Assembly (NCBI RefSeq): GCF_002814095.1
Contig: NZ_CP021913.1
Location: forward strand, 3,134,001 to 3,198,000
Direction of reading: 5' to 3'
Origin: Sagittula sp. P11
GTDB taxonomy: Bacteria; Pseudomonadota; Alphaproteobacteria; Rhodobacterales; Rhodobacteraceae
Length of the DNA: 64,000 bases
Under the pieces are notes generated by a model, which saw only the letters and a list, made by a program, of their open reading frames with translations, was not told the DNA's origin and made no database searches. The position numbers were made by a program, and so were the translations under genes. Of this stretch, positions 1 to 64,000 are shown piece after piece; the first letter of the stretch is position 1; each line of letters begins with the position of its first letter.

Positions 1-627
1 CTCAACCGCGAGGGCCTGATCGAGGAGGCCCCGGCAGAGGACACCACGCCCCCGGACCTGACCCGCGACCCGCTGGAACTGCCCGCCGAACGGGCGCTCC
101 GCCTGCAGGCGCTGACCCGGGCGGACGAGGGATTTACCCTCGGGATGGCCTACTCGACCCAGCGCGGCTACGCCCGCAACCACGCCTTCGTGGGCGAATT
201 GCGGATCGGCGCGGTGCCGGTGGAGATGGAGATCCCCGAGCTCGGCTTCGCGGTCGAGATCGGCGAGGTCGTCCTGACCGAATGCGAGACGGTGAACCAG
301 TTCAAGGGCTCGAAGACCGAGCCGCCGCAGTTCACCCGTGGTTACGGGCTGGTCTTCGGCCAGACCGAGCGCAAGGCCATCGCCATGGCGCTGGTCGACC
401 GGGCGCTGCGCTGGCAGGAACTGGGCGAGGACGACAGCGGCGCACCGGCGCAGGACGCGGAATTCGTACTCTACCACGGCGACAACGTGCAGGCGACGGG
501 CTTCCTCGAACACATCAAGCTGCCGCATTACGTCGACTTCCAGTCGGAGCTGGAGCTGGTCCGCAAGTTGCGCCGCGAGGCAGAGGCAGCGCAGGACCGC
601 CCCGCCACGCAGGAGGCGGCGGAATGA
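1..627 (+). CDS. phnI: PhnI, C-P lyase core complex subunit (5' end outside window)
   Basis: The frame is open from base 1 and ends at TGA 625-627; the N-terminal part lies upstream of the window. The visible ~208 residues include the family stretches FTLGMAYSTQRGYARNH, VNQFKGSKTEPPQFTRGYG and LPHYVDFQSELELVRKLR. PhnI, with PhnG and PhnH, is part of the cytoplasmic PhnGHIJ complex. PhnI displaces adenine of ATP with the phosphonate to give ribose 1-phosphonate 5-triphosphate. phnG and phnH presumably lie just upstream (inference). The stop codon overlaps an ATG (ATGA at 624-627) that opens the frame running to phnJ. Confidence 0.95.
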   Translation, partial: LNREGLIEEAPAEDTTPPDLTRDPLELPAERALRLQALTRADEGFTLGMAYSTQRGYARNHAFVGELRIGAVPVEMEIPELGFAVEIGEVVLTECETVNQFKGSKTEPPQFTRGYGLVFGQTERKAIAMALVDRALRWQELGEDDSGAPAQDAEFVLYHGDNVQATGFLEHIKLPHYVDFQSELELVRKLRREAEAAQDRPATQEAAE

Positions 628-736
628 GCATGGTCCTGACAGCGGCCCGCGGACGGCCCGCGCCTGTCGTCATTGGCGCCGCCGGCCCGTGTGTGCCCTA
701 CCCGTTCCCCAGCCTTGACCTGACCCCCTCCGTGAG

Positions 737-782
737 CCTCCCCCCCTCCCTAACCCTCCCCCGGGACGGGGGAGGGAACCTG
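737..782. repeat. C-rich/G-rich palindromic repeat, left copy of an inverted pair
   Basis: A hairpin-forming stretch whose core reads CCCTCCCCCGGGACGGGGGA, preceded by a second C-rich run. Its reverse complement recurs at 841-888, so the two copies face each other like a BIME pair. Both lie in the 350-base gap between phnI and the DUF559 reading frame. REP-type elements of this composition are common in alphaproteobacteria (general knowledge). No effect on expression can be read from the sequence. Confidence 0.75.
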
Positions 783-840
783 CCGCGCAAGACGGTTAAG
801 CCGGGATTAACCTGTCAAGGTCCAGAGTCCGCCCGATGCC

Positions 841-888
841 GCAGGGCTTTCCCTCCCCCGCTGCGGGGGAGGGCCAGGGAGGGGGCAG
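841..888. repeat. C-rich/G-rich palindromic repeat, right copy of an inverted pair
   Basis: The core CCCTCCCCCGCTGCGGGGGA followed by GGGCCAGGGAGGGGG is close to the reverse complement of the 737-782 copy. Together they could fold into one long cruciform or two separate hairpins in the phnI-phnJ messenger. Confidence 0.75.
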
Positions 889-974
889 GGACAGGACAGG
901 CAGGCCCGGGAGCGACCGCACGCCCCGTTCATCTGATCTTGACGCCCCCCGGAACACCGGCGGTCGGGGACCAG

Positions 975-1304
975 ATGACCGGCTTTCACAACGACGCCCA
1001 GAAGGCTGAGGCCCGGCGCCGGCGCCACGAGATGACGGAGGCGCAGAAGCGGCTCTGGCAGTTCCTGCGCGCCCACCGCTTCATGGGCCTTTCGGTGCGC
1101 CGCCATGCGCCCGTCGGCCCGCTGATCGTGGATTTCCTCATCCCGGCGCACCGCCTCGCGATCGAGACTGGCCACCCCCGCGACCCGGCCCGCGCCGCCT
1201 GTCTGAAGGCCCGCGGCTACCGGGTCCTCGGCTTCAACGACACCGACATCCTGACGCGGACGGACGCCGTCCTGCGCGCCATAGCGGAGGCCCTTCGGTC
1301 ATGA
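975..1304 (+). CDS. DUF559/Vsr-like endonuclease-fold protein inside the phn operon
   Basis: 109 residues from ATG 975. The pattern MTEAQKRLWQFLRAHR, RRHAPVGPLIVDFLIPAHRLAIE and GYRVLGFND is that of DUF559, a small VSR-type PD-(D/E)xK nuclease family. The usual ELDGxxH segment after the IVDF strand is degenerate here: the sequence reads IETGHPRDPAR. The catalytic Asp-Gly is therefore absent, and the protein may have lost nuclease activity. The same frame is open without interruption from ATG 624, which overlaps the phnI stop, so a 226-residue version coupled to phnI is possible. I prefer 975 because homology begins there, although no strong ribosome site is visible. The stop overlaps the phnJ start (ATGA). 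A role in phosphonate metabolism is not established. Confidence 0.7.
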   Translation: MTGFHNDAQKAEARRRRHEMTEAQKRLWQFLRAHRFMGLSVRRHAPVGPLIVDFLIPAHRLAIETGHPRDPARAACLKARGYRVLGFNDTDILTRTDAVLRAIAEALRS

Positions 1305-2170
1305 CCCCCGACACCGGCGACCTCGCCTACAACTTCGCCTACCTCGACGAACAGACCAAGCGGATGATCCGCCGCGCCATCCTGAAGGGGCTGGCGATCC
1401 CCGGCTACCAGGTGCCCTTCGCCTCGCGCGAGATGCCCATGCCCTACGGCTGGGGCACCGGCGGGGTGCAGGTCTCGGCGGCGGTGATGACGCCCGAAGA
1501 CCGCTTCAAGGTCATCGACCAGGGGGCCGACGACACCACCAACGCGGTCTCCATCCGGACCTTCTTCGAACGCACCGCCGGGGTGGAGACGACCACCCGG
1601 ACAGCGGAGGCCACGGTGATCCAGACCCGCCACCGCATCCCCGAACAGCCGCTGACCGAGGACCAGATCCTCGTCTACCAGGTGCCGATCCCGGAGCCCC
1701 TGCGCTTCCTCGAGCCGCGCGAGACCGAGACCCGCAAGATGCACGCCCTGCAGGACTACGGGCTGATGCACGTCAAGCTCTACGAGGACATCAGCCGCCA
1801 CGGCCATATCGCCACCGCCTATGCCTACCCGGTTCAGGTCGAGGGCCGCTATGTCATGGACCCCTCGCCGATCCCGCGCTTCGACAACCCGAAGCTGGAC
1901 GGGTGCCCCGCGATCCAGCTGTTCGGCGCCGGGCGCGAGCAGCGGATCTATGCCCTGCCGCCCTATACACGGGTTGTCAGCCTCGATTTCGAGGACCACC
2001 CCTTCGAGGCCTCGAAGGCGGACCACCCCTGCGCGCTCTGCGGGGCGGAGGACAGCTATCTCGACGAGGTGATCGTCGACGACCGGGGCGGGCGGATGTT
2101 CGTCTGTTCGGACACCGACCACTGCGAAACCCGGCAGGCGCAGGGGTTTCGCGGGGAGGCCGCGGCATGA
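1301..2170 (+). CDS. phnJ: PhnJ, radical SAM C-P lyase
   Basis: 289 residues, the usual family size (about 280). PhnJ cleaves the carbon-phosphorus bond of ribose 1-phosphonate 5-phosphate through S-adenosylmethionine radical chemistry inside the PhnGHIJ complex. The C-terminal cluster-binding region is intact: Cys244, Cys247, Cys269 and Cys275. These match E. coli Cys241/244/266 (4Fe-4S ligands) and Cys272 (proposed thiyl radical) with a constant offset of three. The N-terminal stretch YAYLDEQTKRMIRRAILK-like (residues 7-25) and GYQVPFASREMPMPYGWGTG are typical. The start overlaps the DUF559 stop and the stop overlaps the GNAT start, both as ATGA, so translation is probably coupled. Confidence 0.97.
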   Translation: MTPDTGDLAYNFAYLDEQTKRMIRRAILKGLAIPGYQVPFASREMPMPYGWGTGGVQVSAAVMTPEDRFKVIDQGADDTTNAVSIRTFFERTAGVETTTRTAEATVIQTRHRIPEQPLTEDQILVYQVPIPEPLRFLEPRETETRKMHALQDYGLMHVKLYEDISRHGHIATAYAYPVQVEGRYVMDPSPIPRFDNPKLDGCPAIQLFGAGREQRIYALPPYTRVVSLDFEDHPFEASKADHPCALCGAEDSYLDEVIVDDRGGRMFVCSDTDHCETRQAQGFRGEAAA

Positions 2171-2742
2171 GCGAACTGATCCTGCGCGCCCCCGAAGAGC
2201 GCGACATTCCCGCCCTGCACGAGATGATCCTGCGCCCCGCCGTGCAATGGGGCACCGGGCGGCTGCCCTATCAGAAAACCGACTGGGTGGCCGAACGGGT
2301 GCGGGCAAGGACCGAAGGGGTCCACAGCCTCGTGGCGGAGAAGGACGGCACGGCGATCGGCTGGGCGACCCTGACGCGCGGCCCGGACCGCCGGTCGCAT
2401 TCCGGGTCGCTGGCGATCACCGTCCACGACCTGCATCACCGGCAAGGGGTCGGGCGGGCGCTGATGACAGCGATCCTCGACCTGGCCGACAACTGGCTGG
2501 GGCTGATCCGGACGGAGCTGGAGGTCAACCTCGACAACCACGGGGCCATCGCGCTCTACCGGGCGTTCGGGTTCGAGGACGAGGGCATCCGCCGCGCCTC
2601 GCTTCTGCGCGACGGGGTCTACGTGGATTCGCTGCTGATGGGCCGCCTGATCGCCCCGCGCCCCACCGCCGGGGCCCCGGGGGACGCCTCTGCCGCGTCG
2701 GGTTTCGCGGCGAAATCCTCCGGGCCGGGAGAGGGGGCATGA
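2167..2742 (+). CDS. GNAT N-acetyltransferase (YhhY-like)
   Basis: 191 residues. The acetyl-CoA binding motif HHRQGVGRALM is at about residues 89-99. The C-terminal half (ELEVNLDNHGAIALYRAFGFEDEG, then GVYVDSLLMGRL) closely follows the YhhY/L-amino-acid acetyltransferase pattern. Position inside the C-P lyase operon suggests it acetylates aminoalkylphosphonates or a related amine, as PhnO does, but this is inference. The last ~25 residues are low complexity and are encoded over a fragment of a dispersed repeat (GGTTTCGCGGCGAAATC, 2701-2717), so the native C-terminus probably ended near residue 165 before the repeat arrived. The start is ATGA-coupled to phnJ. Confidence 0.88.
   Translation: MSELILRAPEERDIPALHEMILRPAVQWGTGRLPYQKTDWVAERVRARTEGVHSLVAEKDGTAIGWATLTRGPDRRSHSGSLAITVHDLHHRQGVGRALMTAILDLADNWLGLIRTELEVNLDNHGAIALYRAFGFEDEGIRRASLLRDGVYVDSLLMGRLIAPRPTAGAPGDASAASGFAAKSSGPGEGA
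2701..2717. repeat. Partial copy of the GGTTTCGC hairpin repeat within the GNAT 3' end
   Basis: GGTTTCGCGGCGAAATC matches the hairpin half of the elements at 3742-3785 and 60392-60433 with one mismatch, and lacks their AT-rich half. It is translated as the GFAAKS part of the GNAT tail. Confidence 0.5.
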
Positions 2743-2957
2743 TGCCCGCCGTTGCCGGGCTGCGGGGGCGTCGCTCTGGCCTGGGCCACGGGCTGGGTGA
2801 ACCGTTCCGGGCAGGGGCCGGGGATGGCTGCCGGGCTGAGGCCCAAGCCGGGTTTGCGGCTGGGGCGGTGCGTCCGGGCCGGGTGGATTTGATGGATGCC
2901 GGGGGTCTGGTGGCAGCTATTGCCACAGGGCGTCCGGGGCAGGGAGAACGAGCATGA
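2739..2957 (+). CDS. Possible linker ORF bridging GNAT and phnK
   Basis: An open frame of 72 codons that starts at ATGATG overlapping the GNAT stop, with a strong Shine-Dalgarno-like GGGAGAGGGGG directly upstream. It ends at a TGA overlapping the phnK ATG (ATGA at 2954-2957). The product is Gly/Ala/Arg rich and resembles no family I recognise. High GC makes open frames common, so coding is uncertain. The coupling at both ends and the ribosome site are the reasons to list it. It may only carry ribosomes across the 211-base gap. Confidence 0.35.
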   Translation: MMPAVAGLRGRRSGLGHGLGEPFRAGAGDGCRAEAQAGFAAGAVRPGRVDLMDAGGLVAAIATGRPGQGERA

Positions 2958-3721
2958 CACCACTTCTGTCCGTCGAGGGGCTGACGAAGCGATACGGGGC
3001 GCACCTGGGCTGCGGGGACGTGAGCTTCGAGCTCTATCCCGGCGAGGTCATGGGCATCGTGGGCGAGAGCGGGTCGGGCAAGTCGACCCTGCTGAACTGC
3101 ATGGCCGGGCACCTGAAACCGGACGCCGGGCGGGTGGTCTTCGACACCGCCATGGGGCCGCGCGACACCGTCACCATGTCCGAGCCGGAGCGGCGGATGC
3201 TGGGGCGGACCGACTGGGCCTTTGTCCACCAGCATGCCCGCGACGGGCTGCGGATGGGGGTCAGCGCCGGGGGCAACGTGGGCGAGCGGCTGATGGCCGT
3301 GGGCGCCCGCAACTACGGCGAGATCCGGGGCGCCGCCTGCGACTGGCTGGGCCGGGTGGAGATCGACCCGGGCCGGGTGGACGACCGGCCCACGACCTTC
3401 TCGGGCGGGATGCAGCAGCGGCTGCAGATCGCGCGGAACCTCGTGACCGGGCCGCGGCTGGTGTTCATGGATGAGCCAACGGGGGGCCTCGACGTGAGCG
3501 TGCAGGCCCGGCTGCTGGACCTTCTGCGCGGGCTGGTGCGGGACATGGGGCTGAGCGCCATCATCGTGACCCACGACCTGGCCGTGGTGCGGCTTCTGGC
3601 CGACCGTCTGATGGTGATGAAGTCGGGCCGGGTGGTGGAGCAAGGTCTGACCGATCAGGTGCTGGACGACCCGCAGCACGGGTACACCCAGCTTCTGGTC
3701 TCCAGCGTGCTGCAGGTCTGA
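2954..3721 (+). CDS. phnK: PhnK, ABC-type ATPase of the C-P lyase complex
   Basis: 255 residues. The sequence shows Walker A GESGSGKST (~37-45), the signature FSGGMQQRLQIARNL, Walker B LVFMDEPTGGLD, and a switch His in IIVTHDLAVV. PhnK looks like a transporter ATPase but binds the PhnGHIJ core and is needed for C-P lyase turnover in vivo (family knowledge). The N-terminal LSVEGLTKRYGAHLGC and the internal VHQHARDGLRMGVSAGGN insert are typical of PhnK rather than of oligopeptide importers. It is followed by a hairpin repeat instead of being directly coupled to phnL. Confidence 0.95.
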   Translation: MTPLLSVEGLTKRYGAHLGCGDVSFELYPGEVMGIVGESGSGKSTLLNCMAGHLKPDAGRVVFDTAMGPRDTVTMSEPERRMLGRTDWAFVHQHARDGLRMGVSAGGNVGERLMAVGARNYGEIRGAACDWLGRVEIDPGRVDDRPTTFSGGMQQRLQIARNLVTGPRLVFMDEPTGGLDVSVQARLLDLLRGLVRDMGLSAIIVTHDLAVVRLLADRLMVMKSGRVVEQGLTDQVLDDPQHGYTQLLVSSVLQV

Positions 3722-3741
3722 GGCATGGACCGGGACCGGTG

Positions 3742-3785
3742 GAGGTTTCGCCGCGAAACCTCATTTATTAACAACGGGTTAATCC
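3742..3785. repeat. Hairpin plus AT-box repeat between phnK and phnL
   Basis: A 9-bp stem (GAGGTTTCG / CGAAACCTC, 3742-3750 and 3754-3762) is followed by ATTTATTAACAACGGGTTAAT. The same two-part element follows cobF at 60392-60433. It contains TAA stops and is the one phn gap not bridged by an open frame. It could act as an attenuator or mRNA end-stabiliser between phnK and phnL (inference). Confidence 0.8.
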
Positions 3786-3803
3786 TAAAGGCAGGGTGAG
3801 ACG

Positions 3804-4487
3804 ATGATCGAGATCGAGGACGTGGCCAAGACCTTCACCCTGCACAATCAGGGCGGGGCGGTGATCCGGGTGATGGAGGGCGCGCACCTGCGCGTCGCCC
3901 CCGGCGAATGCGTGGCGCTGACCGGCGCGTCGGGCGCGGGAAAGTCGACGCTGATGCGGATGATCTACGGCAACTACCTTGCGGCCTCGGGCCGGATCGT
4001 GGTGGGCGGCGTGGACGTGGCACAGGCCGCCCCGCGCGAGATCATCCGGCTCAGGCGCGAGACGCTGGGCTATGTCAGCCAGTTCCTGCGGGTGGTGCCG
4101 CGGGTGCCGACGCTCGACGTGGTGGCGGAGCCGCTGCGCGCCGTGGGCGTGGACGAGACGGCGGCGCGCGCCCGTGCGGCGGAGCTGCTGGCGCGACTCA
4201 ACATCCCCGAGACACTGTGGCCGCTCTCGCCTACGACGTTTTCGGGCGGCGAGCAGCAGCGGGTGAACATCGCGCGCGGCTTTGCCCATGCCTATCCGGC
4301 GCTGCTGCTGGACGAACCGACCGCCAGCCTCGACGCGGTGAACCGGGCGGTGGTGCTGGAGCTGATCGAGGCGGCGAAGGCGCGGGGCGCGGCCATCGTC
4401 GGGATCTTCCACGACGAGGCGGCGCGGGCGCGGATCTGCGACCGGGAAATCGACGTGGCGCGGTTCACGCCGGGGATGGCGGCATGA
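3804..4487 (+). CDS. phnL: PhnL, second ABC-type ATPase of the C-P lyase system
   Basis: 227 residues, a standard PhnL length. It has Walker A GASGAGKST (~40-48), signature FSGGEQQRVNIARGF and Walker B LLLDEPTASLD. The Q-loop region GYVSQFLRVVPRVPTLDVVAEPL is characteristic of PhnL. The protein assists C-P lyase; structural work places PhnL on top of a PhnK dimer. A ribosome site (GGCAGGGTGAG) lies just upstream of ATG 3804. The stop overlaps ATG 4484, which opens a short frame leading to phnN. Confidence 0.95.
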   Translation: MIEIEDVAKTFTLHNQGGAVIRVMEGAHLRVAPGECVALTGASGAGKSTLMRMIYGNYLAASGRIVVGGVDVAQAAPREIIRLRRETLGYVSQFLRVVPRVPTLDVVAEPLRAVGVDETAARARAAELLARLNIPETLWPLSPTTFSGGEQQRVNIARGFAHAYPALLLDEPTASLDAVNRAVVLELIEAAKARGAAIVGIFHDEAARARICDREIDVARFTPGMAA

Positions 4488-4606
4488 GCGGTCTGACCGC
4501 CCCCTTCCGGACGGCCCGACTGCGCCCCTGTGGGCGCAGCGGCCCGCTCTCCGGGCCGCAGTCCGGTCACGGGCCTGCCGGAGTTTCCGGCGGGGGTGTG
4601 ACATGA
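4484..4606 (+). CDS. Possible linker ORF bridging phnL and phnN
   Basis: Forty codons from ATG 4484, which overlaps the phnL stop, to TGA 4604-4606, which overlaps the phnN start (ATGA at both ends). The product is Gly/Pro/Arg rich with no recognisable family. The region contains short GC-rich inverted repeats (GCGCCCCTGTGGGCGC). It is listed because the same arrangement recurs between other genes of the window. Confidence 0.3.
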   Translation: MSGLTAPFRTARLRPCGRSGPLSGPQSGHGPAGVSGGGVT

Positions 4607-5145
4607 GCGGGCGGCTGATCGCGGTGGTCGGGCCTTCGGGTGTCGGCAAGGACAGCGTGATGCAGGGGATCGCGGCTGCCGCGCCCTCCATCGGGGTGGT
4701 GCGCCGGGTCATCACCCGCGATGCGGAGGCGGGCGGCGAGGTGTTCGACGCGGTGTCCCGGCAGCGGTTCGCGGAGATGCAGGCCGGGGGCGCCTTCTGC
4801 CTGTCGTGGCAGGCGCACGGGCTGTCCTACGGCATCCCCGCGGGGGTGCTGGCGGCGGTCCGGAGCGGGGCGGAGGTCATGGCGAACCTGTCGCGCGCGG
4901 TGCTGCCGGAGGCGCAGGGGATGTTTCCCGGCTTCGTGGTGCTGAACCTGACCGCCACGCCGGAGACGCTGGCCGCGCGGCTGGCGGGGCGGGGGCGGGA
5001 GAGCGCGCCGGAGATCGCGCGGCGGCTGGCGCGGGCGGGCTATGCGCTGCCCGAGGGCATGGCGCGGCTCGACGTGTCGAACGACGGCCCGCTGGAGCGG
5101 ACCGTCGCCGAGGCGCTGGTGCGGCTTCACCCGGTGAGGGCGTAG
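4603..5145 (+). CDS. phnN: PhnN, ribose 1,5-bisphosphate phosphokinase
   Basis: 180 residues. PhnN phosphorylates ribose 1,5-bisphosphate to PRPP, linking the C-P lyase product to nucleotide synthesis. The guanylate-kinase-like P-loop reads GPSGVGKDS (residues 10-18), followed by RRVITRDAEAGGE and FCLSWQAHGLSYGIP, which match PhnN. The stop TAG lies within the 3' end of the convergent DUF1045 gene (19-base overlap), so phnM beyond it is not directly downstream on the same uninterrupted coding track. Confidence 0.93.
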   Translation: MSGRLIAVVGPSGVGKDSVMQGIAAAAPSIGVVRRVITRDAEAGGEVFDAVSRQRFAEMQAGGAFCLSWQAHGLSYGIPAGVLAAVRSGAEVMANLSRAVLPEAQGMFPGFVVLNLTATPETLAARLAGRGRESAPEIARRLARAGYALPEGMARLDVSNDGPLERTVAEALVRLHPVRA

Positions 5146-5807
5146 CGGTGGATCAGTTCGAAGCGGCCATCGGGACGTTCGCCGCAGAGGCAGATGTCGG
5201 CCATGACGAAGGGTTCCCGGAGCGGCGGCAGGGCGTCCCTGATGGCGGCCTCCACCGCGTCGAGCCGGTCCTTGTCCACCTTGCCGGTCAGCGTCAGGTG
5301 GAAGCGGAACTGGTCGAGCACGTAGGGGTAGCCCCATTTGCGCAGGTGGTGTTCCTGCCGCTCGGTCAGCCCGGCCTTGCGGCGGCGGTCGAGCTCGGCG
5401 TCGGAGGCGGGCGTGCGGAAGGTGTCGAGGTCGGTGACGCAGGCGGCGGCGATCCGGCCGATGCCGGAGATGTCGCCCGTGGGGGTCAGCGCGAACCAGC
5501 GGCCGAGCCGGGTGAGCGCGAGGCCCGCGCTGCGCGCCGGGGCGGTGCGGCCAGCCAGGGCCGCGACCGCCGCTTCGAGATCGGGCAGGCTGCCCTGAAG
5601 GCGGAAGGGCGGCTTCAGCGTGCCGTGGAAGCCGTACTTGCGGGGCGCCCCGGTGATCTGTTCGATGGGGGGCAGGTTTTCGGGCAGGGCGGTCTGCGCC
5701 ACCTCTGTCCCGGTGACGGCGTCCCAGCCCAGCCAGCGCGCGCCGAACGTCTGCAACACGCCTTCGGGCGGCATGAAATACACAGCATAACGGGAATGGT
5801 CTGACAT
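5127..5807 (-). CDS. DUF1045 2H-phosphoesterase-like phosphonate protein
   Basis: 226 residues from the start at 5807, chosen because CCGGAGAATTC gives a good ribosome site and MSDHSRYAVYFMPPEG is the family N-terminus. Two HxT motifs, YGFHGTLKPPF (~residues 58-68) and FRFHLTLTG (~168-176), define a 2H phosphoesterase fold. The gene is found in alphaproteobacterial C-P lyase clusters. No PhnP is visible in this window, so DUF1045 could process the cyclic ribose phosphate intermediate in its place, but this is inference. Its start codon shares the CATG tetranucleotide with the ATG of divergent phnM (5806). Confidence 0.88.
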   Translation of the reverse strand: MSDHSRYAVYFMPPEGVLQTFGARWLGWDAVTGTEVAQTALPENLPPIEQITGAPRKYGFHGTLKPPFRLQGSLPDLEAAVAALAGRTAPARSAGLALTRLGRWFALTPTGDISGIGRIAAACVTDLDTFRTPASDAELDRRRKAGLTERQEHHLRKWGYPYVLDQFRFHLTLTGKVDKDRLDAVEAAIRDALPPLREPFVMADICLCGERPDGRFELIHRYALTG

Positions 5808-6999
5808 GAATTCTCCGGTCTTTTCGAGCGACATGACACGCGGTGATGACAGGCGCGTGTCAGCCTCTTTCTGCCTTGCCAATGCGCGCCTCGTTCTGGA
5901 CGAGCGGGTGGTCACGGGCAAGCTTTGCGTTGAGGACGGGGTGATCGCGGAGGTCCGCTCCGGCGGAGACGTGCCGGCGGGCGCGATCGACTGCGGCGGC
6001 GATTACGTGCTGCCGGGGCTGGTGGAGCTGCACACCGACAATCTCGAACGGCACATCCAGCCGCGCCCCGGGGTCGACTGGCCGCATGTATCGGCCCTGC
6101 TGGCGCATGACGGGGAGCTGGCGTCCTGCGGGATCACCACGGTCTTCGACGCGATGCGGGTCGGGTCGATCCATTCGGGCAAGGGCCGCTACGCGGAATA
6201 CGCGCGGGGGCTGGCGTCGGAGATGATGGCGCTCCGGGCGTCGGGGGCGATGCGGATCAGCCACTTCCTGCACCTGCGGGCGGAGATCTGTTCGGAGACG
6301 CTGCTGGAGGAGCTGGCGGGCTTCGGGCCGGAGGACCGGGTGGGCATCGTCAGCCTGATGGACCACACGCCGGGGCAGCGGCAGTTCCGCGACCTGTCGA
6401 AGATGAAGCAGTACGTCGCCAAGAAGCGCAACATGTCGGACGCGGAGTTCGACGCGCATGTGGCGCACCTGAAGGGGCTGCAGGCGGAGTACGGCACGCG
6501 GCACGAGGCGGGCGCGGTCGAGGAGGCGCGGCGGATCGGCGCCGTGCTGGCCAGCCACGACGACACGACCGAGGAGCAGGTGGCGCGGAGCGGGGCGCTG
6601 GGCGTGGGCTTTGCCGAGTTCCCGACCACGGTGGAGGCGGCGGAGGCCTGCCGCGAGCGGGGGATCGCGATCATGATGGGTGCGCCGAACGTGATCCGGG
6701 GCGGGTCGCATTCGGGCAACGTCTCGGCGCTGGCGCTGGCGGAGTTCGACCTTCTGGACATCCTGTCGTCGGATTACGTGCCCTCGGCGCTGTTGCTGTC
6801 GGCGTGGCGGCTGGGGGCGCTGTGGGACGACCTGCCGCGCGCGGTGCGGACGGTGACCTCTGCCCCGGCGCGGGCGACCGGCCTGACGGACCGGGGCACG
6901 TTGGCGGAGGGGCTGCGGGCCGACCTGCTGCGGGTCGAGACCTTCGGCGATGCGCCCGTGCTGCGCGGGGTCTGGTCGCGCGGGCGTCAGGTGGGGTGA
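5806..6999 (+). CDS. phnM: PhnM, ribose 1-triphosphonate diphosphatase
   Basis: 397 residues from ATG 5806, or 388 from ATG 5833. Homology starts around CLANARLVL, so either start is possible and neither has a strong ribosome site. PhnM is an amidohydrolase-fold enzyme that removes pyrophosphate from ribose 1-phosphonate 5-triphosphate before the PhnJ step. Metal-site motifs are present: ELHTDNLERHIQPRPGV, HFLHLRAEI, SLMDHTPGQRQF and VLASHDDTTEEQV, plus the late LSSDYVPSALLLSAW. The gene is followed by a strong bidirectional hairpin. Confidence 0.95.
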   Translation: MNSPVFSSDMTRGDDRRVSASFCLANARLVLDERVVTGKLCVEDGVIAEVRSGGDVPAGAIDCGGDYVLPGLVELHTDNLERHIQPRPGVDWPHVSALLAHDGELASCGITTVFDAMRVGSIHSGKGRYAEYARGLASEMMALRASGAMRISHFLHLRAEICSETLLEELAGFGPEDRVGIVSLMDHTPGQRQFRDLSKMKQYVAKKRNMSDAEFDAHVAHLKGLQAEYGTRHEAGAVEEARRIGAVLASHDDTTEEQVARSGALGVGFAEFPTTVEAAEACRERGIAIMMGAPNVIRGGSHSGNVSALALAEFDLLDILSSDYVPSALLLSAWRLGALWDDLPRAVRTVTSAPARATGLTDRGTLAEGLRADLLRVETFGDAPVLRGVWSRGRQVG

Positions 7000-7175
7000 G
7001 GCGCGGGTGCGCTGTGCGGCAGCCGGTTACGGGCGGGGTCGTGGCCTGCGCAAACCTGGCCGAAGCCCGGGCCGGGCGGCGGGCAGGTCGGCTGCGCCGG
7101 AGAGCGCGGTGCGCCTGGTGCGTGCCCCTTGGGCCACGTCCGGGGAATTGGCCGGAGTGTGGGGGCCGGAAACGG

Positions 7176-7203
7176 ATCAGGCCGCCCGTGGGGGCGGCCT
7201 GAT
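7176..7203. terminator. Bidirectional hairpin between phnM and the cytochrome gene
   Basis: A GC-rich stem of about 12 bp with a 3-4 base loop: ATCAGGCCGCCC and GGGGCGGCCTGAT. It sits between convergent genes, 18 bases from the cytochrome stop. No clean T run follows on the plus strand (GGTCGTTGTC). It would end transcription from both sides if it works as a terminator. Confidence 0.65.
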
Positions 7204-7220
7204 GGTCGTTGTCGGAAAGG

Positions 7221-7832
7221 TCAGCTCGGGCAGGCGGCGCCGGTTTCGATCCAGGCTTCGGTGAGCTGGCCGAAGATCTCCTGGTTGCCCGGGGCGGGGG
7301 TGCGGCCTTCGCCCGGTTCCCAGCCCCAGCCGACGAGGCCGTCCTCGGCGTTGTGCTCGTGCAGTTCCGCCAGCGACTTGCCGCCGTTGGTTTCCGGGTC
7401 CTTGAGCTGGGCGCAGATCTCTGCCGCCGACTTGCCGATCCAGCCCATTTCCAGCGGCGCGAGCTGCCACGGGCTGTGGCCGGGGATGGACCCGGTGCCG
7501 GTCTCGAAGGCGTAATTCTCCTCGCCGTGGCAGGTGTTGCAGCGCATGCCCGGCGCGCCGAAGTCCGCATCGCCGCGCACCACCGGCGGCATGTGGATCT
7601 TCATCTCGTCGCCCTGCCGCGGGGTGTTGTCCACCGGGTGGCAGTTCAGGCAGCGCGGGCTTTCGATCACCACCAGCATCTCTTCGAACAGCGAGACGGA
7701 GCGTTCCGTCTCGTCCGTGATGCCGTCGAACTCGTCCACGGTGCGCAGCCCGTTGACGGTTTCGGCGAAGGCGGGGCCCATGAGGGCCGGGGCGACGCCA
7801 AGGAGCGCCGCCATCAGAAGGGTCTTTTTCAT
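7221..7832 (-). CDS. Periplasmic dihaem cytochrome c, partner of the Mo hydroxylase
   Basis: 203 residues with a Sec signal peptide ([19 protein letters not shown]...FAE, cleavage near residue 23). Two haem c attachment motifs are present: CLNCH (~61-65) and CNTCH (~98-102). It lies 3 bases downstream of the Mo-subunit gene in the same orientation. Such cytochromes accept electrons from periplasmic isoquinoline 1-oxidoreductase/aldehyde dehydrogenase complexes and pass them to the respiratory chain (family knowledge). The substrate is unknown. Confidence 0.88.
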
Positions 7833-7835
7833 GGG

Positions 7836-10004
7836 TCAGGCCTCCATGCTTGCGGTGAAAGGCAGGCGGGTGACGGTCTTGCCCGTCAGGGCGCGCCATG
7901 CGTTGGCAACGGCCGGGCCGATGGGCGGCAGGCCGGGTTCGCCGACGCCGGTCGGATCGGCGTCGGACTGGATGATCTCCACCTCCACTTCCGGCATCTC
8001 GTGGATGCGCAGCATGCGATAGGTGTCGAAGTTAGACTGCTGGACCTCGCCGCCGTCGCCCAGCGTGATCTCGTCGAAGAGGACGGAGCCGAGGCCGTAG
8101 CCGATGCCGCCTTCCATCTGCGCGCGGATCACGTTGGGGTTCACGGCGACGCCGCAGTCCACGGCACACCAGACGCGGTGCACCTTCGGGAAGCCGCCCG
8201 CGTCCGAAACCTCGGCGATCTCGGCCACATAGGTGTTGAAGCTTTTCACCACGGCGATGCCGTAGCCCTTGCCGTCGCGCACCGTGGTGCCGTCCCAGCC
8301 GGCCATCTCGCCGACCTTTTCGAGCACGCCGCGGAAGCGGTCGCCATCGGCCTTCAGCAGGTCGAGCCGGCCCTGCAGCGGGTCCTTGCCCTGCGCTTCG
8401 AGCACCATGTCGAGGAAGACCTCGACCGCATAGCCGGTGTGGCTGTGGCCCACGGAGCGCCACCAGAGCACGCTGACCGGGTTTTCCTGCACGGCCCAGC
8501 CGACGCGGGAATGCCCGAAGTCATAGGGCAGGTTCGACGACCCTTCGTAGGAGGTCGGGTCCATGCCGTCCTGCATCATCTGCGCCATGGGGCCGCCCGC
8601 CATGATGGACTGGTTGGCCACCACGTTTTCCCAGCCGAGGAGCGCGCCACCGTCGTCCAGACCGGCACGGAAGCGGTGCACCGTCAGGGGGCGGTAGTAG
8701 CCGCCGTGGATGTCGTCCTCGCGGGTCCAGACCAGCTTGTAGGTGCCGGGACCGGCGGCCTTGCCGATCTCGGCCAGTTCGGAGGCGAAGTGCGAGGTGT
8801 CCTGCGCGCGGCGGCCGAAGCTGCCGCCCGCAAGCATCACGTTGATCTTCACGTTCGCCGGGTCGAGCCCGAGCGGACCGGCGATCGCGGGCAGGTCGAG
8901 GGTGGGGAACTGCGAGCCCATCCAGGCCTCCGCGCCGTCCTCGCGCACCTCCAAGACGCCGTCGAGCGGTTCCATCGGCGCGTGGGCGAGGTAGGGGAAG
9001 CGGAACTCTGCCTCGATGACCTGCGCGGCGCCGTCGATGCCCGCGGCACCGTCGCCGTTGACCTCCGCATCGCGCCCGCCCTCGGCGGCCGCGGCGGAGA
9101 ACGCCTCGTACATCTCGTCCGTTGAGCGGGTCTCGGCCGCGCTTTCGTCCCATTCGACGGTCAGCGCGTTGCGGCCCTTGATCGCGGCGTAGGTCGAGGT
9201 CGCGTAGACGGCCACGCCCTGCGGGATCTGGTGCACCGCCTCGACGCCGGGGACCTTCAGCGCCTCCGCGTCATCGTAGGAGGCCACGGTCGCGCCGAAC
9301 TTCGGCGGGTGGGCGACCACCACGGTCAGCATCCCGTCGCGGTAGAGGTCCATGGTGAAGGTCGCGGTGCCGTTCGATTTTGCCGCGGTGTCGAGCTTGG
9401 GCAGGTCGGAGCCGATCAGGCGGAACTGGTCGGCGGACTTCACCGGCGGATCCTCGGGCACGGTCTGCATTGCGGCCTTCTCGGCCAGCGCGCCGAAGCC
9501 GGAGGACTGGCCGTCGGGGTGGCTGACGATGCCGTTCTCGACGGTGATCTCGCTGGCGGGGACGCCCCATTCCTCGGCGGCGGCGGCGACCAGCATGGCG
9601 CGGGCTGCGGCCCCGGCCTTGCGCATCTGCATGTAGCTGTTGGCCATGGCGGTGGAACCGCCGGTGCCCTGCATGCCGAAGGCGAGGTTCTTGTAGAGCT
9701 CGGTATTCGCGGGGGCGCTTTCGGCGCGCATCTGCGACCAGTCGGCGTCCAGCTCCTCGGCGACGAGGGTGGCGAGGCCGGTGTTGGGGCCCTGGCCGAA
9801 CTCGATGTGCTTGATCATCACGGTGACGGTGTCGTCGGGCGCCACGCGGACAAAGGCGTTGGGGGCGAAGGTGCCCTCCGTGCCGTCGCCTTCGAAGGCG
9901 AGGGCGGCACCGGACTGGGCGCGGCCGGCCATGGGCAGCGTGAGCCCGATCACGAGGCCGGCGGATGAGGCGAGAAAGCCCCTGCGGGACAGTTGCTTGT
10001 TCAT
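7836..10004 (-). CDS. Tat-exported molybdenum hydroxylase large subunit (IorB/xanthine dehydrogenase family)
   Basis: 722 residues. The twin-arginine signal [11 protein letters not shown] (residues 6-16) and hydrophobic stretch predict Tat export. The aldehyde oxidase/xanthine dehydrogenase Mo-binding domains follow, with [31 protein letters not shown] and GGSFGRR, and the C-terminal GVGEPGLPP carries the conserved catalytic Glu. Length and order match isoquinoline 1-oxidoreductase beta subunits. It forms a three-gene minus-strand operon with the 2Fe-2S subunit upstream (4-base gap) and the cytochrome downstream. Aldehydes or N-heterocycles are possible substrates; the sequence does not decide. 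Confidence 0.92.
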
Positions 10005-10008
10005 GGGA

Positions 10009-10467
10009 TCAGCCCTCCAGCGCGTCGGCGGCGTCGTGGATCGCCTTGCGGATGCGCACGTAGGTGGCGCAGCGGCAGACGTTCCCGGCCATGGCGTTGT
10101 CGATGTCTTCGTCGGTGGGTGCGGGGTTTTCCAGCAGGAGCGCGGTGGCGCTCATGACCTGGCCGGACTGGCACCAGCCGCATTGCGGCACGTCGAGCCC
10201 CGCCCATGCCGCCTGAACGGCCTCGACTTCGGGGCCTTCCATGCCCTCGATGGTGGTGACGAAGCTGCCGTCGACCATGGAGACCGGGGTCACGCAGGAG
10301 CGCCGGGTCATGCCGTTCAGCATCACCGTGCAGGCGCCGCATTGCGCGACGCCGCAGCCGAACTTGGTGCCGGTGAGCTTCAGCTCGTCACGCAGCACCC
10401 AGAGCAGGGGCGTGTCCGGGGCGACATCGACGGTCACCTCCTCGCCGTTGAGTTCGAAAGAGATCAT
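10009..10467 (-). CDS. 2Fe-2S subunit of the molybdenum hydroxylase (IorA-like)
   Basis: 152 residues from ATG at 10467, chosen because GGAGGG precedes it at good spacing and [14 protein letters not shown] is the family start. The N-terminal plant-type cluster ligands are [13 protein letters not shown] with a later Cys. The C-terminal second cluster ligands are CGWCQSGQ and CRCATY. It lacks a signal peptide, so the folded pair is presumably exported with the Tat signal of the large subunit. First gene of its operon. Confidence 0.93.
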
Positions 10468-10853
10468 TTGGCTGGCCCTCCGTGTGGGAATTCGCTGTGC
10501 CGGGAAATAGAGCATGGCAGGGGCGCGTCCATGGCTGCAACGAAAAAATGGAGGGGTGCTCCGTTTTTTATCCGGGCGGATGGTCCGGGGCGGGACGGGC
10601 GTGGGGTCTGCCTATTTGATCAACAAATTTTCCTTATCGGATAACGACTTTGCTGCGATGCGGCGGAAAGCCGTTGGTTTCGGCAAATATCCGCCCTAGG
10701 TTGATGACGTGGCGCTGGACGGGATGTCCGTGCCCGAGGGTCCGGGTTGGCCCGCGTTGTGCCGACCCCCGCGATGCCGCTCCGAACGGCTGGTGACGCG
10801 CCCGGTACATGGATGAACGAAACGTAAACAGGGTATCCTGAAAGGAGCTCCCC
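10468..10853. other. 386-base intergenic region between divergent iorA-like gene and gpsA
   Basis: It must hold promoters for both directions. AT-rich patches at 10605-10650 (TTGATCAACAAATTTTCC) and just before gpsA (ACGAAACGTAAACAGGGTAT, 10817-10836) are candidate promoter elements. No convincing paired -35/-10 boxes can be assigned by eye. No gene is supported in it. Confidence 0.4.
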
Positions 10854-11969
10854 ATTAAGGATTCGTCTTACCAACCCGCCGCCCCCTATGACCGCGTCGC
10901 CGTGCTTGGCGCCGGCAGCTGGGGCACCGCGCTGGCCTGCGTGCTGGCGCGCAACGGTCGTCAGGTGAAGCTTTGGGCGCGCCGTCCCGATCAGGCGGAC
11001 GCGATCAACGCGGGCGCCGAGAATGCCGAATACCTGCCGGATGTGCCGCTCCCCGCCGGGCTGACCGCCACCGCCGATCTGGCCGAGGCGCTGGAGGGCG
11101 CGGAGGCCGTGCTGATGGTGACGCCGTCCTCGACCCTTCGGCCCATGTGCCGGGCCATCGCGCCGCATCTGCCGGAGGGCATCCCGGTCGCGCTGGCCTG
11201 CAAGGGCGTGGAGCGCGGCACGGGCCTTCTGTTGTCCGAAGTCGTCTCCGACGAGCTGCCGGGGCATCCGGTGGGTGCCGTCTCCGGCCCGACCTTTGCA
11301 CGCGAAGCGGCGCTGGATCATCCCACGGCGGCCACCGTCGCCTTCCATTTCCGTTATGCCGACCGGCTGGCGCCGAAGTCGAGCCCCGCGGCACGGCTGG
11401 CGCTGTCGCTGTCGGGCAACGGGTTCCGGCCTTACGTGTCGGACGACCTCGTGGGCGTCGAAGTGGGCGGCGCGGTCAAGAACGTGATCGCCATCGCCTG
11501 CGGGATGATGTCGGGCGCGGGCTTTGCCGAGAACACCCGTGCCGCGCTGATCACCCGCGGCATCGACGAGATGAAGCGGCTGGCGCAGGCCTTGGGCGGG
11601 CGGCGCGAGACCGTCACCGGCCTGTCGGGTGCGGGCGACCTGACGCTGACCTGTTCGTCGACGACGTCGCGGAACATGTCGCTGGGCTACCAGCTTGGGC
11701 AGGGCATCCCGCGGGTGTCGTGCTTCGAAGGGCGCCCGGTGGTGGTCGAGGGCGAGATCAATGCGGTCTCGGTCATCGAACTGGCGCAGCGCGTGGGTGT
11801 GCCCATGCCGATCTGCGAGACGGTCAACGCCGTGCTGCACGAGGGCGCCGACCTGCAGGAGGCGTTCAGCACGCTCTGGGCGCGCCCGATCGAGGCGGAG
11901 CCGCAGGCGCTGGACCTTTCGCTGGCCCACCCGCAACCCGACGTGCCGCTGCAATTCGGAGAAAGCTGA
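10854..11969 (+). CDS. gpsA: Glycerol-3-phosphate dehydrogenase of the glucosylglycerol operon, possible ATT start
   Basis: GpsA reduces dihydroxyacetone phosphate to sn-glycerol 3-phosphate with NAD(P)H. Motifs: Rossmann VLGAGSWGTALA, ALACKGVERGTG, SGPTFAREAA, GVEVGGAVKNVIAIACG and GLSGAGDLTLTCSS. Upstream of the Rossmann loop the frame is open only back to 10842 (TGA at 10839). It contains no ATG, TTG or CTG; the only usual start is GTG 10902, which lacks a ribosome site and cuts off most of the first beta strand. ATT at 10854 lies 6 bases after a perfect AAAGGAG, so I propose it as the start (371 residues; 355 from the GTG). Followed directly by the phosphatase and synthase that use its product. 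Confidence 0.9.
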   Translation: MKDSSYQPAAPYDRVAVLGAGSWGTALACVLARNGRQVKLWARRPDQADAINAGAENAEYLPDVPLPAGLTATADLAEALEGAEAVLMVTPSSTLRPMCRAIAPHLPEGIPVALACKGVERGTGLLLSEVVSDELPGHPVGAVSGPTFAREAALDHPTAATVAFHFRYADRLAPKSSPAARLALSLSGNGFRPYVSDDLVGVEVGGAVKNVIAIACGMMSGAGFAENTRAALITRGIDEMKRLAQALGGRRETVTGLSGAGDLTLTCSSTTSRNMSLGYQLGQGIPRVSCFEGRPVVVEGEINAVSVIELAQRVGVPMPICETVNAVLHEGADLQEAFSTLWARPIEAEPQALDLSLAHPQPDVPLQFGES

Positions 11970-11970
11970 C

Positions 11971-12753
11971 ATGAACGTACATGCCACATCGCGCCCGGAC
12001 ATCGCCGCGCGCCGGATGACCCTCGCCACCGATCTGGACGGCACCTTCCTGGGCGGCACCGACGCCGAGCGGGAGCGCCTCTACAGCTGGATCGAGGCCA
12101 ACCGCGCCAGCGTCGGGCTGATCTTCGTCACCGGGCGCGACCCGGAATTCATCATGGAGATGTGCCGCGAGAAGGGCCTGCCATGGCCGGAGTTCGTGGT
12201 GGGCGACGTGGGCACCACCATCGCCGAGGTGACGGCGGACGGGCATGTGACGCCCATTGCCAAGCTCGAAGAGGACATCGCCGAACGCTGGGGCGACAAG
12301 GGGGAGCTGGTCCGCGTGACGCTGGACGGCCATCCCGGCCTGACGCTTCAGCCGACCGCGTTCCGCTACCGGGTCAGCTACGACCTCGACCCCGCCGATT
12401 TCGACGCCAACGCCAAGGAGCGCGTGGCGGAGTTGGGGCTCGACTGGCTGATTTCCGACAACCGGTATTTCGACGTGCTGCCGAAGGGGGTCTCCAAGGG
12501 GCCGTCGATCCGGCGGCTTGTCGATCACCTGGGCATCCCGGAGACGCGCGTGCTGTGCGCCGGGGACACGCTCAACGACCTGTCCATGCTGGAGAGCGGC
12601 CTGCCGGCCGTCGCCGTGGGCAATTCCGAAGCCGACCTGAAGGCGCGGCTCGATGGCTGCGAAACCGTCTACCATGCGCGCGCGCACGGTGCGGCGGGCA
12701 TCATCGAGGCCATCGCCGCGCTTGACCTACATGACACCCCGAAAGGAGCCTGA
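11971..12753 (+). CDS. HAD-family glucosylglycerol-phosphate phosphatase
   Basis: 260 residues, one base after gpsA, with GGAGA upstream. HAD motif I is LATDLDGTF (~residues 16-24), motif II VTGRD, the Lys is in LPKGVSKG, and motif III is GDTLNDLSML. It resembles sucrose-phosphate-phosphatase-like HADs and the N-terminal phosphatase domain of fused GgpPS proteins of Pseudomonas. The predicted reaction is removal of phosphate from 2-O-glucosylglycerol 3-phosphate. The assignment rests on fold plus position directly before ggpS. Confidence 0.85.
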   Translation: MNVHATSRPDIAARRMTLATDLDGTFLGGTDAERERLYSWIEANRASVGLIFVTGRDPEFIMEMCREKGLPWPEFVVGDVGTTIAEVTADGHVTPIAKLEEDIAERWGDKGELVRVTLDGHPGLTLQPTAFRYRVSYDLDPADFDANAKERVAELGLDWLISDNRYFDVLPKGVSKGPSIRRLVDHLGIPETRVLCAGDTLNDLSMLESGLPAVAVGNSEADLKARLDGCETVYHARAHGAAGIIEAIAALDLHDTPKGA

Positions 12754-12756
12754 ACC

Positions 12757-14262
12757 ATGCCATCCGACCTGGTGATCGTTTACCACCGTCAGCCCTACGA
12801 GGAAGTCGAAGTCGACGGGAAGATCGAGTTCCGGGAGAACAAGAGCCCGAACGGCATCGTCCCGACGCTCAAGAGCTTCTTCGGACGGTTCGAGAAGGGC
12901 GCCTGGGTGGCGTGGAAAAACGCCGACGACCCGGCAAACCCGGGCTTCGAGCGGGTGGTGGAAATCGAGGACCAGCACGGCAAATATTCCGTGTCCCGCC
13001 TGCCGCTGACGCCGGAGCAGGTGACGTCCTTCTACCACGTTTCTTCCAAGGAGGCGTTCTGGCCGATCCTGCACGGCTTCAAGGAACGCTACAACTACGA
13101 CCCCGTCGACTGGTCGACCTTCCGGGAGGTGAACTGGGCCTTCGCGGAGGCTGCCGCCGCCGAGGCTGCGCAGGGCGCCGTGGTCTGGGTGCACGACTAC
13201 AACCTGTGGCTGGTGCCCGGCTACCTGCGGACGCTGCGCCCGGATGTGAAGATCAGCTTCTTCCACCACACGCCGTTCCCGCCCGCCGACATCTTCAACG
13301 TGCTGCCGTGGCGACGCGAGATCCTCGAGTCGCTGCTGTCCTGCGACGTGGTGGGCTTCCACATCCCGCGGTACGTGAACAACTTCGTCTCCGCCGCGCG
13401 GTCGCTGCTGGAGGTAGACACCCAGAAGCGCGAGAAGGTGAAGGACGAGCTGAACGCCCAGACTTCTGCCCTGTCGGAGCAGTCTGTCATCACCGAGGTC
13501 GCCTACGACGGGCGCACGGTGCTGCTGCAGGCGAGCCCGGTGGGCGTCGACGTGGGGTACATCGAGACGCTGGCGAACAACGAGGCGACGGAGAAGCGGG
13601 TCGGCGAGATCCGCGAGGGCCTGAAGGACCGCAAGCTGATCCTGTCGGTGGGCCGGACGGATTACACCAAGGGCGGGATCGAGCAGCTCGAGTCCTTCGA
13701 GCGGATGCTGGAGAACCGTCCCGACCTGCGCGGCAAGGTGCAGCTGATGCACGTCTCGGTCAGTGCGAACGTCAACATGACCGCCTACCGGCAGATCCAG
13801 GAGGACCTGGAGTCGATCGCCGGGCGGATCAACGGGCGGTACGGCAACTTCGACTGGCAGCCGCTTTTGCTGATCTCGAACCCGGTGCCGTTCACCGATC
13901 TGGTGGCCTTTTACCGGGCGGCGGACGTGGCGTGGATCACGCCGCTGGCGGACGGCATGAACCTTGTCTGCAAGGAGTTCTGCGCGGCGCGCACCGATGG
14001 CGACGGCGTGCTGGTGCTGTCGGAATTCGCCGGGGCGGCGGTGGAACTGGCGACGGCTGTGCCGACCAACCCGTTCTCGCACAAGTCGATGGATTCGGCG
14101 ATCGAGTTCGCGCTGGCCATGCCGGAGGAAGAGCGCCGGGGCCGGATGAAGGTCAACCGCGCCATGGTGCAGAAGCAGGACATCCGCTTCTGGGCCGAGG
14201 ACCAGATGCGCGCCTTCAGCACACCCAAGGAAAAGACCTCGAGCGCGGCGGAGGTGGCCTGA
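12757..14262 (+). CDS. ggpS: Glucosylglycerol-phosphate synthase
   Basis: 501 residues, a GT20 (trehalose-6-phosphate synthase) fold. From memory of the cyanobacterial GgpS sequence, the N-terminus (LVIVYHRQPYEEV, KSPNGIVPTLKSFF), HDYNLWLVPGYLR, FFHHTPFPPADIFNVLPWR and SVGRTDYTKGGIEQL match GgpS rather than OtsA. It transfers glucose from ADP-glucose to glycerol 3-phosphate. AAAGGAG lies upstream of ATG 12757. Last gene of gpsA-ggpP-ggpS, followed by a strong terminator. The product is an osmolyte, consistent with a saline habitat. Confidence 0.92.
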   Translation: MPSDLVIVYHRQPYEEVEVDGKIEFRENKSPNGIVPTLKSFFGRFEKGAWVAWKNADDPANPGFERVVEIEDQHGKYSVSRLPLTPEQVTSFYHVSSKEAFWPILHGFKERYNYDPVDWSTFREVNWAFAEAAAAEAAQGAVVWVHDYNLWLVPGYLRTLRPDVKISFFHHTPFPPADIFNVLPWRREILESLLSCDVVGFHIPRYVNNFVSAARSLLEVDTQKREKVKDELNAQTSALSEQSVITEVAYDGRTVLLQASPVGVDVGYIETLANNEATEKRVGEIREGLKDRKLILSVGRTDYTKGGIEQLESFERMLENRPDLRGKVQLMHVSVSANVNMTAYRQIQEDLESIAGRINGRYGNFDWQPLLLISNPVPFTDLVAFYRAADVAWITPLADGMNLVCKEFCAARTDGDGVLVLSEFAGAAVELATAVPTNPFSHKSMDSAIEFALAMPEEERRGRMKVNRAMVQKQDIRFWAEDQMRAFSTPKEKTSSAAEVA

Positions 14263-14292
14263 GCCACCAACATCGCTTGATGGAACAGCACG

Positions 14293-14321
14293 GCGGACGG
14301 GCGCGGGCCCGTCCGCTTTTT
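14293..14321 (+). terminator. Rho-independent terminator after ggpS
   Basis: A perfect 10-bp stem (GCGGACGGGC / GCCCGTCCGC, 14293-14302 and 14307-14316), a 4-base loop, then TTTTT at 14317-14321. It closes the glucosylglycerol operon 31 bases after the ggpS stop. Confidence 0.92.
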
Positions 14322-14440
14322 CATATCCCGCTACCCGCAATGCGGGGATTGTGGTAGCATTACTCATTCTTTGATTGTCAGCGGCCCGTCGGGCGGCGCC
14401 TGCCGTGGCCCCATTTTCAGCACAGAGGGGGATTTGTCCC

Positions 14441-15667
14441 GTGGCCCGATTTCTTGCCCTGCCGAAGAACGACCCTGTCATCGCCTCGCTCAGCATGGCC
14501 GATGTGACCATGGCGCCCGAAGCGCGCGCCGCGCAGGTCGCCCGCGTCATCGAGGCGCGCCGCCGGCTTGGGGCGCAGACCCGGGGACCGGAACCCGCCG
14601 CCCGCGCGCGGATGCGCTCGGCCGAGATCGTGGCGCACCCGGAGGAGACGACCTCCGTCACCGGGGTGATGGTCTTCGACATGGACGATCCGGAAGAGCT
14701 GGAGCGGCTGAAGACGGACCTGCCGAACTACGACGTGGTGGAGGACCTGCCGCTGTCGCTGATCCCGCCGGTGCGCGCCACGGCGAACCATTCGGCGGAG
14801 GCGGGGCTGGACCTCTGGCACCTCGACGCGGTGGCGGTGGCCTCGGCCCGCGCGGCGGGCTTCGGCGGCACGGGGAAGGGCGTGGGGGTCGCGATCCTCG
14901 ACACCGGGGTGGAGGAAGTGGAGGAAATCGCCGGGAGGGTCGCCTCGGCCTTCCGGCTGGACCGCACCACCAACACGCCCGTCGCGATCCAGAGCGAGGA
15001 CACGGAGGGCCACGGCACCCATGTCGCCGGGCTGGTGGCCGGGTCGCGCGTCGGCGTCGCACCGGAGGCGGACCTGATGAACTACGTCATGATCCCGAAC
15101 GCGCTTGGCAATATCTCCGACTTCATCTTTGCCATCGACTTCGTGGCGCGGCGGCCGGAAATCGCGATCCTCAACATGTCGGCGGGCATTCCGGGCTTTC
15201 ACGGGGCGATGAAATCCTCGGTCGTGCTGCTGAAGCGCATGGGCATCCTGCCGGTGATCGCGGTGGGCAACGAGGGGCCGAACACCAGCCGCAGCCCGGG
15301 CAACTACGCAGAGGTGCTGTCGGTGGGCGCGGCCAACCGCCATGGCCGGGTGGCGAGCTTCTCTTCGGGCGGGAGCATGGTCGCCGACGCGCAAAGCTAC
15401 GATGTGCCGGACCTTGTGGCTCCGGGGGCGGAGGTGACCTCCTGCGTGATGGGCGGCGGCTACGAGGCCTGGGACGGCAGTTCGATGGCGACGCCGCTGG
15501 TCTCGGGCATCGCCGCGCTGATCGTGGAGCGGTTCCCGACGATCACGCTGTCGGACCTGACGGAGGAGATCATTGGCGTGTTGCAGCCGCTGTCGGGCGT
15601 GGATGCGCTGCGGCAGGGCGGCGGGATGCTGCAACTGCCGCCGCACCTGTGGCAGGCTGTGTCATGA
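14441..15667 (+). CDS. Intracellular-type subtilase (S8 serine protease)
   Basis: 408 residues from GTG 14441, preceded by AGAGGGGGA at ideal spacing; no signal peptide. The catalytic triad is complete: Asp in AILDTG, His in GHGTHVAGL, Ser in DGSSMATPL, with oxyanion Asn in AVGNEGPN. Residues ~45-110 (TSVTGVMVFDMDD, LPNYDVVEDLPLSLI) look like an I9-type propeptide ending before a Pro-rich linker. Secretion by a leaderless route cannot be excluded. It is followed 33 bases later by a small gene of unknown function that may be its dedicated partner. Confidence 0.88.
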   Translation: MARFLALPKNDPVIASLSMADVTMAPEARAAQVARVIEARRRLGAQTRGPEPAARARMRSAEIVAHPEETTSVTGVMVFDMDDPEELERLKTDLPNYDVVEDLPLSLIPPVRATANHSAEAGLDLWHLDAVAVASARAAGFGGTGKGVGVAILDTGVEEVEEIAGRVASAFRLDRTTNTPVAIQSEDTEGHGTHVAGLVAGSRVGVAPEADLMNYVMIPNALGNISDFIFAIDFVARRPEIAILNMSAGIPGFHGAMKSSVVLLKRMGILPVIAVGNEGPNTSRSPGNYAEVLSVGAANRHGRVASFSSGGSMVADAQSYDVPDLVAPGAEVTSCVMGGGYEAWDGSSMATPLVSGIAALIVERFPTITLSDLTEEIIGVLQPLSGVDALRQGGGMLQLPPHLWQAVS

Positions 15668-15700
15668 GTCGGCGCACACTTGCAGGGAAGGGCGGTCTGG

Positions 15701-16087
15701 ATGGATGAGGAAAGCCTGAAGAAGCTGCAGGCGGAACTGGGCGCCAAGCCCTCGGGCGGGACGGAGCGGATGATCCTGCAGACCGCGCGGCCTTCCCGCA
15801 GCCGGGGCGCCGCGGCGCCCGCGCCGGACACCTTCCCGGACCGCACCGCCTACCGCAAGGCGCTGATCGACTTCGAGGATGCGCAGGGCGCGCCCGGTCT
15901 CGACGCGCTGGTGGGCAAGTTGCAGGCGCTGGGGCTGAAGACCTCGGTCGCGCGCGGCGTGCAGGCGGTGGTGGTCGAAGGCGCACCGGACGCACTGAGC
16001 CGCGCGCTGGAGGCCGAGGAGGTCGAAGACGCGGAGTTCGACCGCGCCGTCGATCTGGTGCGGCCGCGGCGCCCCTCGGAGGAATAG
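15701..16087 (+). CDS. Small hypothetical protein paired with the subtilase
   Basis: 128 residues from ATG 15701 with AGGGAAGG upstream. The first ~45 residues are low-complexity and charged. Residues ~50-115 (YRKALIDFEDA, LVGKLQALGLKTSVARGVQAVVVEG, SRALEAEEVEDAEFDRAVDLV) suggest a compact alpha-beta domain of the size and pattern of I9-like propeptides/inhibitors. That is a pattern impression, not a recognised family match. Same strand and close spacing suggest co-transcription with the protease, as inhibitor or chaperone (inference). Confidence 0.65.
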   Translation: MDEESLKKLQAELGAKPSGGTERMILQTARPSRSRGAAAPAPDTFPDRTAYRKALIDFEDAQGAPGLDALVGKLQALGLKTSVARGVQAVVVEGAPDALSRALEAEEVEDAEFDRAVDLVRPRRPSEE

Positions 16088-16112
16088 GCGCCGGCCTATC
16101 CCGGCCCGGCGG

Positions 16113-17120
16113 TCAGAGCGCCTTCAGATCGTCGTAGAGCGATTGCGCGATTTCCACGTAGCCGCGCGCCTTGTTGCGGGCGCGGGCAGCATAGCGGCGT
16201 TCGGCGGGCAGGCGGGCGCCTTGCCCGGCGATCTCGGCAAACAGCGCCTCGGCCGACGACTGGCCCGCATCGGCGCGGCCGCCCGACAGGCGCGCCGGGT
16301 CGAAGGCCACGATGATCTGGCCGTGGTAGGGCGCTTCGGGGCGGCCCTCGGCGTAGGCCATGCTTTCGAGGCTGGTCATGTCGCCGATCAGCGGCCCGGC
16401 CATCAGTTCGACCATCAGCGACAGGGCAGAGCCCTTGTGGCCGCCGAAGGTGCACATGGCGCCCTGCATCGCGGCCTCCGGATCGGTGGTGGGCTTGCCG
16501 TCCGCGTCCAGCGCCACGCCTTCGGGCAGGGGTTTGCCCTCGCGGCGGTAAAGCTCGATCTCGCCGCGCGCGAAGGCGGAGGTGGCGAGGTCGAAGACCA
16601 GCGGATCGGCGTCGCCGCGCGGCCATGCGAAGGCGATGGGGTTGGTGCCGAGCGCGCCGCGCGTGCCGCCCGCGGGCGCGACCCAGGCGTGGCTGGGCAC
16701 CATCGACAGCGCGGAAAGCCCTTCGCGGGCAAGGTGTTCGACCTCCGGCCAGAGGGCGGAGAAGTGGTAGCAGCGGTTGACGGCCATGGCCGCGACACCG
16801 AAGCGGCGCGCGCGCTGGGTCAGGAGCGGCAGGCCTCCCTGCGTCGCCAGAAGCGAGATGCCGCCCCGCGCGTCGGCCCGCACCACGGCGCTGTCGTCGG
16901 TGACGATCTCCGGCTCTGCCGTGCCGTCGACGGTGCCCCGGCGCATCGTCTCGACGCACATGAACAGGCGGAACAGCCCGTGAGAGCCGCAGTCGTCCAT
17001 CTGGCAGGTGGTCAGGAACGCGGCGATGGCCTGCGCGTGGGCGTCGCCATAGCCGGTCCGGGTCAGCGTATCGTAGGCGAGGCTGTGGATCTCTTCGGGG
17101 GTCAGGCGGATCTGGGGCAT
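16113..17120 (-). CDS. LDH2/malate dehydrogenase family oxidoreductase
   Basis: 335 residues. Family stretches: CGSHGLFRL (~44-52), GTNPIAFAWP (~157-166), FGGHKGSALSLMVELMAG (~214-231) and YHGQIIVAFDPARL. Members reduce 2-oxoacids or delta1-pyrroline/piperideine-2-carboxylate with NAD(P)H. Substrate cannot be assigned here. The gene converges on the subtilase partner; a short ATAGGC/GCCTAT hairpin (16084-16099) lies at the junction. Confidence 0.88.
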   Translation of the reverse strand: MPQIRLTPEEIHSLAYDTLTRTGYGDAHAQAIAAFLTTCQMDDCGSHGLFRLFMCVETMRRGTVDGTAEPEIVTDDSAVVRADARGGISLLATQGGLPLLTQRARRFGVAAMAVNRCYHFSALWPEVEHLAREGLSALSMVPSHAWVAPAGGTRGALGTNPIAFAWPRGDADPLVFDLATSAFARGEIELYRREGKPLPEGVALDADGKPTTDPEAAMQGAMCTFGGHKGSALSLMVELMAGPLIGDMTSLESMAYAEGRPEAPYHGQIIVAFDPARLSGGRADAGQSSAEALFAEIAGQGARLPAERRYAARARNKARGYVEIAQSLYDDLKAL

Positions 17121-17174
17121 GATGTGGTCCTGAGGGTCACGGCCCCTTCGGGGTACATCAAGTGCGGGCAGTTC

Positions 17175-17894
17175 TCAAACGATTGGGGCGGGGGCCAGCG
17201 GCAGGCCGATTTCCACCGTGCAACCGCGCCGCGCGGGGGTGTCTACGATGGCGATGCTGCCGCCGAGCGTCTTCGCCACCTTCTCCGCCACGGCGAGACC
17301 CATGCCTGCCGTGCCGACCTCATCCTTGGCGCGCAGGGTGAAGAGCGGTTCGAAGACCTTCCGGCGGTAGTCCGGGTCGACGCCCGGCCCGTCGTCCGTC
17401 ACGGTCAGGATGAGGCGGGCGCCGTCGCACCGGGTGCGGACGGTGACGTGGCCCTGCGCGGCATCGTGGTGGCGGACGCAGTTGGAGAGCACGGCAAACA
17501 GCATGCGGTCGAGGTCGTTGCCCGGGGCTACGACCGCGCCCGCCGCCTGCGACAGATCGAGGTCGAACCCATCGCGCCCAGGAACGCGGCACCAGGCGTC
17601 GCACAGCGCCTCGGGCAGGGGGTGGCGGTCCGGTGTGTCGGCCAGCCGCCCGACGCGCGACAGTTCCGTCAGCCCGTCGAGCATGAGGTCGAGCCCGCGG
17701 GCGTAGTCGCGCAGCATGGTGACGTGTTCGCGGACCTCCGCCGGGACGGCGTGACCGGCGGCGCCCAGATCCTCCTCGATCCATTCGGGGATGACGCGCA
17801 TGGCGCGGGAATAGGTCTTCAGATCGTGCGTAACGATATAGAGGTAGGATTCGAAATCCCTTTCCGTTTCGCCCGTTTCTGTAAGATCCTTCAT
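17175..17894 (-). CDS. Soluble histidine kinase without a sensor domain
   Basis: 239 residues. The phospho-acceptor His is in YIVTHDLKT (His23), the N box is MLFAVLSNCVRHH, the G1 box DDGPGVD, the F box FEPLF and the G2 box GMGLAVAEK. There is no sensory or transmembrane segment, so input must come from another protein or from residues 1-15. It is divergent from the response regulator at 18086, with 191 bases between them, so the two are probably a pair (inference). Confidence 0.85.
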   Translation of the reverse strand: MKDLTETGETERDFESYLYIVTHDLKTYSRAMRVIPEWIEEDLGAAGHAVPAEVREHVTMLRDYARGLDLMLDGLTELSRVGRLADTPDRHPLPEALCDAWCRVPGRDGFDLDLSQAAGAVVAPGNDLDRMLFAVLSNCVRHHDAAQGHVTVRTRCDGARLILTVTDDGPGVDPDYRRKVFEPLFTLRAKDEVGTAGMGLAVAEKVAKTLGGSIAIVDTPARRGCTVEIGLPLAPAPIV

Positions 17895-18085
17895 TTTACC
17901 GCTCTGTCCAGGGGTTTATGGTTGCACGAGCATTGGTACCAGTCAGCCGGAGGATCGCCAAACGCTTCCCTCCGATAGTTTTGCGAAATTTCACGTTAAT
18001 AAATTTGGGGGCTTCATTCAGGGTTAAGATTTCTCCCGGCTATTCTTTCGTACATCAGGTGACCCTGAAGCTTGGGAGTAGACGG

Positions 18086-18757
18086 ATGGCGGAAACGGAT
18101 AGAGTGGACGGCGTGCTGGCAGCCGGCGGTCGGCGGGATGGCGCAGTGCAGCGCGGGGTGTTCGAGGTGCTGGTTCTCGACGACAGCACCTTCGACCTGA
18201 ACCGGATCAAGCGCGCCTGCGGAAAGACCGGGCTGCCCGTGAACACGCGCCTGACCACGGGCATGGACGAGTTCGAGAAGGCGCTGGATGAGCGGTCCTA
18301 CGACGTTATTTTCATTGACTATCTCCTGCCGAAGGGCAACGGGCTGCACGCGCAGAGGCTGGTGAACAACCACCCCATGAACTTCGGCGCGGCGGTGGTG
18401 ATGATCTCGTCGGAGATGCGCACCGACGTGGCCGTCGCCTCGATGAAGAAGGGGTCGATGGACTGTCTCAGCAAGGACGCGCTTGACCCCGACAAGCTGC
18501 GGGAACTGATGATCGCCTCTGCCAAGGTGTTTTCCGAGGCGTCCCGCCACTGGATCGGCGAATTGCTGGCACAGCAGCGGGTGCAGATTTCACGGGACGT
18601 GGCGAAAGTCATTCGGGATGAAATGGAATTCGGTCGATTTGTCGATACAATCGACAAGCGGATTATCGATATGCTGGCCAGCAAGGGATTTACGGAGCCG
18701 GAAAACTGGAATGTCTCCTACCTCTTCGATTCCGACGAACCGCTGAGATTTCGCTGA
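18086..18757 (+). CDS. Response regulator with receiver domain and helical C-terminus
   Basis: 223 residues from ATG 18086, with GGGAG upstream at 7-base spacing. Receiver residues are intact: Asp32/Asp33 in VLVLDDS, phospho-acceptor Asp78 in IFIDYLLPKGNG, Ser in VMISSEM and Lys in CLSKDAL. The C-terminal ~75 residues are charged and helical, with no DNA-binding motif recognised, so output may be through protein contact. Likely partner of the divergent sensorless kinase. Confidence 0.85.
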   Translation: MAETDRVDGVLAAGGRRDGAVQRGVFEVLVLDDSTFDLNRIKRACGKTGLPVNTRLTTGMDEFEKALDERSYDVIFIDYLLPKGNGLHAQRLVNNHPMNFGAAVVMISSEMRTDVAVASMKKGSMDCLSKDALDPDKLRELMIASAKVFSEASRHWIGELLAQQRVQISRDVAKVIRDEMEFGRFVDTIDKRIIDMLASKGFTEPENWNVSYLFDSDEPLRFR

Positions 18758-18779
18758 CCCCGTTCCGGATTGTCCGGGG
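18758..18779. terminator. Short hairpin between convergent genes
   Basis: CCCCG at 18758-18762 pairs with CGGGG at 18775-18779, around an inner CCGG/CCGG. It occupies the whole gap between the response regulator stop and the stop of the isomerase gene. No T run. A weak bidirectional end signal at best. Confidence 0.35.
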
Positions 18780-18780
18780 T

Positions 18781-19557
18781 TCAGATGCTGCGCGCCCGGG
18801 CCAGCCAGCCGAGCGTGGCGTCGGTGTCGGGACCGGGGCGGTATTCGGCGCCCAGCGGGGCCGTCCATCCCAGTGCGGCGATCTCCTCGAACACGGCGGT
18901 GTAGTTGAGCTCTCCCTCGTCCGGCGGTCCACGGTCCGGCGCGCCCGCAAACTGGATGTGACCGATCACCGGAAGGAGGTCGCGCAGGTGGTGGATCACG
19001 TCCCCCTCGGCGCGCTGGACGTGGTAGCAGTCGAACATCAGTTTCAGGTTGGGCAGTCCCAGCGTCTCGATGATGCGCCGTGCGTGGGCGGTGTCGCGCA
19101 GGAAGTAGCCCGGCGCGTCCTTCTGGTTGATGGGTTCGATCAGGATCGTCAGCCCGTGCGGCGCGGCCAGCGCGCAGGCATGGCGCAGCGCGTTGTGATA
19201 GGCGGCACGGGCCTTCGGACCGCGCGCCTTGCCTGCCATGACATGTACCATGCGTGCGCCAAGGGCCACGGCGCCGTTCACCGCCTCCGCGATGGCGGCA
19301 TGGGCCTCTGCCTCGCGCCCGGGAAGGGCCGACAGGCCGAAGTCGCCCGGCCGCGATCCCCGCCGCGTGTTCACGCTGAGTAGCGGCAGGCCGGTGTCCG
19401 CCAGCGCCTCCAGCACGGATGCTGCGGGAATGTCGTAGGGCCAGTGGCATTCGACCGCGTCGAAGCCCGCCGCCCCCGCCGACCGTATCGCATCGGGCAG
19501 GGGCCTGTCGGTCCAGAGGAACCCCAGGTTGGCGGAGAATGTCAGGCGCCCGCTCAT
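18781..19557 (-). CDS. Hydroxypyruvate isomerase-like TIM-barrel protein
   Basis: 258 residues starting MSGRLTFSANLGFLWTD. Hyi/OtnI-family motifs: AVECHWPYD, LGARMVHVMAGKA, ILIEPINQKDAPGYFL, LMFDCYHVQ and IGHIQFAGAPDRGPPDEGELNY, containing the metal-binding Glu/Asp/His set. Members interconvert hydroxypyruvate and tartronate semialdehyde or related 2-oxo sugars. It lies 43 bases downstream of the AAA+ gene on the same strand; a functional link is not evident. Confidence 0.85.
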   Translation of the reverse strand: MSGRLTFSANLGFLWTDRPLPDAIRSAGAAGFDAVECHWPYDIPAASVLEALADTGLPLLSVNTRRGSRPGDFGLSALPGREAEAHAAIAEAVNGAVALGARMVHVMAGKARGPKARAAYHNALRHACALAAPHGLTILIEPINQKDAPGYFLRDTAHARRIIETLGLPNLKLMFDCYHVQRAEGDVIHHLRDLLPVIGHIQFAGAPDRGPPDEGELNYTAVFEEIAALGWTAPLGAEYRPGPDTDATLGWLARARSI

Positions 19558-19600
19558 GCCCGGCGCCCCTTTGCGGCGTCCCTGTCCGGCTGCGCGCACG

Positions 19601-21787
<2,187 letters not shown>

Positions 21788-21827
21788 GGGCAAGCCATCC
21801 TGATACTCCAATGCAGACAGGAGTGTT

Positions 21828-21912
21828 TCGCCTCGCTGACGCGAGGCGACCGGCCGGGGGGCGTTGCCCCCCGGACCCCCCAAGGGTATTTGGACCAAGG
21901 TGATGGGAAAGG
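21828..21912 (-). repeat. Composite palindromic repeat, reverse-oriented copy
   Basis: Read on the minus strand it has the three parts of the family: a box (ACCTTGGTCCAAATACC), a G/C hairpin (GGGGGGTCCGGGGGGC with its complement) and a second hairpin ending CGAAAC. It faces the copy at 21917-21995, forming an inverted pair between the AAA+ and coiled-coil genes. Confidence 0.85.
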
Positions 21913-21916
21913 TCTG

Positions 21917-21995
21917 CCTTCATCTTGGCTGAAATACCTCCGGGGGTCCGGGGGCGGAGCCCCCGGCCGGTCGGATCGCGCAGCGATCCGAAACC
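21917..21995 (+). repeat. Composite palindromic repeat, forward copy
   Basis: Box CCTTCATCTTGGCTGAAATA, hairpin GGGGGTCCGGGGGC/GCCCCCGG, then GGTCGGATCGCGCAGCGATCCGAAACC. This is the clearest copy of the ~80-bp family found at 30821, 32580, 44455 and 50981. It is four bases from the inverted copy. Confidence 0.88.
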
Positions 21996-22018
21996 GGAAC
22001 CGGCGTCAGTCGGGGCGG

Positions 22019-23743
22019 TCATGATCCTTCCCGGGACCGGCCGAGGCCGAAGGGGTTGGGCGGGGCCTGCCTGGCGTCGGCCTCTCTTGCGGTGTCTTCG
22101 GGGGCCGGGCTGCGGGTGCCGCCCTTGCCGCCCGCGACATCCGCCGCGACGGAGAGCGATTCCTTGACCGCCGCCTGCGTTTCCGCCGTCTGGCGTTCGA
22201 TCTGCGCCAGGAGGTTTCGGGTTTCCGAGAGCCCCTCGCGGGTGATCGAGGTGGCGGCGCGGATGGTCTCGCCGTATTCCGACAGTTCGGAGAGCGCGTT
22301 GGAGAGGTCCTGGTTGATCTCCTTCGTGCCGAGTGCCACGCGGATGACCTCGCGCTGTCCCAGTTCGGCGGTCGTCCGGTTCATGCGTTCGAGGCTGATC
22401 TTGGCGGCTTCGGAGCTTTCGCCGAGCGCCGCGGCAGAGACGGCCTGCAGCACGGTCGAGAGCTGGTCGGCCACGCCCGCGACGCCGGAGGTGTGGAGCT
22501 GGCGCGTCTTGGCGACCTGCTGTTCGTTCGCCTCCTTCATGGAGTGGATGCGGTGGCCCGAGGCGGTCAGTTCGGCCAGCACCGCGGTGGTGTCCACCGA
22601 CGACCGGCCGAGGTTCGAGATGTAGGCGTTGATGTCGCGTTCCAGCCGTTCCTGCCCCAGCTTCTCGAGGTCGCTGCCGGCCGCCTCGATCGACTTGCGG
22701 ATCTCCTCGCGCCGGGCCTCGTTGCGGGTGTCGACCTCCTTCGTGGCATCCGAGAGGATCGCGTACATCGACCGCATGGTGAAGTTCGCCTCGTCGAGGT
22801 TCTCGATCTGGCCGTTCATGCCGTTGAAGTGGCCGAGCACGCTGGAGACGCGCGCCTCCGTCGTGTCTATGAAGTCCTGCGCGGATTTCACCAGCGCCTC
22901 CTGCCGGGCCTTGTGCTCCTCGGACGTGATGTCGAGCAGCTCCTTCAGCTTCGCCTTTTCCGCCGCGAATTCGGCGTATTGCGCGCTTTGCGGAGCGTCG
23001 GCGTCGAGCGCCTTCATCTCGGCCAGGATGCCCTGGAGTTTCTTGGTGTCAGCGGCCAGCGCGACCTCGTTCTGGGCCATCTTGTCCTGCGCCGTCTTCT
23101 TCACCCCGCCGAAGCCGAAGAAGCCGCGGTCGTCCTTGAGAAATCCGTTCTCGGCCTTCAGCGCGCGGATGTTGTCCTCGAGATCGAGCATCTGCTCGCG
23201 CAGGACGGCCTTCTTCCCGGCGCGCTGCTTCGCGTCCTCGCGCTCGCGCAGGAGTTCCTGGAAGATGTCGAAGGTCACACCGTTCATGCGCAGCGTGTAG
23301 ACGGCGTCGACGATGTCGGTGAGCGGGCCGATCCGCTCCTCGAAGGTCATGAGCGCGGTGTTGATGTCCTCGAAGACCTGCTTGAGTTCGCCGAAGGCCT
23401 CCGTGTCGGTGAGCGCGATGATCTCCTGCGCCATGCGCTTGCGCTCGAACTGGAGGTATTCCTTGAAGGCGTTGAAGGCGGCGAGATTCTCGCGCGCCCT
23501 GGCGCGGTCGTCGGTGAAGGTCAGGGCCTGCGTCACCCGGTCGAGCTTGTCCTGAGGCGAGGCGCTTTCGTCGAGCATGATCCTGAAGAACGGGTTGTCC
23601 TGGATCGCGGCAAAGGCCTGCCCGGCCGTCTTTTCCGTGCCTCTTGTTTCGGCATCCGCCTGCGCCGCTGGCGTGGCATGGGCCTTCACGAAGTCCCTTG
23701 CAGAGGTGATCTTGGCGGCTTTGGGCTTGGCGGCGTCGGACAT
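22019..23743 (-). CDS. Long coiled-coil protein of unknown function
   Basis: 574 residues, no signal peptide, no membrane segment. Most of residues 90-480 is charged helical sequence typical of coiled coils (e.g. LLREREDAKQRAGKKAVLREQ, AAEKAKLKELLDITSEEHKARQ). A short Gly/Phe-rich break DDRGFFGFGGVKK occurs near residue 200. The C-terminal 60 residues are low complexity. It lies upstream of the AAA+ gene on the same strand, separated by an inverted repeat pair; the two may work together as an ATPase and its substrate or scaffold (inference). I do not recognise the family. Confidence 0.8.
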   Translation of the reverse strand: MSDAAKPKAAKITSARDFVKAHATPAAQADAETRGTEKTAGQAFAAIQDNPFFRIMLDESASPQDKLDRVTQALTFTDDRARARENLAAFNAFKEYLQFERKRMAQEIIALTDTEAFGELKQVFEDINTALMTFEERIGPLTDIVDAVYTLRMNGVTFDIFQELLREREDAKQRAGKKAVLREQMLDLEDNIRALKAENGFLKDDRGFFGFGGVKKTAQDKMAQNEVALAADTKKLQGILAEMKALDADAPQSAQYAEFAAEKAKLKELLDITSEEHKARQEALVKSAQDFIDTTEARVSSVLGHFNGMNGQIENLDEANFTMRSMYAILSDATKEVDTRNEARREEIRKSIEAAGSDLEKLGQERLERDINAYISNLGRSSVDTTAVLAELTASGHRIHSMKEANEQQVAKTRQLHTSGVAGVADQLSTVLQAVSAAALGESSEAAKISLERMNRTTAELGQREVIRVALGTKEINQDLSNALSELSEYGETIRAATSITREGLSETRNLLAQIERQTAETQAAVKESLSVAADVAGGKGGTRSPAPEDTAREADARQAPPNPFGLGRSREGS

Positions 23744-24125
23744 GAAATACCTGTTCCTGAATGGCGGGCCCGGCTGGCCGGGACGCATCAATTGCCGCTC
23801 ACGATACATCGCGCGATGCGATTTGGAAGCCGCTTTTGTCGTTTTTCCGGGCAGGTTCAGTCTGTTGCGGCGGGGTGAGCCGGGGGCGGCATGGGGTCTT
23901 GGCGCGAGCGCGCAGGCCGGAAAGATCGCCTTGGTTGAAAGCGTCTTGCGGTGCCCGCCGGGCCGCCCATGGCCTGCATGCGCAAATTTTGGGCGCACCG
24001 CGTTCGTCTGCCCGATTGTTGAACGTTTCGCTTCACCCGCGCGCCCGCGCCATGGCAGGGTGATTGCCGGGCCCCCGCCGAGAAAGACGAAAAGGGGGCA
24101 TACAACCTGACAGGGGAGAGACACC
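23744..24125. other. 382-base region between divergent coiled-coil gene and ABC transporter
   Basis: It should contain promoters in both directions. The part next to the transporter is AT-richer (GAAAGACGAAAAGGGGGCAT, 24082-24101) and ends with the ribosome site ACAGGGGAGAG (24110-24120). I see no supported gene, strong hairpin or repeat in it. Confidence 0.4.
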
Positions 24126-25139
24126 GTGCTGCATCGCAATCTGTTCGCGCTTGCCGGTCTGTCGCTGGCCACCGGACTTGCCACCGGAGCCGCCGCCGAG
24201 ACCGATATGCCGTTCGCACTGGACTGGAAATTCGAAGGGCCGTCCGCGCCGTATTTCGTCGCCATCGACAAGGGCTATTTCGGCGATGCCGACCTGACGG
24301 TGGAAGTGACCGCCGGGCAGGGCTCGCTCGACGCCATTCCGAAGGTCGCGACCGGCGCCTTCCCGGTGGGCTTCGCCGACATCAACTCGCTCATCAAGTT
24401 CCTCGACCAGAACCCCGGCGCGCCGGTGACGGCGGTGATGATGGTCTACGACAAGCCGCCCTTCGCCATCGTGGGGCGCAAGTCGCTGGGCGTCGAGACG
24501 CCGAAGGACCTCGAGGGCAAGGTGCTGGGCGCGCCGCCGCCGGACGGCGCATGGGCGCAGTTCCCGATCTTCGCCGCCGAGAACGACCTCGACATGGACG
24601 CGATCACGGTGGAGCCGGTTGGCTTCCCGACCCGAGAGCCGATGCTGGCCGAGGGCAAGGTGGCATCGGTCACCGGCTTCTCCTTCTCGTCCTTCCTGAA
24701 CCTCGTGCGGCTGGGCGTGCCGGAGGACGACATCTCCACCATCCTGATGGCCGACCACGGCGTCGACCTCTACGGCAACGCGATCATCGTCAACACCGAC
24801 TTCGCCACCGAGAACCCGGAGGCCGTGAAAGGCTTCCTCGAAGCGGTCGCGATGGGCTGGAAGGACGCCATCGCCGATCCGGCGGGCGCCACCGAAAGCC
24901 TGATGGAGCGCAACCCGGCGGCGGATGCGGGGCTCGAAGAGCGTCGCCTGCAGCTGGCCATCGACGCCAACGTGGTGACCGACTGGACGCAGGCGAACGG
25001 CTTCGGCGGCATCGACGACGACCGCATGGCAAGCGCCATCGAGCAGATGAAGCTCACCTACGAGTTCCAGAACGAACCCGACGCGGCGCTCTATTTCTCC
25101 GACGCCTACCTGCCGGACGGCGGCTTCGCGCTGGAGTGA
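24126..25139 (+). CDS. ABC transporter substrate-binding protein, NMT1/THI5-like
   Basis: 337 residues from GTG 24126, preceded by AGGGGAGAG. A signal peptide (MLHRNLFALAGLSLATGLATGAAAE, cleaved near residue 25) sends it to the periplasm. The N-terminal ALDWKFEGPSAPYFVAIDKGYF and GFADINSLIKFLDQNP are the NMT1 pattern used for thiamine precursors, nitrate/sulfonates or other small anions. The next two genes encode the matching ATPase and permease. No adjacent enzyme gene suggests the substrate. Confidence 0.88.
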   Translation: MLHRNLFALAGLSLATGLATGAAAETDMPFALDWKFEGPSAPYFVAIDKGYFGDADLTVEVTAGQGSLDAIPKVATGAFPVGFADINSLIKFLDQNPGAPVTAVMMVYDKPPFAIVGRKSLGVETPKDLEGKVLGAPPPDGAWAQFPIFAAENDLDMDAITVEPVGFPTREPMLAEGKVASVTGFSFSSFLNLVRLGVPEDDISTILMADHGVDLYGNAIIVNTDFATENPEAVKGFLEAVAMGWKDAIADPAGATESLMERNPAADAGLEERRLQLAIDANVVTDWTQANGFGGIDDDRMASAIEQMKLTYEFQNEPDAALYFSDAYLPDGGFALE

Positions 25140-25250
25140 CGGGACAGGTGGGGAACCCGCCCTGCCGGGCGGACCCCCCACCCTGCGATCGGGCCGGGCC
25201 ATGGGTCCGGCCCCTTTCACAACGACGACACGACCGGGCGCGGGGGCCAC

Positions 25251-26033
25251 ATGGGAAATCTGATCGACATCAAGGATGTGCGGCACACCTACCAGACGCA
25301 GAACGGCCCCTTGCCGGTTCTGGACGGGCTGAACGTCTCCGTCCCGGAGGGCGGCTTCTGCGCCGTGGTCGGGCCGTCGGGCTGCGGCAAGTCCACCCTC
25401 ACGCGGCTGATCGCCGGGCTGATGAAACCGGACCAGGGCGAGGTCTGGCTGCACGGCGATCGGGTGAAGGGGCCGCGCTCCACGGTCGGCATGGCCTTCC
25501 AGAACCCCGTCCTGCTGGAATGGCGCACCATCCTGCAGAACGTGGTCCTGCCGCTCGAGATCGTGCCGAACAGCCTGTCGCGCAAGCAGCAGGAGGACCG
25601 CGCGCGCTACCTGCTCTCGCTGGTGGGGCTCACCGGGTTCGAGGACAAGCGCCCCTCCGAGCTCTCCGGCGGCATGCGGCAGCGCGCCTCGCTCTGCCGG
25701 GCGCTGGTCCACAAGCCCGAGGTGCTGATCCTCGACGAACCCTTCGGCGCGCTCGACGCCTTCACCCGAGAGGACCTCTGGCAGACCATGCACAGGGTGA
25801 AGGAGAAGGAGCCTTTCACCGGCGTCCTCATCACCCACGACCTGCGCGAGTCGATCTTCCTCGCCGACCAGGTGATCGTGCTGTCGGGGCGGCCCGCCCG
25901 CACGCAATACGTGCTCGACGTGCCGGACACCGGGCCGCGCGACCTCGACCACCTCTACACCGCCGAGGCCGCCGAGATGCTGGGCATCCTGCGCCACCAG
26001 ATCGAGATCGCGCAGGGCAGGGCCGCGGCCTGA
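25251..26033 (+). CDS. ABC transporter ATP-binding protein (NitT/TauT type)
   Basis: 260 residues. Walker A GPSGCGKST (~41-49), Q-loop FQNPVLLEWRTILQNVVLPLEI, signature LSGGMRQRASLCRAL, Walker B VLILDEPFGALD and switch His in LITHDLRESIFLAD. The RTxLxNVxLPLEI Q-loop form is that of nitrate/sulfonate/HMP importers. Second gene of the three-gene transporter operon, 111 bases after the binding protein. Confidence 0.92.
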   Translation: MGNLIDIKDVRHTYQTQNGPLPVLDGLNVSVPEGGFCAVVGPSGCGKSTLTRLIAGLMKPDQGEVWLHGDRVKGPRSTVGMAFQNPVLLEWRTILQNVVLPLEIVPNSLSRKQQEDRARYLLSLVGLTGFEDKRPSELSGGMRQRASLCRALVHKPEVLILDEPFGALDAFTREDLWQTMHRVKEKEPFTGVLITHDLRESIFLADQVIVLSGRPARTQYVLDVPDTGPRDLDHLYTAEAAEMLGILRHQIEIAQGRAAA

Positions 26034-26138
26034 GGGCACCCGCTCCGGCAGGCGCTCCTCCCCCTGCTTCTCTGCTTCGAAAATACTCACATTCCGGCGC
26101 CGCCACACGCGCCGCCGCCCGACCGAAAAAGAACCGCC

Positions 26139-26900
26139 ATGCGTCTCAAAGCCTTTCTCACCCCGGTCATCGCCGTGATCATCTTCCTCCTGCTGTGGGA
26201 ACTGCTGGTCTGGGCGATGGGCTGGCCGAACTACAAGATGGCCTCGCCCTCGGACCTGTTGCCCGCCTACACCCGCTACTGGGAGCTGTTCCTCGTCATG
26301 GGCTGGCAGACGCTCTGGCGGACGGTGGCGGGGCTGCTGCTGGCCATCGTGGTGGGTGTCGTGATCGGCATGATCATGGGCTTTTCCCGCACGATGCGCG
26401 ACGCGCTCTACCCGCTGCTGGTGGGCTTCAACGCCATTCCGAAGGCCACCGTCGTGCCGATCATCGCGCTGATGTTCGTCGGCATGCACGACTTCAACAC
26501 CGTGCTGATCGCCTTCATGATCTCCTTCTTCCCGATCGCCGTGTCGATCTCCATCGGGCTGTCGACGCTCGAGCCCGAGTACCGCGACATCCTGCGCTCG
26601 CTCGGGGCCAGCCAGACCACCATCTTCTGGAAAATCGCCCTGCCCAAGACCTTGCCGGAGTTCTTCGGCGCGCTGAAGGTCTCGGTCACGCTGGCCTTCA
26701 TCGGCACCAACCTGATGGAGATCGTCTCGCCCCACGGCCGCGGCCTCGGCGCGCTCTTCGACTCGGGCAAGACTAACTCCGACTACCCGCTGATGTTCGC
26801 CGTCCTGATCGCGCTCGCCTTCCTGGGCATCGTTCTCTACTATGTCGTCGTCGCGCTGGAGAAGGTCTTTGCGGGCTGGGCGGAACGCGCGCCGGGCTGA
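26139..26900 (+). CDS. ABC transporter permease
   Basis: 253 residues with about six membrane segments (first ~8-28: FLTPVIAVIIFLLLWELLVW). The cytoplasmic EAA loop is LRSLGASQTTIFWKIALPKTLP (residues ~150-171), the contact site for the ATPase. It belongs to the BPD_transp_1 family and is paired with the two preceding genes. Confidence 0.93.
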   Translation: MRLKAFLTPVIAVIIFLLLWELLVWAMGWPNYKMASPSDLLPAYTRYWELFLVMGWQTLWRTVAGLLLAIVVGVVIGMIMGFSRTMRDALYPLLVGFNAIPKATVVPIIALMFVGMHDFNTVLIAFMISFFPIAVSISIGLSTLEPEYRDILRSLGASQTTIFWKIALPKTLPEFFGALKVSVTLAFIGTNLMEIVSPHGRGLGALFDSGKTNSDYPLMFAVLIALAFLGIVLYYVVVALEKVFAGWAERAPG

Positions 26901-27074
26901 GGCGGAACACCGGCGCCAAGCGTGCGTCCCCGGTCCGGAAACCTCTGGACAGCTGCGCCGGAAGCGGCTGAAACTGGACGGCAGCCGCCCGGCAGACCCG
27001 CGGGCCATGTCAGGCGCGGGCCCTGCGCATTATCCGCACACGCCCCGGCCTGCCCCAAACAGCGCGCTCCCGCG

Positions 27075-27111
27075 TTGACACGACTCGACAACATTGTTTA
27101 CGTGTGAACAA
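27075..27111 (+). promoter_or_regulatory. Promoter with overlapping MarR-type operator before the crotonase operon
   Basis: TTGACA at 27075-27080, 13 bases, then the imperfect palindrome TTGTTTACGTGTGAACAA at 27094-27111 (14 of 18 positions symmetrical). A -10 element would fall at about 27098-27103, inside the palindrome, as in repressor-controlled promoters. The same arrangement with the same spacing occurs at 34650-34686. The MarR protein encoded two genes away (27925) is the obvious candidate ligand-responsive repressor (inference). Confidence 0.65.
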
Positions 27112-27146
27112 ACTGGCGCCGAAAACGGCTGCCGCGGGAGGATCGC

Positions 27147-27932
27147 ATGGACACGACAGAGACGCTCGTCACTTACGAGCTCAAGGGCGCCGTTGCGCTG
27201 ATCGGGCTGAACCGTCCCGAAAAACGCAACGCGATTTCCGACCGTTTCGTCGAGGCCATCCACGAAGCCGTACAGCGCGCGCAACGCGAAGCCCGCGCCG
27301 GGGTGATCTTCGGCCACGGCAAGCATTTCTGCGCCGGCCTCGACCTTGCCGAACATTCGGAGAAACCGCTCTTCGAGGCGGTGAAGGGGTCGCGCCGCTG
27401 GCACGCGGTCTTCGACGGGATCGAACGCGGCACCATCCCCTTCGTCGCGGCGATCAGCGGGGCCGCGGTGGGCGGCGGCTTCGAGCTGGCCGCCTCCACC
27501 CAGATCCGCGTGGCGGACCAGACCGCCTTCTTCGCCCTGCCCGAAGGCCAGCGCGGCATCTTCGTGGGCGGCGGCGGCTCGGTCCGGATCGCCCGGCTGA
27601 TCGGCGCGCCGCGCATGGGCGACATGATGCTGACCGGCCGCGCCCTGAAGGCCACGGAGGCGGAGGCCTGGGGCGGCGTGTCCTACGTGGTGGCGGAAGG
27701 CGAGGCGCTGACAAAGGCCGTCGCGCTGGCCGAGCAGATGGCCACCAATGCCGAGTTCACCAACTACGCGATCATCAACGCCCTGCCGCGCATCGCGGAC
27801 ATGTCGTCCGAGGACGGGCTCTTCGCCGAATCCATGGTCGCGAGCCTCGCCACGATGACCGACGATGCGAAGGACCGCCTGCGCGCCTTCCTCGAAAAGC
27901 GCGCCGCGAAGGTGCAGGACCCCAATGCCTGA
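27147..27932 (+). CDS. Crotonase/enoyl-CoA hydratase family protein
   Basis: 261 residues with GCGGGAGG upstream of ATG 27147. Crotonase landmarks: GLNRPEKRNAIS (~18-29), oxyanion-hole segments HFCAGLDLAEHSE (~57-69) and SGAAVGGGFELAASTQIRVAD (~108-128). It differs from classical p-hydroxycinnamoyl-CoA hydratase-lyase in the Gly-rich FVGGGGSVRIARLIG segment. Proximity to a feruloyl-CoA synthase-like ligase and acyl-CoA dehydrogenase, and the shared operator, suggest action on an aromatic or short acyl-CoA (inference). First gene of an operon with the MarR regulator and an FAD monooxygenase. Confidence 0.88.
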   Translation: MDTTETLVTYELKGAVALIGLNRPEKRNAISDRFVEAIHEAVQRAQREARAGVIFGHGKHFCAGLDLAEHSEKPLFEAVKGSRRWHAVFDGIERGTIPFVAAISGAAVGGGFELAASTQIRVADQTAFFALPEGQRGIFVGGGGSVRIARLIGAPRMGDMMLTGRALKATEAEAWGGVSYVVAEGEALTKAVALAEQMATNAEFTNYAIINALPRIADMSSEDGLFAESMVASLATMTDDAKDRLRAFLEKRAAKVQDPNA

Positions 27933-28374
27933 GGGCGACGAGGCGCTGGCTTTCGGCCCGCTGGCGGACAGCCTCGGGTTCCTGCTGCGCCTGTCGCAGC
28001 TCCGCAGCTTTGCCCAGTTCTACAGCGACTTCGAATCCGCCGGGATGCGTCCCGGCGAATGGTCGGTGCTGCTGATGCTGGCCGAGAACCCCGGCGTCCG
28101 TCAGGGCGTCCTGGCCAAGGCGCTGCGCATCAAGCGCGCGCACATGACGAAGATGGTGCACGGGATGGAGGCCGAGGGCCTCGTCCGCCGCACCGTGCCG
28201 CAAGGCGACAAGCGGTCGGTGGAGCTCTGGCTGACGGAGGAGGGCACGGCCCGCGTCGATGCGCTCCGCCCGTCGTTCGTGATCCATGAGGGGGCGTCGC
28301 CCGTGCCGCTCAGCGACGCGGAGGCGGAGCAGCTGAAGACCCTCCTCCGGCGCTACCTGAAGATGGAGAGCTGA
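27925..28374 (+). CDS. MarR-family transcriptional regulator
   Basis: 149 residues from ATG 27925, which overlaps the crotonase stop by 8 bases. The winged helix-turn-helix includes MRPGEWSVLLMLAENPGVRQGVLAKALRIKRAHMTKMVHGMEAEGLVRR (in pieces, residues ~33-82), followed by the wing PQGDKRSVELWLTEEG. MarR proteins sensing hydroxycinnamoyl-CoA regulate feruloyl-CoA pathways in related bacteria (family knowledge). The two palindromes at 27094 and 34669 are its likely targets. Confidence 0.9.
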   Translation: MPEGDEALAFGPLADSLGFLLRLSQLRSFAQFYSDFESAGMRPGEWSVLLMLAENPGVRQGVLAKALRIKRAHMTKMVHGMEAEGLVRRTVPQGDKRSVELWLTEEGTARVDALRPSFVIHEGASPVPLSDAEAEQLKTLLRRYLKMES

Positions 28375-28375
28375 C

Positions 28376-29644
28376 ATGGCCGACCCCGTCCTGATCGCCG
28401 GAGGCGGCATCGGCGGCCTCGTGACCGCGCTGACCCTGCACCAGATCGGCGTGCCCTGCGTGGTCTACGAGAAGGTGCGCGAGCTGAAACCCCTGGGCGT
28501 GGGCATCAACCTGCAACCCAACGCGGTGCGCGAGCTTTACGACCTGGGCATCGGGCCGGAGGTGCTGGACCGCGTCGGCGTGCCCGCGCGCGAATGGGCG
28601 CTGGTCGGCCTGAACGGCAACGACATCTACGCCGAGCCGCGCGGGCTGGAGGCGGGCTACGACTGGCCGCAATACGCCGTGCACCGCGGCGCCTTTCACA
28701 TCGCGCTGCTTGAGACGTTCCGCGAACGTGCCGGCAAGGACGCGGTCCGGACCGGCCATGCCTCGGCGGGCTACGAAGAGGACGAGGACGGCGTCACGCT
28801 GGTGATGCAGACAGAAGCCGGCGAGGTCCGCGCCCGCGGCAGCCTGCTGATCGGGGCGGAAGGCATCCACTCCGCCACCCGCGCGCAGATGCACCCCGAC
28901 CAGCCGCCGATCCACTGGGGCGGCGCGGTCATGTGGCGCGGCACCACGCGGGCGGCCCCGATCCGCACCGGCTCCAGCTTCGTGGGACTTGGCACGCACC
29001 GGCACCGGATGGTGATCTACCCGATCTCCGCCCCGGACGCGGACGGGCTCGCGACGATCAACTGGATCGCCGAACTGGTCGTCGACAAGAGCGAGGGCAG
29101 GGGCGAAAGCGGCTGGTTCCGCCCGGTGGAGATCGCGGAATTCGCCCATCACTTCGAAGGCTTCCGCTACGACTGGCTGGACGTGCCGGACCTGCTGTCC
29201 CGCGCCGACATCGCCTACGAGAACCCGATGATCGACCGCGACCCGATCCCCACATGGGTCGACGGGCGCGTGGCGCTTCTGGGCGACGCGGCCCATGCGA
29301 TGTATCCGACCGGCTCCAACGGCGCGAGCCAGGCGGTGATCGACGCGCGCACGCTGGGCCAGTGCCTGCTGGCGGAGGGCGTCGGCCCGGCCGCGCTTGC
29401 CGCCTACGACGCGCGCCTTGCCGGACCCGTCGGCCAGCTCGTGCTGCGCAACCGGGGCGCCGGTCCCTTCGGCCTCCTGAACATGGTCGACGAACGCTGC
29501 GGAGGGGAGTTCGACGACATCGACGCGGTGATCCCGCCCGCGGAACGCGACGCCTTCATGGCGGGCTACAAGGCGGCGGCGGGCTTTGCGCGCGAGGCCC
29601 TGAACGAGGCCCCCCGCATGATCCCCGAGGGCGCCCGCGTCTGA
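28376..29644 (+). CDS. FAD-dependent aromatic-ring monooxygenase
   Basis: 422 residues, one base after the MarR gene. The N-terminal dinucleotide fold is LIAGGGIGGLVTALTLHQIG, followed by GVGINLQPNAVRELYDLG. The second FAD motif GRVALLGDAAHAMYPTGSNGASQAV is at ~293-317. The pattern places it with PhzS-like and salicylate-hydroxylase-like class A flavin monooxygenases. Position in the operon points to hydroxylation of an aromatic intermediate; substrate unknown. Confidence 0.88.
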   Translation: MADPVLIAGGGIGGLVTALTLHQIGVPCVVYEKVRELKPLGVGINLQPNAVRELYDLGIGPEVLDRVGVPAREWALVGLNGNDIYAEPRGLEAGYDWPQYAVHRGAFHIALLETFRERAGKDAVRTGHASAGYEEDEDGVTLVMQTEAGEVRARGSLLIGAEGIHSATRAQMHPDQPPIHWGGAVMWRGTTRAAPIRTGSSFVGLGTHRHRMVIYPISAPDADGLATINWIAELVVDKSEGRGESGWFRPVEIAEFAHHFEGFRYDWLDVPDLLSRADIAYENPMIDRDPIPTWVDGRVALLGDAAHAMYPTGSNGASQAVIDARTLGQCLLAEGVGPAALAAYDARLAGPVGQLVLRNRGAGPFGLLNMVDERCGGEFDDIDAVIPPAERDAFMAGYKAAAGFAREALNEAPRMIPEGARV

Positions 29645-29772
29645 CGCGTTTGCCCGCGGGCCACCAGCGGCTGCCCCTGGTTGATACTGGCAAAGAAACC
29701 TTCGCCTGCGCCCTTGGCCCCGCCCCGCTTTTCGGGGATGGTCGCGCAAACGGACATGCGGGAGACGAGGCG

Positions 29773-30774
29773 ATGCTGAAACGGGAACTGGGGACCGGCG
29801 GCCCGGAGGTCGCGGCGCTGGGTGTGGGGGCGATGTCCTTCTCGGACTTCTACGGCCCGGTCAGCGTCGAGGAGGCGCACGCGGTGCTCGACGCGGCACT
29901 GGATGCCGGCGTGACCCATATCGACACCTCCAACGTCTACGGCATGGGCCGCTCCGAAGAGACCATCGGCGCCTACCTCAAGCGCTACGCGGGCAAGGGC
30001 GGCATGCCCTTCACCATCGCCACGAAGGCGGCGATCACCAGGGACGCGGAGGGGCGGCGCACCTTCGACAACGCGCCCGAACACCTCGAGGCAGAGCTGG
30101 ACCAGAGCCTCAAGCGCCTTGGGGTGGAGCAGGTGGCGCTCTTCTACGTGCACCGCCGCGACCCCCGGCACGAGATCGAGGCGGTGACGGAAACCCTCGC
30201 CGCGCTCAGGGCGAAGGGCAAGATCGCCGCCTTCGGCTTTTCCGAGATCGCGCCGACCTCGCTCCGGCGCGCGGCGGCCGTTGCGCCGGTGGCGGCGGTG
30301 CAGTCGGAATACTCGCTGCAGACGCGCCTGCCGGAACTGGGACTTCTGCAGGCCTGCGAGGATCTCGGCACGGCGCTGGTCGCCTTCTGCCCGGTGGGCC
30401 GCGGGCTGCTGTCCGACACGCCGCCCACGCCGGAGCGTGTGGCGGCAAGCGGCTTCATGTCCGGCAATCCGCGCTTCACCGGCGGCAACCTCGACCGCAA
30501 CATCGCGGCCAGCGCGCCCCTGCGCGAGATGGCGGCAGACATGGGCGTGGCGACCGCATCCCTCGCCATCGCATGGACCCTGGCCAAGAGCCCCGCGATC
30601 CACGCGATCCCGGGCACGCGCAGCACCGCGCATTTCGCCGAACTGGTCGCTGGCGCCGGTATGAAGCTGTCGCCCGACATCGTCGCGGAGATCGAACAGC
30701 GGCTGCCGGTCGGCTGGTGCCACGGCGCGCGCTACTCCGACGTGCAGTCCGTGGGACCGGAAGCCTACTGCTGA
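29773..30774 (+). CDS. Aldo/keto reductase
   Basis: 333 residues from ATG 29773 with GGAGACGAGG upstream. AKR tetrad: Asp and Tyr in HIDTSNVYGMG (~50-60), Lys in TIATKAA, His in FYVHRRD. The C-terminal SLAIAWTLAKSPAIHAIPGTRS is the NADP(H)-binding region. It lies 128 bases after the monooxygenase on the same strand. It could reduce an aldehyde product of the pathway (inference). Confidence 0.9.
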   Translation: MLKRELGTGGPEVAALGVGAMSFSDFYGPVSVEEAHAVLDAALDAGVTHIDTSNVYGMGRSEETIGAYLKRYAGKGGMPFTIATKAAITRDAEGRRTFDNAPEHLEAELDQSLKRLGVEQVALFYVHRRDPRHEIEAVTETLAALRAKGKIAAFGFSEIAPTSLRRAAAVAPVAAVQSEYSLQTRLPELGLLQACEDLGTALVAFCPVGRGLLSDTPPTPERVAASGFMSGNPRFTGGNLDRNIAASAPLREMAADMGVATASLAIAWTLAKSPAIHAIPGTRSTAHFAELVAGAGMKLSPDIVAEIEQRLPVGWCHGARYSDVQSVGPEAYC

Positions 30775-30820
30775 CGCGGCCCAAGCGGAGCGTCGTCCGG
30801 TCCGGGCAAACCCGGCGCTG

Positions 30821-30953
30821 CCTTCATCTTGGCAAAAATACCTGAATGCCCTGGCGCACCGGCGCGCGCCGCCGGCAGGGGGCTGTTCACGGGGCCACCA
30901 AGGTACGCGCGCCCGAAGGGCGCGCGGATCGGGTCGCGTCAGCGATCCGAAAC
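30821..30953 (+). repeat. Composite palindromic repeat, forward copy with expanded middle
   Basis: Box CCTTCATCTTGGCAAAAATA, a diverged middle with several GC hairpins (GGCGCGCGCCGCCGG; GCGCGCCCGAAGGGCGCGC), then the second-hairpin end GATCGGGTCGCGTCAGCGATCCGAAACCG. The last part lies inside the 3' end of the acyl-CoA dehydrogenase gene and supplies its final codons and stop. Confidence 0.8.
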
Positions 30954-32537
30954 CGTCAGCGCCCAGTCCACGCCAGCCTCTGCCAGCCCCATGCGCGCCG
31001 CCGCGCCGGAGAGCCAGAGGTCGAGCGCCGCGCTTGGCCCCAGCGACCCAAGCAGGCGCTCCGCCAGCCCCGCGGCCACGACCTCCCAGGCGGCACGCAG
31101 CGCGGCGTCGGCGGCGAAGGCCTGCGCCTCAGGTTTCGCGCCTGAAAGCCGCTCCACGAGGGTATCGAGCCGCGCCAGCAGCGCCGGGAAGACCGCGTCC
31201 CCCTCCAGCCGGGCCGTCAGGGCCGCGCGGATCGTCGCGCCGTCCTTCAGCAGGCGGCGGAACAGCACGTCCTGCGCCTGCATGCCGGTGGTGCCTTCGT
31301 AGATCGTGGTGATGCGGGCGTCGCGGAAGTGCCGCTCGGCGGGCCATTCCCGGGTGTAGCCCGCGCCGCCCAGCACCTGGATCGCGGCGCAGGCATTGGC
31401 CTGACCCATCTCGCCGCCGAAGGTCTTGGCCAGCGGCAGCAGGAAGGCCGAGAGCGCGGCGGCCTCCGGGTCGCCGCCCTGCGCCTGGCCCAGCGTGACG
31501 GCGGTCTCCACCACCAGGGCGGCGGCGATCAGCGCGCGCGCCTCCATCAGCCAGAGCTGGCGACGGACGTCCGGGTGGGTGGCTATGGCGACGGGGGCGG
31601 CGTCGGGCCGTCCGCCCTGCCTGCGATCCCCGGCATAGTCCCGCGCCAGCGTGGCGCATGTGGCGGCGACGCCCGCGCCCTGCACGCCGACCTGCAGGCG
31701 CATCAGTTCGATCATGTTGAAGAGCGCGGGCAAGCCGCGGCCGGGCGTGCCGATCAGGGTGGCCTCGGCACTTTCGAACCGCAGCACGCATGTGGGCGAG
31801 CCGTGAAGGCCCAGCTTCTCCTCGATCCGCTCGACGAAGATGCCGTTCCTGCTGCCGTCCTGCAGCGTGTCGGCAACGAGGAACAGCGACAGGCCGCGCG
31901 TGCCCTCCTCCGGCGCGCCGGTCCGGGCGAGGCAGAGTTGGCCGATGCGCTCTGCCATGTCGTGATCGCCGAAACTGATCCAGCATTTCGTGCCCGAGAC
32001 GGTCCAGCCCTCGCCCTCTGCCGTGGCCTTGGTGCGGATGCGGCCCACGTCGGAGCCCGCGTCCGGCTCCGAGATGCAGATCGTCGCCGCCCACTGGCCG
32101 GAGGCGAGTTTCGGGCACCACTCTGCCGCCAGTTCCGGCGCGGTGGCTGCCAGGCAATGCGCCGCCGCGCGGGTCGATCCCAGCGCCATCATGAAGGGCA
32201 GGGCCGCGCCCTCCATCGGCAGGGAGGCTGCCGCGTGCAGCGCCAGCGGCAGGCCCATGCCGCCAAGGTCTGGATCGAGGTCGGCGGCGATCCAGCCGTC
32301 CGCGCCCATCTGCCGGAAGGCGTGCGCATAGCCATCTGGCGTCCTGACCCGGCCATCCTCGACCCGGCAGCCCGCCGTATCGGCATGGGCGGCGAGGGGC
32401 GCGAGGGCGGTCTGCGCGAATTTCGCGGCCTCCGAGAGGATCTGCAGCGTGGCCGTGTCGTCGAGGTCGGCGGCCGCGGCCTGTGCCGTCCAGCCGGGCG
32501 TGGCGTCGAGGAGGGAGAGGAGCGTTTCAGGTGTCAT
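30939..32537 (-). CDS. Acyl-CoA dehydrogenase
   Basis: 532 residues. Family motifs: ICISEPDAGSDVGRIRTKA (~153-171), the FAD-contact ISFGDHDMAE, VLGGAGYTREWPAERHFRDARI and the catalytic base Glu in TTIYEGTTGMQAQD. The length and C-terminal extension match the 590-residue-type long acyl-CoA dehydrogenases better than the 380-residue type. The final residues TVSDR and stop are encoded by a dispersed repeat. It follows the CoA ligase gene on the same strand after a repeat-filled gap, so it probably oxidises an acyl-CoA made there (inference). Confidence 0.9.
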   Translation of the reverse strand: MTPETLLSLLDATPGWTAQAAAADLDDTATLQILSEAAKFAQTALAPLAAHADTAGCRVEDGRVRTPDGYAHAFRQMGADGWIAADLDPDLGGMGLPLALHAAASLPMEGAALPFMMALGSTRAAAHCLAATAPELAAEWCPKLASGQWAATICISEPDAGSDVGRIRTKATAEGEGWTVSGTKCWISFGDHDMAERIGQLCLARTGAPEEGTRGLSLFLVADTLQDGSRNGIFVERIEEKLGLHGSPTCVLRFESAEATLIGTPGRGLPALFNMIELMRLQVGVQGAGVAATCATLARDYAGDRRQGGRPDAAPVAIATHPDVRRQLWLMEARALIAAALVVETAVTLGQAQGGDPEAAALSAFLLPLAKTFGGEMGQANACAAIQVLGGAGYTREWPAERHFRDARITTIYEGTTGMQAQDVLFRRLLKDGATIRAALTARLEGDAVFPALLARLDTLVERLSGAKPEAQAFAADAALRAAWEVVAAGLAERLLGSLGPSAALDLWLSGAAARMGLAEAGVDWALTVSDR

Positions 32538-32579
32538 GCGGGGGCCTTGCGTTCAGGGGAACGGGGTTCGGATCGCCGT

Positions 32580-32712
32580 GCGGGCTTTCCTTCGGAAATC
32601 CCTGCGGCGATCCGACGGTCGCGCGCCTCCGGCGCGCGGGACGTGCCTGTGCCGGGCGTCGGTGCGGGATGGCGCCGTCCGCAAGGCAGGTATTTCCGCC
32701 AAGATGAAGGGG
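32580..32712 (-). repeat. Composite palindromic repeat, reverse copy
   Basis: On the minus strand: box CCCTTCATCTTGGCGGAAAT, a diverged GC-hairpin middle (CGCGCGCCGGAGGCGCGCG), then GTCGGATCGCCGCAGGGATTT. It fills most of the gap between the CoA ligase stop and the acyl-CoA dehydrogenase start. Confidence 0.75.
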
Positions 32713-32758
32713 GCGGGCAGCGCCCCGTTTCCGGCGGTGGCAGAGGCGGGCACCGGGG

Positions 32759-34591
32759 TCAGCCTTTGGTGACGTGGATGACGCGCGGGTCCTCGGACCA
32801 CAGCGCCTCCACCAGGTCGGCGCGGTGGCGCAGCACGGCGCGCTGGTTGATCGAGCCCTTGTCGGTGACCTCGCCCTTGTCGAAGTCGAGCGGCACGGAC
32901 ATGTACATCAGCCGCAGGACGCGGGACGCGGAGCCGGTGGCGGCCCGCGCGTGGGCGGCGAGGCGGTCTGCGGTGCGTCTGCGGACCTCCGGATGGGACA
33001 GGAGTTCCTCGCCGTCGAGGTCTTCGCCCGCGATCTCGCGCAGGGCGGCGCGGTTCGGCACGACAAGGGCGCCGAGCTCGGTATGGCCTTCGCCGGCGAT
33101 CACCACGTCGGAGGCGAGGCCGCCGAGGTCGTCGGTCAGTTTCGCCCGCAGCGGGCCGACGGCGACCCATGTGCCGGAGGCGAGCTTGAAGTTCTCGGCG
33201 AGCCGTCCGTCGAAGAGCAGACCCTGAGAGGGGTCGGCCGGATCGGCGAAGCGGAAGGCGTCGCCGAAGCGGTAGAAGCCTTCCTCGTCGAAGGCCTCTT
33301 CGGTCAGCGCCGCGTTTTTCCAGTAGCCGGGGGTGATCGAGGGGCTTTTCACCCGCGCCTCCAGCTTGTCGCCCTGCGGCACGAGTTTCAGCGTCACGCC
33401 ATGGGCGGGCAGGCCGAGGTTGCCGGATTTCTTCTGCCGGGCGGTGTTGATGACCGAGAAGGGGCCGGTTTCCGTCGCGCCGAAGCCGGAGGTCAGCAGC
33501 ACGCCGCCCGGCACCATCTGATCGCAGACCCGGGTGAGGCGGTCCCAGACCGGCTGGGACATGCCCGCGCCCGCGTAGAACAGCATCTGGATGCGCCTGA
33601 AGAAGGTCTCGCGCAGCTTCGCGTCGGTCTCGAAGGCGTCGAGCAGCATCTGGTAGCCCAGCGGCACGTTGAAGTACCATGTGGGCGAGATGTCGTGCAG
33701 TGTCTCGATGGTCTTGTGGATGGCTTTCGGCGTCGGGCGGCCGTCGTCGATGTAGTAGGTGCCGCCGTTGTAGATCACCATGTTGAAGACCTTGTTCCCC
33801 GAGGCAGTGTGGTTCCACGGCGCCCAGTCGACGACCACGGGGGGCGTGTCCTTCATGAAGGTGAAGCACTGCTGCACCATCTGCTGGTTGGCGCAGAGCA
33901 TCCGCTGGGTCTGGATCACCGCCTTGGGCGAGCCTGTGGTGCCCGAGGTGAAAAGGAACTTCGCCACGGTGTCGGGGGTGACGGCGGCGGCGGCCGTGGC
34001 CTCCGCGTCGGTCAGGGGTGTCAGCGTCAGGTCGTCGAAGGACAGCGTCTCGCGCCCCTCCACCGTGCCGGTCAGGGAGGCCACGGGCACCTCCGCGCCG
34101 AAGACCGTCGTGATCGCGTCGGCGTAGGGGCCCGCGTCGTCGGCGAAGATCAGACCGGGCGAGATCTGGGCGGCGATGTCGCGCAGCTTGGCGTAGTCGC
34201 CGCCGGTCAGCGCGTAGGCGGGGGCGAGGGCGGCGGAGGGCACGCCCACGTGCTGCGCGCCGAGCGCCATGAGCGCATGGGCGATGGAGTTGCCGGAGAG
34301 GATCAGCACCGGGGTGTCCTGCGTCAGGCCGCGGCGGGCGAGCGCCTCGCCGATGGCGCGGATCCTGGCCCAGGCTTCGCCGTAGGAGAGCGTGTCCCAG
34401 CCGTCGCCGGATTTCTCGGCCATCCAGATGCGGTCGGGTGCCTCTTGCGCCCAGTGGGCGAAGCGCTGGCCCATGTGGTCGGGATAGGCGCCCAGCGGCT
34501 CTTCCTGTGCCAGCAGGATGGTGCCGTCCGCGCGGCGGACGACGGTCAGGCGCGGTGTCCAGAAGGACACCTCTCGCGGTGTTGTGGTCAT
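32759..34591 (-). CDS. Feruloyl-CoA synthase-like acyl-CoA ligase
   Basis: 610 residues from ATG at 34591, with GGAGGAG just upstream. AMP-binding motif FLFTSGTTGSPKAVIQT (~213-229), then VDWAPWNHTASGNKVFN, LLTSGFGATETGPFS and the C-terminal GTWVAVGPLRAKL. Length, GQRFAHWAQEAPDRIWMAE and the late KGEVTDKGSINQRAVL match feruloyl-CoA synthases, which activate hydroxycinnamates with ATP and CoA. The start is divergent from the amidohydrolase gene across an operator-like palindrome. Confidence 0.87.
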   Translation of the reverse strand: MTTTPREVSFWTPRLTVVRRADGTILLAQEEPLGAYPDHMGQRFAHWAQEAPDRIWMAEKSGDGWDTLSYGEAWARIRAIGEALARRGLTQDTPVLILSGNSIAHALMALGAQHVGVPSAALAPAYALTGGDYAKLRDIAAQISPGLIFADDAGPYADAITTVFGAEVPVASLTGTVEGRETLSFDDLTLTPLTDAEATAAAAVTPDTVAKFLFTSGTTGSPKAVIQTQRMLCANQQMVQQCFTFMKDTPPVVVDWAPWNHTASGNKVFNMVIYNGGTYYIDDGRPTPKAIHKTIETLHDISPTWYFNVPLGYQMLLDAFETDAKLRETFFRRIQMLFYAGAGMSQPVWDRLTRVCDQMVPGGVLLTSGFGATETGPFSVINTARQKKSGNLGLPAHGVTLKLVPQGDKLEARVKSPSITPGYWKNAALTEEAFDEEGFYRFGDAFRFADPADPSQGLLFDGRLAENFKLASGTWVAVGPLRAKLTDDLGGLASDVVIAGEGHTELGALVVPNRAALREIAGEDLDGEELLSHPEVRRRTADRLAAHARAATGSASRVLRLMYMSVPLDFDKGEVTDKGSINQRAVLRHRADLVEALWSEDPRVIHVTKG

Positions 34592-34649
34592 CTCTCCTCC
34601 GGGCATTTCGCCGTCCCGGTCGTTCCCCGCCGGGCCTGTTTCGGGCACG

Positions 34650-34686
34650 TTGACTCGAATCCGTTATTTTGTCTACTAGGAAACAA
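34650..34686 (+). promoter_or_regulatory. Promoter with MarR-type operator in the ligase/amidohydrolase divergent region
   Basis: CGTTGACT (box TTGACT at 34650-34655), 13 bases, then TTGTCTACTAGGAAACAA at 34669-34686. It shares 13 of 18 positions and identical spacing with the element at 27075-27111. A wider symmetry (TTATT...AATAA) surrounds it. The plus-strand promoter would serve the amidohydrolase; the palindrome could also control the divergent ligase. Confidence 0.62.
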
Positions 34687-34791
34687 TAATCGCCGCCGGA
34701 ATCCTCGGGCACCGGGGGACGGGCGGCGGATGTTTCCGGTTGGATGGCGCGCGGAGGCGTGCTTGTCTGGCCGCGACCCCAGGGAGGCACC

Positions 34792-35670
34792 ATGAACATC
34801 GACGATCTGATCGCCATCGACTTTCACACCCACGCGGAGGAGCCGTGCTGCGGCCCGCGCGACGACGGCTACGACGAGTTCCAGGCCGGGATGGCCCGGT
34901 ACTTCCGGAACCCGGCGGGAGCCGAGGGGATGCTGCCCTCCGTCCAGCAGACGGCGGAATACTTCCGCGAGCGCAAGATCGGCGCGGTGATCTTCCCGGT
35001 CGACGCGGAGCGGGAGACGGGCTTCCGCCGCTATTCCAACGAGGAGGTGGCGCAGATCGCCGCCGAGAACTCCGACATCCTGATCCCCTTCGCCTCCATC
35101 GATCCGCACAAGGGCAAGGCGGGCGCGCGGGAGGCGCGTCGGCTGGTGAAGGAGTTCGGGATCAAGGGCTTCAAGTTTCACCCGACGATGCAGGGCTTCT
35201 TTCCGAACGACCGGGAGGCGGCCTACACGATCTACGAGGCGATTGCCGAGGAAGGCGGGATCATGCTGTTCCACACCGGTCAGACGGGCGTGGGATCGGG
35301 CATGAAGGGTGGCATGGGGATGCGGCTGAAGTACTCGAACCCGGTGCATATCGACGACGTGGCGGTGGACTTCCCCGACACGCCCATCGTGCTGGCGCAC
35401 CCGTCCTTTCCGTGGACCGAAGAGGGGCTGATGGTCGCCCAGCACAAGCCCAACGTCTACATCGACATGTCGGGCTGGTCGCCGAAGTACTTCCCCGAGA
35501 TCTTCGTGAAATACGCCAACTCGATCCTGAAGAAGAAGATGTTGTTCGGGTCGGACTGGCCCGCGATCACGCCGGACCGCTGGCTGGCGGATTTCGAGAC
35601 CATCGGCATCAAGGACGAGGTCAAGCCGCTGATCCTGAAGGAAAACGCCCGGCGGATCCTGAAGATCTGA
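34792..35670 (+). CDS. Amidohydrolase-2 family protein (decarboxylase/hydrolase)
   Basis: 292 residues from ATG 34792, preceded by AGGGAGG. Metal-site signatures: DFHTH (residues 10-14), GFKFHPTMQGF (~124-134), MLFHTGQTG, VLAHPSFPW and the late MLFGSDWP. This is the layout of the ACMSD/gamma-resorcylate decarboxylase clan, whose members decarboxylate or hydrolyse aromatic acids. Shared regulation with the crotonase operon supports a role in aromatic breakdown. Confidence 0.87.
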   Translation: MNIDDLIAIDFHTHAEEPCCGPRDDGYDEFQAGMARYFRNPAGAEGMLPSVQQTAEYFRERKIGAVIFPVDAERETGFRRYSNEEVAQIAAENSDILIPFASIDPHKGKAGAREARRLVKEFGIKGFKFHPTMQGFFPNDREAAYTIYEAIAEEGGIMLFHTGQTGVGSGMKGGMGMRLKYSNPVHIDDVAVDFPDTPIVLAHPSFPWTEEGLMVAQHKPNVYIDMSGWSPKYFPEIFVKYANSILKKKMLFGSDWPAITPDRWLADFETIGIKDEVKPLILKENARRILKI

Positions 35671-35970
35671 GGGTTTCGCCGCCTGACGGCGGCGACCCGC
35701 GCGGGCTGCGCCCGCGCAAGGGCGCCCTGTCCCCGGCAAGGGGGCCTTGAGACCCGCCGTTCTGACCGGCCAGCGCCGAAGGGCAGCGGAGCCTTTCGGA
35801 AGAGGCGCGCAGCGGAAGAGCGCCGGTCGCGCCCGTTTGCCTGACGGTGGACACACACCTATGGCGGGAAGCCATGACCGCGTCATTTTCTGCAGACCAT
35901 ATGGGGCCGCGTTGGCGGCCCCTTTCAGATTGCGCGGCGCGGTCCTGCCCTGCGTCCGGCGCAGCCCGCC
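35671..35970. other. 300-base intergenic stretch with GC-rich hairpins
   Basis: It starts with GGTTTCGCCGCCTGACGGCG and CGCGCGGGCTGCGCCCGCGC, two stems that could stop transcription from the amidohydrolase. GGTTTCGCCG resembles the start of the hairpin repeat family, but the rest does not match. No supported gene lies in the remaining bases. Confidence 0.4.
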
Positions 35971-36438
35971 TCAGGCGATCTCGTAGAAGGAGATCACCAC
36001 GGAGGCCGCCCTTCGCCCGCCCGTGCCGAGGAACAGCGGCGCGTTCACCCATTCGTACCGCGGATCGCCGGTTTCGAGGCGGCAATGGGTGCGCATGTAG
36101 TACTCCGCCGGATCGACCTCCTCGCCCGCGGCGACACGCGCCATCACGTCCTCCGGCCCGAAGCGGCGGCCGTAATTGATGATCTCGATGGTCGCGCCGT
36201 CATGCGTCTCGATCCCGTAGCGGGTGTCGAGTTCGGAGACCCCGCTGTCCCAGATCGTCTGCCAGTCGGCTCCGAGGTTCAGGACACGGCCCTTGATGCG
36301 CGGGCCCTCGCAGGTGCCGCCGACGATCGGGATGATCCGGCGGCGCCCGGCGCGGCCGCGGCCCATTTCCCGGATCGGGTCGAGCTCGACCGTCAGGTCG
36401 AAGGCGTGGCGCAGCTCCGGCGGCTGGAAGAATGGCAT
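35971..36438 (-). CDS. DUF3237 protein
   Basis: 155 residues. Family stretches: ELRHAFDLTVELDPI, RRIIPIVGGTCEGPRIKGRVLNLGADWQ and a C-terminal YEWVNAPLFLGTG. DUF3237 (UPF0311) proteins form a small beta barrel; no reaction is established. They often sit in aromatic or CoA-thioester catabolic clusters, as here. Confidence 0.85.
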   Translation of the reverse strand: MPFFQPPELRHAFDLTVELDPIREMGRGRAGRRRIIPIVGGTCEGPRIKGRVLNLGADWQTIWDSGVSELDTRYGIETHDGATIEIINYGRRFGPEDVMARVAAGEEVDPAEYYMRTHCRLETGDPRYEWVNAPLFLGTGGRRAASVVISFYEIA

Positions 36439-36505
36439 GGGACAGGTCCTCCTCAGGTCTGCGGGACGGATTGGCGCCGCCCGCTGTCGTGATGCAATCG
36501 CGCGG

Positions 36506-37249
36506 TCATCCGAGCGTCAGGGCGGCCAGCCCGGCGGTCTCGCACAGAAGCTGTGCCGCGCCCAGCACGTCGCCGGTCTGGCCGCCGATCCGCCGCTGCG
36601 CCCGCCACGCCACCAGCGCCGCGGTCACCGCCACGGCGACAAGCGCGGCCAGCCCGCCGATCCCCAGCGGCAGGATCAGCACAAGCGCCAGCAGCGCGCC
36701 CGGCAGGTAGGGGCGCCCGCCCGAGGCACTGGCCGACTGGCCAAGCCCCTTGGCGCGGACCGAGGGCAGTTCCACCAGCAGGACCAGCATCGCAAGGCGG
36801 CTCAGCACGGACAGCGCCAGCAGCGCCATCAGCCCGCGCGCCGGCGAAAGCCCGGACAGCGCCGCTGCCCAGGCGCCCACCGTCAGCACCAGCGCCACCG
36901 CGCCGTAGCTGCCGATCCGGCTGTCGCGCATGATCTCCAGCGCGTGGGTCGCGTCGCGCCCGCCGCCGAAACCGTCGGCCACGTCCGCCAGCCCGTCGAA
37001 ATGCAGCGCGCCGGTGATCATCACCATGGCCGCCAGTGCCAGCACGGCGGCCAGAAGCGGCGCCAGCCCGATCCAGCCCGCCAGCGCAAAGACCAGCCCC
37101 CCGGCCAGACCCACCGGCAGGCCCGCCAGCGGAAAGGCCCATCGCGCCTCCGCCAGCGTCGGCACGGGCTCGGGCAGAATACCCACCGGCAGGCGGGTCA
37201 GGAACATCACCGCCAGCCGGATCTCGTGGAGGCGGTGCGCCGTTCTCAT
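36506..37249 (-). CDS. cobS: Adenosylcobinamide-GDP ribazoletransferase (CobS/CobV)
   Basis: 247 residues, integral membrane, five to seven hydrophobic segments. Family motifs FLTRLPVG near the N-terminus and ALHFDGLADVADGFGGGRD (~80-98), with the metal-binding DGLAD-DG pattern. It joins alpha-ribazole to adenosylcobinamide-GDP, the last step of B12 assembly. The start overlaps the cobT stop by 4 bases. Pseudomonas nomenclature: cobV. Confidence 0.93.
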   Translation of the reverse strand: MRTAHRLHEIRLAVMFLTRLPVGILPEPVPTLAEARWAFPLAGLPVGLAGGLVFALAGWIGLAPLLAAVLALAAMVMITGALHFDGLADVADGFGGGRDATHALEIMRDSRIGSYGAVALVLTVGAWAAALSGLSPARGLMALLALSVLSRLAMLVLLVELPSVRAKGLGQSASASGGRPYLPGALLALVLILPLGIGGLAALVAVAVTAALVAWRAQRRIGGQTGDVLGAAQLLCETAGLAALTLG

Positions 37250-38262
37250 CCGCCGGAGACCTGCGCCTCGGCGAAGGTGGCCATGCCGTTGTGGCACTCC
37301 AGCGCCGCGCGCAGCACCCCGAGCGCAAGCGCCGCGCCGGAGCCTTCGCCAAGTGCCATGTCCAGCGTCAGGACCGGCGCCTTCTCCATCGCGGCGAGCA
37401 GGCGGGCGTGGCCCGGCTCGGCGCTCTGGTGGCCGACGATGCAATGGTCGAGGAACCGCTTGTCCTGCGCAAAGAGCGGCGCCACGGCAGCGGTGCAGAT
37501 GTAGCCGTCGAGGATCACCGGGATGCGGCGGGCGCGGGCTTCGATCACCGCGCCGCAGATCGCCGCCTGTTCGCGCCCGCCGTAGGCCATCAGCAGGCCC
37601 AGCCCCCGCGCATCGGCGTGCAGGGTGCGGCCCTCTTCGATGACCTTTGCCTTCAGCGCCTTGCCCTCCGCGTCGGACCCGGTGCCCCGGCCCACCCAGT
37701 CGGCGGCGTCGCCCCCGAAGGCCGCGGCGGCAAGGGCGGCGGCGACGGTGGAGTTGCCGATGCCCATCTCGCCCAGCACCAGGACGGAGGTCGTCGCAGG
37801 CACGGCGCTTGCACCGGCCTTCATCGCTTCCAGCACCTCGGCCTCCGTCATGGCGGGGCCGGCGGTGAAATCGGCGGTGGGCGTGTCGAGGTCCAGTTCG
37901 ACCACGTCCAGCTCGGCCCCCGAGGCACGGCAGAGCTGGTTGATCGCCGCGCCGCCGTTGCGGAAGTTCGCGACCATCTGGGCCGTCACCTCCTGCGGGA
38001 AGGGGTTCACGCCGCGCGCGCAGATGCCGTGGTTCCCGGCGAACACCAGCGCCTGCGCCTGCGTGATCGACGGGCGGTCGGTCTTCTGCCACCCGGCCAT
38101 GAAGACGGCCAGATCCTCAAGCCGTCCCAGCGCGCGCGGCGGCTTTGTCAGGCTCATCTGGCGGGCATCGGCGGCCTCGCGGGCGGCGGCATCGGCCTCC
38201 GGCAGGGTGGCAGCCAGGGCCGCGACATCGGCCAGCGTGGTCAGGTCAGAGAGTGACGTCAT
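37246..38262 (-). CDS. cobT: Nicotinate-nucleotide-dimethylbenzimidazole phosphoribosyltransferase
   Basis: 338 residues. CobT makes alpha-ribazole 5'-phosphate from dimethylbenzimidazole and nicotinate mononucleotide. Motifs: FAGNHGICARGVNPFPQEVT, EMGIGNSTVAAAL, GRGTGSD and the catalytic Glu in ALGEGSGAALAL near the C-terminus. It overlaps the upstream kinase gene by 17 bases. Pseudomonas nomenclature: cobU. Confidence 0.96.
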   Translation of the reverse strand: MTSLSDLTTLADVAALAATLPEADAAAREAADARQMSLTKPPRALGRLEDLAVFMAGWQKTDRPSITQAQALVFAGNHGICARGVNPFPQEVTAQMVANFRNGGAAINQLCRASGAELDVVELDLDTPTADFTAGPAMTEAEVLEAMKAGASAVPATTSVLVLGEMGIGNSTVAAALAAAAFGGDAADWVGRGTGSDAEGKALKAKVIEEGRTLHADARGLGLLMAYGGREQAAICGAVIEARARRIPVILDGYICTAAVAPLFAQDKRFLDHCIVGHQSAEPGHARLLAAMEKAPVLTLDMALGEGSGAALALGVLRAALECHNGMATFAEAQVSGG

Positions 38263-38770
38263 CGGGTTTCACCTTCAGGGGGCAGCCCGCGACCGAGAGA
38301 TAGACCTCGTCACAGGCGGTTGCGATGGTTTGGTTGAGCCAGCCCGCGGCGTCGCGGAATTCCCGCGCAAGCCGGTTGTCGGGCACGATGCCGGAGCCGA
38401 CTTCGTTGGTCACCAGCACCACGGGGGCGGCCTGCCGGGGCAGCGCCTCGGCCAGCGCCATGCCCGCCGCGCGCCAGTCCGCGCCAGACAGCATCAGGTT
38501 TGTCAGCCACAGCGTCAGGCAATCGACAAGCCGCGGCGCATCGCCGTCGGTGGCGTCGAGCGTGCCGACCAGATCGAGGGGCGCCTCGTGGTCGGTCCAC
38601 CCTGCGCCGCGGCGGGCGCGGTGCTGCGCGATCCGGTCGCGCATCTCGTCGTCGCGGGCCTCGGCTGTGGCGATATAGACCGCACGGCCGGTGCGCGACA
38701 GCGCCAGCCGTTCGGCGAGGGCCGATTTGCCGGATCGGGCACCGCCCGTGATCAGTATCGACTTTTTCAT
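38246..38770 (-). CDS. cobU: Adenosylcobinamide kinase/guanylyltransferase
   Basis: 174 residues from ATG at 38770; residues beyond would precede the P-loop by an unusual 34 residues. P-loop ILITGGARSGKSALAE, guanylylated-His region IATAEARDDEMRDRIAQHRARR, and LVTNEVGSGIVPDNRLAREFRD. It phosphorylates and guanylylates adenosylcobinamide. First gene of the minus-strand cobU-cobT-cobS operon; its start is 63 bases from a divergent phosphatase gene. Pseudomonas nomenclature: cobP. Confidence 0.95.
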   Translation of the reverse strand: MKKSILITGGARSGKSALAERLALSRTGRAVYIATAEARDDEMRDRIAQHRARRGAGWTDHEAPLDLVGTLDATDGDAPRLVDCLTLWLTNLMLSGADWRAAGMALAEALPRQAAPVVLVTNEVGSGIVPDNRLAREFRDAAGWLNQTIATACDEVYLSVAGCPLKVKPDDVTL

Positions 38771-38833
38771 GGCGCCGTGAAAGAGCAGGTTCGGCGCGGA
38801 ATGGAAAGTGGAAATCCGGGGGACTGTCAGGGC

Positions 38834-39418
38834 ATGGGCGAAGAGCGACCGGAACTGGTCCTTATCCGGCATGCGCCGGTGGCTGAGCCGGGCGTCCTGA
38901 ACGGCCGCCGCGACGTGGCGGCCGTTCTGTCGGCCGATGCCGTCGATGCGCTGGCCCTTGGTGTGGGCCGGGTGGCGCGGGTCATCGTCAGCCCGGCGCT
39001 GCGCTGCCGGCAGACGGCCGCGGCGCTCTGGCCCGGGGCCGATCCCATGCAGGATGCCCGTCTCTGGGAACAGGATTTCGGCGACTTCGAGGGGCGCGCG
39101 CTGTCCGACCTGCCCGACCTAGGCGAGATGACGCCGGAGGCACTGGCCGCGCACCGCTGGCCGGGCGGCGAAAGCTTTGCCGATGTCTGCGCGCGGGTGA
39201 CACCCGGCCTGCAGGACGCCGCGCGGCTGGCAGAGGACCTTGGCGCGCCGGTGGCGGTCGTGGCCCATGCGGGCGTGATCCGGGCGGTGCTGGCGCTGGT
39301 CACGGGGCATGTGCCGGGCGCGCTGGCCTTCGAGATCGCGCCGCTCTCGGCCACCCGGCTGGGCGTCTGGCGCGGGGCGCCCGTTTCGGTGCGCAGCGTG
39401 AACCGGGTCTTCGCATGA
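38834..39418 (+). CDS. Histidine phosphatase, probable alpha-ribazole phosphatase
   Basis: 194 residues from ATG 38834. Phosphoglycerate-mutase-like fold: catalytic His in LIRHAPV (RHA instead of the usual RHG), Arg in VSPALRCRQTA, Glu in WPGGESFADV and the second His in VVAHAGVIR. In this context it most likely removes the phosphate from alpha-ribazole phosphate (Salmonella CobC role). First gene of a plus-strand run with bluE, cbiB and cobD. Confidence 0.85.
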   Translation: MGEERPELVLIRHAPVAEPGVLNGRRDVAAVLSADAVDALALGVGRVARVIVSPALRCRQTAAALWPGADPMQDARLWEQDFGDFEGRALSDLPDLGEMTPEALAAHRWPGGESFADVCARVTPGLQDAARLAEDLGAPVAVVAHAGVIRAVLALVTGHVPGALAFEIAPLSATRLGVWRGAPVSVRSVNRVFA

Positions 39419-40188
39419 CGGGTGTCGCAGGGCATTTCGGCGAATGGCTGCAGGGGCGGCTGGGCGTGGACGGGCCGGTGGTGCTGGTGACGCTCCATTG
39501 CCCCGCGCTGCGCGTGACAGCCGGCCCGGGACCCGCGCTGTTCCCCGGGGACGCGGTGGCACGGTTCTGCGCGGCACTTGGCACGGACACGGCCCACTGG
39601 CCCGATCTGGCCTGCGACATGCCGCCGGGCGGCGGGGCAGGGGCCTCCACCGCCTGGCTGGTGGCGGGCGCACGGGCCGTCGCGCCGCAGGCCACGGAAG
39701 AAGAGGTCGCGCGCGCCTGCCTCGCCGTCGAAGGCGCCTGCGACCCGCTGATGTTCCCCGACCCTGACCGGCTGCTCTGGGCCTCGCGCGAGGGGCGCAT
39801 CGCCGACCGCCTGCCCGCACCGCCCCATTGCGAGGTTGTCGGCGGCTTCTGGGGGGCACCGACGCGCACCGACCCGGCGGACCACGCCTTTCCGGAGGTC
39901 GGCGACCTCGTGACCGACTGGAAGCAGGCGGTGACGGCGGGCGACCTCGCACGGGCCGCGCGCGTCGCCAGCGCCTCCGCCGCCCGCTGCGACGCGCTGC
40001 GCGGGCCGGGCGACCCGATGACCGGGCTTGCACGCGACCTGAAGGCGCTCGGCGTGGTGCGGGCGCACACCGGCTCTGCCCGCGGGCTGATCTTCGCCCC
40101 CGGCACCGTGCCAGCCAAAGCAGAAGCCGCGCTGCGCGAGTCCGGCCTGACGCAGGTGCTACGCTTCGCAACCGGACAACGCCCATGA
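39415..40188 (+). CDS. bluE: L-threonine kinase of the B12 pathway (BluE/PduX-like, GHMP)
   Basis: 257 residues, ATGA-coupled to the phosphatase. The GHMP ATP-binding loop reads PPGGGAGASTAW (~70-81); the N-terminal GHFGEWLQGR is the PduX/BluE start, and the C-terminal AHTGSARGLIF is the third GHMP motif. It makes L-threonine O-3-phosphate for the aminopropanol linker. The next two genes use that product, which supports the call. Confidence 0.85.
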   Translation: MTGVAGHFGEWLQGRLGVDGPVVLVTLHCPALRVTAGPGPALFPGDAVARFCAALGTDTAHWPDLACDMPPGGGAGASTAWLVAGARAVAPQATEEEVARACLAVEGACDPLMFPDPDRLLWASREGRIADRLPAPPHCEVVGGFWGAPTRTDPADHAFPEVGDLVTDWKQAVTAGDLARAARVASASAARCDALRGPGDPMTGLARDLKALGVVRAHTGSARGLIFAPGTVPAKAEAALRESGLTQVLRFATGQRP

Positions 40189-41123
40189 GTTTCGCCGCGA
40201 CGATGCTGGTGGCGCTGGTGCTCGACGCCGCGATTGGCTGGCCCGACCGGCTTTACCAGCGGATCGGCCACCCGGTCGTCTGGATCGGCAACCTGATCTC
40301 CCTCTGCGAACGGCGCTGGAACGCGGGCCCACGCCACAGGCGCATCGCCCTCGGCGCGCTGACCGTCCTCCTCGTCACCGGCCTTCCGATGACGCTCGCC
40401 GCACTCATCGCGCTGGCGCTGCCCGGCGGCTGGGCGGGCATCTTCCTCTCCGGCCTCCTCGCCTGGCCCTTCGTCGCCGTCCGCTCCCTGCACGACCACG
40501 TGGCGGCGGTCGCCCGTCCGCTGGGCGGCTGCGACCTCGACGGCGCCCGGCAGGCGGTGGCGATGATCGTCGGGCGCGACGTCACGCAGCTCGACACCGG
40601 GGGCGTCGCCCGCGCCGGGATCGAGAGCCTGGCCGAGAACGCCTCCGACGGGGTGATTGCGCCGCTCTTCTGGGGTGTCCTGCTGGGTCTGCCGGGCATC
40701 GTGGGGTACAAGGCGATCAACACGATGGATTCGATGATCGGCCATCGCAACGACCGCTACGAGGCGTTCGGCAAACCCGCCGCCCGGCTCGACGACGTGG
40801 TGAACTGGATCCCGGCGCGGATCACCGCCGCGCTCTTTGCGCTCGGCACGCCGCGCCGTCTGAAGGAGGCGCTGAAGGTGGTGGGCCGGGACGCCGCCGC
40901 CCACCGCTCGCCCAACGCGGGCTGGCCCGAGGGCGCGATGGCGGGCACGCTCGGCGTACGCCTGTCCGGCCCGCGCGTCTACGCCACCCACCGGGTGGAG
41001 GAGCCCTGGCTGAACGCCGGCGCCCCGGACCCTGCGGCGCGCGACATGCGCCGGGCGCTCCGGGCTTACATGCGGGGCATGGCGCTGGCCGGGGTGCTGC
41101 TCCTGGCACTCGCCGCGCTCTAG
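40185..41123 (+). CDS. cbiB: Adenosylcobinamide-phosphate synthase (CbiB/CobD)
   Basis: 312 residues, integral membrane. Motifs: DAAIGWPDRLYQRIGHPVVWIG at the N-terminus, SLAENASDGVIAPLFWG (~146-162), KAINTMDSMIGHRNDRYEAFG and SPNAGWPEGAMAG. It attaches the aminopropanol (phosphate) arm to adenosylcobyric acid. ATGA-coupled to bluE. Called cobD in Pseudomonas nomenclature. Confidence 0.95.
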   Translation: MSFAATMLVALVLDAAIGWPDRLYQRIGHPVVWIGNLISLCERRWNAGPRHRRIALGALTVLLVTGLPMTLAALIALALPGGWAGIFLSGLLAWPFVAVRSLHDHVAAVARPLGGCDLDGARQAVAMIVGRDVTQLDTGGVARAGIESLAENASDGVIAPLFWGVLLGLPGIVGYKAINTMDSMIGHRNDRYEAFGKPAARLDDVVNWIPARITAALFALGTPRRLKEALKVVGRDAAAHRSPNAGWPEGAMAGTLGVRLSGPRVYATHRVEEPWLNAGAPDPAARDMRRALRAYMRGMALAGVLLLALAAL

Positions 41124-41141
41124 CGACACGAAAGGAACCAC

Positions 41142-42110
41142 ATGGCACGCGACCACGGAGGCAACCTCGACGCCGCGATCAGGCGCTTCGGCGGCGTGGC
41201 GCTCGACTGGATCGACCTGTCCACCGGCATCAACCGCGTGCCCTACCCGGTGCCGCATGTGCCGCCGCAGGCGTGGCAGGCGCTGCCGACCCGCACCGAC
41301 ATGGACCTCCTGCGCAGCGTCGCCGCCCGCGCCTATGCCACCCGGGCCGAGGTTGTGCCGCTGGCGGGCGCGCAGGCAGCGATCCAGGCCGTGCCCTTCC
41401 TCGCCGCTCCCGGCACCGCCCGCGTCCTGACGCCCACCTACAACGAACACGCCGCCTGCCTGCGGGCCTTCGGCTGGACGGTGGAGGAGGTCGCGACCCC
41501 CGACGCGCTCCGCGGCGCCGACCTGGCCGTCGTCGTCACGCCGAACAACCCCGACGGCTGCGTGCTCGACACCGAGGCGGTGGCCGCGCTGTCGGAACAG
41601 GTCGGGCTGCTGGTGGTCGACGAAAGCTTTGGCGATGCCACGCCCGACGCCTGCATCACCCCGGACCTGCACCGCCTGCGCGACAACGTGGTGGTCCTGC
41701 GCTCCTTCGGGAAGTTCTACGGGCTCGCAGGGCTGCGGCTGGGCTTCGCGCTCGCGACCGGCCCGCTGGCAGAGCGGCTGAAGGCCATGGCCGGACCGTG
41801 GCCCGTCTCCGGCCCCGCGATCGAGATCGCCTGCACCGCCCTCGCCGACACCGGCTGGCAGGCGGAGACGGTGGCCCGCCTCGACCACGACTGCGCCGCG
41901 ATGGACGCGCTGGCCATGGCGCGGGGCTGGCCGCTGGTGGGGGGCTGTCCGCTTTTCCGGACCTACGCGGTGCCCGACGCCGTGGCCGCGCAGGACCGCT
42001 TGGCCCAGGCCCATGTCTGGAGCCGCGTCTTCCCCTACAGCGCCACATGGCTGCGGCTGGGCCTGCCGGGCAGCGACGAATGGCCCATGGTGGAGGCCGC
42101 GCTGCGCTGA
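41142..42110 (+). CDS. cobD: L-threonine-O-3-phosphate decarboxylase
   Basis: 322 residues, PLP fold type I aminotransferase-like. The PLP Lys lies in VVLRSFGKFYGLAGLRLGF (~186-204); VVTPNNPDG and VVDESFGDATP are the other cofactor contacts. The N-terminal HGGNLDAAIRRFG and DLSTGINRVPYPV are typical of this family. It gives aminopropanol phosphate. Preceded by AAAGGAACC. Called cobC in Pseudomonas nomenclature. Confidence 0.93.
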   Translation: MARDHGGNLDAAIRRFGGVALDWIDLSTGINRVPYPVPHVPPQAWQALPTRTDMDLLRSVAARAYATRAEVVPLAGAQAAIQAVPFLAAPGTARVLTPTYNEHAACLRAFGWTVEEVATPDALRGADLAVVVTPNNPDGCVLDTEAVAALSEQVGLLVVDESFGDATPDACITPDLHRLRDNVVVLRSFGKFYGLAGLRLGFALATGPLAERLKAMAGPWPVSGPAIEIACTALADTGWQAETVARLDHDCAAMDALAMARGWPLVGGCPLFRTYAVPDAVAAQDRLAQAHVWSRVFPYSATWLRLGLPGSDEWPMVEAALR

Positions 42111-42112
42111 GG

Positions 42113-43558
42113 CTAGCGTGCCACCGCCAGCAGCCCCTCCACATCGAGATGCGTTTCGAGGTGATCCGCCAGGGCATCCAGCGTCGCGTCCACCGTGGCA
42201 TCGTATGCCTGCGACGAGGCCACCCCGAACCGCTTCAGGAACCCCGCGCGGAAGGCGTCGTCGGTGAACATGCCGTGCAGGTAGCTGCCCATCACCCGGC
42301 CATCGGCGGAACAGGCGCCCTCGGGCCGGTCGTCGACAAAGGCGAAGGGCCGCGCGCAATCCGCGCCGGTCGTGCGCCCGATGTGGATCTCGTACCCGGC
42401 GAAGGGCAGGGCGGTCGCGGCGTGTTGCGCGCGCACCCGGGTCAGCCGCTTGTCGCCGGTCATCACCGTGTCGACGTCGAGCAGCTCGAGCCCCGCCGTC
42501 TCGCCCGCAGCGCCCTCGATCCCGTCCGGGTCGGCCACGCTCCGCCCCAGCATCTGGAAGCCGCCGCAGATGCCCAGCACATGCCCGCCGCGCCGGTGAT
42601 GGGCGGCGAGGTCGATGTCCCAGCCCTGGTCGCGCAGGAAGGCCAGGTCGCCCCGCGTGCTCTTCGAGCCGGGCAGCACCACGAGGTCGGCATCGCCGGG
42701 GATCGGCTCTCCGTGGCCCAGCATGGTCAGCCGCACGCCCGGCTCCTGCGCCAGCGGGTCCATGTCGTCGAAATTGGCGATGCGCGACAGGCGCAGGCAG
42801 ACGATGTGCAGCCCCGTGCGCCGCTCCGGCGCCCGGATGTCGAGCGCATCCTCGGCGGGCAGTTTCCAGGCATGGGCAAACCACGGCGCGGTGCCGAAGC
42901 CGCGCCAGCCGGTGCGCGCCTCGATCAGCGCGTAACCGTCGTCGAACAGCGACGGGTCGCCGCGGAACTTGTTGATCAGGAAGCCCACGATCCGCGCGTT
43001 GTCCGCGGGCGAGAGCACCGCCTGCGTGCCCACCACCTGCGCGATCACGCCGCCCCGGTCGATGTCGCCGATCAGCACGACGGGCAGGCCCGCCGCCTCC
43101 GCGAAGCCCATGTTGGCGATGTCCCCGGCGCGCAGGTTGACCTCGGCCGGGCTGCCCGCGCCCTCGACGATCACGAGGTCATGGCGCGCCTTCAGACGTT
43201 TGAAGCTCTCGGTGACATGGCCCAGCAACTGCGGCTTCAGCGCGGCGTATTCGCGCGCCCGGACCGTGGCCAGCCGCTTGCCCTGCACCACGACCTGCGA
43301 TCCCACGTCGGTTTCCGGCTTCAGGAGGACCGGGTTCATGTCGGTGTGCGGCTCCAGCCCGCAGGCCCGCGCCTGCAGCGCCTGCGCGCGCCCGATCTCG
43401 CCGCCGTCGACGGTGACGGCGGCGTTGTTCGACATGTTCTGCGGCTTGAACGGCGCGACCGACAGGCCCCGGCGCAGCGCCGCGCGGCAGAGCCCCGCCA
43501 CCAGCACCGACTTGCCCACGTTGGACCCGGCGCCCTGAAGCATCAGCGCGCGTGTCAT
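42113..43558 (-). CDS. cobQ: Cobyric acid synthase
   Basis: 481 residues. It amidates four side chains of adenosylcobyrinic acid a,c-diamide using glutamine. N-terminal synthetase domain: [30 protein letters not shown] and [13 protein letters not shown]-terminal class-I-like amidotransferase: nucleophile Cys in [11 protein letters not shown] (~330) and His in GSYLHGMF. Overlaps the upstream YrhK-like gene by 4 bases; converges on cobD with 2 bases between stops. Confidence 0.96.
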
Positions 43559-43821
43559 TCCGGATCACGATCGCCGGGCAGCGGCAGCTGTGCGAGGTGG
43601 TACTCCCGCGCAAACCGCGACGCGGGCCGCGCGACGAAAAGGACGGAACCCACGGTGAAAAGCCAGGTCGCCGGGTACTGCGTGTCCTCCCAGAAGAACA
43701 GCACGGACCCCACGAGGAAGGCCATCCCCGCGCAAAGGTCGATGGTGGTATAGAGCTTCTCGTAGAAGCCATAGACCTCCTCGTGCCGGGAGGTGGCGTC
43801 CTGCATCCGTTTCCTGAACAT
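43555..43821 (-). CDS. YrhK-domain small membrane protein
   Basis: 88 residues with two hydrophobic segments (~28-46: [18 protein letters not shown]; ~52-66). The sequence [20 protein letters not shown]...[16 protein letters not shown] fits the YrhK domain. It overlaps the cobQ start, so the two are probably co-transcribed. Function unknown; a link to cobalt or corrinoid traffic would be speculation. Confidence 0.75.
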
Positions 43822-44300
43822 CGGGCGGCGGTCCCTTCATGGCCTGGGCGTACTGACCTCCACCGTTACCAGCCTGCGAAGCAGGGTCAACGCACCGCCC
43901 GCCATCGCCCGTCGCCACGCACTCGAAGACAGCCTGAGAACAAAACCGCCCGGCGGTCCGAACAGCGCCCCCGAAACACCTCTGACGACGCTGCCACATC
44001 GGCCGTGGATGCAAAGAAACCAAAACGGAAAGCGTCCGGAAAAAGCCCCGACCCGCGGCTAAGGTGTGCCTTTGCACCTTCCAGGGAAACGCGACGCCAG
44101 CGGTCGCGGAGGGCCAGGAGACCTTAGGCAGCTTCGTCGCTTGACCCTCCCGCGAGGCCACCACCGACAAATCCGCGCAACAAGAAAATTCGCCCTCGCC
44201 TTTAACGCGAGACCGCGACCCATCCCGCCCCGCGCCTCTGGCAAATGCCGCGCCCTTGCCAGCCATATGACGCATGCGGCCTCGTCAGGACGCCTCCGGC

Positions 44301-44326
44301 GGAGGTATTTTCGCCAAGATGAAGGA
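44301..44326 (-). repeat. Box-only copy of the composite repeat (reverse)
   Basis: GGAGGTATTTTCGCCAAGAT followed by GAAGGA is the reverse complement of the box (TTCATCTTGGCGAAAATACC). The hairpin parts are missing or reduced to CCTCCGGCGGAGG just left of it. Confidence 0.65.
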
Positions 44327-44454
44327 GAGGGTCGGGCACCGCGCCTCGGGCCTTCCGGGAAGGGGGAGACGCGGTGCCTTCACCTTGGGCGGTCATCGGG
44401 ACCTCTCCCTGTACCGCCCGGCGAGCCTCCGCGATTCCGGTTAAGAAAGCCTTT

Positions 44455-44535
44455 CCTTCATCTTGGCGAAAATACCTTGGGGGTCTGGGGGGAACCCCCA
44501 GCGGGTCGGGGCGCCGCAGGCGCGCCGAAACCCGG
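44455..44535 (+). repeat. Composite palindromic repeat, forward copy
   Basis: Box CTTCATCTTGGCGAAAATAC, hairpin TTGGGGGTCTGGGGGGAACC with CCCCAG, then CGGGTCGGGGCGCCGCAGGC and GCGCCGAAACCC. It ends 12 bases before the cobO stop codon. Confidence 0.85.
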
Positions 44536-44546
44536 ATCCCGCAGGC

Positions 44547-45158
44547 TCAGAACTCGACACCCTTCTGCGCCTTCACCCCCTCGCGGAACGGGTGCTTGAC
44601 CAGCGTCATGTCGGTGACGAGGTCCGCCGCCTCGATCAGTTCGGGCTTGGCGTTGCGCCCGGTCAGGCAGACGTGGGTCATCGGCGGCTTCTGCTCCAGC
44701 AGGAACCCCACCACCTCGTCGATGTCGAGGTAGTCGTAGCGCAGCGCGATGTTGATCTCGTCGAGCAGCACGAACTGCACCTCCGGGTCGAGAATCTGCG
44801 CCTTGGCGATCTCCCAGCCGTTCTGCGCCGCCGCGATGTCGCGCTCGCGGTCCTGCGTCTCCCAGGTGAAACCCTCGCCCGACACGAAGAACCGGCATTC
44901 CGCCGCGAAGCGTTCGCGCAGGAACGTGCCTTCGCCCGTGGGCCAGGCGCCCTTGATGAACTGCACCACCGCGCAGGGCATGCCGTGGGCGATGCAGCGC
45001 ATGATCATCCCGAATCCGGAGGACGACTTGCCCTTGCCGGTGCCGGTGTGAACGATGATCAGGCCCTTCTCCTCCGTCTTGGTCGCCATCATCCGGTCGC
45101 GGGCCGCCTTGATCTTCTTCATCTTTTCGGTGTGGCGGGCGTTCTCGTCTTCGCTCAT
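44547..45158 (-). CDS. cobO: Cob(I)yrinic acid a,c-diamide adenosyltransferase
   Basis: 203 residues from ATG at 45158, with AAGGAGAG upstream. P-loop IIVHTGTGKGKSSSGFGM (~33-50), QFIKGAWPTGE, VLLDEINIALRYDYLD and HVCLTGRNA are CobO/BtuR signatures. It adds the 5'-deoxyadenosyl upper ligand from ATP. Its start lies 50 bases from the riboswitch, transcribed in the opposite direction. Confidence 0.96.
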   Translation of the reverse strand: MSEDENARHTEKMKKIKAARDRMMATKTEEKGLIIVHTGTGKGKSSSGFGMIMRCIAHGMPCAVVQFIKGAWPTGEGTFLRERFAAECRFFVSGEGFTWETQDRERDIAAAQNGWEIAKAQILDPEVQFVLLDEINIALRYDYLDIDEVVGFLLEQKPPMTHVCLTGRNAKPELIEAADLVTDMTLVKHPFREGVKAQKGVEF

Positions 45159-45172
45159 GGCGCGGGCTCTCC

Positions 45173-45202
45173 TTGACATTGCCGGGCGTCCGGCGCATCA
45201 GC
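45173..45202 (+). promoter_or_regulatory. Possible promoter for the riboswitch-led cob operon
   Basis: TTGACA at 45173-45178 overlaps the 5' region of divergent cobO. A -10 box at 45196-45202 (CATCAGC) is poor. Transcription starting just after it would begin at the 5' side of the riboswitch, which is the reason for listing it. Confidence 0.35.
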
Positions 45203-45204
45203 CG

Positions 45205-45400
45205 GGGTGCTGGTGCCTGTGTCTAGCAGGTGAAAAGGGAATGCGCAGCCCCGCGTCGGGGTCAGGCGCAGCCGCCCCCGCGACCGTGACCGGAAAGGGC
45301 CCGAAGCCACTGGCGAGATCGCCGGGAAGGCCGGGTGCCGTTGGGCAGACAGGGACCCCCTGCCGCCCAGTTCCGCAAGCCGGGAGACCTGCCAGTGGCC
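45205..45400 (+). ncRNA. Cobalamin riboswitch
   Basis: The conserved AdoCbl aptamer landmarks occur in order: AAAAGGGAA (45233-45241), GCCGCCCCCGCGACCGTGAC (45271-45290), CGGAAAGG, GAAGCCACTGGCGAGATC (45303-45320), GGGAAGGCCGGG, and the B12 box AAGCCGGGAGACCTGCC (45377-45393). The downstream part up to ATG 45515 can form GC stems that may sequester the ribosome site. It should repress DUF1636-cobW-cobN and the coupled genes behind them when adenosylcobalamin is abundant. Confidence 0.95.
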
Positions 45401-45514
45401 GCGCCGTGGAAGGGGCGGAGGAACGAAACCGGACGGGGTGATCCGGGGTCGGGAGAGGGCCTGTCATGGCCCGTGCCCCGCTCAAGGTCCCCCCATGAGA
45501 CGCGCGAGGTCGCC

Positions 45515-45901
45515 ATGTCATCGGAAGCCGAACTTCTGGTCTGCGTGAAGTGCCGCCGGGGGCAGGAGATCCCCGCCGACGACCGCCGGCCCGGCCAGGC
45601 GCTCTACGACGCGCTGGCCGCCCGGCCCTTGCCCGCGGGCCTGCGCCTGACCCCCGTCGAATGCCTGCAGAACTGCGACGCGGGCTGCACCGTCGCCCTG
45701 CGCGGCGGCGACCGCTGGACCTATGTGTTCGGGAATGTCGACGAGGTGTCGCATCCGGACATGCTGCTCGACGGCGCGGCGCGCTATCACGCGACCGGCG
45801 ACGGGCTGATCCCGTGGCGCGAGCGGCCCGAACACTTCAAGCGCAACTGCGTGGCGCGCATCCCGCCCCTGACCCCGAACACCCCACTGGAGGCCGACTG
45901 A
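45515..45901 (+). CDS. DUF1636 metal-binding (ferredoxin-like) protein
   Basis: 128 residues from ATG 45515. Cysteines in LLVCVKCRRG (N-terminal) and VECLQNCDAGCTVAL (~46-60) suggest a thioredoxin-like 2Fe-2S or metal site. Such genes are repeatedly found next to cobW under B12 riboswitches. First gene after the riboswitch; its stop abuts the cobW ATG directly. Role in cobalt handling is inferred from location. Confidence 0.85.
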   Translation: MSSEAELLVCVKCRRGQEIPADDRRPGQALYDALAARPLPAGLRLTPVECLQNCDAGCTVALRGGDRWTYVFGNVDEVSHPDMLLDGAARYHATGDGLIPWRERPEHFKRNCVARIPPLTPNTPLEAD

Positions 45902-46957
45902 ATGACCGATCTAGCCAAACTCCCCGTCACCGTGATCACCGGCTTCCTCGGCTCCGGCAAGACCACGCTGGTGCGTCACCTGATGCAGAACCCCGGCGGC
46001 CGTCGCCTGGCCGTGGTGGTCAACGAATTCGGCGACGTGGGCGTCGACGGAGAGATCCTGAAGTCGTGCGCCATCCCCGACTGCCCTGCCGAGAACATCA
46101 TGGAACTGGCCAACGGCTGCATCTGCTGCACCGTGGCCGATGACTTCATCCCGACCATCGAGGCGCTGATGGCGCTCGATCCGCGCCCCGACCACATCCT
46201 GATCGAGACCTCGGGCCTCGCCCTGCCGAAGCCGCTGCTGAAGGCCTTCGACTGGCCGGACATCCGTTCGAAGATCACCGTCGACGGCGTGATCGCCCTG
46301 GCCGACGCAGAGGCGGTGGCGGCAGGCCGCTTCGCCCCCGACGTGGCGCGCGTCGACGCGCAGCGTCTGGCCGACGACAGCATCGACCACGAAACGCCGC
46401 TGAGCGAGGTCTTCGAGGATCAGATCTCCTGCGCCGACATCATCCTCCTGACCAAGCCCGACCTCGCCGGTCCCGAAGGCGTGGCGAAGGCCAAGGCGAT
46501 CATCGCCGCCGAGGCGCCGCGCCCGCTGCCGGTGGTCGAGGTCGCCGAGGGCGTGGTGGACCCGCGCGTGATCCTCGGGCTCGAGGCCGCGGCCGAGGAC
46601 GACATGGACGCACGCCCCTCGCATCACGACGATCATGACGACCACGAACACGACGACTTCGAATCGATCGTGGTGGAACTGCCGGAACAGGACACCCCGG
46701 CGCAGCTCGTCGTCGCCATCGAACGGCTCGCGAAGGAACAGAACATCCTGCGGGTGAAGGGCTACGCCGCCGTGAAGGGCAAGCCCATGCGGCTTCTGGT
46801 GCAGGCGGTGGGGGCGCGCGTGCGTCACCAGTACGACCGCCCGTGGAAGCCGGACGAGGCGCGCGTCAGCCGTGTCGTGGTCATCGCGGAACACGACGAC
46901 ATCCGTCCCGACGCCATCCGGTCGGTCCTCGGCGCCACGCCGGTCGCCGCAGAGTGA
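45902..46957 (+). CDS. cobW: CobW, metal-chaperone GTPase
   Basis: 351 residues. GTPase P-loop VITGFLGSGKTTLVRHLM (~10-27), metal-binding CICCTV (~76-81), ILIETSGLALPKPL, LTKPDL and the His/Asp-rich stretch HHDDHDDHEHDDF (~241-253). COG0523 family. In Pseudomonas denitrificans CobW is needed for aerobic B12 synthesis and is thought to deliver cobalt to the CobNST chelatase. cobN follows after 46 bases. Confidence 0.96.
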   Translation: MTDLAKLPVTVITGFLGSGKTTLVRHLMQNPGGRRLAVVVNEFGDVGVDGEILKSCAIPDCPAENIMELANGCICCTVADDFIPTIEALMALDPRPDHILIETSGLALPKPLLKAFDWPDIRSKITVDGVIALADAEAVAAGRFAPDVARVDAQRLADDSIDHETPLSEVFEDQISCADIILLTKPDLAGPEGVAKAKAIIAAEAPRPLPVVEVAEGVVDPRVILGLEAAAEDDMDARPSHHDDHDDHEHDDFESIVVELPEQDTPAQLVVAIERLAKEQNILRVKGYAAVKGKPMRLLVQAVGARVRHQYDRPWKPDEARVSRVVVIAEHDDIRPDAIRSVLGATPVAAE

Positions 46958-47003
46958 CATGAAGTAGGGCGGGGCTCTGCGCCGCCTTCCCCGGGAACCG
47001 CCG

Positions 47004-50000
47004 ATGCACGTCATCTTCCGCGAAAGCCACGGCCTCGACGAGAGCGAGACGCCGCAGGACCTGGGCCAGAGCCCGGCGGACCTCGTCGTCCTGTCGTTCT
47101 CCGACAGCGACCTCGGCGCCTTCGCCGAAGGCTGGCGGCGCGGCGGCGGACCGGAGGGGCGGATGCCCACGCTCCGCCTCGCCAACCTTGCAGCCCTCAG
47201 GCATCCGCTGTCGGTCGACACCTATGTCGAGCAGACGCTGGAGGGCGCGAAGGGCATCCTGATCCGGCTGATCGGCGGCGTGCCCTACTGGTCCTACGGC
47301 TTGCAGCAGGTCTTGGCGCTGGCGCAGCAGAAGGGCATCGCGCTGGCCGTGTTGCCCGCCGACGGGCGCGAGGACAGGCGGCTCGACGAGATGTCGACGC
47401 TGCCGGTGTCCACGCTGCGGCGGCTGGCGCATCTCTGCGACGCGGGGGGCACCGTGGCGGCGCAGGCCGCGCTGGCGCAACTGGCGCTGGCGGCGGGCCT
47501 CTATGCCGGGCCGGTGCGCGGCGCCAAGGGGCTGCCGCCGCTGGGCGCCTGGACGCCCGAACACGGCGTGACCTGCCCGGTGCTGACGCGGGAGCCGGAC
47601 AAGACGCCGCTGGCGGTGGTCTTCTACCGCTCCTACCTCGTCTCCGCCGACCTCGCACCGATCCGAGCGCTTTACGAGGAGTTCGCCGCACGCGGCTTTG
47701 CCGTCACCGCCTTCTTCGTCCCCTCGCTGAAGGCGCCGGAGGCGGCGGGCTGGCTGCGCCGCCAGATCGCGGCGCTGGCCCCGGCGGCCATCGTCAACGC
47801 CACCGCCTTCTCCGGCAAGGGCGCGGACGGCACCTCGCCGCTCGATGCCGCCGACGTGCCGGTCTTCCAGTGCGTGCTGGCCACCTCCGACCGCAAGGCC
47901 TGGGCAGAGGCCGACCGCGGCGTCTCGCCCGCCGATCTCGCCATGCACGTGGTCCTGCCGGAGGTCGACGGCACCATCCTGGGCGAACCCGTCTCCTTCA
48001 AGGAAGCCGGCGCGCGCGACCCCGACCTGCAGTTCGCCCGCGCCGCCCATGCCGCCCATGCCGAAGGCATCGCGGCCCTCGCCGACCGGGTGGTGGCGCG
48101 CCTGTCCCTGGCCCGCCGTACCCCGGCCGAGCGCCGTCCCGCGCTGATCCTCTCGACCTACCCGGGCAAGGACTGGAACATCGGCCACGCCGTGGGCCTC
48201 GATGCGCTGGCCTCCGCCCGCGCGATCCTCGACGACCTGCGCGACGCGGGCCACGACGTGACGGGCGCCCCCGCCGACCTGCCCGCAGCCCTTCTGGCCC
48301 GTACCGAAAGCTGGCCGCTGGCGGAGTACGAAACGGCCCTCGCCAGACTGCCCGCCACCCTGCGCGACGACCTCCATACCGCATGGGGCGCCCCCGACAC
48401 CGACACGCTGGTCCGGGACGGCGCCTTCCGCTTCGCCGCCCTCCGCTGCGGCCGCGCGACCGTGGCGCTCCAGCCCGAACGCGGCACGCCGGAAACCCGC
48501 GACGACGACTATCACGACCTCTCGCGCACGCCCTGTCACGGCTACGTCGCCTTCTACCTCTGGCTGCAACAGCAGTCCGACGCGCTGATCCACATCGGCG
48601 CCCACGGCACGCTGGAATGGCTGCCGGGCAAGTCGGTGGCGCTCTCTGCCGCCTGCTGGCCCAAGGCGCTGACCGGCACACTGCCGGTGATCTACCCCTT
48701 CATCGTCAACGACCCCGGCGAGGCCGCGCAGGCCAAGCGGCGCCTCGGTGCGCTCACCCTCGGCCACGTCCCCCCGCCGCTGCGCGAAAGCGGCACGCCT
48801 GACCGGCTCGCCCGGCTCGAGGCGCTGCTGGACGAATTCTCCAACGCCGACGGTCTCGACCCGCGCCGCCGCGACCGGCTGCAATCCGACATCCGCGACG
48901 AGGCACAGGCGCTGGGGGTGGAGGACGACCTCGGCCTCGACCGCGCAAGCTCCACCGCCGAGGCGATCACCCGCATCGACCGCTTCGTCTGCGACGTGAA
49001 GGAAAGCCAGTTCGGCGAGGGCCTGCACATCTGGGGGCGCAGGGATCCTACGGCGCAAGACCTCCCACACGACCTCACCGGCTCGCCCGCATCCGAACGC
49101 CGCGCCATCCCCGCCGCGCTCGACGGCCGCCGCATCGCGCCGGGGCCCTCCGGCTCGCCCTACCGGGGCCGCCGCGACGTGCTGCCCACGGGCCGCAACC
49201 TCTTCACCACCGACCCCCGCGCCGTGCCGACCCGCGCCGCCCACGCGCAGGGCGTGAAACTGGCGGAGGAGCTGGTGCGCCGCCACCTGCAGGACGAAGG
49301 CGACTGGCCGCGCGGCCTGATCGTCGACCTCTGGGGCTCCGCCACCATGCGCACCGCCGGCGAGGAATTCGCCATGGCGCTGCACCTCCTCGGCGTGAAG
49401 CCGGTCTGGGACAAGGGCTCCGAACGTGTTTCCGGGATAGAGGTGCTGCCCATCGCGGAACTCGACCGCCCGCGCATCGACGTCACCCTCCGCGTCTCCG
49501 GCCTCTTCCGCGACGTCTTCCCGACGCTCTCCGCGCTCTTCTCACAGGCCGTGCGCGCGCTGGCGCAGCGCGACGAGGCGCCCGACTGGAACCCCTTCGC
49601 CGGGCGCGCCGACCTCGCCCGCGTCTATGGCCCCGCGCCGGGCAGCTTCGGCCTGAACATGGGCGCCACGCTCGAGGACTACAGCGACGCGGGCCGCCGC
49701 GCCGCGGGGGAGGCCTGGCTTGCCGCCTCGGCCTTCGCGCTGGACGGCGACGCCGCCACCCGCGATGCGCAGGGCCTCGCCGCCCGCGTCGCCGCCGCCG
49801 ACAGCTTCGTGCACCTGCACGACCTGCCGGAAACCGACCTGCTCCTGGCCATGGACTTCGCCGGGCACGAGGGCGGCTTTGCCGCCGCCCAGCAGGTCAC
49901 CGGAGGCAATGCCGCGCTCTGGCATCTCGACAACACCGACCCCGCCCGCCCGCGCGCCCGCACCCTGACCGAGGAGATCGCCCGCGTCGTGCGCGCCCGC

Positions 50001-50315
50001 GCCGCCAACCCCGCATGGACCCGGGGCATGATGCCCCACGGCTTCCGCGGTGCTGCGGAAATCGCCGCCACGCTCGAACACATGGCGGCCTTCGCGCACC
50101 TGGCCCGGGCGGTCCCCGACCACCTCTTCGACCTCTACCACGACGCCACCCTCGGCGATCCGGAGACCGACGCCTTCCTGCGCGAGGCCAATCCGCAGGC
50201 CCATGCGGCGATGCAGGCGCGTTTCGCGGAACTGCACCGTGCGGGCCTCTGGACCAGCCGCCGCAACTCCATCCTCGCCGACATGGCAACCGGCATCGAA
50301 AGGGCGGCGGAATGA
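47004..50315 (+). CDS. cobN: Cobaltochelatase subunit CobN
   Basis: 1103 residues. The large subunit that binds hydrogenobyrinic acid a,c-diamide and inserts cobalt with the CobS/CobT ATPase (Pseudomonas names), which are not in this window. Family stretches: LILSTYPGKDWNIGHAVGLDA, LIHIGAHGTLEWLPGKSVALS, PTGRNLFTTDPRAVPTRAAH, VDLWGSATMRTAGEEFAMAL and GVKPVWDKGSERVSGIEVLP. Slightly shorter than the ~1250-residue Pseudomonas protein. Stop overlaps the cobG start (ATGA). Confidence 0.96.
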   Translation: MHVIFRESHGLDESETPQDLGQSPADLVVLSFSDSDLGAFAEGWRRGGGPEGRMPTLRLANLAALRHPLSVDTYVEQTLEGAKGILIRLIGGVPYWSYGLQQVLALAQQKGIALAVLPADGREDRRLDEMSTLPVSTLRRLAHLCDAGGTVAAQAALAQLALAAGLYAGPVRGAKGLPPLGAWTPEHGVTCPVLTREPDKTPLAVVFYRSYLVSADLAPIRALYEEFAARGFAVTAFFVPSLKAPEAAGWLRRQIAALAPAAIVNATAFSGKGADGTSPLDAADVPVFQCVLATSDRKAWAEADRGVSPADLAMHVVLPEVDGTILGEPVSFKEAGARDPDLQFARAAHAAHAEGIAALADRVVARLSLARRTPAERRPALILSTYPGKDWNIGHAVGLDALASARAILDDLRDAGHDVTGAPADLPAALLARTESWPLAEYETALARLPATLRDDLHTAWGAPDTDTLVRDGAFRFAALRCGRATVALQPERGTPETRDDDYHDLSRTPCHGYVAFYLWLQQQSDALIHIGAHGTLEWLPGKSVALSAACWPKALTGTLPVIYPFIVNDPGEAAQAKRRLGALTLGHVPPPLRESGTPDRLARLEALLDEFSNADGLDPRRRDRLQSDIRDEAQALGVEDDLGLDRASSTAEAITRIDRFVCDVKESQFGEGLHIWGRRDPTAQDLPHDLTGSPASERRAIPAALDGRRIAPGPSGSPYRGRRDVLPTGRNLFTTDPRAVPTRAAHAQGVKLAEELVRRHLQDEGDWPRGLIVDLWGSATMRTAGEEFAMALHLLGVKPVWDKGSERVSGIEVLPIAELDRPRIDVTLRVSGLFRDVFPTLSALFSQAVRALAQRDEAPDWNPFAGRADLARVYGPAPGSFGLNMGATLEDYSDAGRRAAGEAWLAASAFALDGDAATRDAQGLAARVAAADSFVHLHDLPETDLLLAMDFAGHEGGFAAAQQVTGGNAALWHLDNTDPARPRARTLTEEIARVVRARAANPAWTRGMMPHGFRGAAEIAATLEHMAAFAHLARAVPDHLFDLYHDATLGDPETDAFLREANPQAHAAMQARFAELHRAGLWTSRRNSILADMATGIERAAE

Positions 50316-51495
50316 CAGACGGCTCTGACCCACAGGTGCGCGGCTGGTGCCCCGGCGCGCTCCGGCCCATGGCCTCGGGCGACGGCCTCGTGGTGCGCGT
50401 CCGCCCGCGCTTCGCACGGCTCACGGCGGCGCAGGGGCAGGGGCTCTGCACCCTTGCCCTGCGCTACGGCGACGGCGGGCTGGAAATGACCAACCGCGCC
50501 AACCTGCAGATCTACGGCGTGGCCGCGGCCGATCACCCGGCGCTCCTCGACGGTCTGCGCGCGCTTGATTTGCTCGACGCCGACGAGACGCTCGAAGGCC
50601 GCCGCAACGTCCTCGTGGCCCCGGCCACGTCCCGGGGGACCTCACCCACCGCCTGACAACCGCGCTTTACGCCGCACTTCCGGAGCTGCCTGAGCTTCCG
50701 GCGAAGGTCGGCTTCGCCGTCGACACCGGCCCCGCGCCGGTGCTGACAAACGACCCTGCCGACTTCCGCCTCGAGATGTCGGCGCAGGGCCCGATCCTCC
50801 GCGCCGACGGCACTGACAAGGGCCTGCCCGTCACCGGGGACGAGGCGATCCCGAGGCTGATCGCCCTCGCCACCCTCTTCGCCACGACCCGCACCCCGGG
50901 GCAGCGGCGCGCCCGCGCCTGGACCGCCGCGGGCGGGCTGCCCGAGGCCTGGCAGACCACGCCGCCCCTGTCTTCCCCGCATCCTTCATCTTGGCGGAAA
51001 TACCTCGGGGGTCCGGGGGCAGCGCCCCCGGCGGGTCGGCCCGGCGCCAGCCGGGACGATCCCGAAGGTTATGCCGCCCCCTTCGGCCGGATCGAGGCCA
51101 CGGACCTCGCGGAGCTTCTCACTCGCTCCGGGGCCAACGCGTTCACGGTCACCCCGTGGCGTCTTCTCCTGCTGCACGGCGGCCAGCGCGTCGATCATCC
51201 GGGCTTCATCACCGATCGCGACGATCCGCTGCTGACCGTCTCCGCCTGCCGGGGTGCGCCCTTCTGCCCGCAGGCCACGGTAGAGACCCGCGAACTCGCC
51301 CGGCGCCTCGCCCCCCATGTGCGCGACCTGCATGTCTCGGGCTGCGCCAAGGGCTGCGCCCGTGCCACGCCCGCCTCCGTCACCGTCACCGGACGCGACG
51401 GCGCCTATGACCTCGGTCAGGGTTGCGCAGGCGAGACCCCCCGGCTATCCGGCCTCACCGCCGACGCCCTCATCCAGGACCTCACCCGCCCATGA
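50312..51495 (+). pseudogene. cobG: Precorrin-3B synthase CobG, frameshifted and carrying a repeat insertion
   Basis: CobG oxidises precorrin-3A in the aerobic pathway. The N-terminal part (GWCPGALRPMASGDGLVVRVRPR, LTNRANLQIYGV-like region) runs in one frame to a TGA at 50654-50656. From about 50638 the homology continues in the neighbouring frame (GDLTHRLTTALYAALPELP ... AKVGFAVDTGPAPVL) to TGA 51493-51495. One missing base in TCCCGGGGGAC (50629-50640) explains the break. The C-terminal 4Fe-4S/sirohaem ligands are intact: SACRGAPFCPQA and SGCAKGCA. A composite repeat at 50981-51060 is translated in frame as a ~28-residue insert (PSSWRKYLGGPG...). Sequencing error, real mutation or recoding cannot be separated here. 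Confidence 0.85.
50981..51060 (+). repeat. Composite palindromic repeat inside the cobG reading frame
   Basis: Box CCTTCATCTTGGCGGAAATA, hairpin GGGGGTCCGGGGGCAGCGCC, then CGGGTCGGCCCGGCGCCAGC. The insert does not interrupt the frame and encodes a basic Gly/Pro-rich peptide between two conserved CobG regions (AWQTTP and APFGRIEA). Confidence 0.85.
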
Positions 51496-52121
51496 CCTAC
51501 CAGTACGAAACCGACGGGGCTGCGATCTACCGGCAGTCCTTCGCCACCATCCGGGCCGAGGCCGACCTCGCCGCCTTCGGTCCCGACGAGGAACAGATCG
51601 CCGTCCGCATGATCCACGCCGCCGGCATGGTGGGTCTGGAACGGCACATCCGCTTCTCCCCCGGTTTCGCCGCTGCCGCCCGCACGGCGCTGGAAAACGG
51701 CGCGCCGATCCTCTGCGACGCGCGCATGGTCTCCGAGGGCATCACCCGCAAGCGCCTGCCCGCCGACAACGCCATCGTCTGCACCCTGCACGACCCGGAC
51801 GTGCCGGCGCTGGCGGCCAGCATGTCCAACACCCGCTCGGCGGCGGCGCTGGAGCTCTGGCGCCCGCACCTCGGCGGCGCGCTGGTGGCCATCGGCAACG
51901 CGCCCACCGCGCTCTTCCACCTCCTGAACATGCTCGAGGACCCGGACTGCCCGCGCCCCGCCGCCATCGTCGGCTGCCCCGTGGGTTTCGTCGGCGCGGT
52001 GGAATCGAAGGACGCGCTCTGGGCCGACCAGCCCGTGCCCTGCTGCATCGTCGAAGGACGCCTCGGCGGCAGCGCGATCACCGTCGCCGCCGTCAACGCC
52101 ATCGCGAGCCGCGCCGAATGA
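51492..52121 (+). CDS. cobH: Precorrin-8X methylmutase
   Basis: 209 residues. CobH moves the methyl group from C11 to C12, giving hydrogenobyrinic acid. The catalytic His is in RMIHAAGMVGL (~42); ILCDARMVSEGITRKRLP, SNTRSAAALELW and GCPVGFVGAVESK are standard. ATGA-coupled to cobG and cobI. Confidence 0.96.
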   Translation: MTYQYETDGAAIYRQSFATIRAEADLAAFGPDEEQIAVRMIHAAGMVGLERHIRFSPGFAAAARTALENGAPILCDARMVSEGITRKRLPADNAIVCTLHDPDVPALAASMSNTRSAAALELWRPHLGGALVAIGNAPTALFHLLNMLEDPDCPRPAAIVGCPVGFVGAVESKDALWADQPVPCCIVEGRLGGSAITVAAVNAIASRAE

Positions 52122-52852
52122 CCGCGCAGCACGGCACCCTCTACGGCGTGGGCCTGGGCCCCGGCGCCGCGGACCTGATGACGGTGCGCGCCGACCGGCT
52201 CATCGCGAACGCCCGCCACGTCGCCTACTTCCGCAAGGCCGGGCGCAACGGCCACGCGCTGACCATCGCCGGGCCGCTCCTGCCGAAGGACGCGATCCAC
52301 TTCCCGATGGAATACCCCGTAACCACCGAGATCCCCCTCCAGGACCCGCGCTACAACGAGACCCTGTCGGAGTTCTACGCGCAGGTGACCATGCACCTCC
52401 GCCAGCTCCTCCTCTCGGGCGAGGACGTGGTGGTGCTCTGCGAGGGCGACCCGTTCTTCTACGGCTCCTTCATGCACCTCTACGAACGGCTGAAGGACAC
52501 CGTCCGGGTCGAGGTCGTGCCCGCCGTCACCGGCATGTCCGCCGCCTGGACCGCCTCCGGCGCGCCGATCACCTGGGGCGACGACGTGCTGACCGTGCTG
52601 ATGGGCACGCTGCCGTCAGAAACCCTGATCCAGCGGATGACCGACGCCGACGCCATCGTGGTGATGAAGATCGGCCGCAACATCGGCAAGATCCGCCACG
52701 CCCTGCGCGAGGCGGGCAAGTACGACCGCGCCTGGCTGGTGGAATACGCAGCCCAGGAGGGCCAGACCGTCCAGCGCCTGTCAGAGGCCGAGGACCGCGT
52801 CACCCCCTATTTCTCCATCGTCCTCGTGCACGGGCAGGGGCGCCGCCCATGA
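52118..52852 (+). CDS. cobI: Precorrin-2 C20-methyltransferase
   Basis: 244 residues, SAM-dependent tetrapyrrole methylase fold: GVGLGPGAADLMTVRA at the N-terminus, VVVLCEGDPFFYGSFMHLYERL (~102-123) and VEVVPAVTGMSAAWTASGAPI. It makes precorrin-3A, the substrate of CobG. Coupled by ATGA at both ends. Confidence 0.95.
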   Translation: MTAQHGTLYGVGLGPGAADLMTVRADRLIANARHVAYFRKAGRNGHALTIAGPLLPKDAIHFPMEYPVTTEIPLQDPRYNETLSEFYAQVTMHLRQLLLSGEDVVVLCEGDPFFYGSFMHLYERLKDTVRVEVVPAVTGMSAAWTASGAPITWGDDVLTVLMGTLPSETLIQRMTDADAIVVMKIGRNIGKIRHALREAGKYDRAWLVEYAAQEGQTVQRLSEAEDRVTPYFSIVLVHGQGRRP

Positions 52853-53607
52853 CCGGCGCCGCCGCAGGCTGGGTGAAGATCGTGGGCCTCGGCCCCGGTG
52901 CCGACAGCCTCGTCACGCCCGAGGCGCAGGCCGTTCTGGCCGAGGCCACCGATGTGGTGGGCTACATCCCCTACGTGGCCCGCGTCGCCGACCGCCCCGG
53001 CCTGACGAAACACGCCTCCGACAACCGGGTGGAGATCGACCGCTCGCAGCACGCGCTGTCCATGGCCGCCGAGGGGCACCGCGTCGCGGTGGTCTCCTCC
53101 GGCGATCCCGGCGTCTTCGCCATGGCGTCCGCCGTGTTCGAGGCGCTCGAAGACGGGCCCGACGCGTGGAAGGCCCTGCACATCGAGGTCATTCCCGGCA
53201 TCACCGCCAGCCTCGCCGCCGCCGCCCGCGCGGGCGCGCCGCTGGGCCACGACTTCTGCACCATCAACCTCTCGGACAACCTCAAGCCCTGGGCGCTGAT
53301 CGAGAAGCGCCTGCGCCTCGCGGTGGAGGCGGACTTTGCCATGGCGTTCTACAATCCGCGCTCGAAATCGAGGCCCGAGGGCTTTGCCCGCGTGCTCGAC
53401 CTCCTGCGCGAGACCTGCGAACCCGGACGCCTCATGATCTTCGCCCGCGCCGTATCGGCCCCGGACGAGACGCTGAATGTCGTGCCGCTCTCCGACGCGA
53501 CGCCGGACATGGCCGACATGCGCACCATGGTCATCGTCGGCTCTTCGCTGACCCGCCGCATCGCGGGCACGCCGCACGTCTACACCCCGAGGTTTGTCGC
53601 GGAATGA
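52849..53607 (+). CDS. cobJ: Precorrin-3B C17-methyltransferase
   Basis: 252 residues. Motifs: VGLGPGADSLVTPEAQAVL, GYIPYVARV, VVSSGDPGVFAMASAVFEAL, IPGITASLAAAARAGAPLGHDF and MAFYNPRSKSRP. It contracts the ring after CobG oxidation. The stop overlaps an ATG (53604) whose frame stays open across the antisense cobK gene to 54440, past the cobL start. Confidence 0.95.
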   Translation: MTGAAAGWVKIVGLGPGADSLVTPEAQAVLAEATDVVGYIPYVARVADRPGLTKHASDNRVEIDRSQHALSMAAEGHRVAVVSSGDPGVFAMASAVFEALEDGPDAWKALHIEVIPGITASLAAAARAGAPLGHDFCTINLSDNLKPWALIEKRLRLAVEADFAMAFYNPRSKSRPEGFARVLDLLRETCEPGRLMIFARAVSAPDETLNVVPLSDATPDMADMRTMVIVGSSLTRRIAGTPHVYTPRFVAE

Positions 53608-53705
53608 CCCCTGCCGCCGATCACCCGCCGCACCCCCCGTGCGGCCCTGCCGCAGGGCAGCGCGCGGCGGTCGGCCTCAGGACCCGCTCGGGCGCGGTGC
53701 GGCTT

Positions 53706-54434
53706 TCAGCCCAGCCAGTCCAGCACGGCCTGCACGTCATGCGCCTCTCTCCGGTCGGGCAGGGCGGGGCGGTCGATCATGATCACCTCCAGCCCCAGCG
53801 CCCGCGCCGCGTCAATCTTCGCCCGCGCTCCGGTGCCGCCCGCGTTCTTCGACACCACCAGACCGATCCCGTTGTCGCGCATCAGGGCAAGGTCGTCCTC
53901 CAGCGTGAACGGCCCGCGGTCGATCACCGCGTGGCTGTCGGGGAAGGGCAGGGCCTCCTTCGGCGGATCGACGAGGCGCAGAAGGTAGAAGTGCTGCGGG
54001 TTCGGCGCGAACTCCGCCAGGTGCATCCGGCCCACCGCCAGCATGACACGCGTCGCGGGACGGTCGAGCGCGGCAACCGCGCCAGCGATGTCCGGCACCC
54101 GGGTCCAGCGGTCGCCCTCCTGCGGCTGCCAGGGCGCTCTGGTCAGGGCGATCAGCGGCGTGCCGGTCATCTCGCAGGCGGCCACGGCATTGGCGCTCAT
54201 CTGCGCGGCAAAGGGGTGGGTTGCGTCGACGACATGCGTCACGCCCTCCTCGCGGATGTGGCGCGCCAGCCCTTCGGCACCGCCAAAGCCGCCGACGCGC
54301 TGCGGCAGCGGCTGGCGCACCGGGCGCTCCACCCGTCCCGCAAACGAGATCGTGCCATGAATGCCCTCGTCCGCAAGACGGCGGCACAGTGCGGTGGCTT
54401 CCGTCGTGCCGCCAAGGATGAGAAGGTTGGGCAT
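53706..54434 (-). CDS. cobK: Precorrin-6A reductase
   Basis: 242 residues. NADPH-dependent: N-terminal LLILGGTTEATALCRRLAD, VVDATHPFAAQMSANAV (~74-90), YLLRLVDPP and VSKNAGGTGARAKIDAARAL. It is the only minus-strand gene inside the plus-strand cobN-cobF block. Its start (54434) shares the CATG with the cobL start (54433). No intergenic space exists for a promoter of its own, so it must be transcribed from inside cobL. Confidence 0.95.
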   Translation of the reverse strand: MPNLLILGGTTEATALCRRLADEGIHGTISFAGRVERPVRQPLPQRVGGFGGAEGLARHIREEGVTHVVDATHPFAAQMSANAVAACEMTGTPLIALTRAPWQPQEGDRWTRVPDIAGAVAALDRPATRVMLAVGRMHLAEFAPNPQHFYLLRLVDPPKEALPFPDSHAVIDRGPFTLEDDLALMRDNGIGLVVSKNAGGTGARAKIDAARALGLEVIMIDRPALPDRREAHDVQAVLDWLG

Positions 54435-55638
54435 GTCTGAGATCCAGTCCGATCCTTGGTTGACCATCGTCGGCGTGGGCGAGGATGCCGGCCTGACGCC
54501 CGCGGCCCTCGCCGCCATCGCTGGGGCAGAGGTGGTCATGGGCCCGCCCCGCCACCTCGCGCTGCTCGCTGAGGTTCTGGGCGAGACCCGCGCCGAGATC
54601 AAGCCCTGGCCGGTGCCCTTCGCCGATGGCGTCACCCAGTTGATGGCACTGGCGGGACGGCGCGTGGTGGCGCTGGTCTCCGGCGATCCCTTCTGGTTCG
54701 GCGCCGGATCAGTGCTGGCCGACAGACTTCCGCCGGGCGCGTGGCGGGCGATCCCGGGCGTCTCCGTCTTCTCGCTGGCGGCGGCGCGGCTCGGCTGGCG
54801 GCTGGAAGGCACGGTCTGCCTCGGCCTGCACGCCGCGCCGCTCACGCGGCTGGCGCTGCACCTCGCCCCGGGCCGCCGGCTGATCGTTACGCTGCGCGAC
54901 GGTGCGGCGGTGGGCGACCTTGCCGAATACCTGCGCGCGGCGGATTTCGGCGCGACGGTCATGCATGTGATGGAGGCGCTCGGCGGCCCCCGCGAACGGC
55001 TGCGCCGCGTGACGGCCGAGGCCTGCGCGCTGGACGACGTGGACCACCCGGTCTGCGTGGCGCTGGAACCGCTGGGCGAGCCGCTGCCGCTGGCGACCGG
55101 CCGGCCCGACAGCACTTTCGACAACGACGGCCAGATCACCAAGCGGCCTGTCCGTGCCCTGACGCTTTCGGCGCTGGCGCCGCGTCCCGGCGAACACCTC
55201 TGGGACATCGGCGGCGGCTCCGGCTCCATCGGGATCGAGTGGCTGATGTGCGATCCGCTGATGCGCGCCACGGCGGTCGAGGCCGACGCAGGCCGCGCCG
55301 CCCGCATCCGCAGCAACGCCGAGGGCCTCGGGCTGGACCGGCTTCAGGTGGTCGAAGGCCGCGCGCCCGAGGCGCTCGACGGTCTGCCCGCGCCCGATGC
55401 GGTCTTTGTCGGCGGCGGCCTCTCGCAGGCGCTGCTCGACCGGCTCGACGTGCTGGCCCCCGGCGCCCGCCTCGTCGCCAACGCGGTGACGCTGGAGTCC
55501 GAGGCGCTGCTGGCCCGCGCCCACGCCGCGCGCGGCGGCTCCCTCCTGCGCATCGAGCTGTCCGACGCCATGCCCCTCGGCACCCGCCGCGGCTGGAAAT
55601 CCGCCTACCCCATCGTGCAATGGAGCGTGACGCTATGA
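54433..55638 (+). CDS. cobL: Precorrin-6Y C5,15-methyltransferase (decarboxylating)
   Basis: 401 residues, a fusion of two methyltransferase domains. The N-terminal tetrapyrrole methylase has VGVGEDAGLTPAALAAI, VALVSGDPFWFGAGSVLAD and IPGVSVFSLAAARLGW. The C-terminal CbiT-like Rossmann domain has LWDIGGGSGSIGIEWL (~256-271). It methylates C5 and C15 and decarboxylates C12. Stop overlaps ATG 55635. Confidence 0.95.
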   Translation: MSEIQSDPWLTIVGVGEDAGLTPAALAAIAGAEVVMGPPRHLALLAEVLGETRAEIKPWPVPFADGVTQLMALAGRRVVALVSGDPFWFGAGSVLADRLPPGAWRAIPGVSVFSLAAARLGWRLEGTVCLGLHAAPLTRLALHLAPGRRLIVTLRDGAAVGDLAEYLRAADFGATVMHVMEALGGPRERLRRVTAEACALDDVDHPVCVALEPLGEPLPLATGRPDSTFDNDGQITKRPVRALTLSALAPRPGEHLWDIGGGSGSIGIEWLMCDPLMRATAVEADAGRAARIRSNAEGLGLDRLQVVEGRAPEALDGLPAPDAVFVGGGLSQALLDRLDVLAPGARLVANAVTLESEALLARAHAARGGSLLRIELSDAMPLGTRRGWKSAYPIVQWSVTL

Positions 55639-56027
55639 CCGCCGTCTACCCGCCACGCCCAGACGCCGTGCACGAAAGCCCGCCCCAGAAACAGCCCGCA
55701 CCCGCCGCCGTGCACAGCACAAGGGGGGTCATACTGTTGCAAAACTCCTCGACCGCCCAACTCGCTCGCGAGACCATGCTCCTGCGCTACAAGTCCCACA
55801 CGGACGACCGGCCTCACCAGCTGACGCCCAGACCCGTACCTGTGACTGGCCGCCCCGCTAGCCAGCCCATACCCCGGTGCTGCACGTCGCACACGGACGA
55901 CCAGCCCCGCCAACTGGCACCAAAGCGTGCCCACGCGACCGCACCCTGCATCCGCCAAATCCCGTTCCGGACGAGACCCCGGGCCGCGACAGCCGGACCC
56001 GCACAGCCAGGAAGGACCGCCCCATGA
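55635..56027 (+). CDS. Possible linker ORF between cobL and cobE with internal repeats
   Basis: 130 codons from ATG 55635 (overlapping the cobL stop, with TGGAGCG upstream) to TGA 56025-56027 (overlapping the cobE ATG). The product is Pro/Arg/Thr rich and unlike any family I know. [12 protein letters not shown] and [12 protein letters not shown] recur exactly 31 codons apart (DNA copies at 55794 and 55887). The base composition is less GC-biased at third positions than in the flanking cob genes. It could be a translated spacer or only an open frame by chance. Confidence 0.35.
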
Positions 56028-56386
56028 TCGTTGCCGGATTCGGATATCGCAGCGGGGCGACCCTCGACAGCCTGCGCGACGCCTACCGCCGCGCGCGGCT
56101 GGGACAGGAGGCCGACGTGCTCGCCACCGTCGAGGACAAGCTGCCTCTGCTCCACGATCTTGGGGCCGACATCCGCCGCCCCGCCGTCGGCATCTCCTCG
56201 AAGTTTATGCAGGTGCAGGAAACCGAAACCGTGTCCGAGATCGTGCTCGCCGCCCGCGGCGTCGGATCGGTGGCCGAGGCCGCCGCCCTCGCCGCCGCGG
56301 GCCCCGGCGCGCAGCTCCTCTCGACGCGCGTGGTGTCGGAGGACGGCCGCGCCACCTGCGCCTTCGCCATCGGAGAAGACGAATGA
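56024..56386 (+). CDS. cobE: CobE, cobalamin biosynthesis protein
   Basis: 120 residues from ATG 56024, preceded by [25 protein letters not shown] and [34 protein letters not shown] belong to the CobE/CbiG C-terminal domain family. Required for B12 synthesis in Pseudomonas denitrificans; exact reaction not established. Stop overlaps cobM (ATGA). Confidence 0.92.
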
Positions 56387-57180
56387 CCGTACACTTCATC
56401 GGCGCGGGCCCCGGCGCGCCCGACCTCCTGACCCTGCGCGGCCGCGACCTGATCGCCGCCTGCCCGGTCTGCCTCTACGCCGGCTCCCTCGTCCCCGAGG
56501 CCATCCTCGGCCATTGCCCCGAAGGCGCGCGCATCGTGAACACCGCGCCCATGGACCTCGACCGCATCATGGCCGAGATCGCCGCTGCCCATGCCGAGGG
56601 CCACGACATCGCGCGCCTCCACTCCGGCGACCTCTCCGTCTGGTCGGCCATGGGCGAACAGCTCCGCCGCCTGCGCGAGATGGGCATCCCCTACACCGTC
56701 ACCCCCGGCGTGCCGTCCTTTGCCGCCGCCGCAGCAGCGCTCGGTACCGAACTCACCCTGCCGGGCCTCGCCCAGTCGGTCGTCCTGACCCGCACGCCCG
56801 GGCGCGCCTCCTCCATGCCGGAGGGCGAGACGCTCACCAACTTCGCCCGCACCGGCGCGACTCTGGCCATCCACCTCTCGATCCAGAACCTCGACACCGT
56901 GACCGCCGACCTGATCCCGGCCTACGGGCCCGACTGCCCGGTGGCCGTCGTCTTCCGCGCAAGCTGGCCCGACCAGCGGATCATCCGCGGCACGCTCGCC
57001 GACATCTCCGGCCGCATGGACGGCGACATCACCCGCACCGCGCTGATCCTCGCAGGCCCCGCGCTCGCCGCCGAGGGCTTCGACGAAAGCTGTCTCTACG
57101 CCGTCGACTACGACCGCCGTTACCGCCCGCAAAGCGCCGAGAGCCCCTGGGCCGGATGGCGTCCGGAGGACGAGGCATGA
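56383..57180 (+). CDS. cobM: Precorrin-4 C11-methyltransferase
   Basis: 265 residues. Motifs: [76 protein letters not shown] and [16 protein letters not shown]-coupled on both sides. Confidence 0.95.
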
Positions 57181-58490
57181 AGGGTGTCCTCGTCTCCGCG
57201 CCGTCCTCCGGCACCGGCAAGACCACCGTCATGCTGGGCCTCCTCCGGGCGCTGGCCGACGACGGCGTGAAGGTCCAGCCGTTCAAGTCCGGCCCCGACT
57301 ACATCGACCCGGCCTTCCACCGCGCCGCCAGCGGGCGCTATTCCTTCAACCTCGACACATGGGCGATGGACGCGGCGCTTCTGGACGCGCTCGCCAGCGA
57401 GGCGGCAGAGGCCGACTTCTGCATCGCCGAAGGCTCCATGGGCCTTTACGACGGCGTCGCGACCGAGGGGCAGTCGGGCTTCGGCTCCTCCGCCGAAACC
57501 GCGCGCCGCTTCGGCTGGCCGGTGGTGCTGGTGCTCGACGTGGGCGGGCAGGCGCAGTCGGCGGCGGCCACGGCGCTGGGGTTCGCCACCTACATGCCGG
57601 ACCTGCCCTTCGCGGGCGTGATCCTGAACCGCGTGGCCTCGCCGCGCCACGAAAGGCTGACCCGGCTGGGGATGGAGCGTGCGGGCCTGAACGTGCTGGG
57701 CGTGCTGCCTCGGCGCGGCGACCTGACGCTGCCGGAGCGCCACCTCGGGCTGGTGCAGGCGGTCGAACATCCCGACCTCGACGCCGCCATCGCGGGCTAT
57801 GCCGACTTCCTGCGCGAACACGTGGACCTCAAGGCAATCGTCGCGGCAGGCCGGGGCGAATCCCGCCCCACGGGGCCGATGCGCCTGCCGCCGCCGCCCG
57901 CGCAACGCATCGCGCTTGCGCAGGACGCGGCCTTCTCCTTCACCTATCCGCACATCCTCAAGGGCTGGCGCGAGGCCGGGGCAGAGATCCTGCCGTTCTC
58001 GCCCCTTGCGGACGAGACCCCGGCACAGGACGCCGACCTCGTCTGGCTGCCCGGGGGCTACCCGGAGCTGCACGCAGGCCGCCTTGCCGCCGCCGACCGC
58101 TTCCGCACGGCGCTTTGCCGCCACGCCGAAACCCGGCCCGTGCACGGCGAATGCGGCGGCTACATGGCGCTTGGCGCGGCGCTGACCGACAAGGACGGCG
58201 TCACCCACCGGATGGCGGGCCTTCTGGGCCTCGTCACCTCCTACGAGAAGCGCAAGTTCCACCTCGGCTACCGCCGCGCCGTGCTGCAGGCGGCCATGCC
58301 CGGCTTCACCCCCGGCATGGCGCTGCGCGGGCATGAATTCCACTATTCCACCATCCTCGAACAGCCCGACGCGCCGCTGGCGCAGGTCTTCGACGCGGAT
58401 GGCAACCCGGTGGTGGAAACCGGCTCCGTCCGGGGCCACGTGTCGGGGACGTTCTTCCACCTCATCACCGGCGAAGGGGGCATGGCATGA
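57177..58490 (+). CDS. cobB: Hydrogenobyrinate/cobyrinate a,c-diamide synthase
   Basis: 437 residues. N-terminal ATPase domain: [20 protein letters not shown] (P-loop ~9-16), [22 protein letters not shown]-terminal glutamine amidotransferase: Cys in [12 protein letters not shown] (~325) and a distal His in HEFHYSTI. It amidates the a and c side chains before cobalt insertion. ATGA-coupled to cobM and cobA. Confidence 0.95.
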
Positions 58491-59206
58491 CCGGCTTTGT
58501 CAGTTTCGTGGGCTCCGGTCCCGGCGATCCGGAGCTTCTGACCCTGAAGGCCGTGGACCGCCTGAAACGGGCCGACGCGGTGCTGTTCGACGACCTCTCC
58601 TCCGGTCCGATCCTCGGACATGCGCGGCAGGGGGCGGACCTCGTGGGCGTGGGCAAGCGCGCCGGGCGCCCCTCGCCGAAACAGGACCATGTCTCTCGCC
58701 TGCTGGTGGACTACGCCCTGACCGGCCAGCGAATCGTGCGGCTCAAATCCGGCGACAGCGGTATCTTCGGCCGGCTGGAGGAAGAGCTGACAGCCCTCAA
58801 GGCGGCGGGCATCCCGTACGAGATCATCCCCGGTGTGCCCTCAGCCGTGGCGGCGGCCGCGGCGGCGGGCATCCCGCTGACCCGGCGCCTGACCGCACGG
58901 CGGGTGCAGTTCGTCACCGGCCACGACGTGTCCGGCGCGCTGCCCGAGGACCTGAACCTCGACGCGCTGGCCGATCCGCTGGCCTCCACGGTGATCTTCA
59001 TGGGCAAGGGCACCTTCCCGCGCCTGTTTGCCATGCTCGAAGCGCGCGGCCTCCCGGCCTCCACCGCCGCGATCCTCGCCGAAGAAGTGAGCGGCCCGGG
59101 CCAGACCATCACCCGCACGACCGTGGGCGCCCTGGCCGAACAACTGGCCGCCGAGAAGGGCACCAAGGCCGCCCTGATCCTCTACGGCTCCCTTGCGGAG
59201 GCCTGA
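58487..59206 (+). CDS. cobA: Uroporphyrinogen-III C-methyltransferase
   Basis: 239 residues. SUMT motifs: VGSGPGDPELLTLKAVDRL, DAVLFDDLSSGPIL, IVRLKSGDSGIFGRLEEEL, IPGVPSAVAAAAAAGIPLTRR. It makes precorrin-2, the first committed step of corrin and sirohaem synthesis. Unlike the upstream genes its stop (TGA 59204) is not overlapped by a start; a 430-base region with short ORFs follows before cobF. Confidence 0.96.
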   Translation: MTGFVSFVGSGPGDPELLTLKAVDRLKRADAVLFDDLSSGPILGHARQGADLVGVGKRAGRPSPKQDHVSRLLVDYALTGQRIVRLKSGDSGIFGRLEEELTALKAAGIPYEIIPGVPSAVAAAAAAGIPLTRRLTARRVQFVTGHDVSGALPEDLNLDALADPLASTVIFMGKGTFPRLFAMLEARGLPASTAAILAEEVSGPGQTITRTTVGALAEQLAAEKGTKAALILYGSLAEA

Positions 59207-59301
59207 GGGGTGCGCGGGCGGTCGGGTCTTTGTGGCGTCCGGATGGGGCGGGTTGCGGGTGCTGTCTGTCGTGCCGCCCATGCAGAGGGGCTTGAACGGT
59301 G

Positions 59302-59415
59302 ATGGAGCACGCCGCTCCTCCGCAAGCCGACGCGCCCGCTCTCGTCCGTCCGATCCGGGCCTGTCAGGCGTGCCACGCCTTGTCCTTCGCGTGTATCCAA
59401 GAGGCCGACCGATGA
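59302..59415 (+). CDS. Small ORF 1 of a tandem trio before cobF (37 aa)
   Basis: ATG 59302, with GAGGGG ten bases upstream, overlaps a preceding TGA (TGATG) that ends an even shorter frame from ATG 59243. It ends at TGA 59413-59415 overlapping the ATG of the next small ORF. The product has four Cys (a CQAC pair) and ends EADR. It aligns weakly with the next two ORFs (shared His near position 4, Gln23, Ala27 and the final DR). Confidence 0.4.
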   Translation: MEHAAPPQADAPALVRPIRACQACHALSFACIQEADR

Positions 59416-59528
59416 GAGACCACACGACCCACGCCGACGCCCTGACAACCTCCCGCGTTCACCGTGCCGTGGCAACGCAGGCGGAAGGCGCTTGTCTTGG
59501 AACGTCTTCCGAAAGGTCCGACCGATGA
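59412..59528 (+). CDS. Small ORF 2 of a tandem trio before cobF (38 aa)
   Basis: ATG 59412, preceded by AAGAGG at 7-base spacing, to a TGA overlapping ATG 59525. Its peptide aligns without gaps with ORF 3 over all 38 residues. Fourteen positions are identical: Met1, His4, Thr6, Asp9, Thr12, Ser14, Arg18, Ala19, Gln23, Ala27, Cys28, Glu34, Arg35, Arg38. The DNA around each start (CCGACCGATGA) is also repeated. It looks like a duplicated translated unit. Confidence 0.5.
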   Translation: MRDHTTHADALTTSRVHRAVATQAEGACLGTSSERSDR

Positions 59529-59641
59529 CCAACCACGCGACAGGCGTGGACGGCGCGACAGCCTCCGTCCACCTTAGAGCCATGGACCGGCAGGTGACGA
59601 GCGCCTGCTGGGTCAAACCCTTGGAAAGGACCGAACGATGA
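59525..59641 (+). CDS. Small ORF 3 of a tandem trio before cobF (38 aa)
   Basis: ATG 59525, preceded by AAAGG, to a TGA at 59639-59641 overlapping the cobF ATG (59638). Same length as ORF 2 and 14 of 38 residues identical. No signal peptide or membrane segment; a single Cys28 is conserved. Possibly only a coupling device that feeds ribosomes to cobF, or a small protein family of its own. Confidence 0.5.
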   Translation: MTNHATGVDGATASVHLRAMDRQVTSACWVKPLERTER

Positions 59642-60363
59642 TCGAACGTGTGGTCCTTGTGGGCATCGGGACGGGCAGTCTCGGCCACCTGACGCTGGAC
59701 GGGCAGGCGGCGCTGCGGGCGGCGGACGTGATCCTCGTGCCCCGCAAGGCCGAGAAGGACGACCTCGCCGAGATCCGCCTGCGCCTGCTGGAACAGGCCG
59801 GCGTCGCGGCCCGGGTCGCCTTCTTCGACTATCCCGTCCGGGACGAAACCTTGCCATACCTCGAACGCGTCGAACGCTGGCATGACGAAATCGCAACCCG
59901 CTGGTCCGCCGCCGCCGGAGAGGCCGCCGAAGTAGCCCTCCTGGTCTGGGGCGACCCCTCCTTCTACGACAGCACGATGCGCATCGCGTCCCGGCTGGTG
60001 TCCGCGGGTGCGGTGCGGGTGGTGCCCGGGATCACGGCGGTGCAGGCCCTTACGGCGGCGCATGGGGTGCCTTTGAACACGGTGAACGGGCGGATCCTGG
60101 TCACCACGGGCCGGCGGCTGAGGGACGGGGGATGGCCCGAGGGGGCGGAGAGCGTGGTGGTGGTGCTGGACGGGGAGTGCTCGTTCAGGGGGCTGACTGG
60201 ACTGGGGCTGGAGATCTGGTGGGGGGCGTTCCTGGGGATGCCCGAGGAGATCCTGCTGAGCGGGCCGCTGGACGAGGTTTCGCCGCGGATCGTGGAGGTC
60301 CGGGAGGCGGCGCGGGGGCGGCACGGGTGGGTGATGGACACCTACCTGATGCGGAAATCCTGA
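59638..60363 (+). CDS. cobF: Precorrin-6A synthase (deacetylating)
   Basis: 241 residues from ATG 59638, with GGAAAGGA upstream. Tetrapyrrole methylase fold: VVLVGIGTGSLGHLTLDGQAAL, ADVILVPRKAEKDDLAEIR, LLVWGDPSFYDSTMRIASRL and VVPGITAVQALTAAHGVPLNTV. It methylates C1 and releases the acetyl group, the step specific to the aerobic pathway. Last gene of the cob block, followed by a hairpin repeat. Confidence 0.95.
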   Translation: MIERVVLVGIGTGSLGHLTLDGQAALRAADVILVPRKAEKDDLAEIRLRLLEQAGVAARVAFFDYPVRDETLPYLERVERWHDEIATRWSAAAGEAAEVALLVWGDPSFYDSTMRIASRLVSAGAVRVVPGITAVQALTAAHGVPLNTVNGRILVTTGRRLRDGGWPEGAESVVVVLDGECSFRGLTGLGLEIWWGAFLGMPEEILLSGPLDEVSPRIVEVREAARGRHGWVMDTYLMRKS

Positions 60364-60391
60364 GGGGTGGGGCCCCGTCCGGAGGCTCCGC

Positions 60392-60433
60392 AGGTTTCGC
60401 GGCGAAACCTTCTTTTGTTAACAATGGGTTAAT
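60392..60433. repeat. Hairpin plus AT-box repeat after cobF
   Basis: AGGTTTCGCGGCGAAACCT stem, then TCTTTTGTTAACAATGGGTTAAT. It is nearly identical to the element after phnK (3742-3785), differing at a few positions. Here it follows the last gene of the cob block and may mark the 3' end of the transcript. Confidence 0.8.
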
Positions 60434-60591
60434 GTGTTGGGTTTGGGGTGTTGGTCATGATTGTCGCTTTGGTATTTGAAAGTAAGATCAATGCCGGTCG
60501 AAAGTCGGAAACGGCCCTCTGCGGACATTGACTGTTCTCCGGCCACGCCGCAGTGCGGCCCGTTAGACCGGACATTCGCTGCCGGCGCACA

Positions 60592-61260
60592 CTAGCCGGT
60601 GAGTATGTGCCGTAGGACAGCCTGAGCGATGTCCAAGCTTGGAACTGCCAGCATGGCATATCCCAGAACTCCAAGCGTCAAGGAACATATTCGTGCGGGC
60701 TTATAGGTGTGCATCATACCAACCCACCATTCTCTGGCGAGAAAACCAATGTAGTCGCCATGCTTCGAGAACATCTGGGTTCTGCTATCTGGCCTAAAAC
60801 CTGCAACCACGGGCTTCTTGGTACGTTTTTTACCCAACACCATCCAAAATGCTTCTGTACGTTCGACCCACGATTCAGAATGAACCCGCTCTTCAATTTG
60901 GGCGAGCTCGTAGACACTGTATCTCTGCCTTACTAATTCAGAATACTCGAGGTCGTTCTTGGCGGCTTCCAATATTTCCGGGCGGAACAATCTGTAGATC
61001 AAGAATGAGCATAGCACTAATAGGCTGCCGAAAAATACAAATCGAAGCTTGGACAGGCCGTCCAATAGAAAGGAAGATCTCTCAGCTCCACCAACACCTG
61101 CTAGTGCATTGAAAGAAAGCATCCCAGCGATTTCATCGTTAAACAGGATCAGGTAACCGGCTATTGGTATCAGCCCCACGACCCGCGTGAAGTCATTATT
61201 TGCCACACTCTTCACGGTCTCCCAACGCACAACCTTCCAATCTGTAGGCGATTTCAACAA
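60592..61260 (-). CDS. Hypothetical membrane protein
   Basis: 222 residues if it starts at TTG 61260, six bases after GGAGGT; the frame extends farther to a GTG at 61314 without a ribosome site. Three hydrophobic segments: VVGLIPIAGYLILF near the N-terminus, FVFFGSLLVLCSFLIYRLF in the middle and ICSLTLGVLGYAMLAVPSL near the C-terminus. A charged loop of ~90 residues lies between the second and third. Codon use is much less GC-biased than in the cob genes. Family not recognised. Confidence 0.65.
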   Translation of the reverse strand: MLKSPTDWKVVRWETVKSVANNDFTRVVGLIPIAGYLILFNDEIAGMLSFNALAGVGGAERSSFLLDGLSKLRFVFFGSLLVLCSFLIYRLFRPEILEAAKNDLEYSELVRQRYSVYELAQIEERVHSESWVERTEAFWMVLGKKRTKKPVVAGFRPDSRTQMFSKHGDYIGFLAREWWVGMMHTYKPARICSLTLGVLGYAMLAVPSLDIAQAVLRHILTG

Positions 61261-61450
61261 TAAAGCACCTCCGAAAATTCGGTCCACGTTACAATCTCTT
61301 GCGCAAAGCGCCACCCCAAACGGGCCCCACCCTCCGTGGGGATTCGAGCTAGGCGCCAGACTTGACCGCTCCCGGCCCAGAGGCGACCTTCACCCTGCAG
61401 AGCGTCACTGCAGTGCAGCTTACCCAAAGCCGCCATTCATCAAATTGAAC

Positions 61451-62029
61451 TCAGCCATCGCCGCGAAACGGTTTTGGCGGTGCAACTGTATTTAGCATGC
61501 ACCCTGCGACATATCTGTAAATCTTTTGAAAGGTGCTCTGCCCCAAGATATGTTCGGAGCACTTCGCGCGCTCCAGAACACTGTCCGTGAAGGGTGGCGC
61601 GACGAGCTCAACATAAGGCACGCCTTCAGCTTCAAACAATCGAGCATAAGCAGGACCACTAAAAGCAAGACTTAAATCTTCAGCTCGCTGATCGGAAGCA
61701 TCTGCAAGATAACTATTGGAAAGAGACTCCCAATTCACCAAGAATACAGGTGCGCCCAAACTTTCAACCAAATCAACTGCAATTTTATCGTTGTACATTT
61801 CTATCGATGCATCTGCAAAAATGCCCCTATGCAAGTCAAATGACACGTAAATAACTGATCTATTGTTGACCTCAAAGAAATCCAAGGGGTTCTCAACTTC
61901 AAAATCCCCCAAATCAATCGAGGGAAGACTTCTGTTGGCTGTAGTTACCTCGAAAACAAAAACTAAAGCCGTGACAACGCCGACAACTTCAACAAGGCGA
62001 CGCAGTGCTTTAGAAAAATACTCAACCAT
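61451..62029 (-). CDS. Hypothetical membrane-anchored protein
   Basis: 192 residues. One N-terminal membrane helix (~12-28: VEVVGVVTALVFVFEV) followed by a soluble domain containing VIYVSFDLHRGIFADASIEMYNDKIAVDL and APVFLVNWESLSN. Orientation suggests an exported domain held by an uncleaved anchor. Low GC for this genome. Family not recognised; same strand as its two neighbours but with gaps of about 200 bases. Confidence 0.65.
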   Translation of the reverse strand: MVEYFSKALRRLVEVVGVVTALVFVFEVTTANRSLPSIDLGDFEVENPLDFFEVNNRSVIYVSFDLHRGIFADASIEMYNDKIAVDLVESLGAPVFLVNWESLSNSYLADASDQRAEDLSLAFSGPAYARLFEAEGVPYVELVAPPFTDSVLERAKCSEHILGQSTFQKIYRYVAGCMLNTVAPPKPFRGDG

Positions 62030-62247
62030 CTATAATTTCTCCCGGGGCAGTGGTTTCGTCGGCAGTGTCTCGCTTCGGCCCTCACCTGCCCTTCATGGGA
62101 CTGGTTATCGTTGCGGGCAGCTTCCTCAATCTGGCCATTTTTTCTGCTTTTCTTTCGCGGTTGGCAGGTGGAGGCAATCGAAGAATTGCCCGAAGCCACC
62201 CAAAAATCGCTCATGCAGCAAGTAGAGTGGAAGCGAAATCGCTTCGA

Positions 62248-62961
62248 TTAGAAGGGGATTTCGTCGTCTAAGTCTCGCCCGCTGCCATATCCCCCGTCAG
62301 GCTTGGGCAGCTCTTTTCGGGGCGGTTCGATCTTCTTGGTTTCTGGTGGCTTGGGCAACTTTGGCTCAGCCTCTTTGGCATCATCCAAAAGGCCCATAAT
62401 CTTCTCAAACCAAGGCCACCAAGGGCGGGCGCCCTCGCGCTCAACGTCCGCACTCAATCCTGCCAGTGACCGCGCTAAGTCCGCGAAACGCTCAAAGCGG
62501 GTGCGTGCCTTGCTTACCTCTTGGGCGAGTTTCGCCAAGATGTCATAGAGCTTTTCTTTCTTTGCGTCCGGTGCAGTAGACGATTCAACTTCACCACGGA
62601 TTTTTTCAATGAAGTGGTGAATCTTGGTCTTTTGCGCTTCTGTCAAACCCACGCTCATGGCGCTTCGGTTTCGAGAATTTGCAATGCGCATCTGGACAAT
62701 CACGTTGTCCACAGCACGCAAAAATTCATCGAAATTTTCGCTGTGCTCGTCGGTATCGCGAGTATTTACCGAAAAACCGGAAAGCGCATCTATTTCTAAA
62801 GCGGTCGCGGCAGCGAGCGTCTTGTTCATGTAATCGGCAGTTTCATAAGCCCAATTAGATTTTTGGTCTTCTTGGGCATTATGTAGTTGTTGTCGAAATT
62901 CGCGTTCCAGCTGAAGAAAAGCCACATGATTGTCTTCAGAGATTTCTTCGTATGGGTCCAT
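62248..62961 (-). CDS. Hypothetical soluble protein with SSB-like C-terminal tail
   Basis: 237 residues, no membrane segment. Helical, charged N-terminal three quarters (HVAFLQLEREFRQQL, KKEKLYDILAKLAQEVSKARTR). Then a Pro/Lys-rich linker (~190-222) leads to the extreme C-terminus GRDLDDEIPF. An acidic tip ending DDEIPF after a flexible linker is the hallmark of bacterial single-strand DNA-binding protein, where it recruits repair and replication enzymes. No OB fold is visible, so it is not SSB itself. Function unknown; lies in a lower-GC patch. Confidence 0.7.
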   Translation of the reverse strand: MDPYEEISEDNHVAFLQLEREFRQQLHNAQEDQKSNWAYETADYMNKTLAAATALEIDALSGFSVNTRDTDEHSENFDEFLRAVDNVIVQMRIANSRNRSAMSVGLTEAQKTKIHHFIEKIRGEVESSTAPDAKKEKLYDILAKLAQEVSKARTRFERFADLARSLAGLSADVEREGARPWWPWFEKIMGLLDDAKEAEPKLPKPPETKKIEPPRKELPKPDGGYGSGRDLDDEIPF

Positions 62962-63059
62962 CTACTGCCCCTCAAGCCATTTACTTTTCGCCACGGTAGC
63001 GCGGCGCTTAGGCATTGTCACCGCCTGAACGTCTTCCGCGTGGCGCACACCGTTCCACC

Positions 63060-63167
63060 GTGCGGCGGGTTGGGATCGTTTCGCTGAACTTTGCGAACCT
63101 CATTCTCTGCGCATTACTGACGTTGGGGGTTGGTGCAGCGTGGCTGGGCATTGAGCCTGTGCTCTGA
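63060..63167 (+). CDS. Possible small membrane peptide (35 aa)
   Basis: GTG 63060 to TGA 63165. The peptide has a basic start (RR) and one convincing hydrophobic helix: NFANLILCALLTLGVGAAWL. There is no good ribosome site. It could be a real small protein or the tail of a decayed gene. It is listed only because hydrophobic periodicity this clear is unusual for random frames in this region. Confidence 0.25.
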   Translation: MRRVGIVSLNFANLILCALLTLGVGAAWLGIEPVL

Positions 63168-63237
63168 ATGGCTGCTTTCATGTGTTTGACTGAATGCCTT
63201 CGCAGGCGCGGCGAATTCACACTTGCCGCCCATCCCC

Positions 63238-64000
63238 TCACGTCGCATACCGTGTCGCGCCTCTCCGGGCGGTGTCGACCGGGGTCGAGAGGACCAGGGC
63301 CTGGTGGGCGCGCTGGTCGCAGTTGGCGCGGGGGCAGATGCGGCAGTTGATGCCGATCTCGGTGGGGCGGGCCTCGGCCAGGTTGAGGTCCTCGGCGTAG
63401 CCCAGGGCGTCGGCGTGGTCGCGGGCGCAGCCCATGGCGACGGCGAGGCGGACGTCCTGCGCGTGGCGGGTGAAGGTGGGCCGGTCGACGGTCCGCGCGA
63501 AGACGAAGAACTGCGAGCGGTCCGGCATCTCGACCACCTGCGGCACGATGCGGCCGGGGGTGCGGAAGACGGAGTGGACCTCGAGCCGGGGACAGGCGCC
63601 GCCGTATTCGGCGAGGTGGAAATCGGTGGCGTTGAAGCGCTTGGTGACGTTGCCGGCCTTGTCGATCCTGAGGAAGAAGAAGGGGATGCCGCGGTGGCCC
63701 GTGCGCTGGAGGGTGGTGGCGCGGTGGCAGGCCTGCTCGAACGAGACGCCGAAGCGGGTGGCGAGGTGGTCGAAGTCGTACTTGGAGGCGCGGGCCTCGG
63801 CGAGGAAGCGGTCGTAGGGCATGAGGACGGCGGCGGCGAAGTAGTTGGCCAGCTCGACCCGGCAGCGGGCGCGGCCGTGGGCGTCCTCCAGCCCGGCCTC
63901 CGTCAGGATGGTGTCGAGGAGGTCGGCCTGTTCGAGGAGGCCCGCGACGTGCACGAGCTGGAAGAGGCGGTTGGGGTGGTCGAGGGCCTCGGACAGGCGG
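63238..64000 (-). CDS. ScfR/RamB-type regulator, C-terminal part (start outside window)
   Basis: The frame is open to the right end of the window, so the N-terminal helix-turn-helix lies beyond it. Visible ~253 residues: the ImmA/IrrE-like segment RVELANYFAAAVLMPYDRFLAEA, FGVSFEQACHRATTLQR, then FFFLRIDKAGNVTKRFNATDFHLAEYGGACPRLEVHSVF and the terminal Cys motif GINCRICPRANCDQRAHQ. This is the short-chain fatty acyl-CoA regulator family controlling propionyl/acyl-CoA genes. Target genes lie outside the window. Confidence 0.88.
   Translation of the reverse strand, partial: RLSEALDHPNRLFQLVHVAGLLEQADLLDTILTEAGLEDAHGRARCRVELANYFAAAVLMPYDRFLAEARASKYDFDHLATRFGVSFEQACHRATTLQRTGHRGIPFFFLRIDKAGNVTKRFNATDFHLAEYGGACPRLEVHSVFRTPGRIVPQVVEMPDRSQFFVFARTVDRPTFTRHAQDVRLAVAMGCARDHADALGYAEDLNLAEARPTEIGINCRICPRANCDQRAHQALVLSTPVDTARRGATRYAT

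Follow-up and report, generated by a model that had tools for sequence, protein, structure and literature searches.

A young tandem-repeat spacer between cobA and cobF of Sagittula sp. P11 that may be retained for staying translated

Introduction

Why should a run of very short ORFs, each stopping where the next one starts, lie between two genes of a cobalamin operon? The question was raised by a first-pass annotation of a 64,000-nucleotide stretch of Sagittula sp. P11 DNA (contig NZ_CP021913.1, positions 3,134,001 to 3,198,000), here called the window; positions given without a contig or locus name are those of the window. The genome (G000) was compared with other genomes of the genus (G001, G002 and G003) and with a set of 394 genomes of the family.

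Termination-reinitiation at ATGA gene overlaps is described in the available parts of two studies (PMC6728339; PMC10666635). The junction type is the same at this locus, although such overlaps usually join two real genes, whereas in this case spacer ORFs take the upstream position. In the portion of the second study that is accessible, reinitiation coupling was almost abolished at a distance of about 20 nt in six gene pairs, and overlaps or very short distances were needed (PMC10666635). Two genes would therefore be expected to lose their coupling if hundreds of bases were inserted between them, unless the inserted DNA is itself translated.

Results

The chain between cobA and cobF

It was confirmed base for base that three ORFs of 37, 38 and 38 codons (ORF1 to ORF3) are chained by ATGA junctions into the downstream gene, as the first-pass annotation had described (Table 1). 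The junctions ORF1/ORF2, ORF2/ORF3 and ORF3/cobF are all ATGA, and the start-to-start spacings, reported before as 110-113 bases, were measured as 110, 113 and 113. A further ORF, ORF0, opens three bases past the cobA stop and joins the end of cobA to the array, and the whole gap of 431 nt (59207-59637) is one chain of four ORFs. The stop/start overlaps along the chain are 4, 4, 4 and 1 nt, which at the sequence level fits the geometry of termination-reinitiation. A Shine-Dalgarno-like sequence had been noted before each ORF; by eye this is right for ORF2 (AGAGG) and ORF3 (GAAAGG), as it is for cobF (GGAAAGG), while ORF1 has a weak one (GAGGGG, 12 nt before its start). The upstream gene we take to be cobA; the name CobF was given in the first-pass annotation and is what we would presume from cob gene order, and matches in relatives support it.

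Table 1. Features of the two operon spacers and their flanking genes (window positions)
Feature	Position	Strand	Description
cobA	58487..59206	+	gene upstream of array; TP_methylase, Pfam PF00590, E 5.7e-42
ORF0	59210..59302	+	30 codons, from a GTG behind GGAGG; its TGA overlaps the start of ORF1 (TGATG)
ORF1	59302..59415	+	ATG 59302, TGA 59413-59415; 37 codons; on unit w1; TGA overlaps ORF2 start
ORF2	59412..59528	+	ATG 59412, TGA 59526-59528; 38 codons; on unit w2; TGA overlaps ORF3 start
ORF3	59525..59641	+	ATG 59525, TGA 59639-59641; 38 codons; on unit w3; TGA overlaps cobF start
cobF	59638..60363	+	gene downstream of array; ATG 59638; TP_methylase, Pfam PF00590, E 1.5e-31
Unit w1	59302-59411	+	110 bp; begins ATGG
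Unit w2	59412-59524	+	113 bp; begins ATGA
Unit w3	59525-59637	+	113 bp; begins ATGA
cobL/cobE spacer ORF	55635..56027	+	130 codons; from the ATGA at the cobL stop to the ATGA at the cobE start

Repeat units under the ORFs

The ORFs lie on DNA that is repeated in tandem. Units w2 and w3 align without gaps at 66 of 113 bases (58%), and the unit alignments stand above those of shuffled sequences with z of 5.3 (w1-w2), 2.8 (w1-w3) and 7.2 (w2-w3), showing a tandem repeat beyond chance. The 14 of 38 identical residues reported earlier for ORF2 and ORF3 agree with the 37% shared residues found in our alignment; the ORF1 peptide aligned poorly to both and was left out of it. At their ends the units have, by eye, a purine-rich stretch and then CCGACCG (or a variant), after which the next start follows, so that a ribosome binding site (RBS) and a start are carried at the end of each unit, and each of the copies w2 and w3 brought a start that overlaps the preceding stop. 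This is because a unit of 113 bp, a multiple of three plus 2, that begins with ATGA automatically places each copied start over the stop of the preceding frame. As the ATGA junctions were copied along with the repeat, the repeated junctions are largely one fact and not three.

The start of w3 resembled the cobF start with its RBS (score 41.5; 17 cbiM starts at most 24.0, other control gene starts 23.0), as did that of g3, a unit of G003 described below (32.5 against 27.0), and by the same scoring the starts of w1, w2, g1 and g2 showed no clear likeness to it. An origin of the units from a cbiM start was not supported, as the mean scores against the 17 cbiM starts were not above those against 12 control gene starts; an exception was unit g1, whose best single cbiM match scored 37.5 with controls at most 24.5.

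A unit model, R1, was built from w1-w3. Among the four genus genomes (150 first-look candidates scored per genome), arrays were found only in the cobA-cobF gap of G000 and G003, and with stricter filters and nine candidates scored per genome no further array was found in the 394 family genomes. Single, non-array matches occurred in 8 of the 394, including G001, at E 1.5e-4 to 7.7e-4, and many sites in the genus genomes matched at E 0.04-1, which were taken as chance. A dispersed repeat was rejected, since a DNA search of G000 and R1 in the four genus genomes gave no other locus; in a plasmid collection the array was unmatched. Twelve of these weak R1 matches, all in G000 and of equal score (15.0 bits), sit on a multi-copy element (for example C1:690381-690476, L128), and the one copy inspected, that in L128, adjoins a transposase-like ORF.

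The same gap in relatives

In the nearest relative, G003 (CobA 99% and CobF 92% identical to those of G000), the cobA-cobF gap is 650 bp and holds at least four units by model R1 (g0-g3); the bounds of g0 (120 bp) were set by eye, and R1 covers 98 bp of it. Units g2 and g3 begin with ATGA, g1 with ATGG, and the start of g0 is lost. The unit lengths are 120, 108 and 113 bp (g1 120, g2 108) compared with 110, 113 and 113 bp in G000, and the differences are not multiples of three; with units of 120 and 108 bp, no internal ATGA junction survives and the frames are fused. One open frame, beginning at a GTG behind the cobA stop, spans the gap up to the ATGA of cobF. By the refuting condition that the first-pass annotation set for itself, its separately coupled three-ORF structure is not kept in the closest genome compared.

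The corresponding gaps of G001 and G002 are 1,024 and 1,041 bp and contain a cobalamin riboswitch and a CbiM-type gene. CobF was found at E 1e-40 or better in 171 of the 394 family genomes, and 54 returned loci were compared. CobA was unmatched in nine, and in five the match was only 29-31% and was taken for another methylase, which left 40 usable loci including G000 and G003. The gap is 6-44 bp in 22 of the other 38 and 852-1,053 bp in 14; the remaining two have 334 bp (L011) and 174 bp (L014). A cbiM-type start is present in all 14 loci with the long gap, and a cobalamin riboswitch (Rfam) in all eight of these that were searched. The array thus occupies the site of a B12 riboswitch and a cbiM-type gene in two other members of the genus, and many other relatives are almost gapless there. 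CbtA was considered as the gene in the relatives' gap and rejected, as PF09490 matched in none of the four genomes and PF01891 (CbiM) fitted instead. A CbiM gene (171.6 bits) lies away from the cob cluster in G000 (C1:4307783-4308367, L169) and likewise in G003 (L168), and G001 and G002 have a cbiM-type gene within the cluster.

The cobalamin riboswitch model RF00174 had no match in the array of G000 or G003 even at E up to 5, and each array gave one chance match to Rfam (E 2.4 and 0.4). A riboswitch remnant as the origin of the array was rejected on this ground. The window's only Rfam match at the gathering score is a cobalamin riboswitch at 45208-45397 (77.5 bits), upstream of a DUF1636-like gene and cobW, and the second riboswitch, which precedes cbiM in relatives, is therefore missing here.

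A second spacer between cobL and cobE

A single frame of 130 codons crosses the cobL/cobE spacer of G000 (55639-56023) with ATGA at both ends, that of cobE at 56024. Of the 19 other loci in which CobL was matched, 17 have cobL and cobE overlapping by 4 bases (ATGA or GTGA); the exceptions are L076 and L085. In both G000 and G003 the cobL end is GTGACGCTATGA, the form found in overlapping loci, and the CobE match begins 390 bp (G000) or 261 bp (G003) past the CobL match, again at ATGA; in G001 the distance is 1 bp. The two spacers align poorly with each other, and both are open in the frame from ATGA to ATGA. Such a pattern would be expected if DNA had been inserted at a coupled start and had become coupled again to its neighbours on either side. 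The G000 ORF holds two 78-bp copies, 93 bp apart and 73% identical; searches of Pfam, NCBIfam and PHROGs up to E 1 gave no match to it, and no strong second locus was found for the spacer. In the adjoining CobE (CbiG_C; 56024-56386), identity between G000 and G003 falls to 78%, against 94% in CobL and 97% in CobM, showing fast change beside the spacer.

Is the open chain more than chance?

All four spacers (two gaps in G000 and G003) are bridged end to end by frames with junctions of -4 to +5 nt. Under this tight rule, with ATG or GTG starts, chains also arose in shuffled gaps, in 3.8% for G000 cobA-cobF, 16.5% for G000 cobL-cobE, 8.1% for G003 cobA-cobF and 44% for G003 cobL-cobE, and looser rules gave up to 26, 27, 38 and 59% in the same order. 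When the junctions and leader of the G000 cobA-cobF gap were kept and only the unit interiors were shuffled, 32% still chained under the tight rule. The ORF chain by itself is therefore weak evidence of anything beyond chance.

As a background, a simple gene finder was run on twenty 20-kb stretches of G000 and the window, giving 60 same-strand gaps of 150-800 nt. Four were bridged, compared with 1.6 expected from shuffles; two of these are the operon's own spacers, leaving 2 of 58 others. These two (L190:11991-12259 and L196:3069-3310) each have a single coupled frame and by eye look like small protein genes missed by the gene finder. Bridging is thus rare in the sampled gaps, whereas in this operon it is seen at both spacers and in both species, which is suggestive evidence, not strong. 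It is only suggestive because the choice of the cobA-cobF gap rested on its ORFs, the cobL/cobE spacers of the two species have a common origin, every one of the four spacers also has at least one open antisense frame, and some cobA-cbiM gaps chain as well (by a loose rule 3 of 14 in relatives, one of them in a single frame; the gap ends are crude and look wrong for L007 and L072).

Discussion

The array could be read as a duplicated gene for a real small protein of about 38 aa with an M-x-x-H-x-T...R pattern, which was one suggestion of the first-pass annotation. The homology of the units bears out the duplication; a small gene is improbable. The ORF frame does rank first of the six frames by codon usage in w1, w2, w3, g2 and g3 and in the cobL/cobE ORF of G000, but at low scores, the five units lying between -0.30 and 0.02 bits per codon, where 113-nt pieces of known genes have a median of 0.51. 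Its rank is second in the cobL/cobE ORF of G003, third when the cobA-cobF frame of G003 is taken as a whole, and fourth in ORF0, whose codon usage is not coding-like. The youngest pair in G003, g0-g1, has most of its 12 differences at third codon positions (2/2/8; binomial P 0.019, random-placement P 0.07; pN/pS 0.37), yet in just these two units the ORF frame is last of six, and an antisense frame looks more constrained than the ORF frame (pN/pS 0.20). Between w2 and w3 the differences are spread evenly over the codon positions (15/16/16; pN/pS 0.8), so that it is the openness of the frame which appears to be retained. No NCBIfam family fits the array ORFs, and no match below E 0.1 was found in Pfam, NCBIfam or PHROGs, with chance matches only (Pfam PF23288, E 0.1; phrog_33812, E 0.43). 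Together with the fused frames of G003, these results make peptide-level constraint look unconvincing, and most likely the small ORFs are not protein genes. A non-coding RNA or attenuator repeated in tandem, for example as hairpins upstream of cobF, would explain the strong fold of w3 (whole unit z -2.9 against shuffles, local hairpin z -3.8) and the weaker local hairpins of w2 and g3 (z -1.7 each), and by eye some relatives have a terminator-like hairpin before cobF. We give this little credence, as the whole units w1 and w2 fold no better than shuffles (z -0.6 and +0.9), the hairpins of w1, g0, g1 and g2 have z of 0 to +1.3, a scan for terminator-like sites was negative, and neither array had a cobalamin or other credible Rfam match.

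A neutral scar is a serious possibility, although we lean away from it. The leader before cobF would have been duplicated in tandem at random where the riboswitch-cbiM cassette is missing, the open frames and ATGA chains would be by-products of GC-rich, stop-poor sequence and a copied RBS-ATGA, and cobF would use its own RBS, which by eye is still a good one. That the junctions belong to the repeat and that about a third of the interior shuffles chain would be expected of such a scar, as would the flat distribution of w2-w3 differences, the open antisense frames and unit lengths that differ between the species by numbers not divisible by three. It accounts less well for the bridging of both operon spacers in both species when bridging is rare in the other sampled gaps of G000, and for the cobL/cobE spacer sitting exactly on an ATGA overlap.

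The array is a young, fast-changing tandem-repeat spacer between cobA and cobF. The reading that we would put at about even is that it is a translated spacer, namely repeat DNA that is tolerated, and perhaps selected, for staying translated and keeping the flanking genes coupled. Ribosomes leaving cobA could re-initiate at the GTG of ORF0, pass through ORF0-ORF3 by termination-reinitiation and so reach cobF, and the cobL/cobE spacer could provide an equivalent relay through one frame. What is maintained would then be translation and not the peptide. The likely benefit would be that expression of cobF and cobE stays coupled and that the inserted RNA is spared Rho-dependent polarity. The ribosome relay proposed in the first-pass annotation, to keep cobF coupled to upstream translation, survives in this broader form, in which the gap can be read through along its full length in both species, from cobA to cobF, and the other spacer of the operon behaves alike.

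That annotation also knew of no described counterpart in cob operons. In the open-access papers searched, no report of translated repeat spacers in a cob operon was found; in architecture, however, the mycobacterial MIRUs are a counterpart. MIRUs occur as tandem copies in the mycobacterial senX3-regX3 operon and are dispersed over many genome loci, and the title of Supply et al. 1997 names intergenic repetitive units of a two-component operon. As judged from sequence, the likeness lies in a short repeat that sits at a start codon between genes of an operon and holds an ORF whose junction with the following gene is at -4 nt (here the ATGA at 59638 and 56024), and at cobL/cobE in a spacer that splits the 4-nt overlap found in most other loci. 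MIRUs seem to be mobile and to insert at start codons, their ORF being coupled at -4 nt, which probably limits the effect of insertion, according to the accessible part of a review (PMC12548453). In contrast, the 113-bp unit is at one locus only in the searches of G000 and of the four genus genomes, no sign of mobility was seen, the phylum is another one, and the two spacers of differing sequence lie within one operon. The comparison is one of architecture.

Other known devices share single features with the spacers. The small regulatory ORF mgtQ, between mgtC and mgtB of Salmonella, promotes translation of the next gene, and like the ORFs described here it is a small ORF in an operon gap; in the available part of that paper, however, its acidic residues and a stem-loop matter (PMC8092293), whereas neither peptide nor fold of the cob spacers looks conserved. 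Among synthetic, non-functional upstream ORFs, one that encodes a nonsense peptide and carries an RBS by its stop boosts translation of the gene after it (PMC13255528, in the portion available); these are engineered single ORFs in E. coli, while the cobA-cobF array is a natural chain of four. The B12 riboswitches and uORF translation studied in Mycobacterium tuberculosis are, as far as the accessible text of that study goes, a different device (PMC11260477).

A wider and more doubtful proposal is that Alphaproteobacteria independently evolved MIRU-like translated spacers, in which repeat DNA enters operons at ATGA overlaps and is selected only for translatability, so that a gap could reach 650 bp without uncoupling. 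If translated spacers are real, many of the short ORFs between operon genes could do without a protein function, their role being to carry ribosomes. Two sister species with different repeat numbers, one with a split and one with a fused version, would then offer a compact natural test of how far a coupling relay can reach. Both species also show a young rearrangement of the B12 operon without the riboswitch-led cbiM-type gene of the genus.

Elsewhere in the window, the cobG frame (50312-51495) is interrupted near 50630-50656, where two frames are needed, and it is a single frame in G003 and G001; this is either a recent frameshift or a sequencing error.
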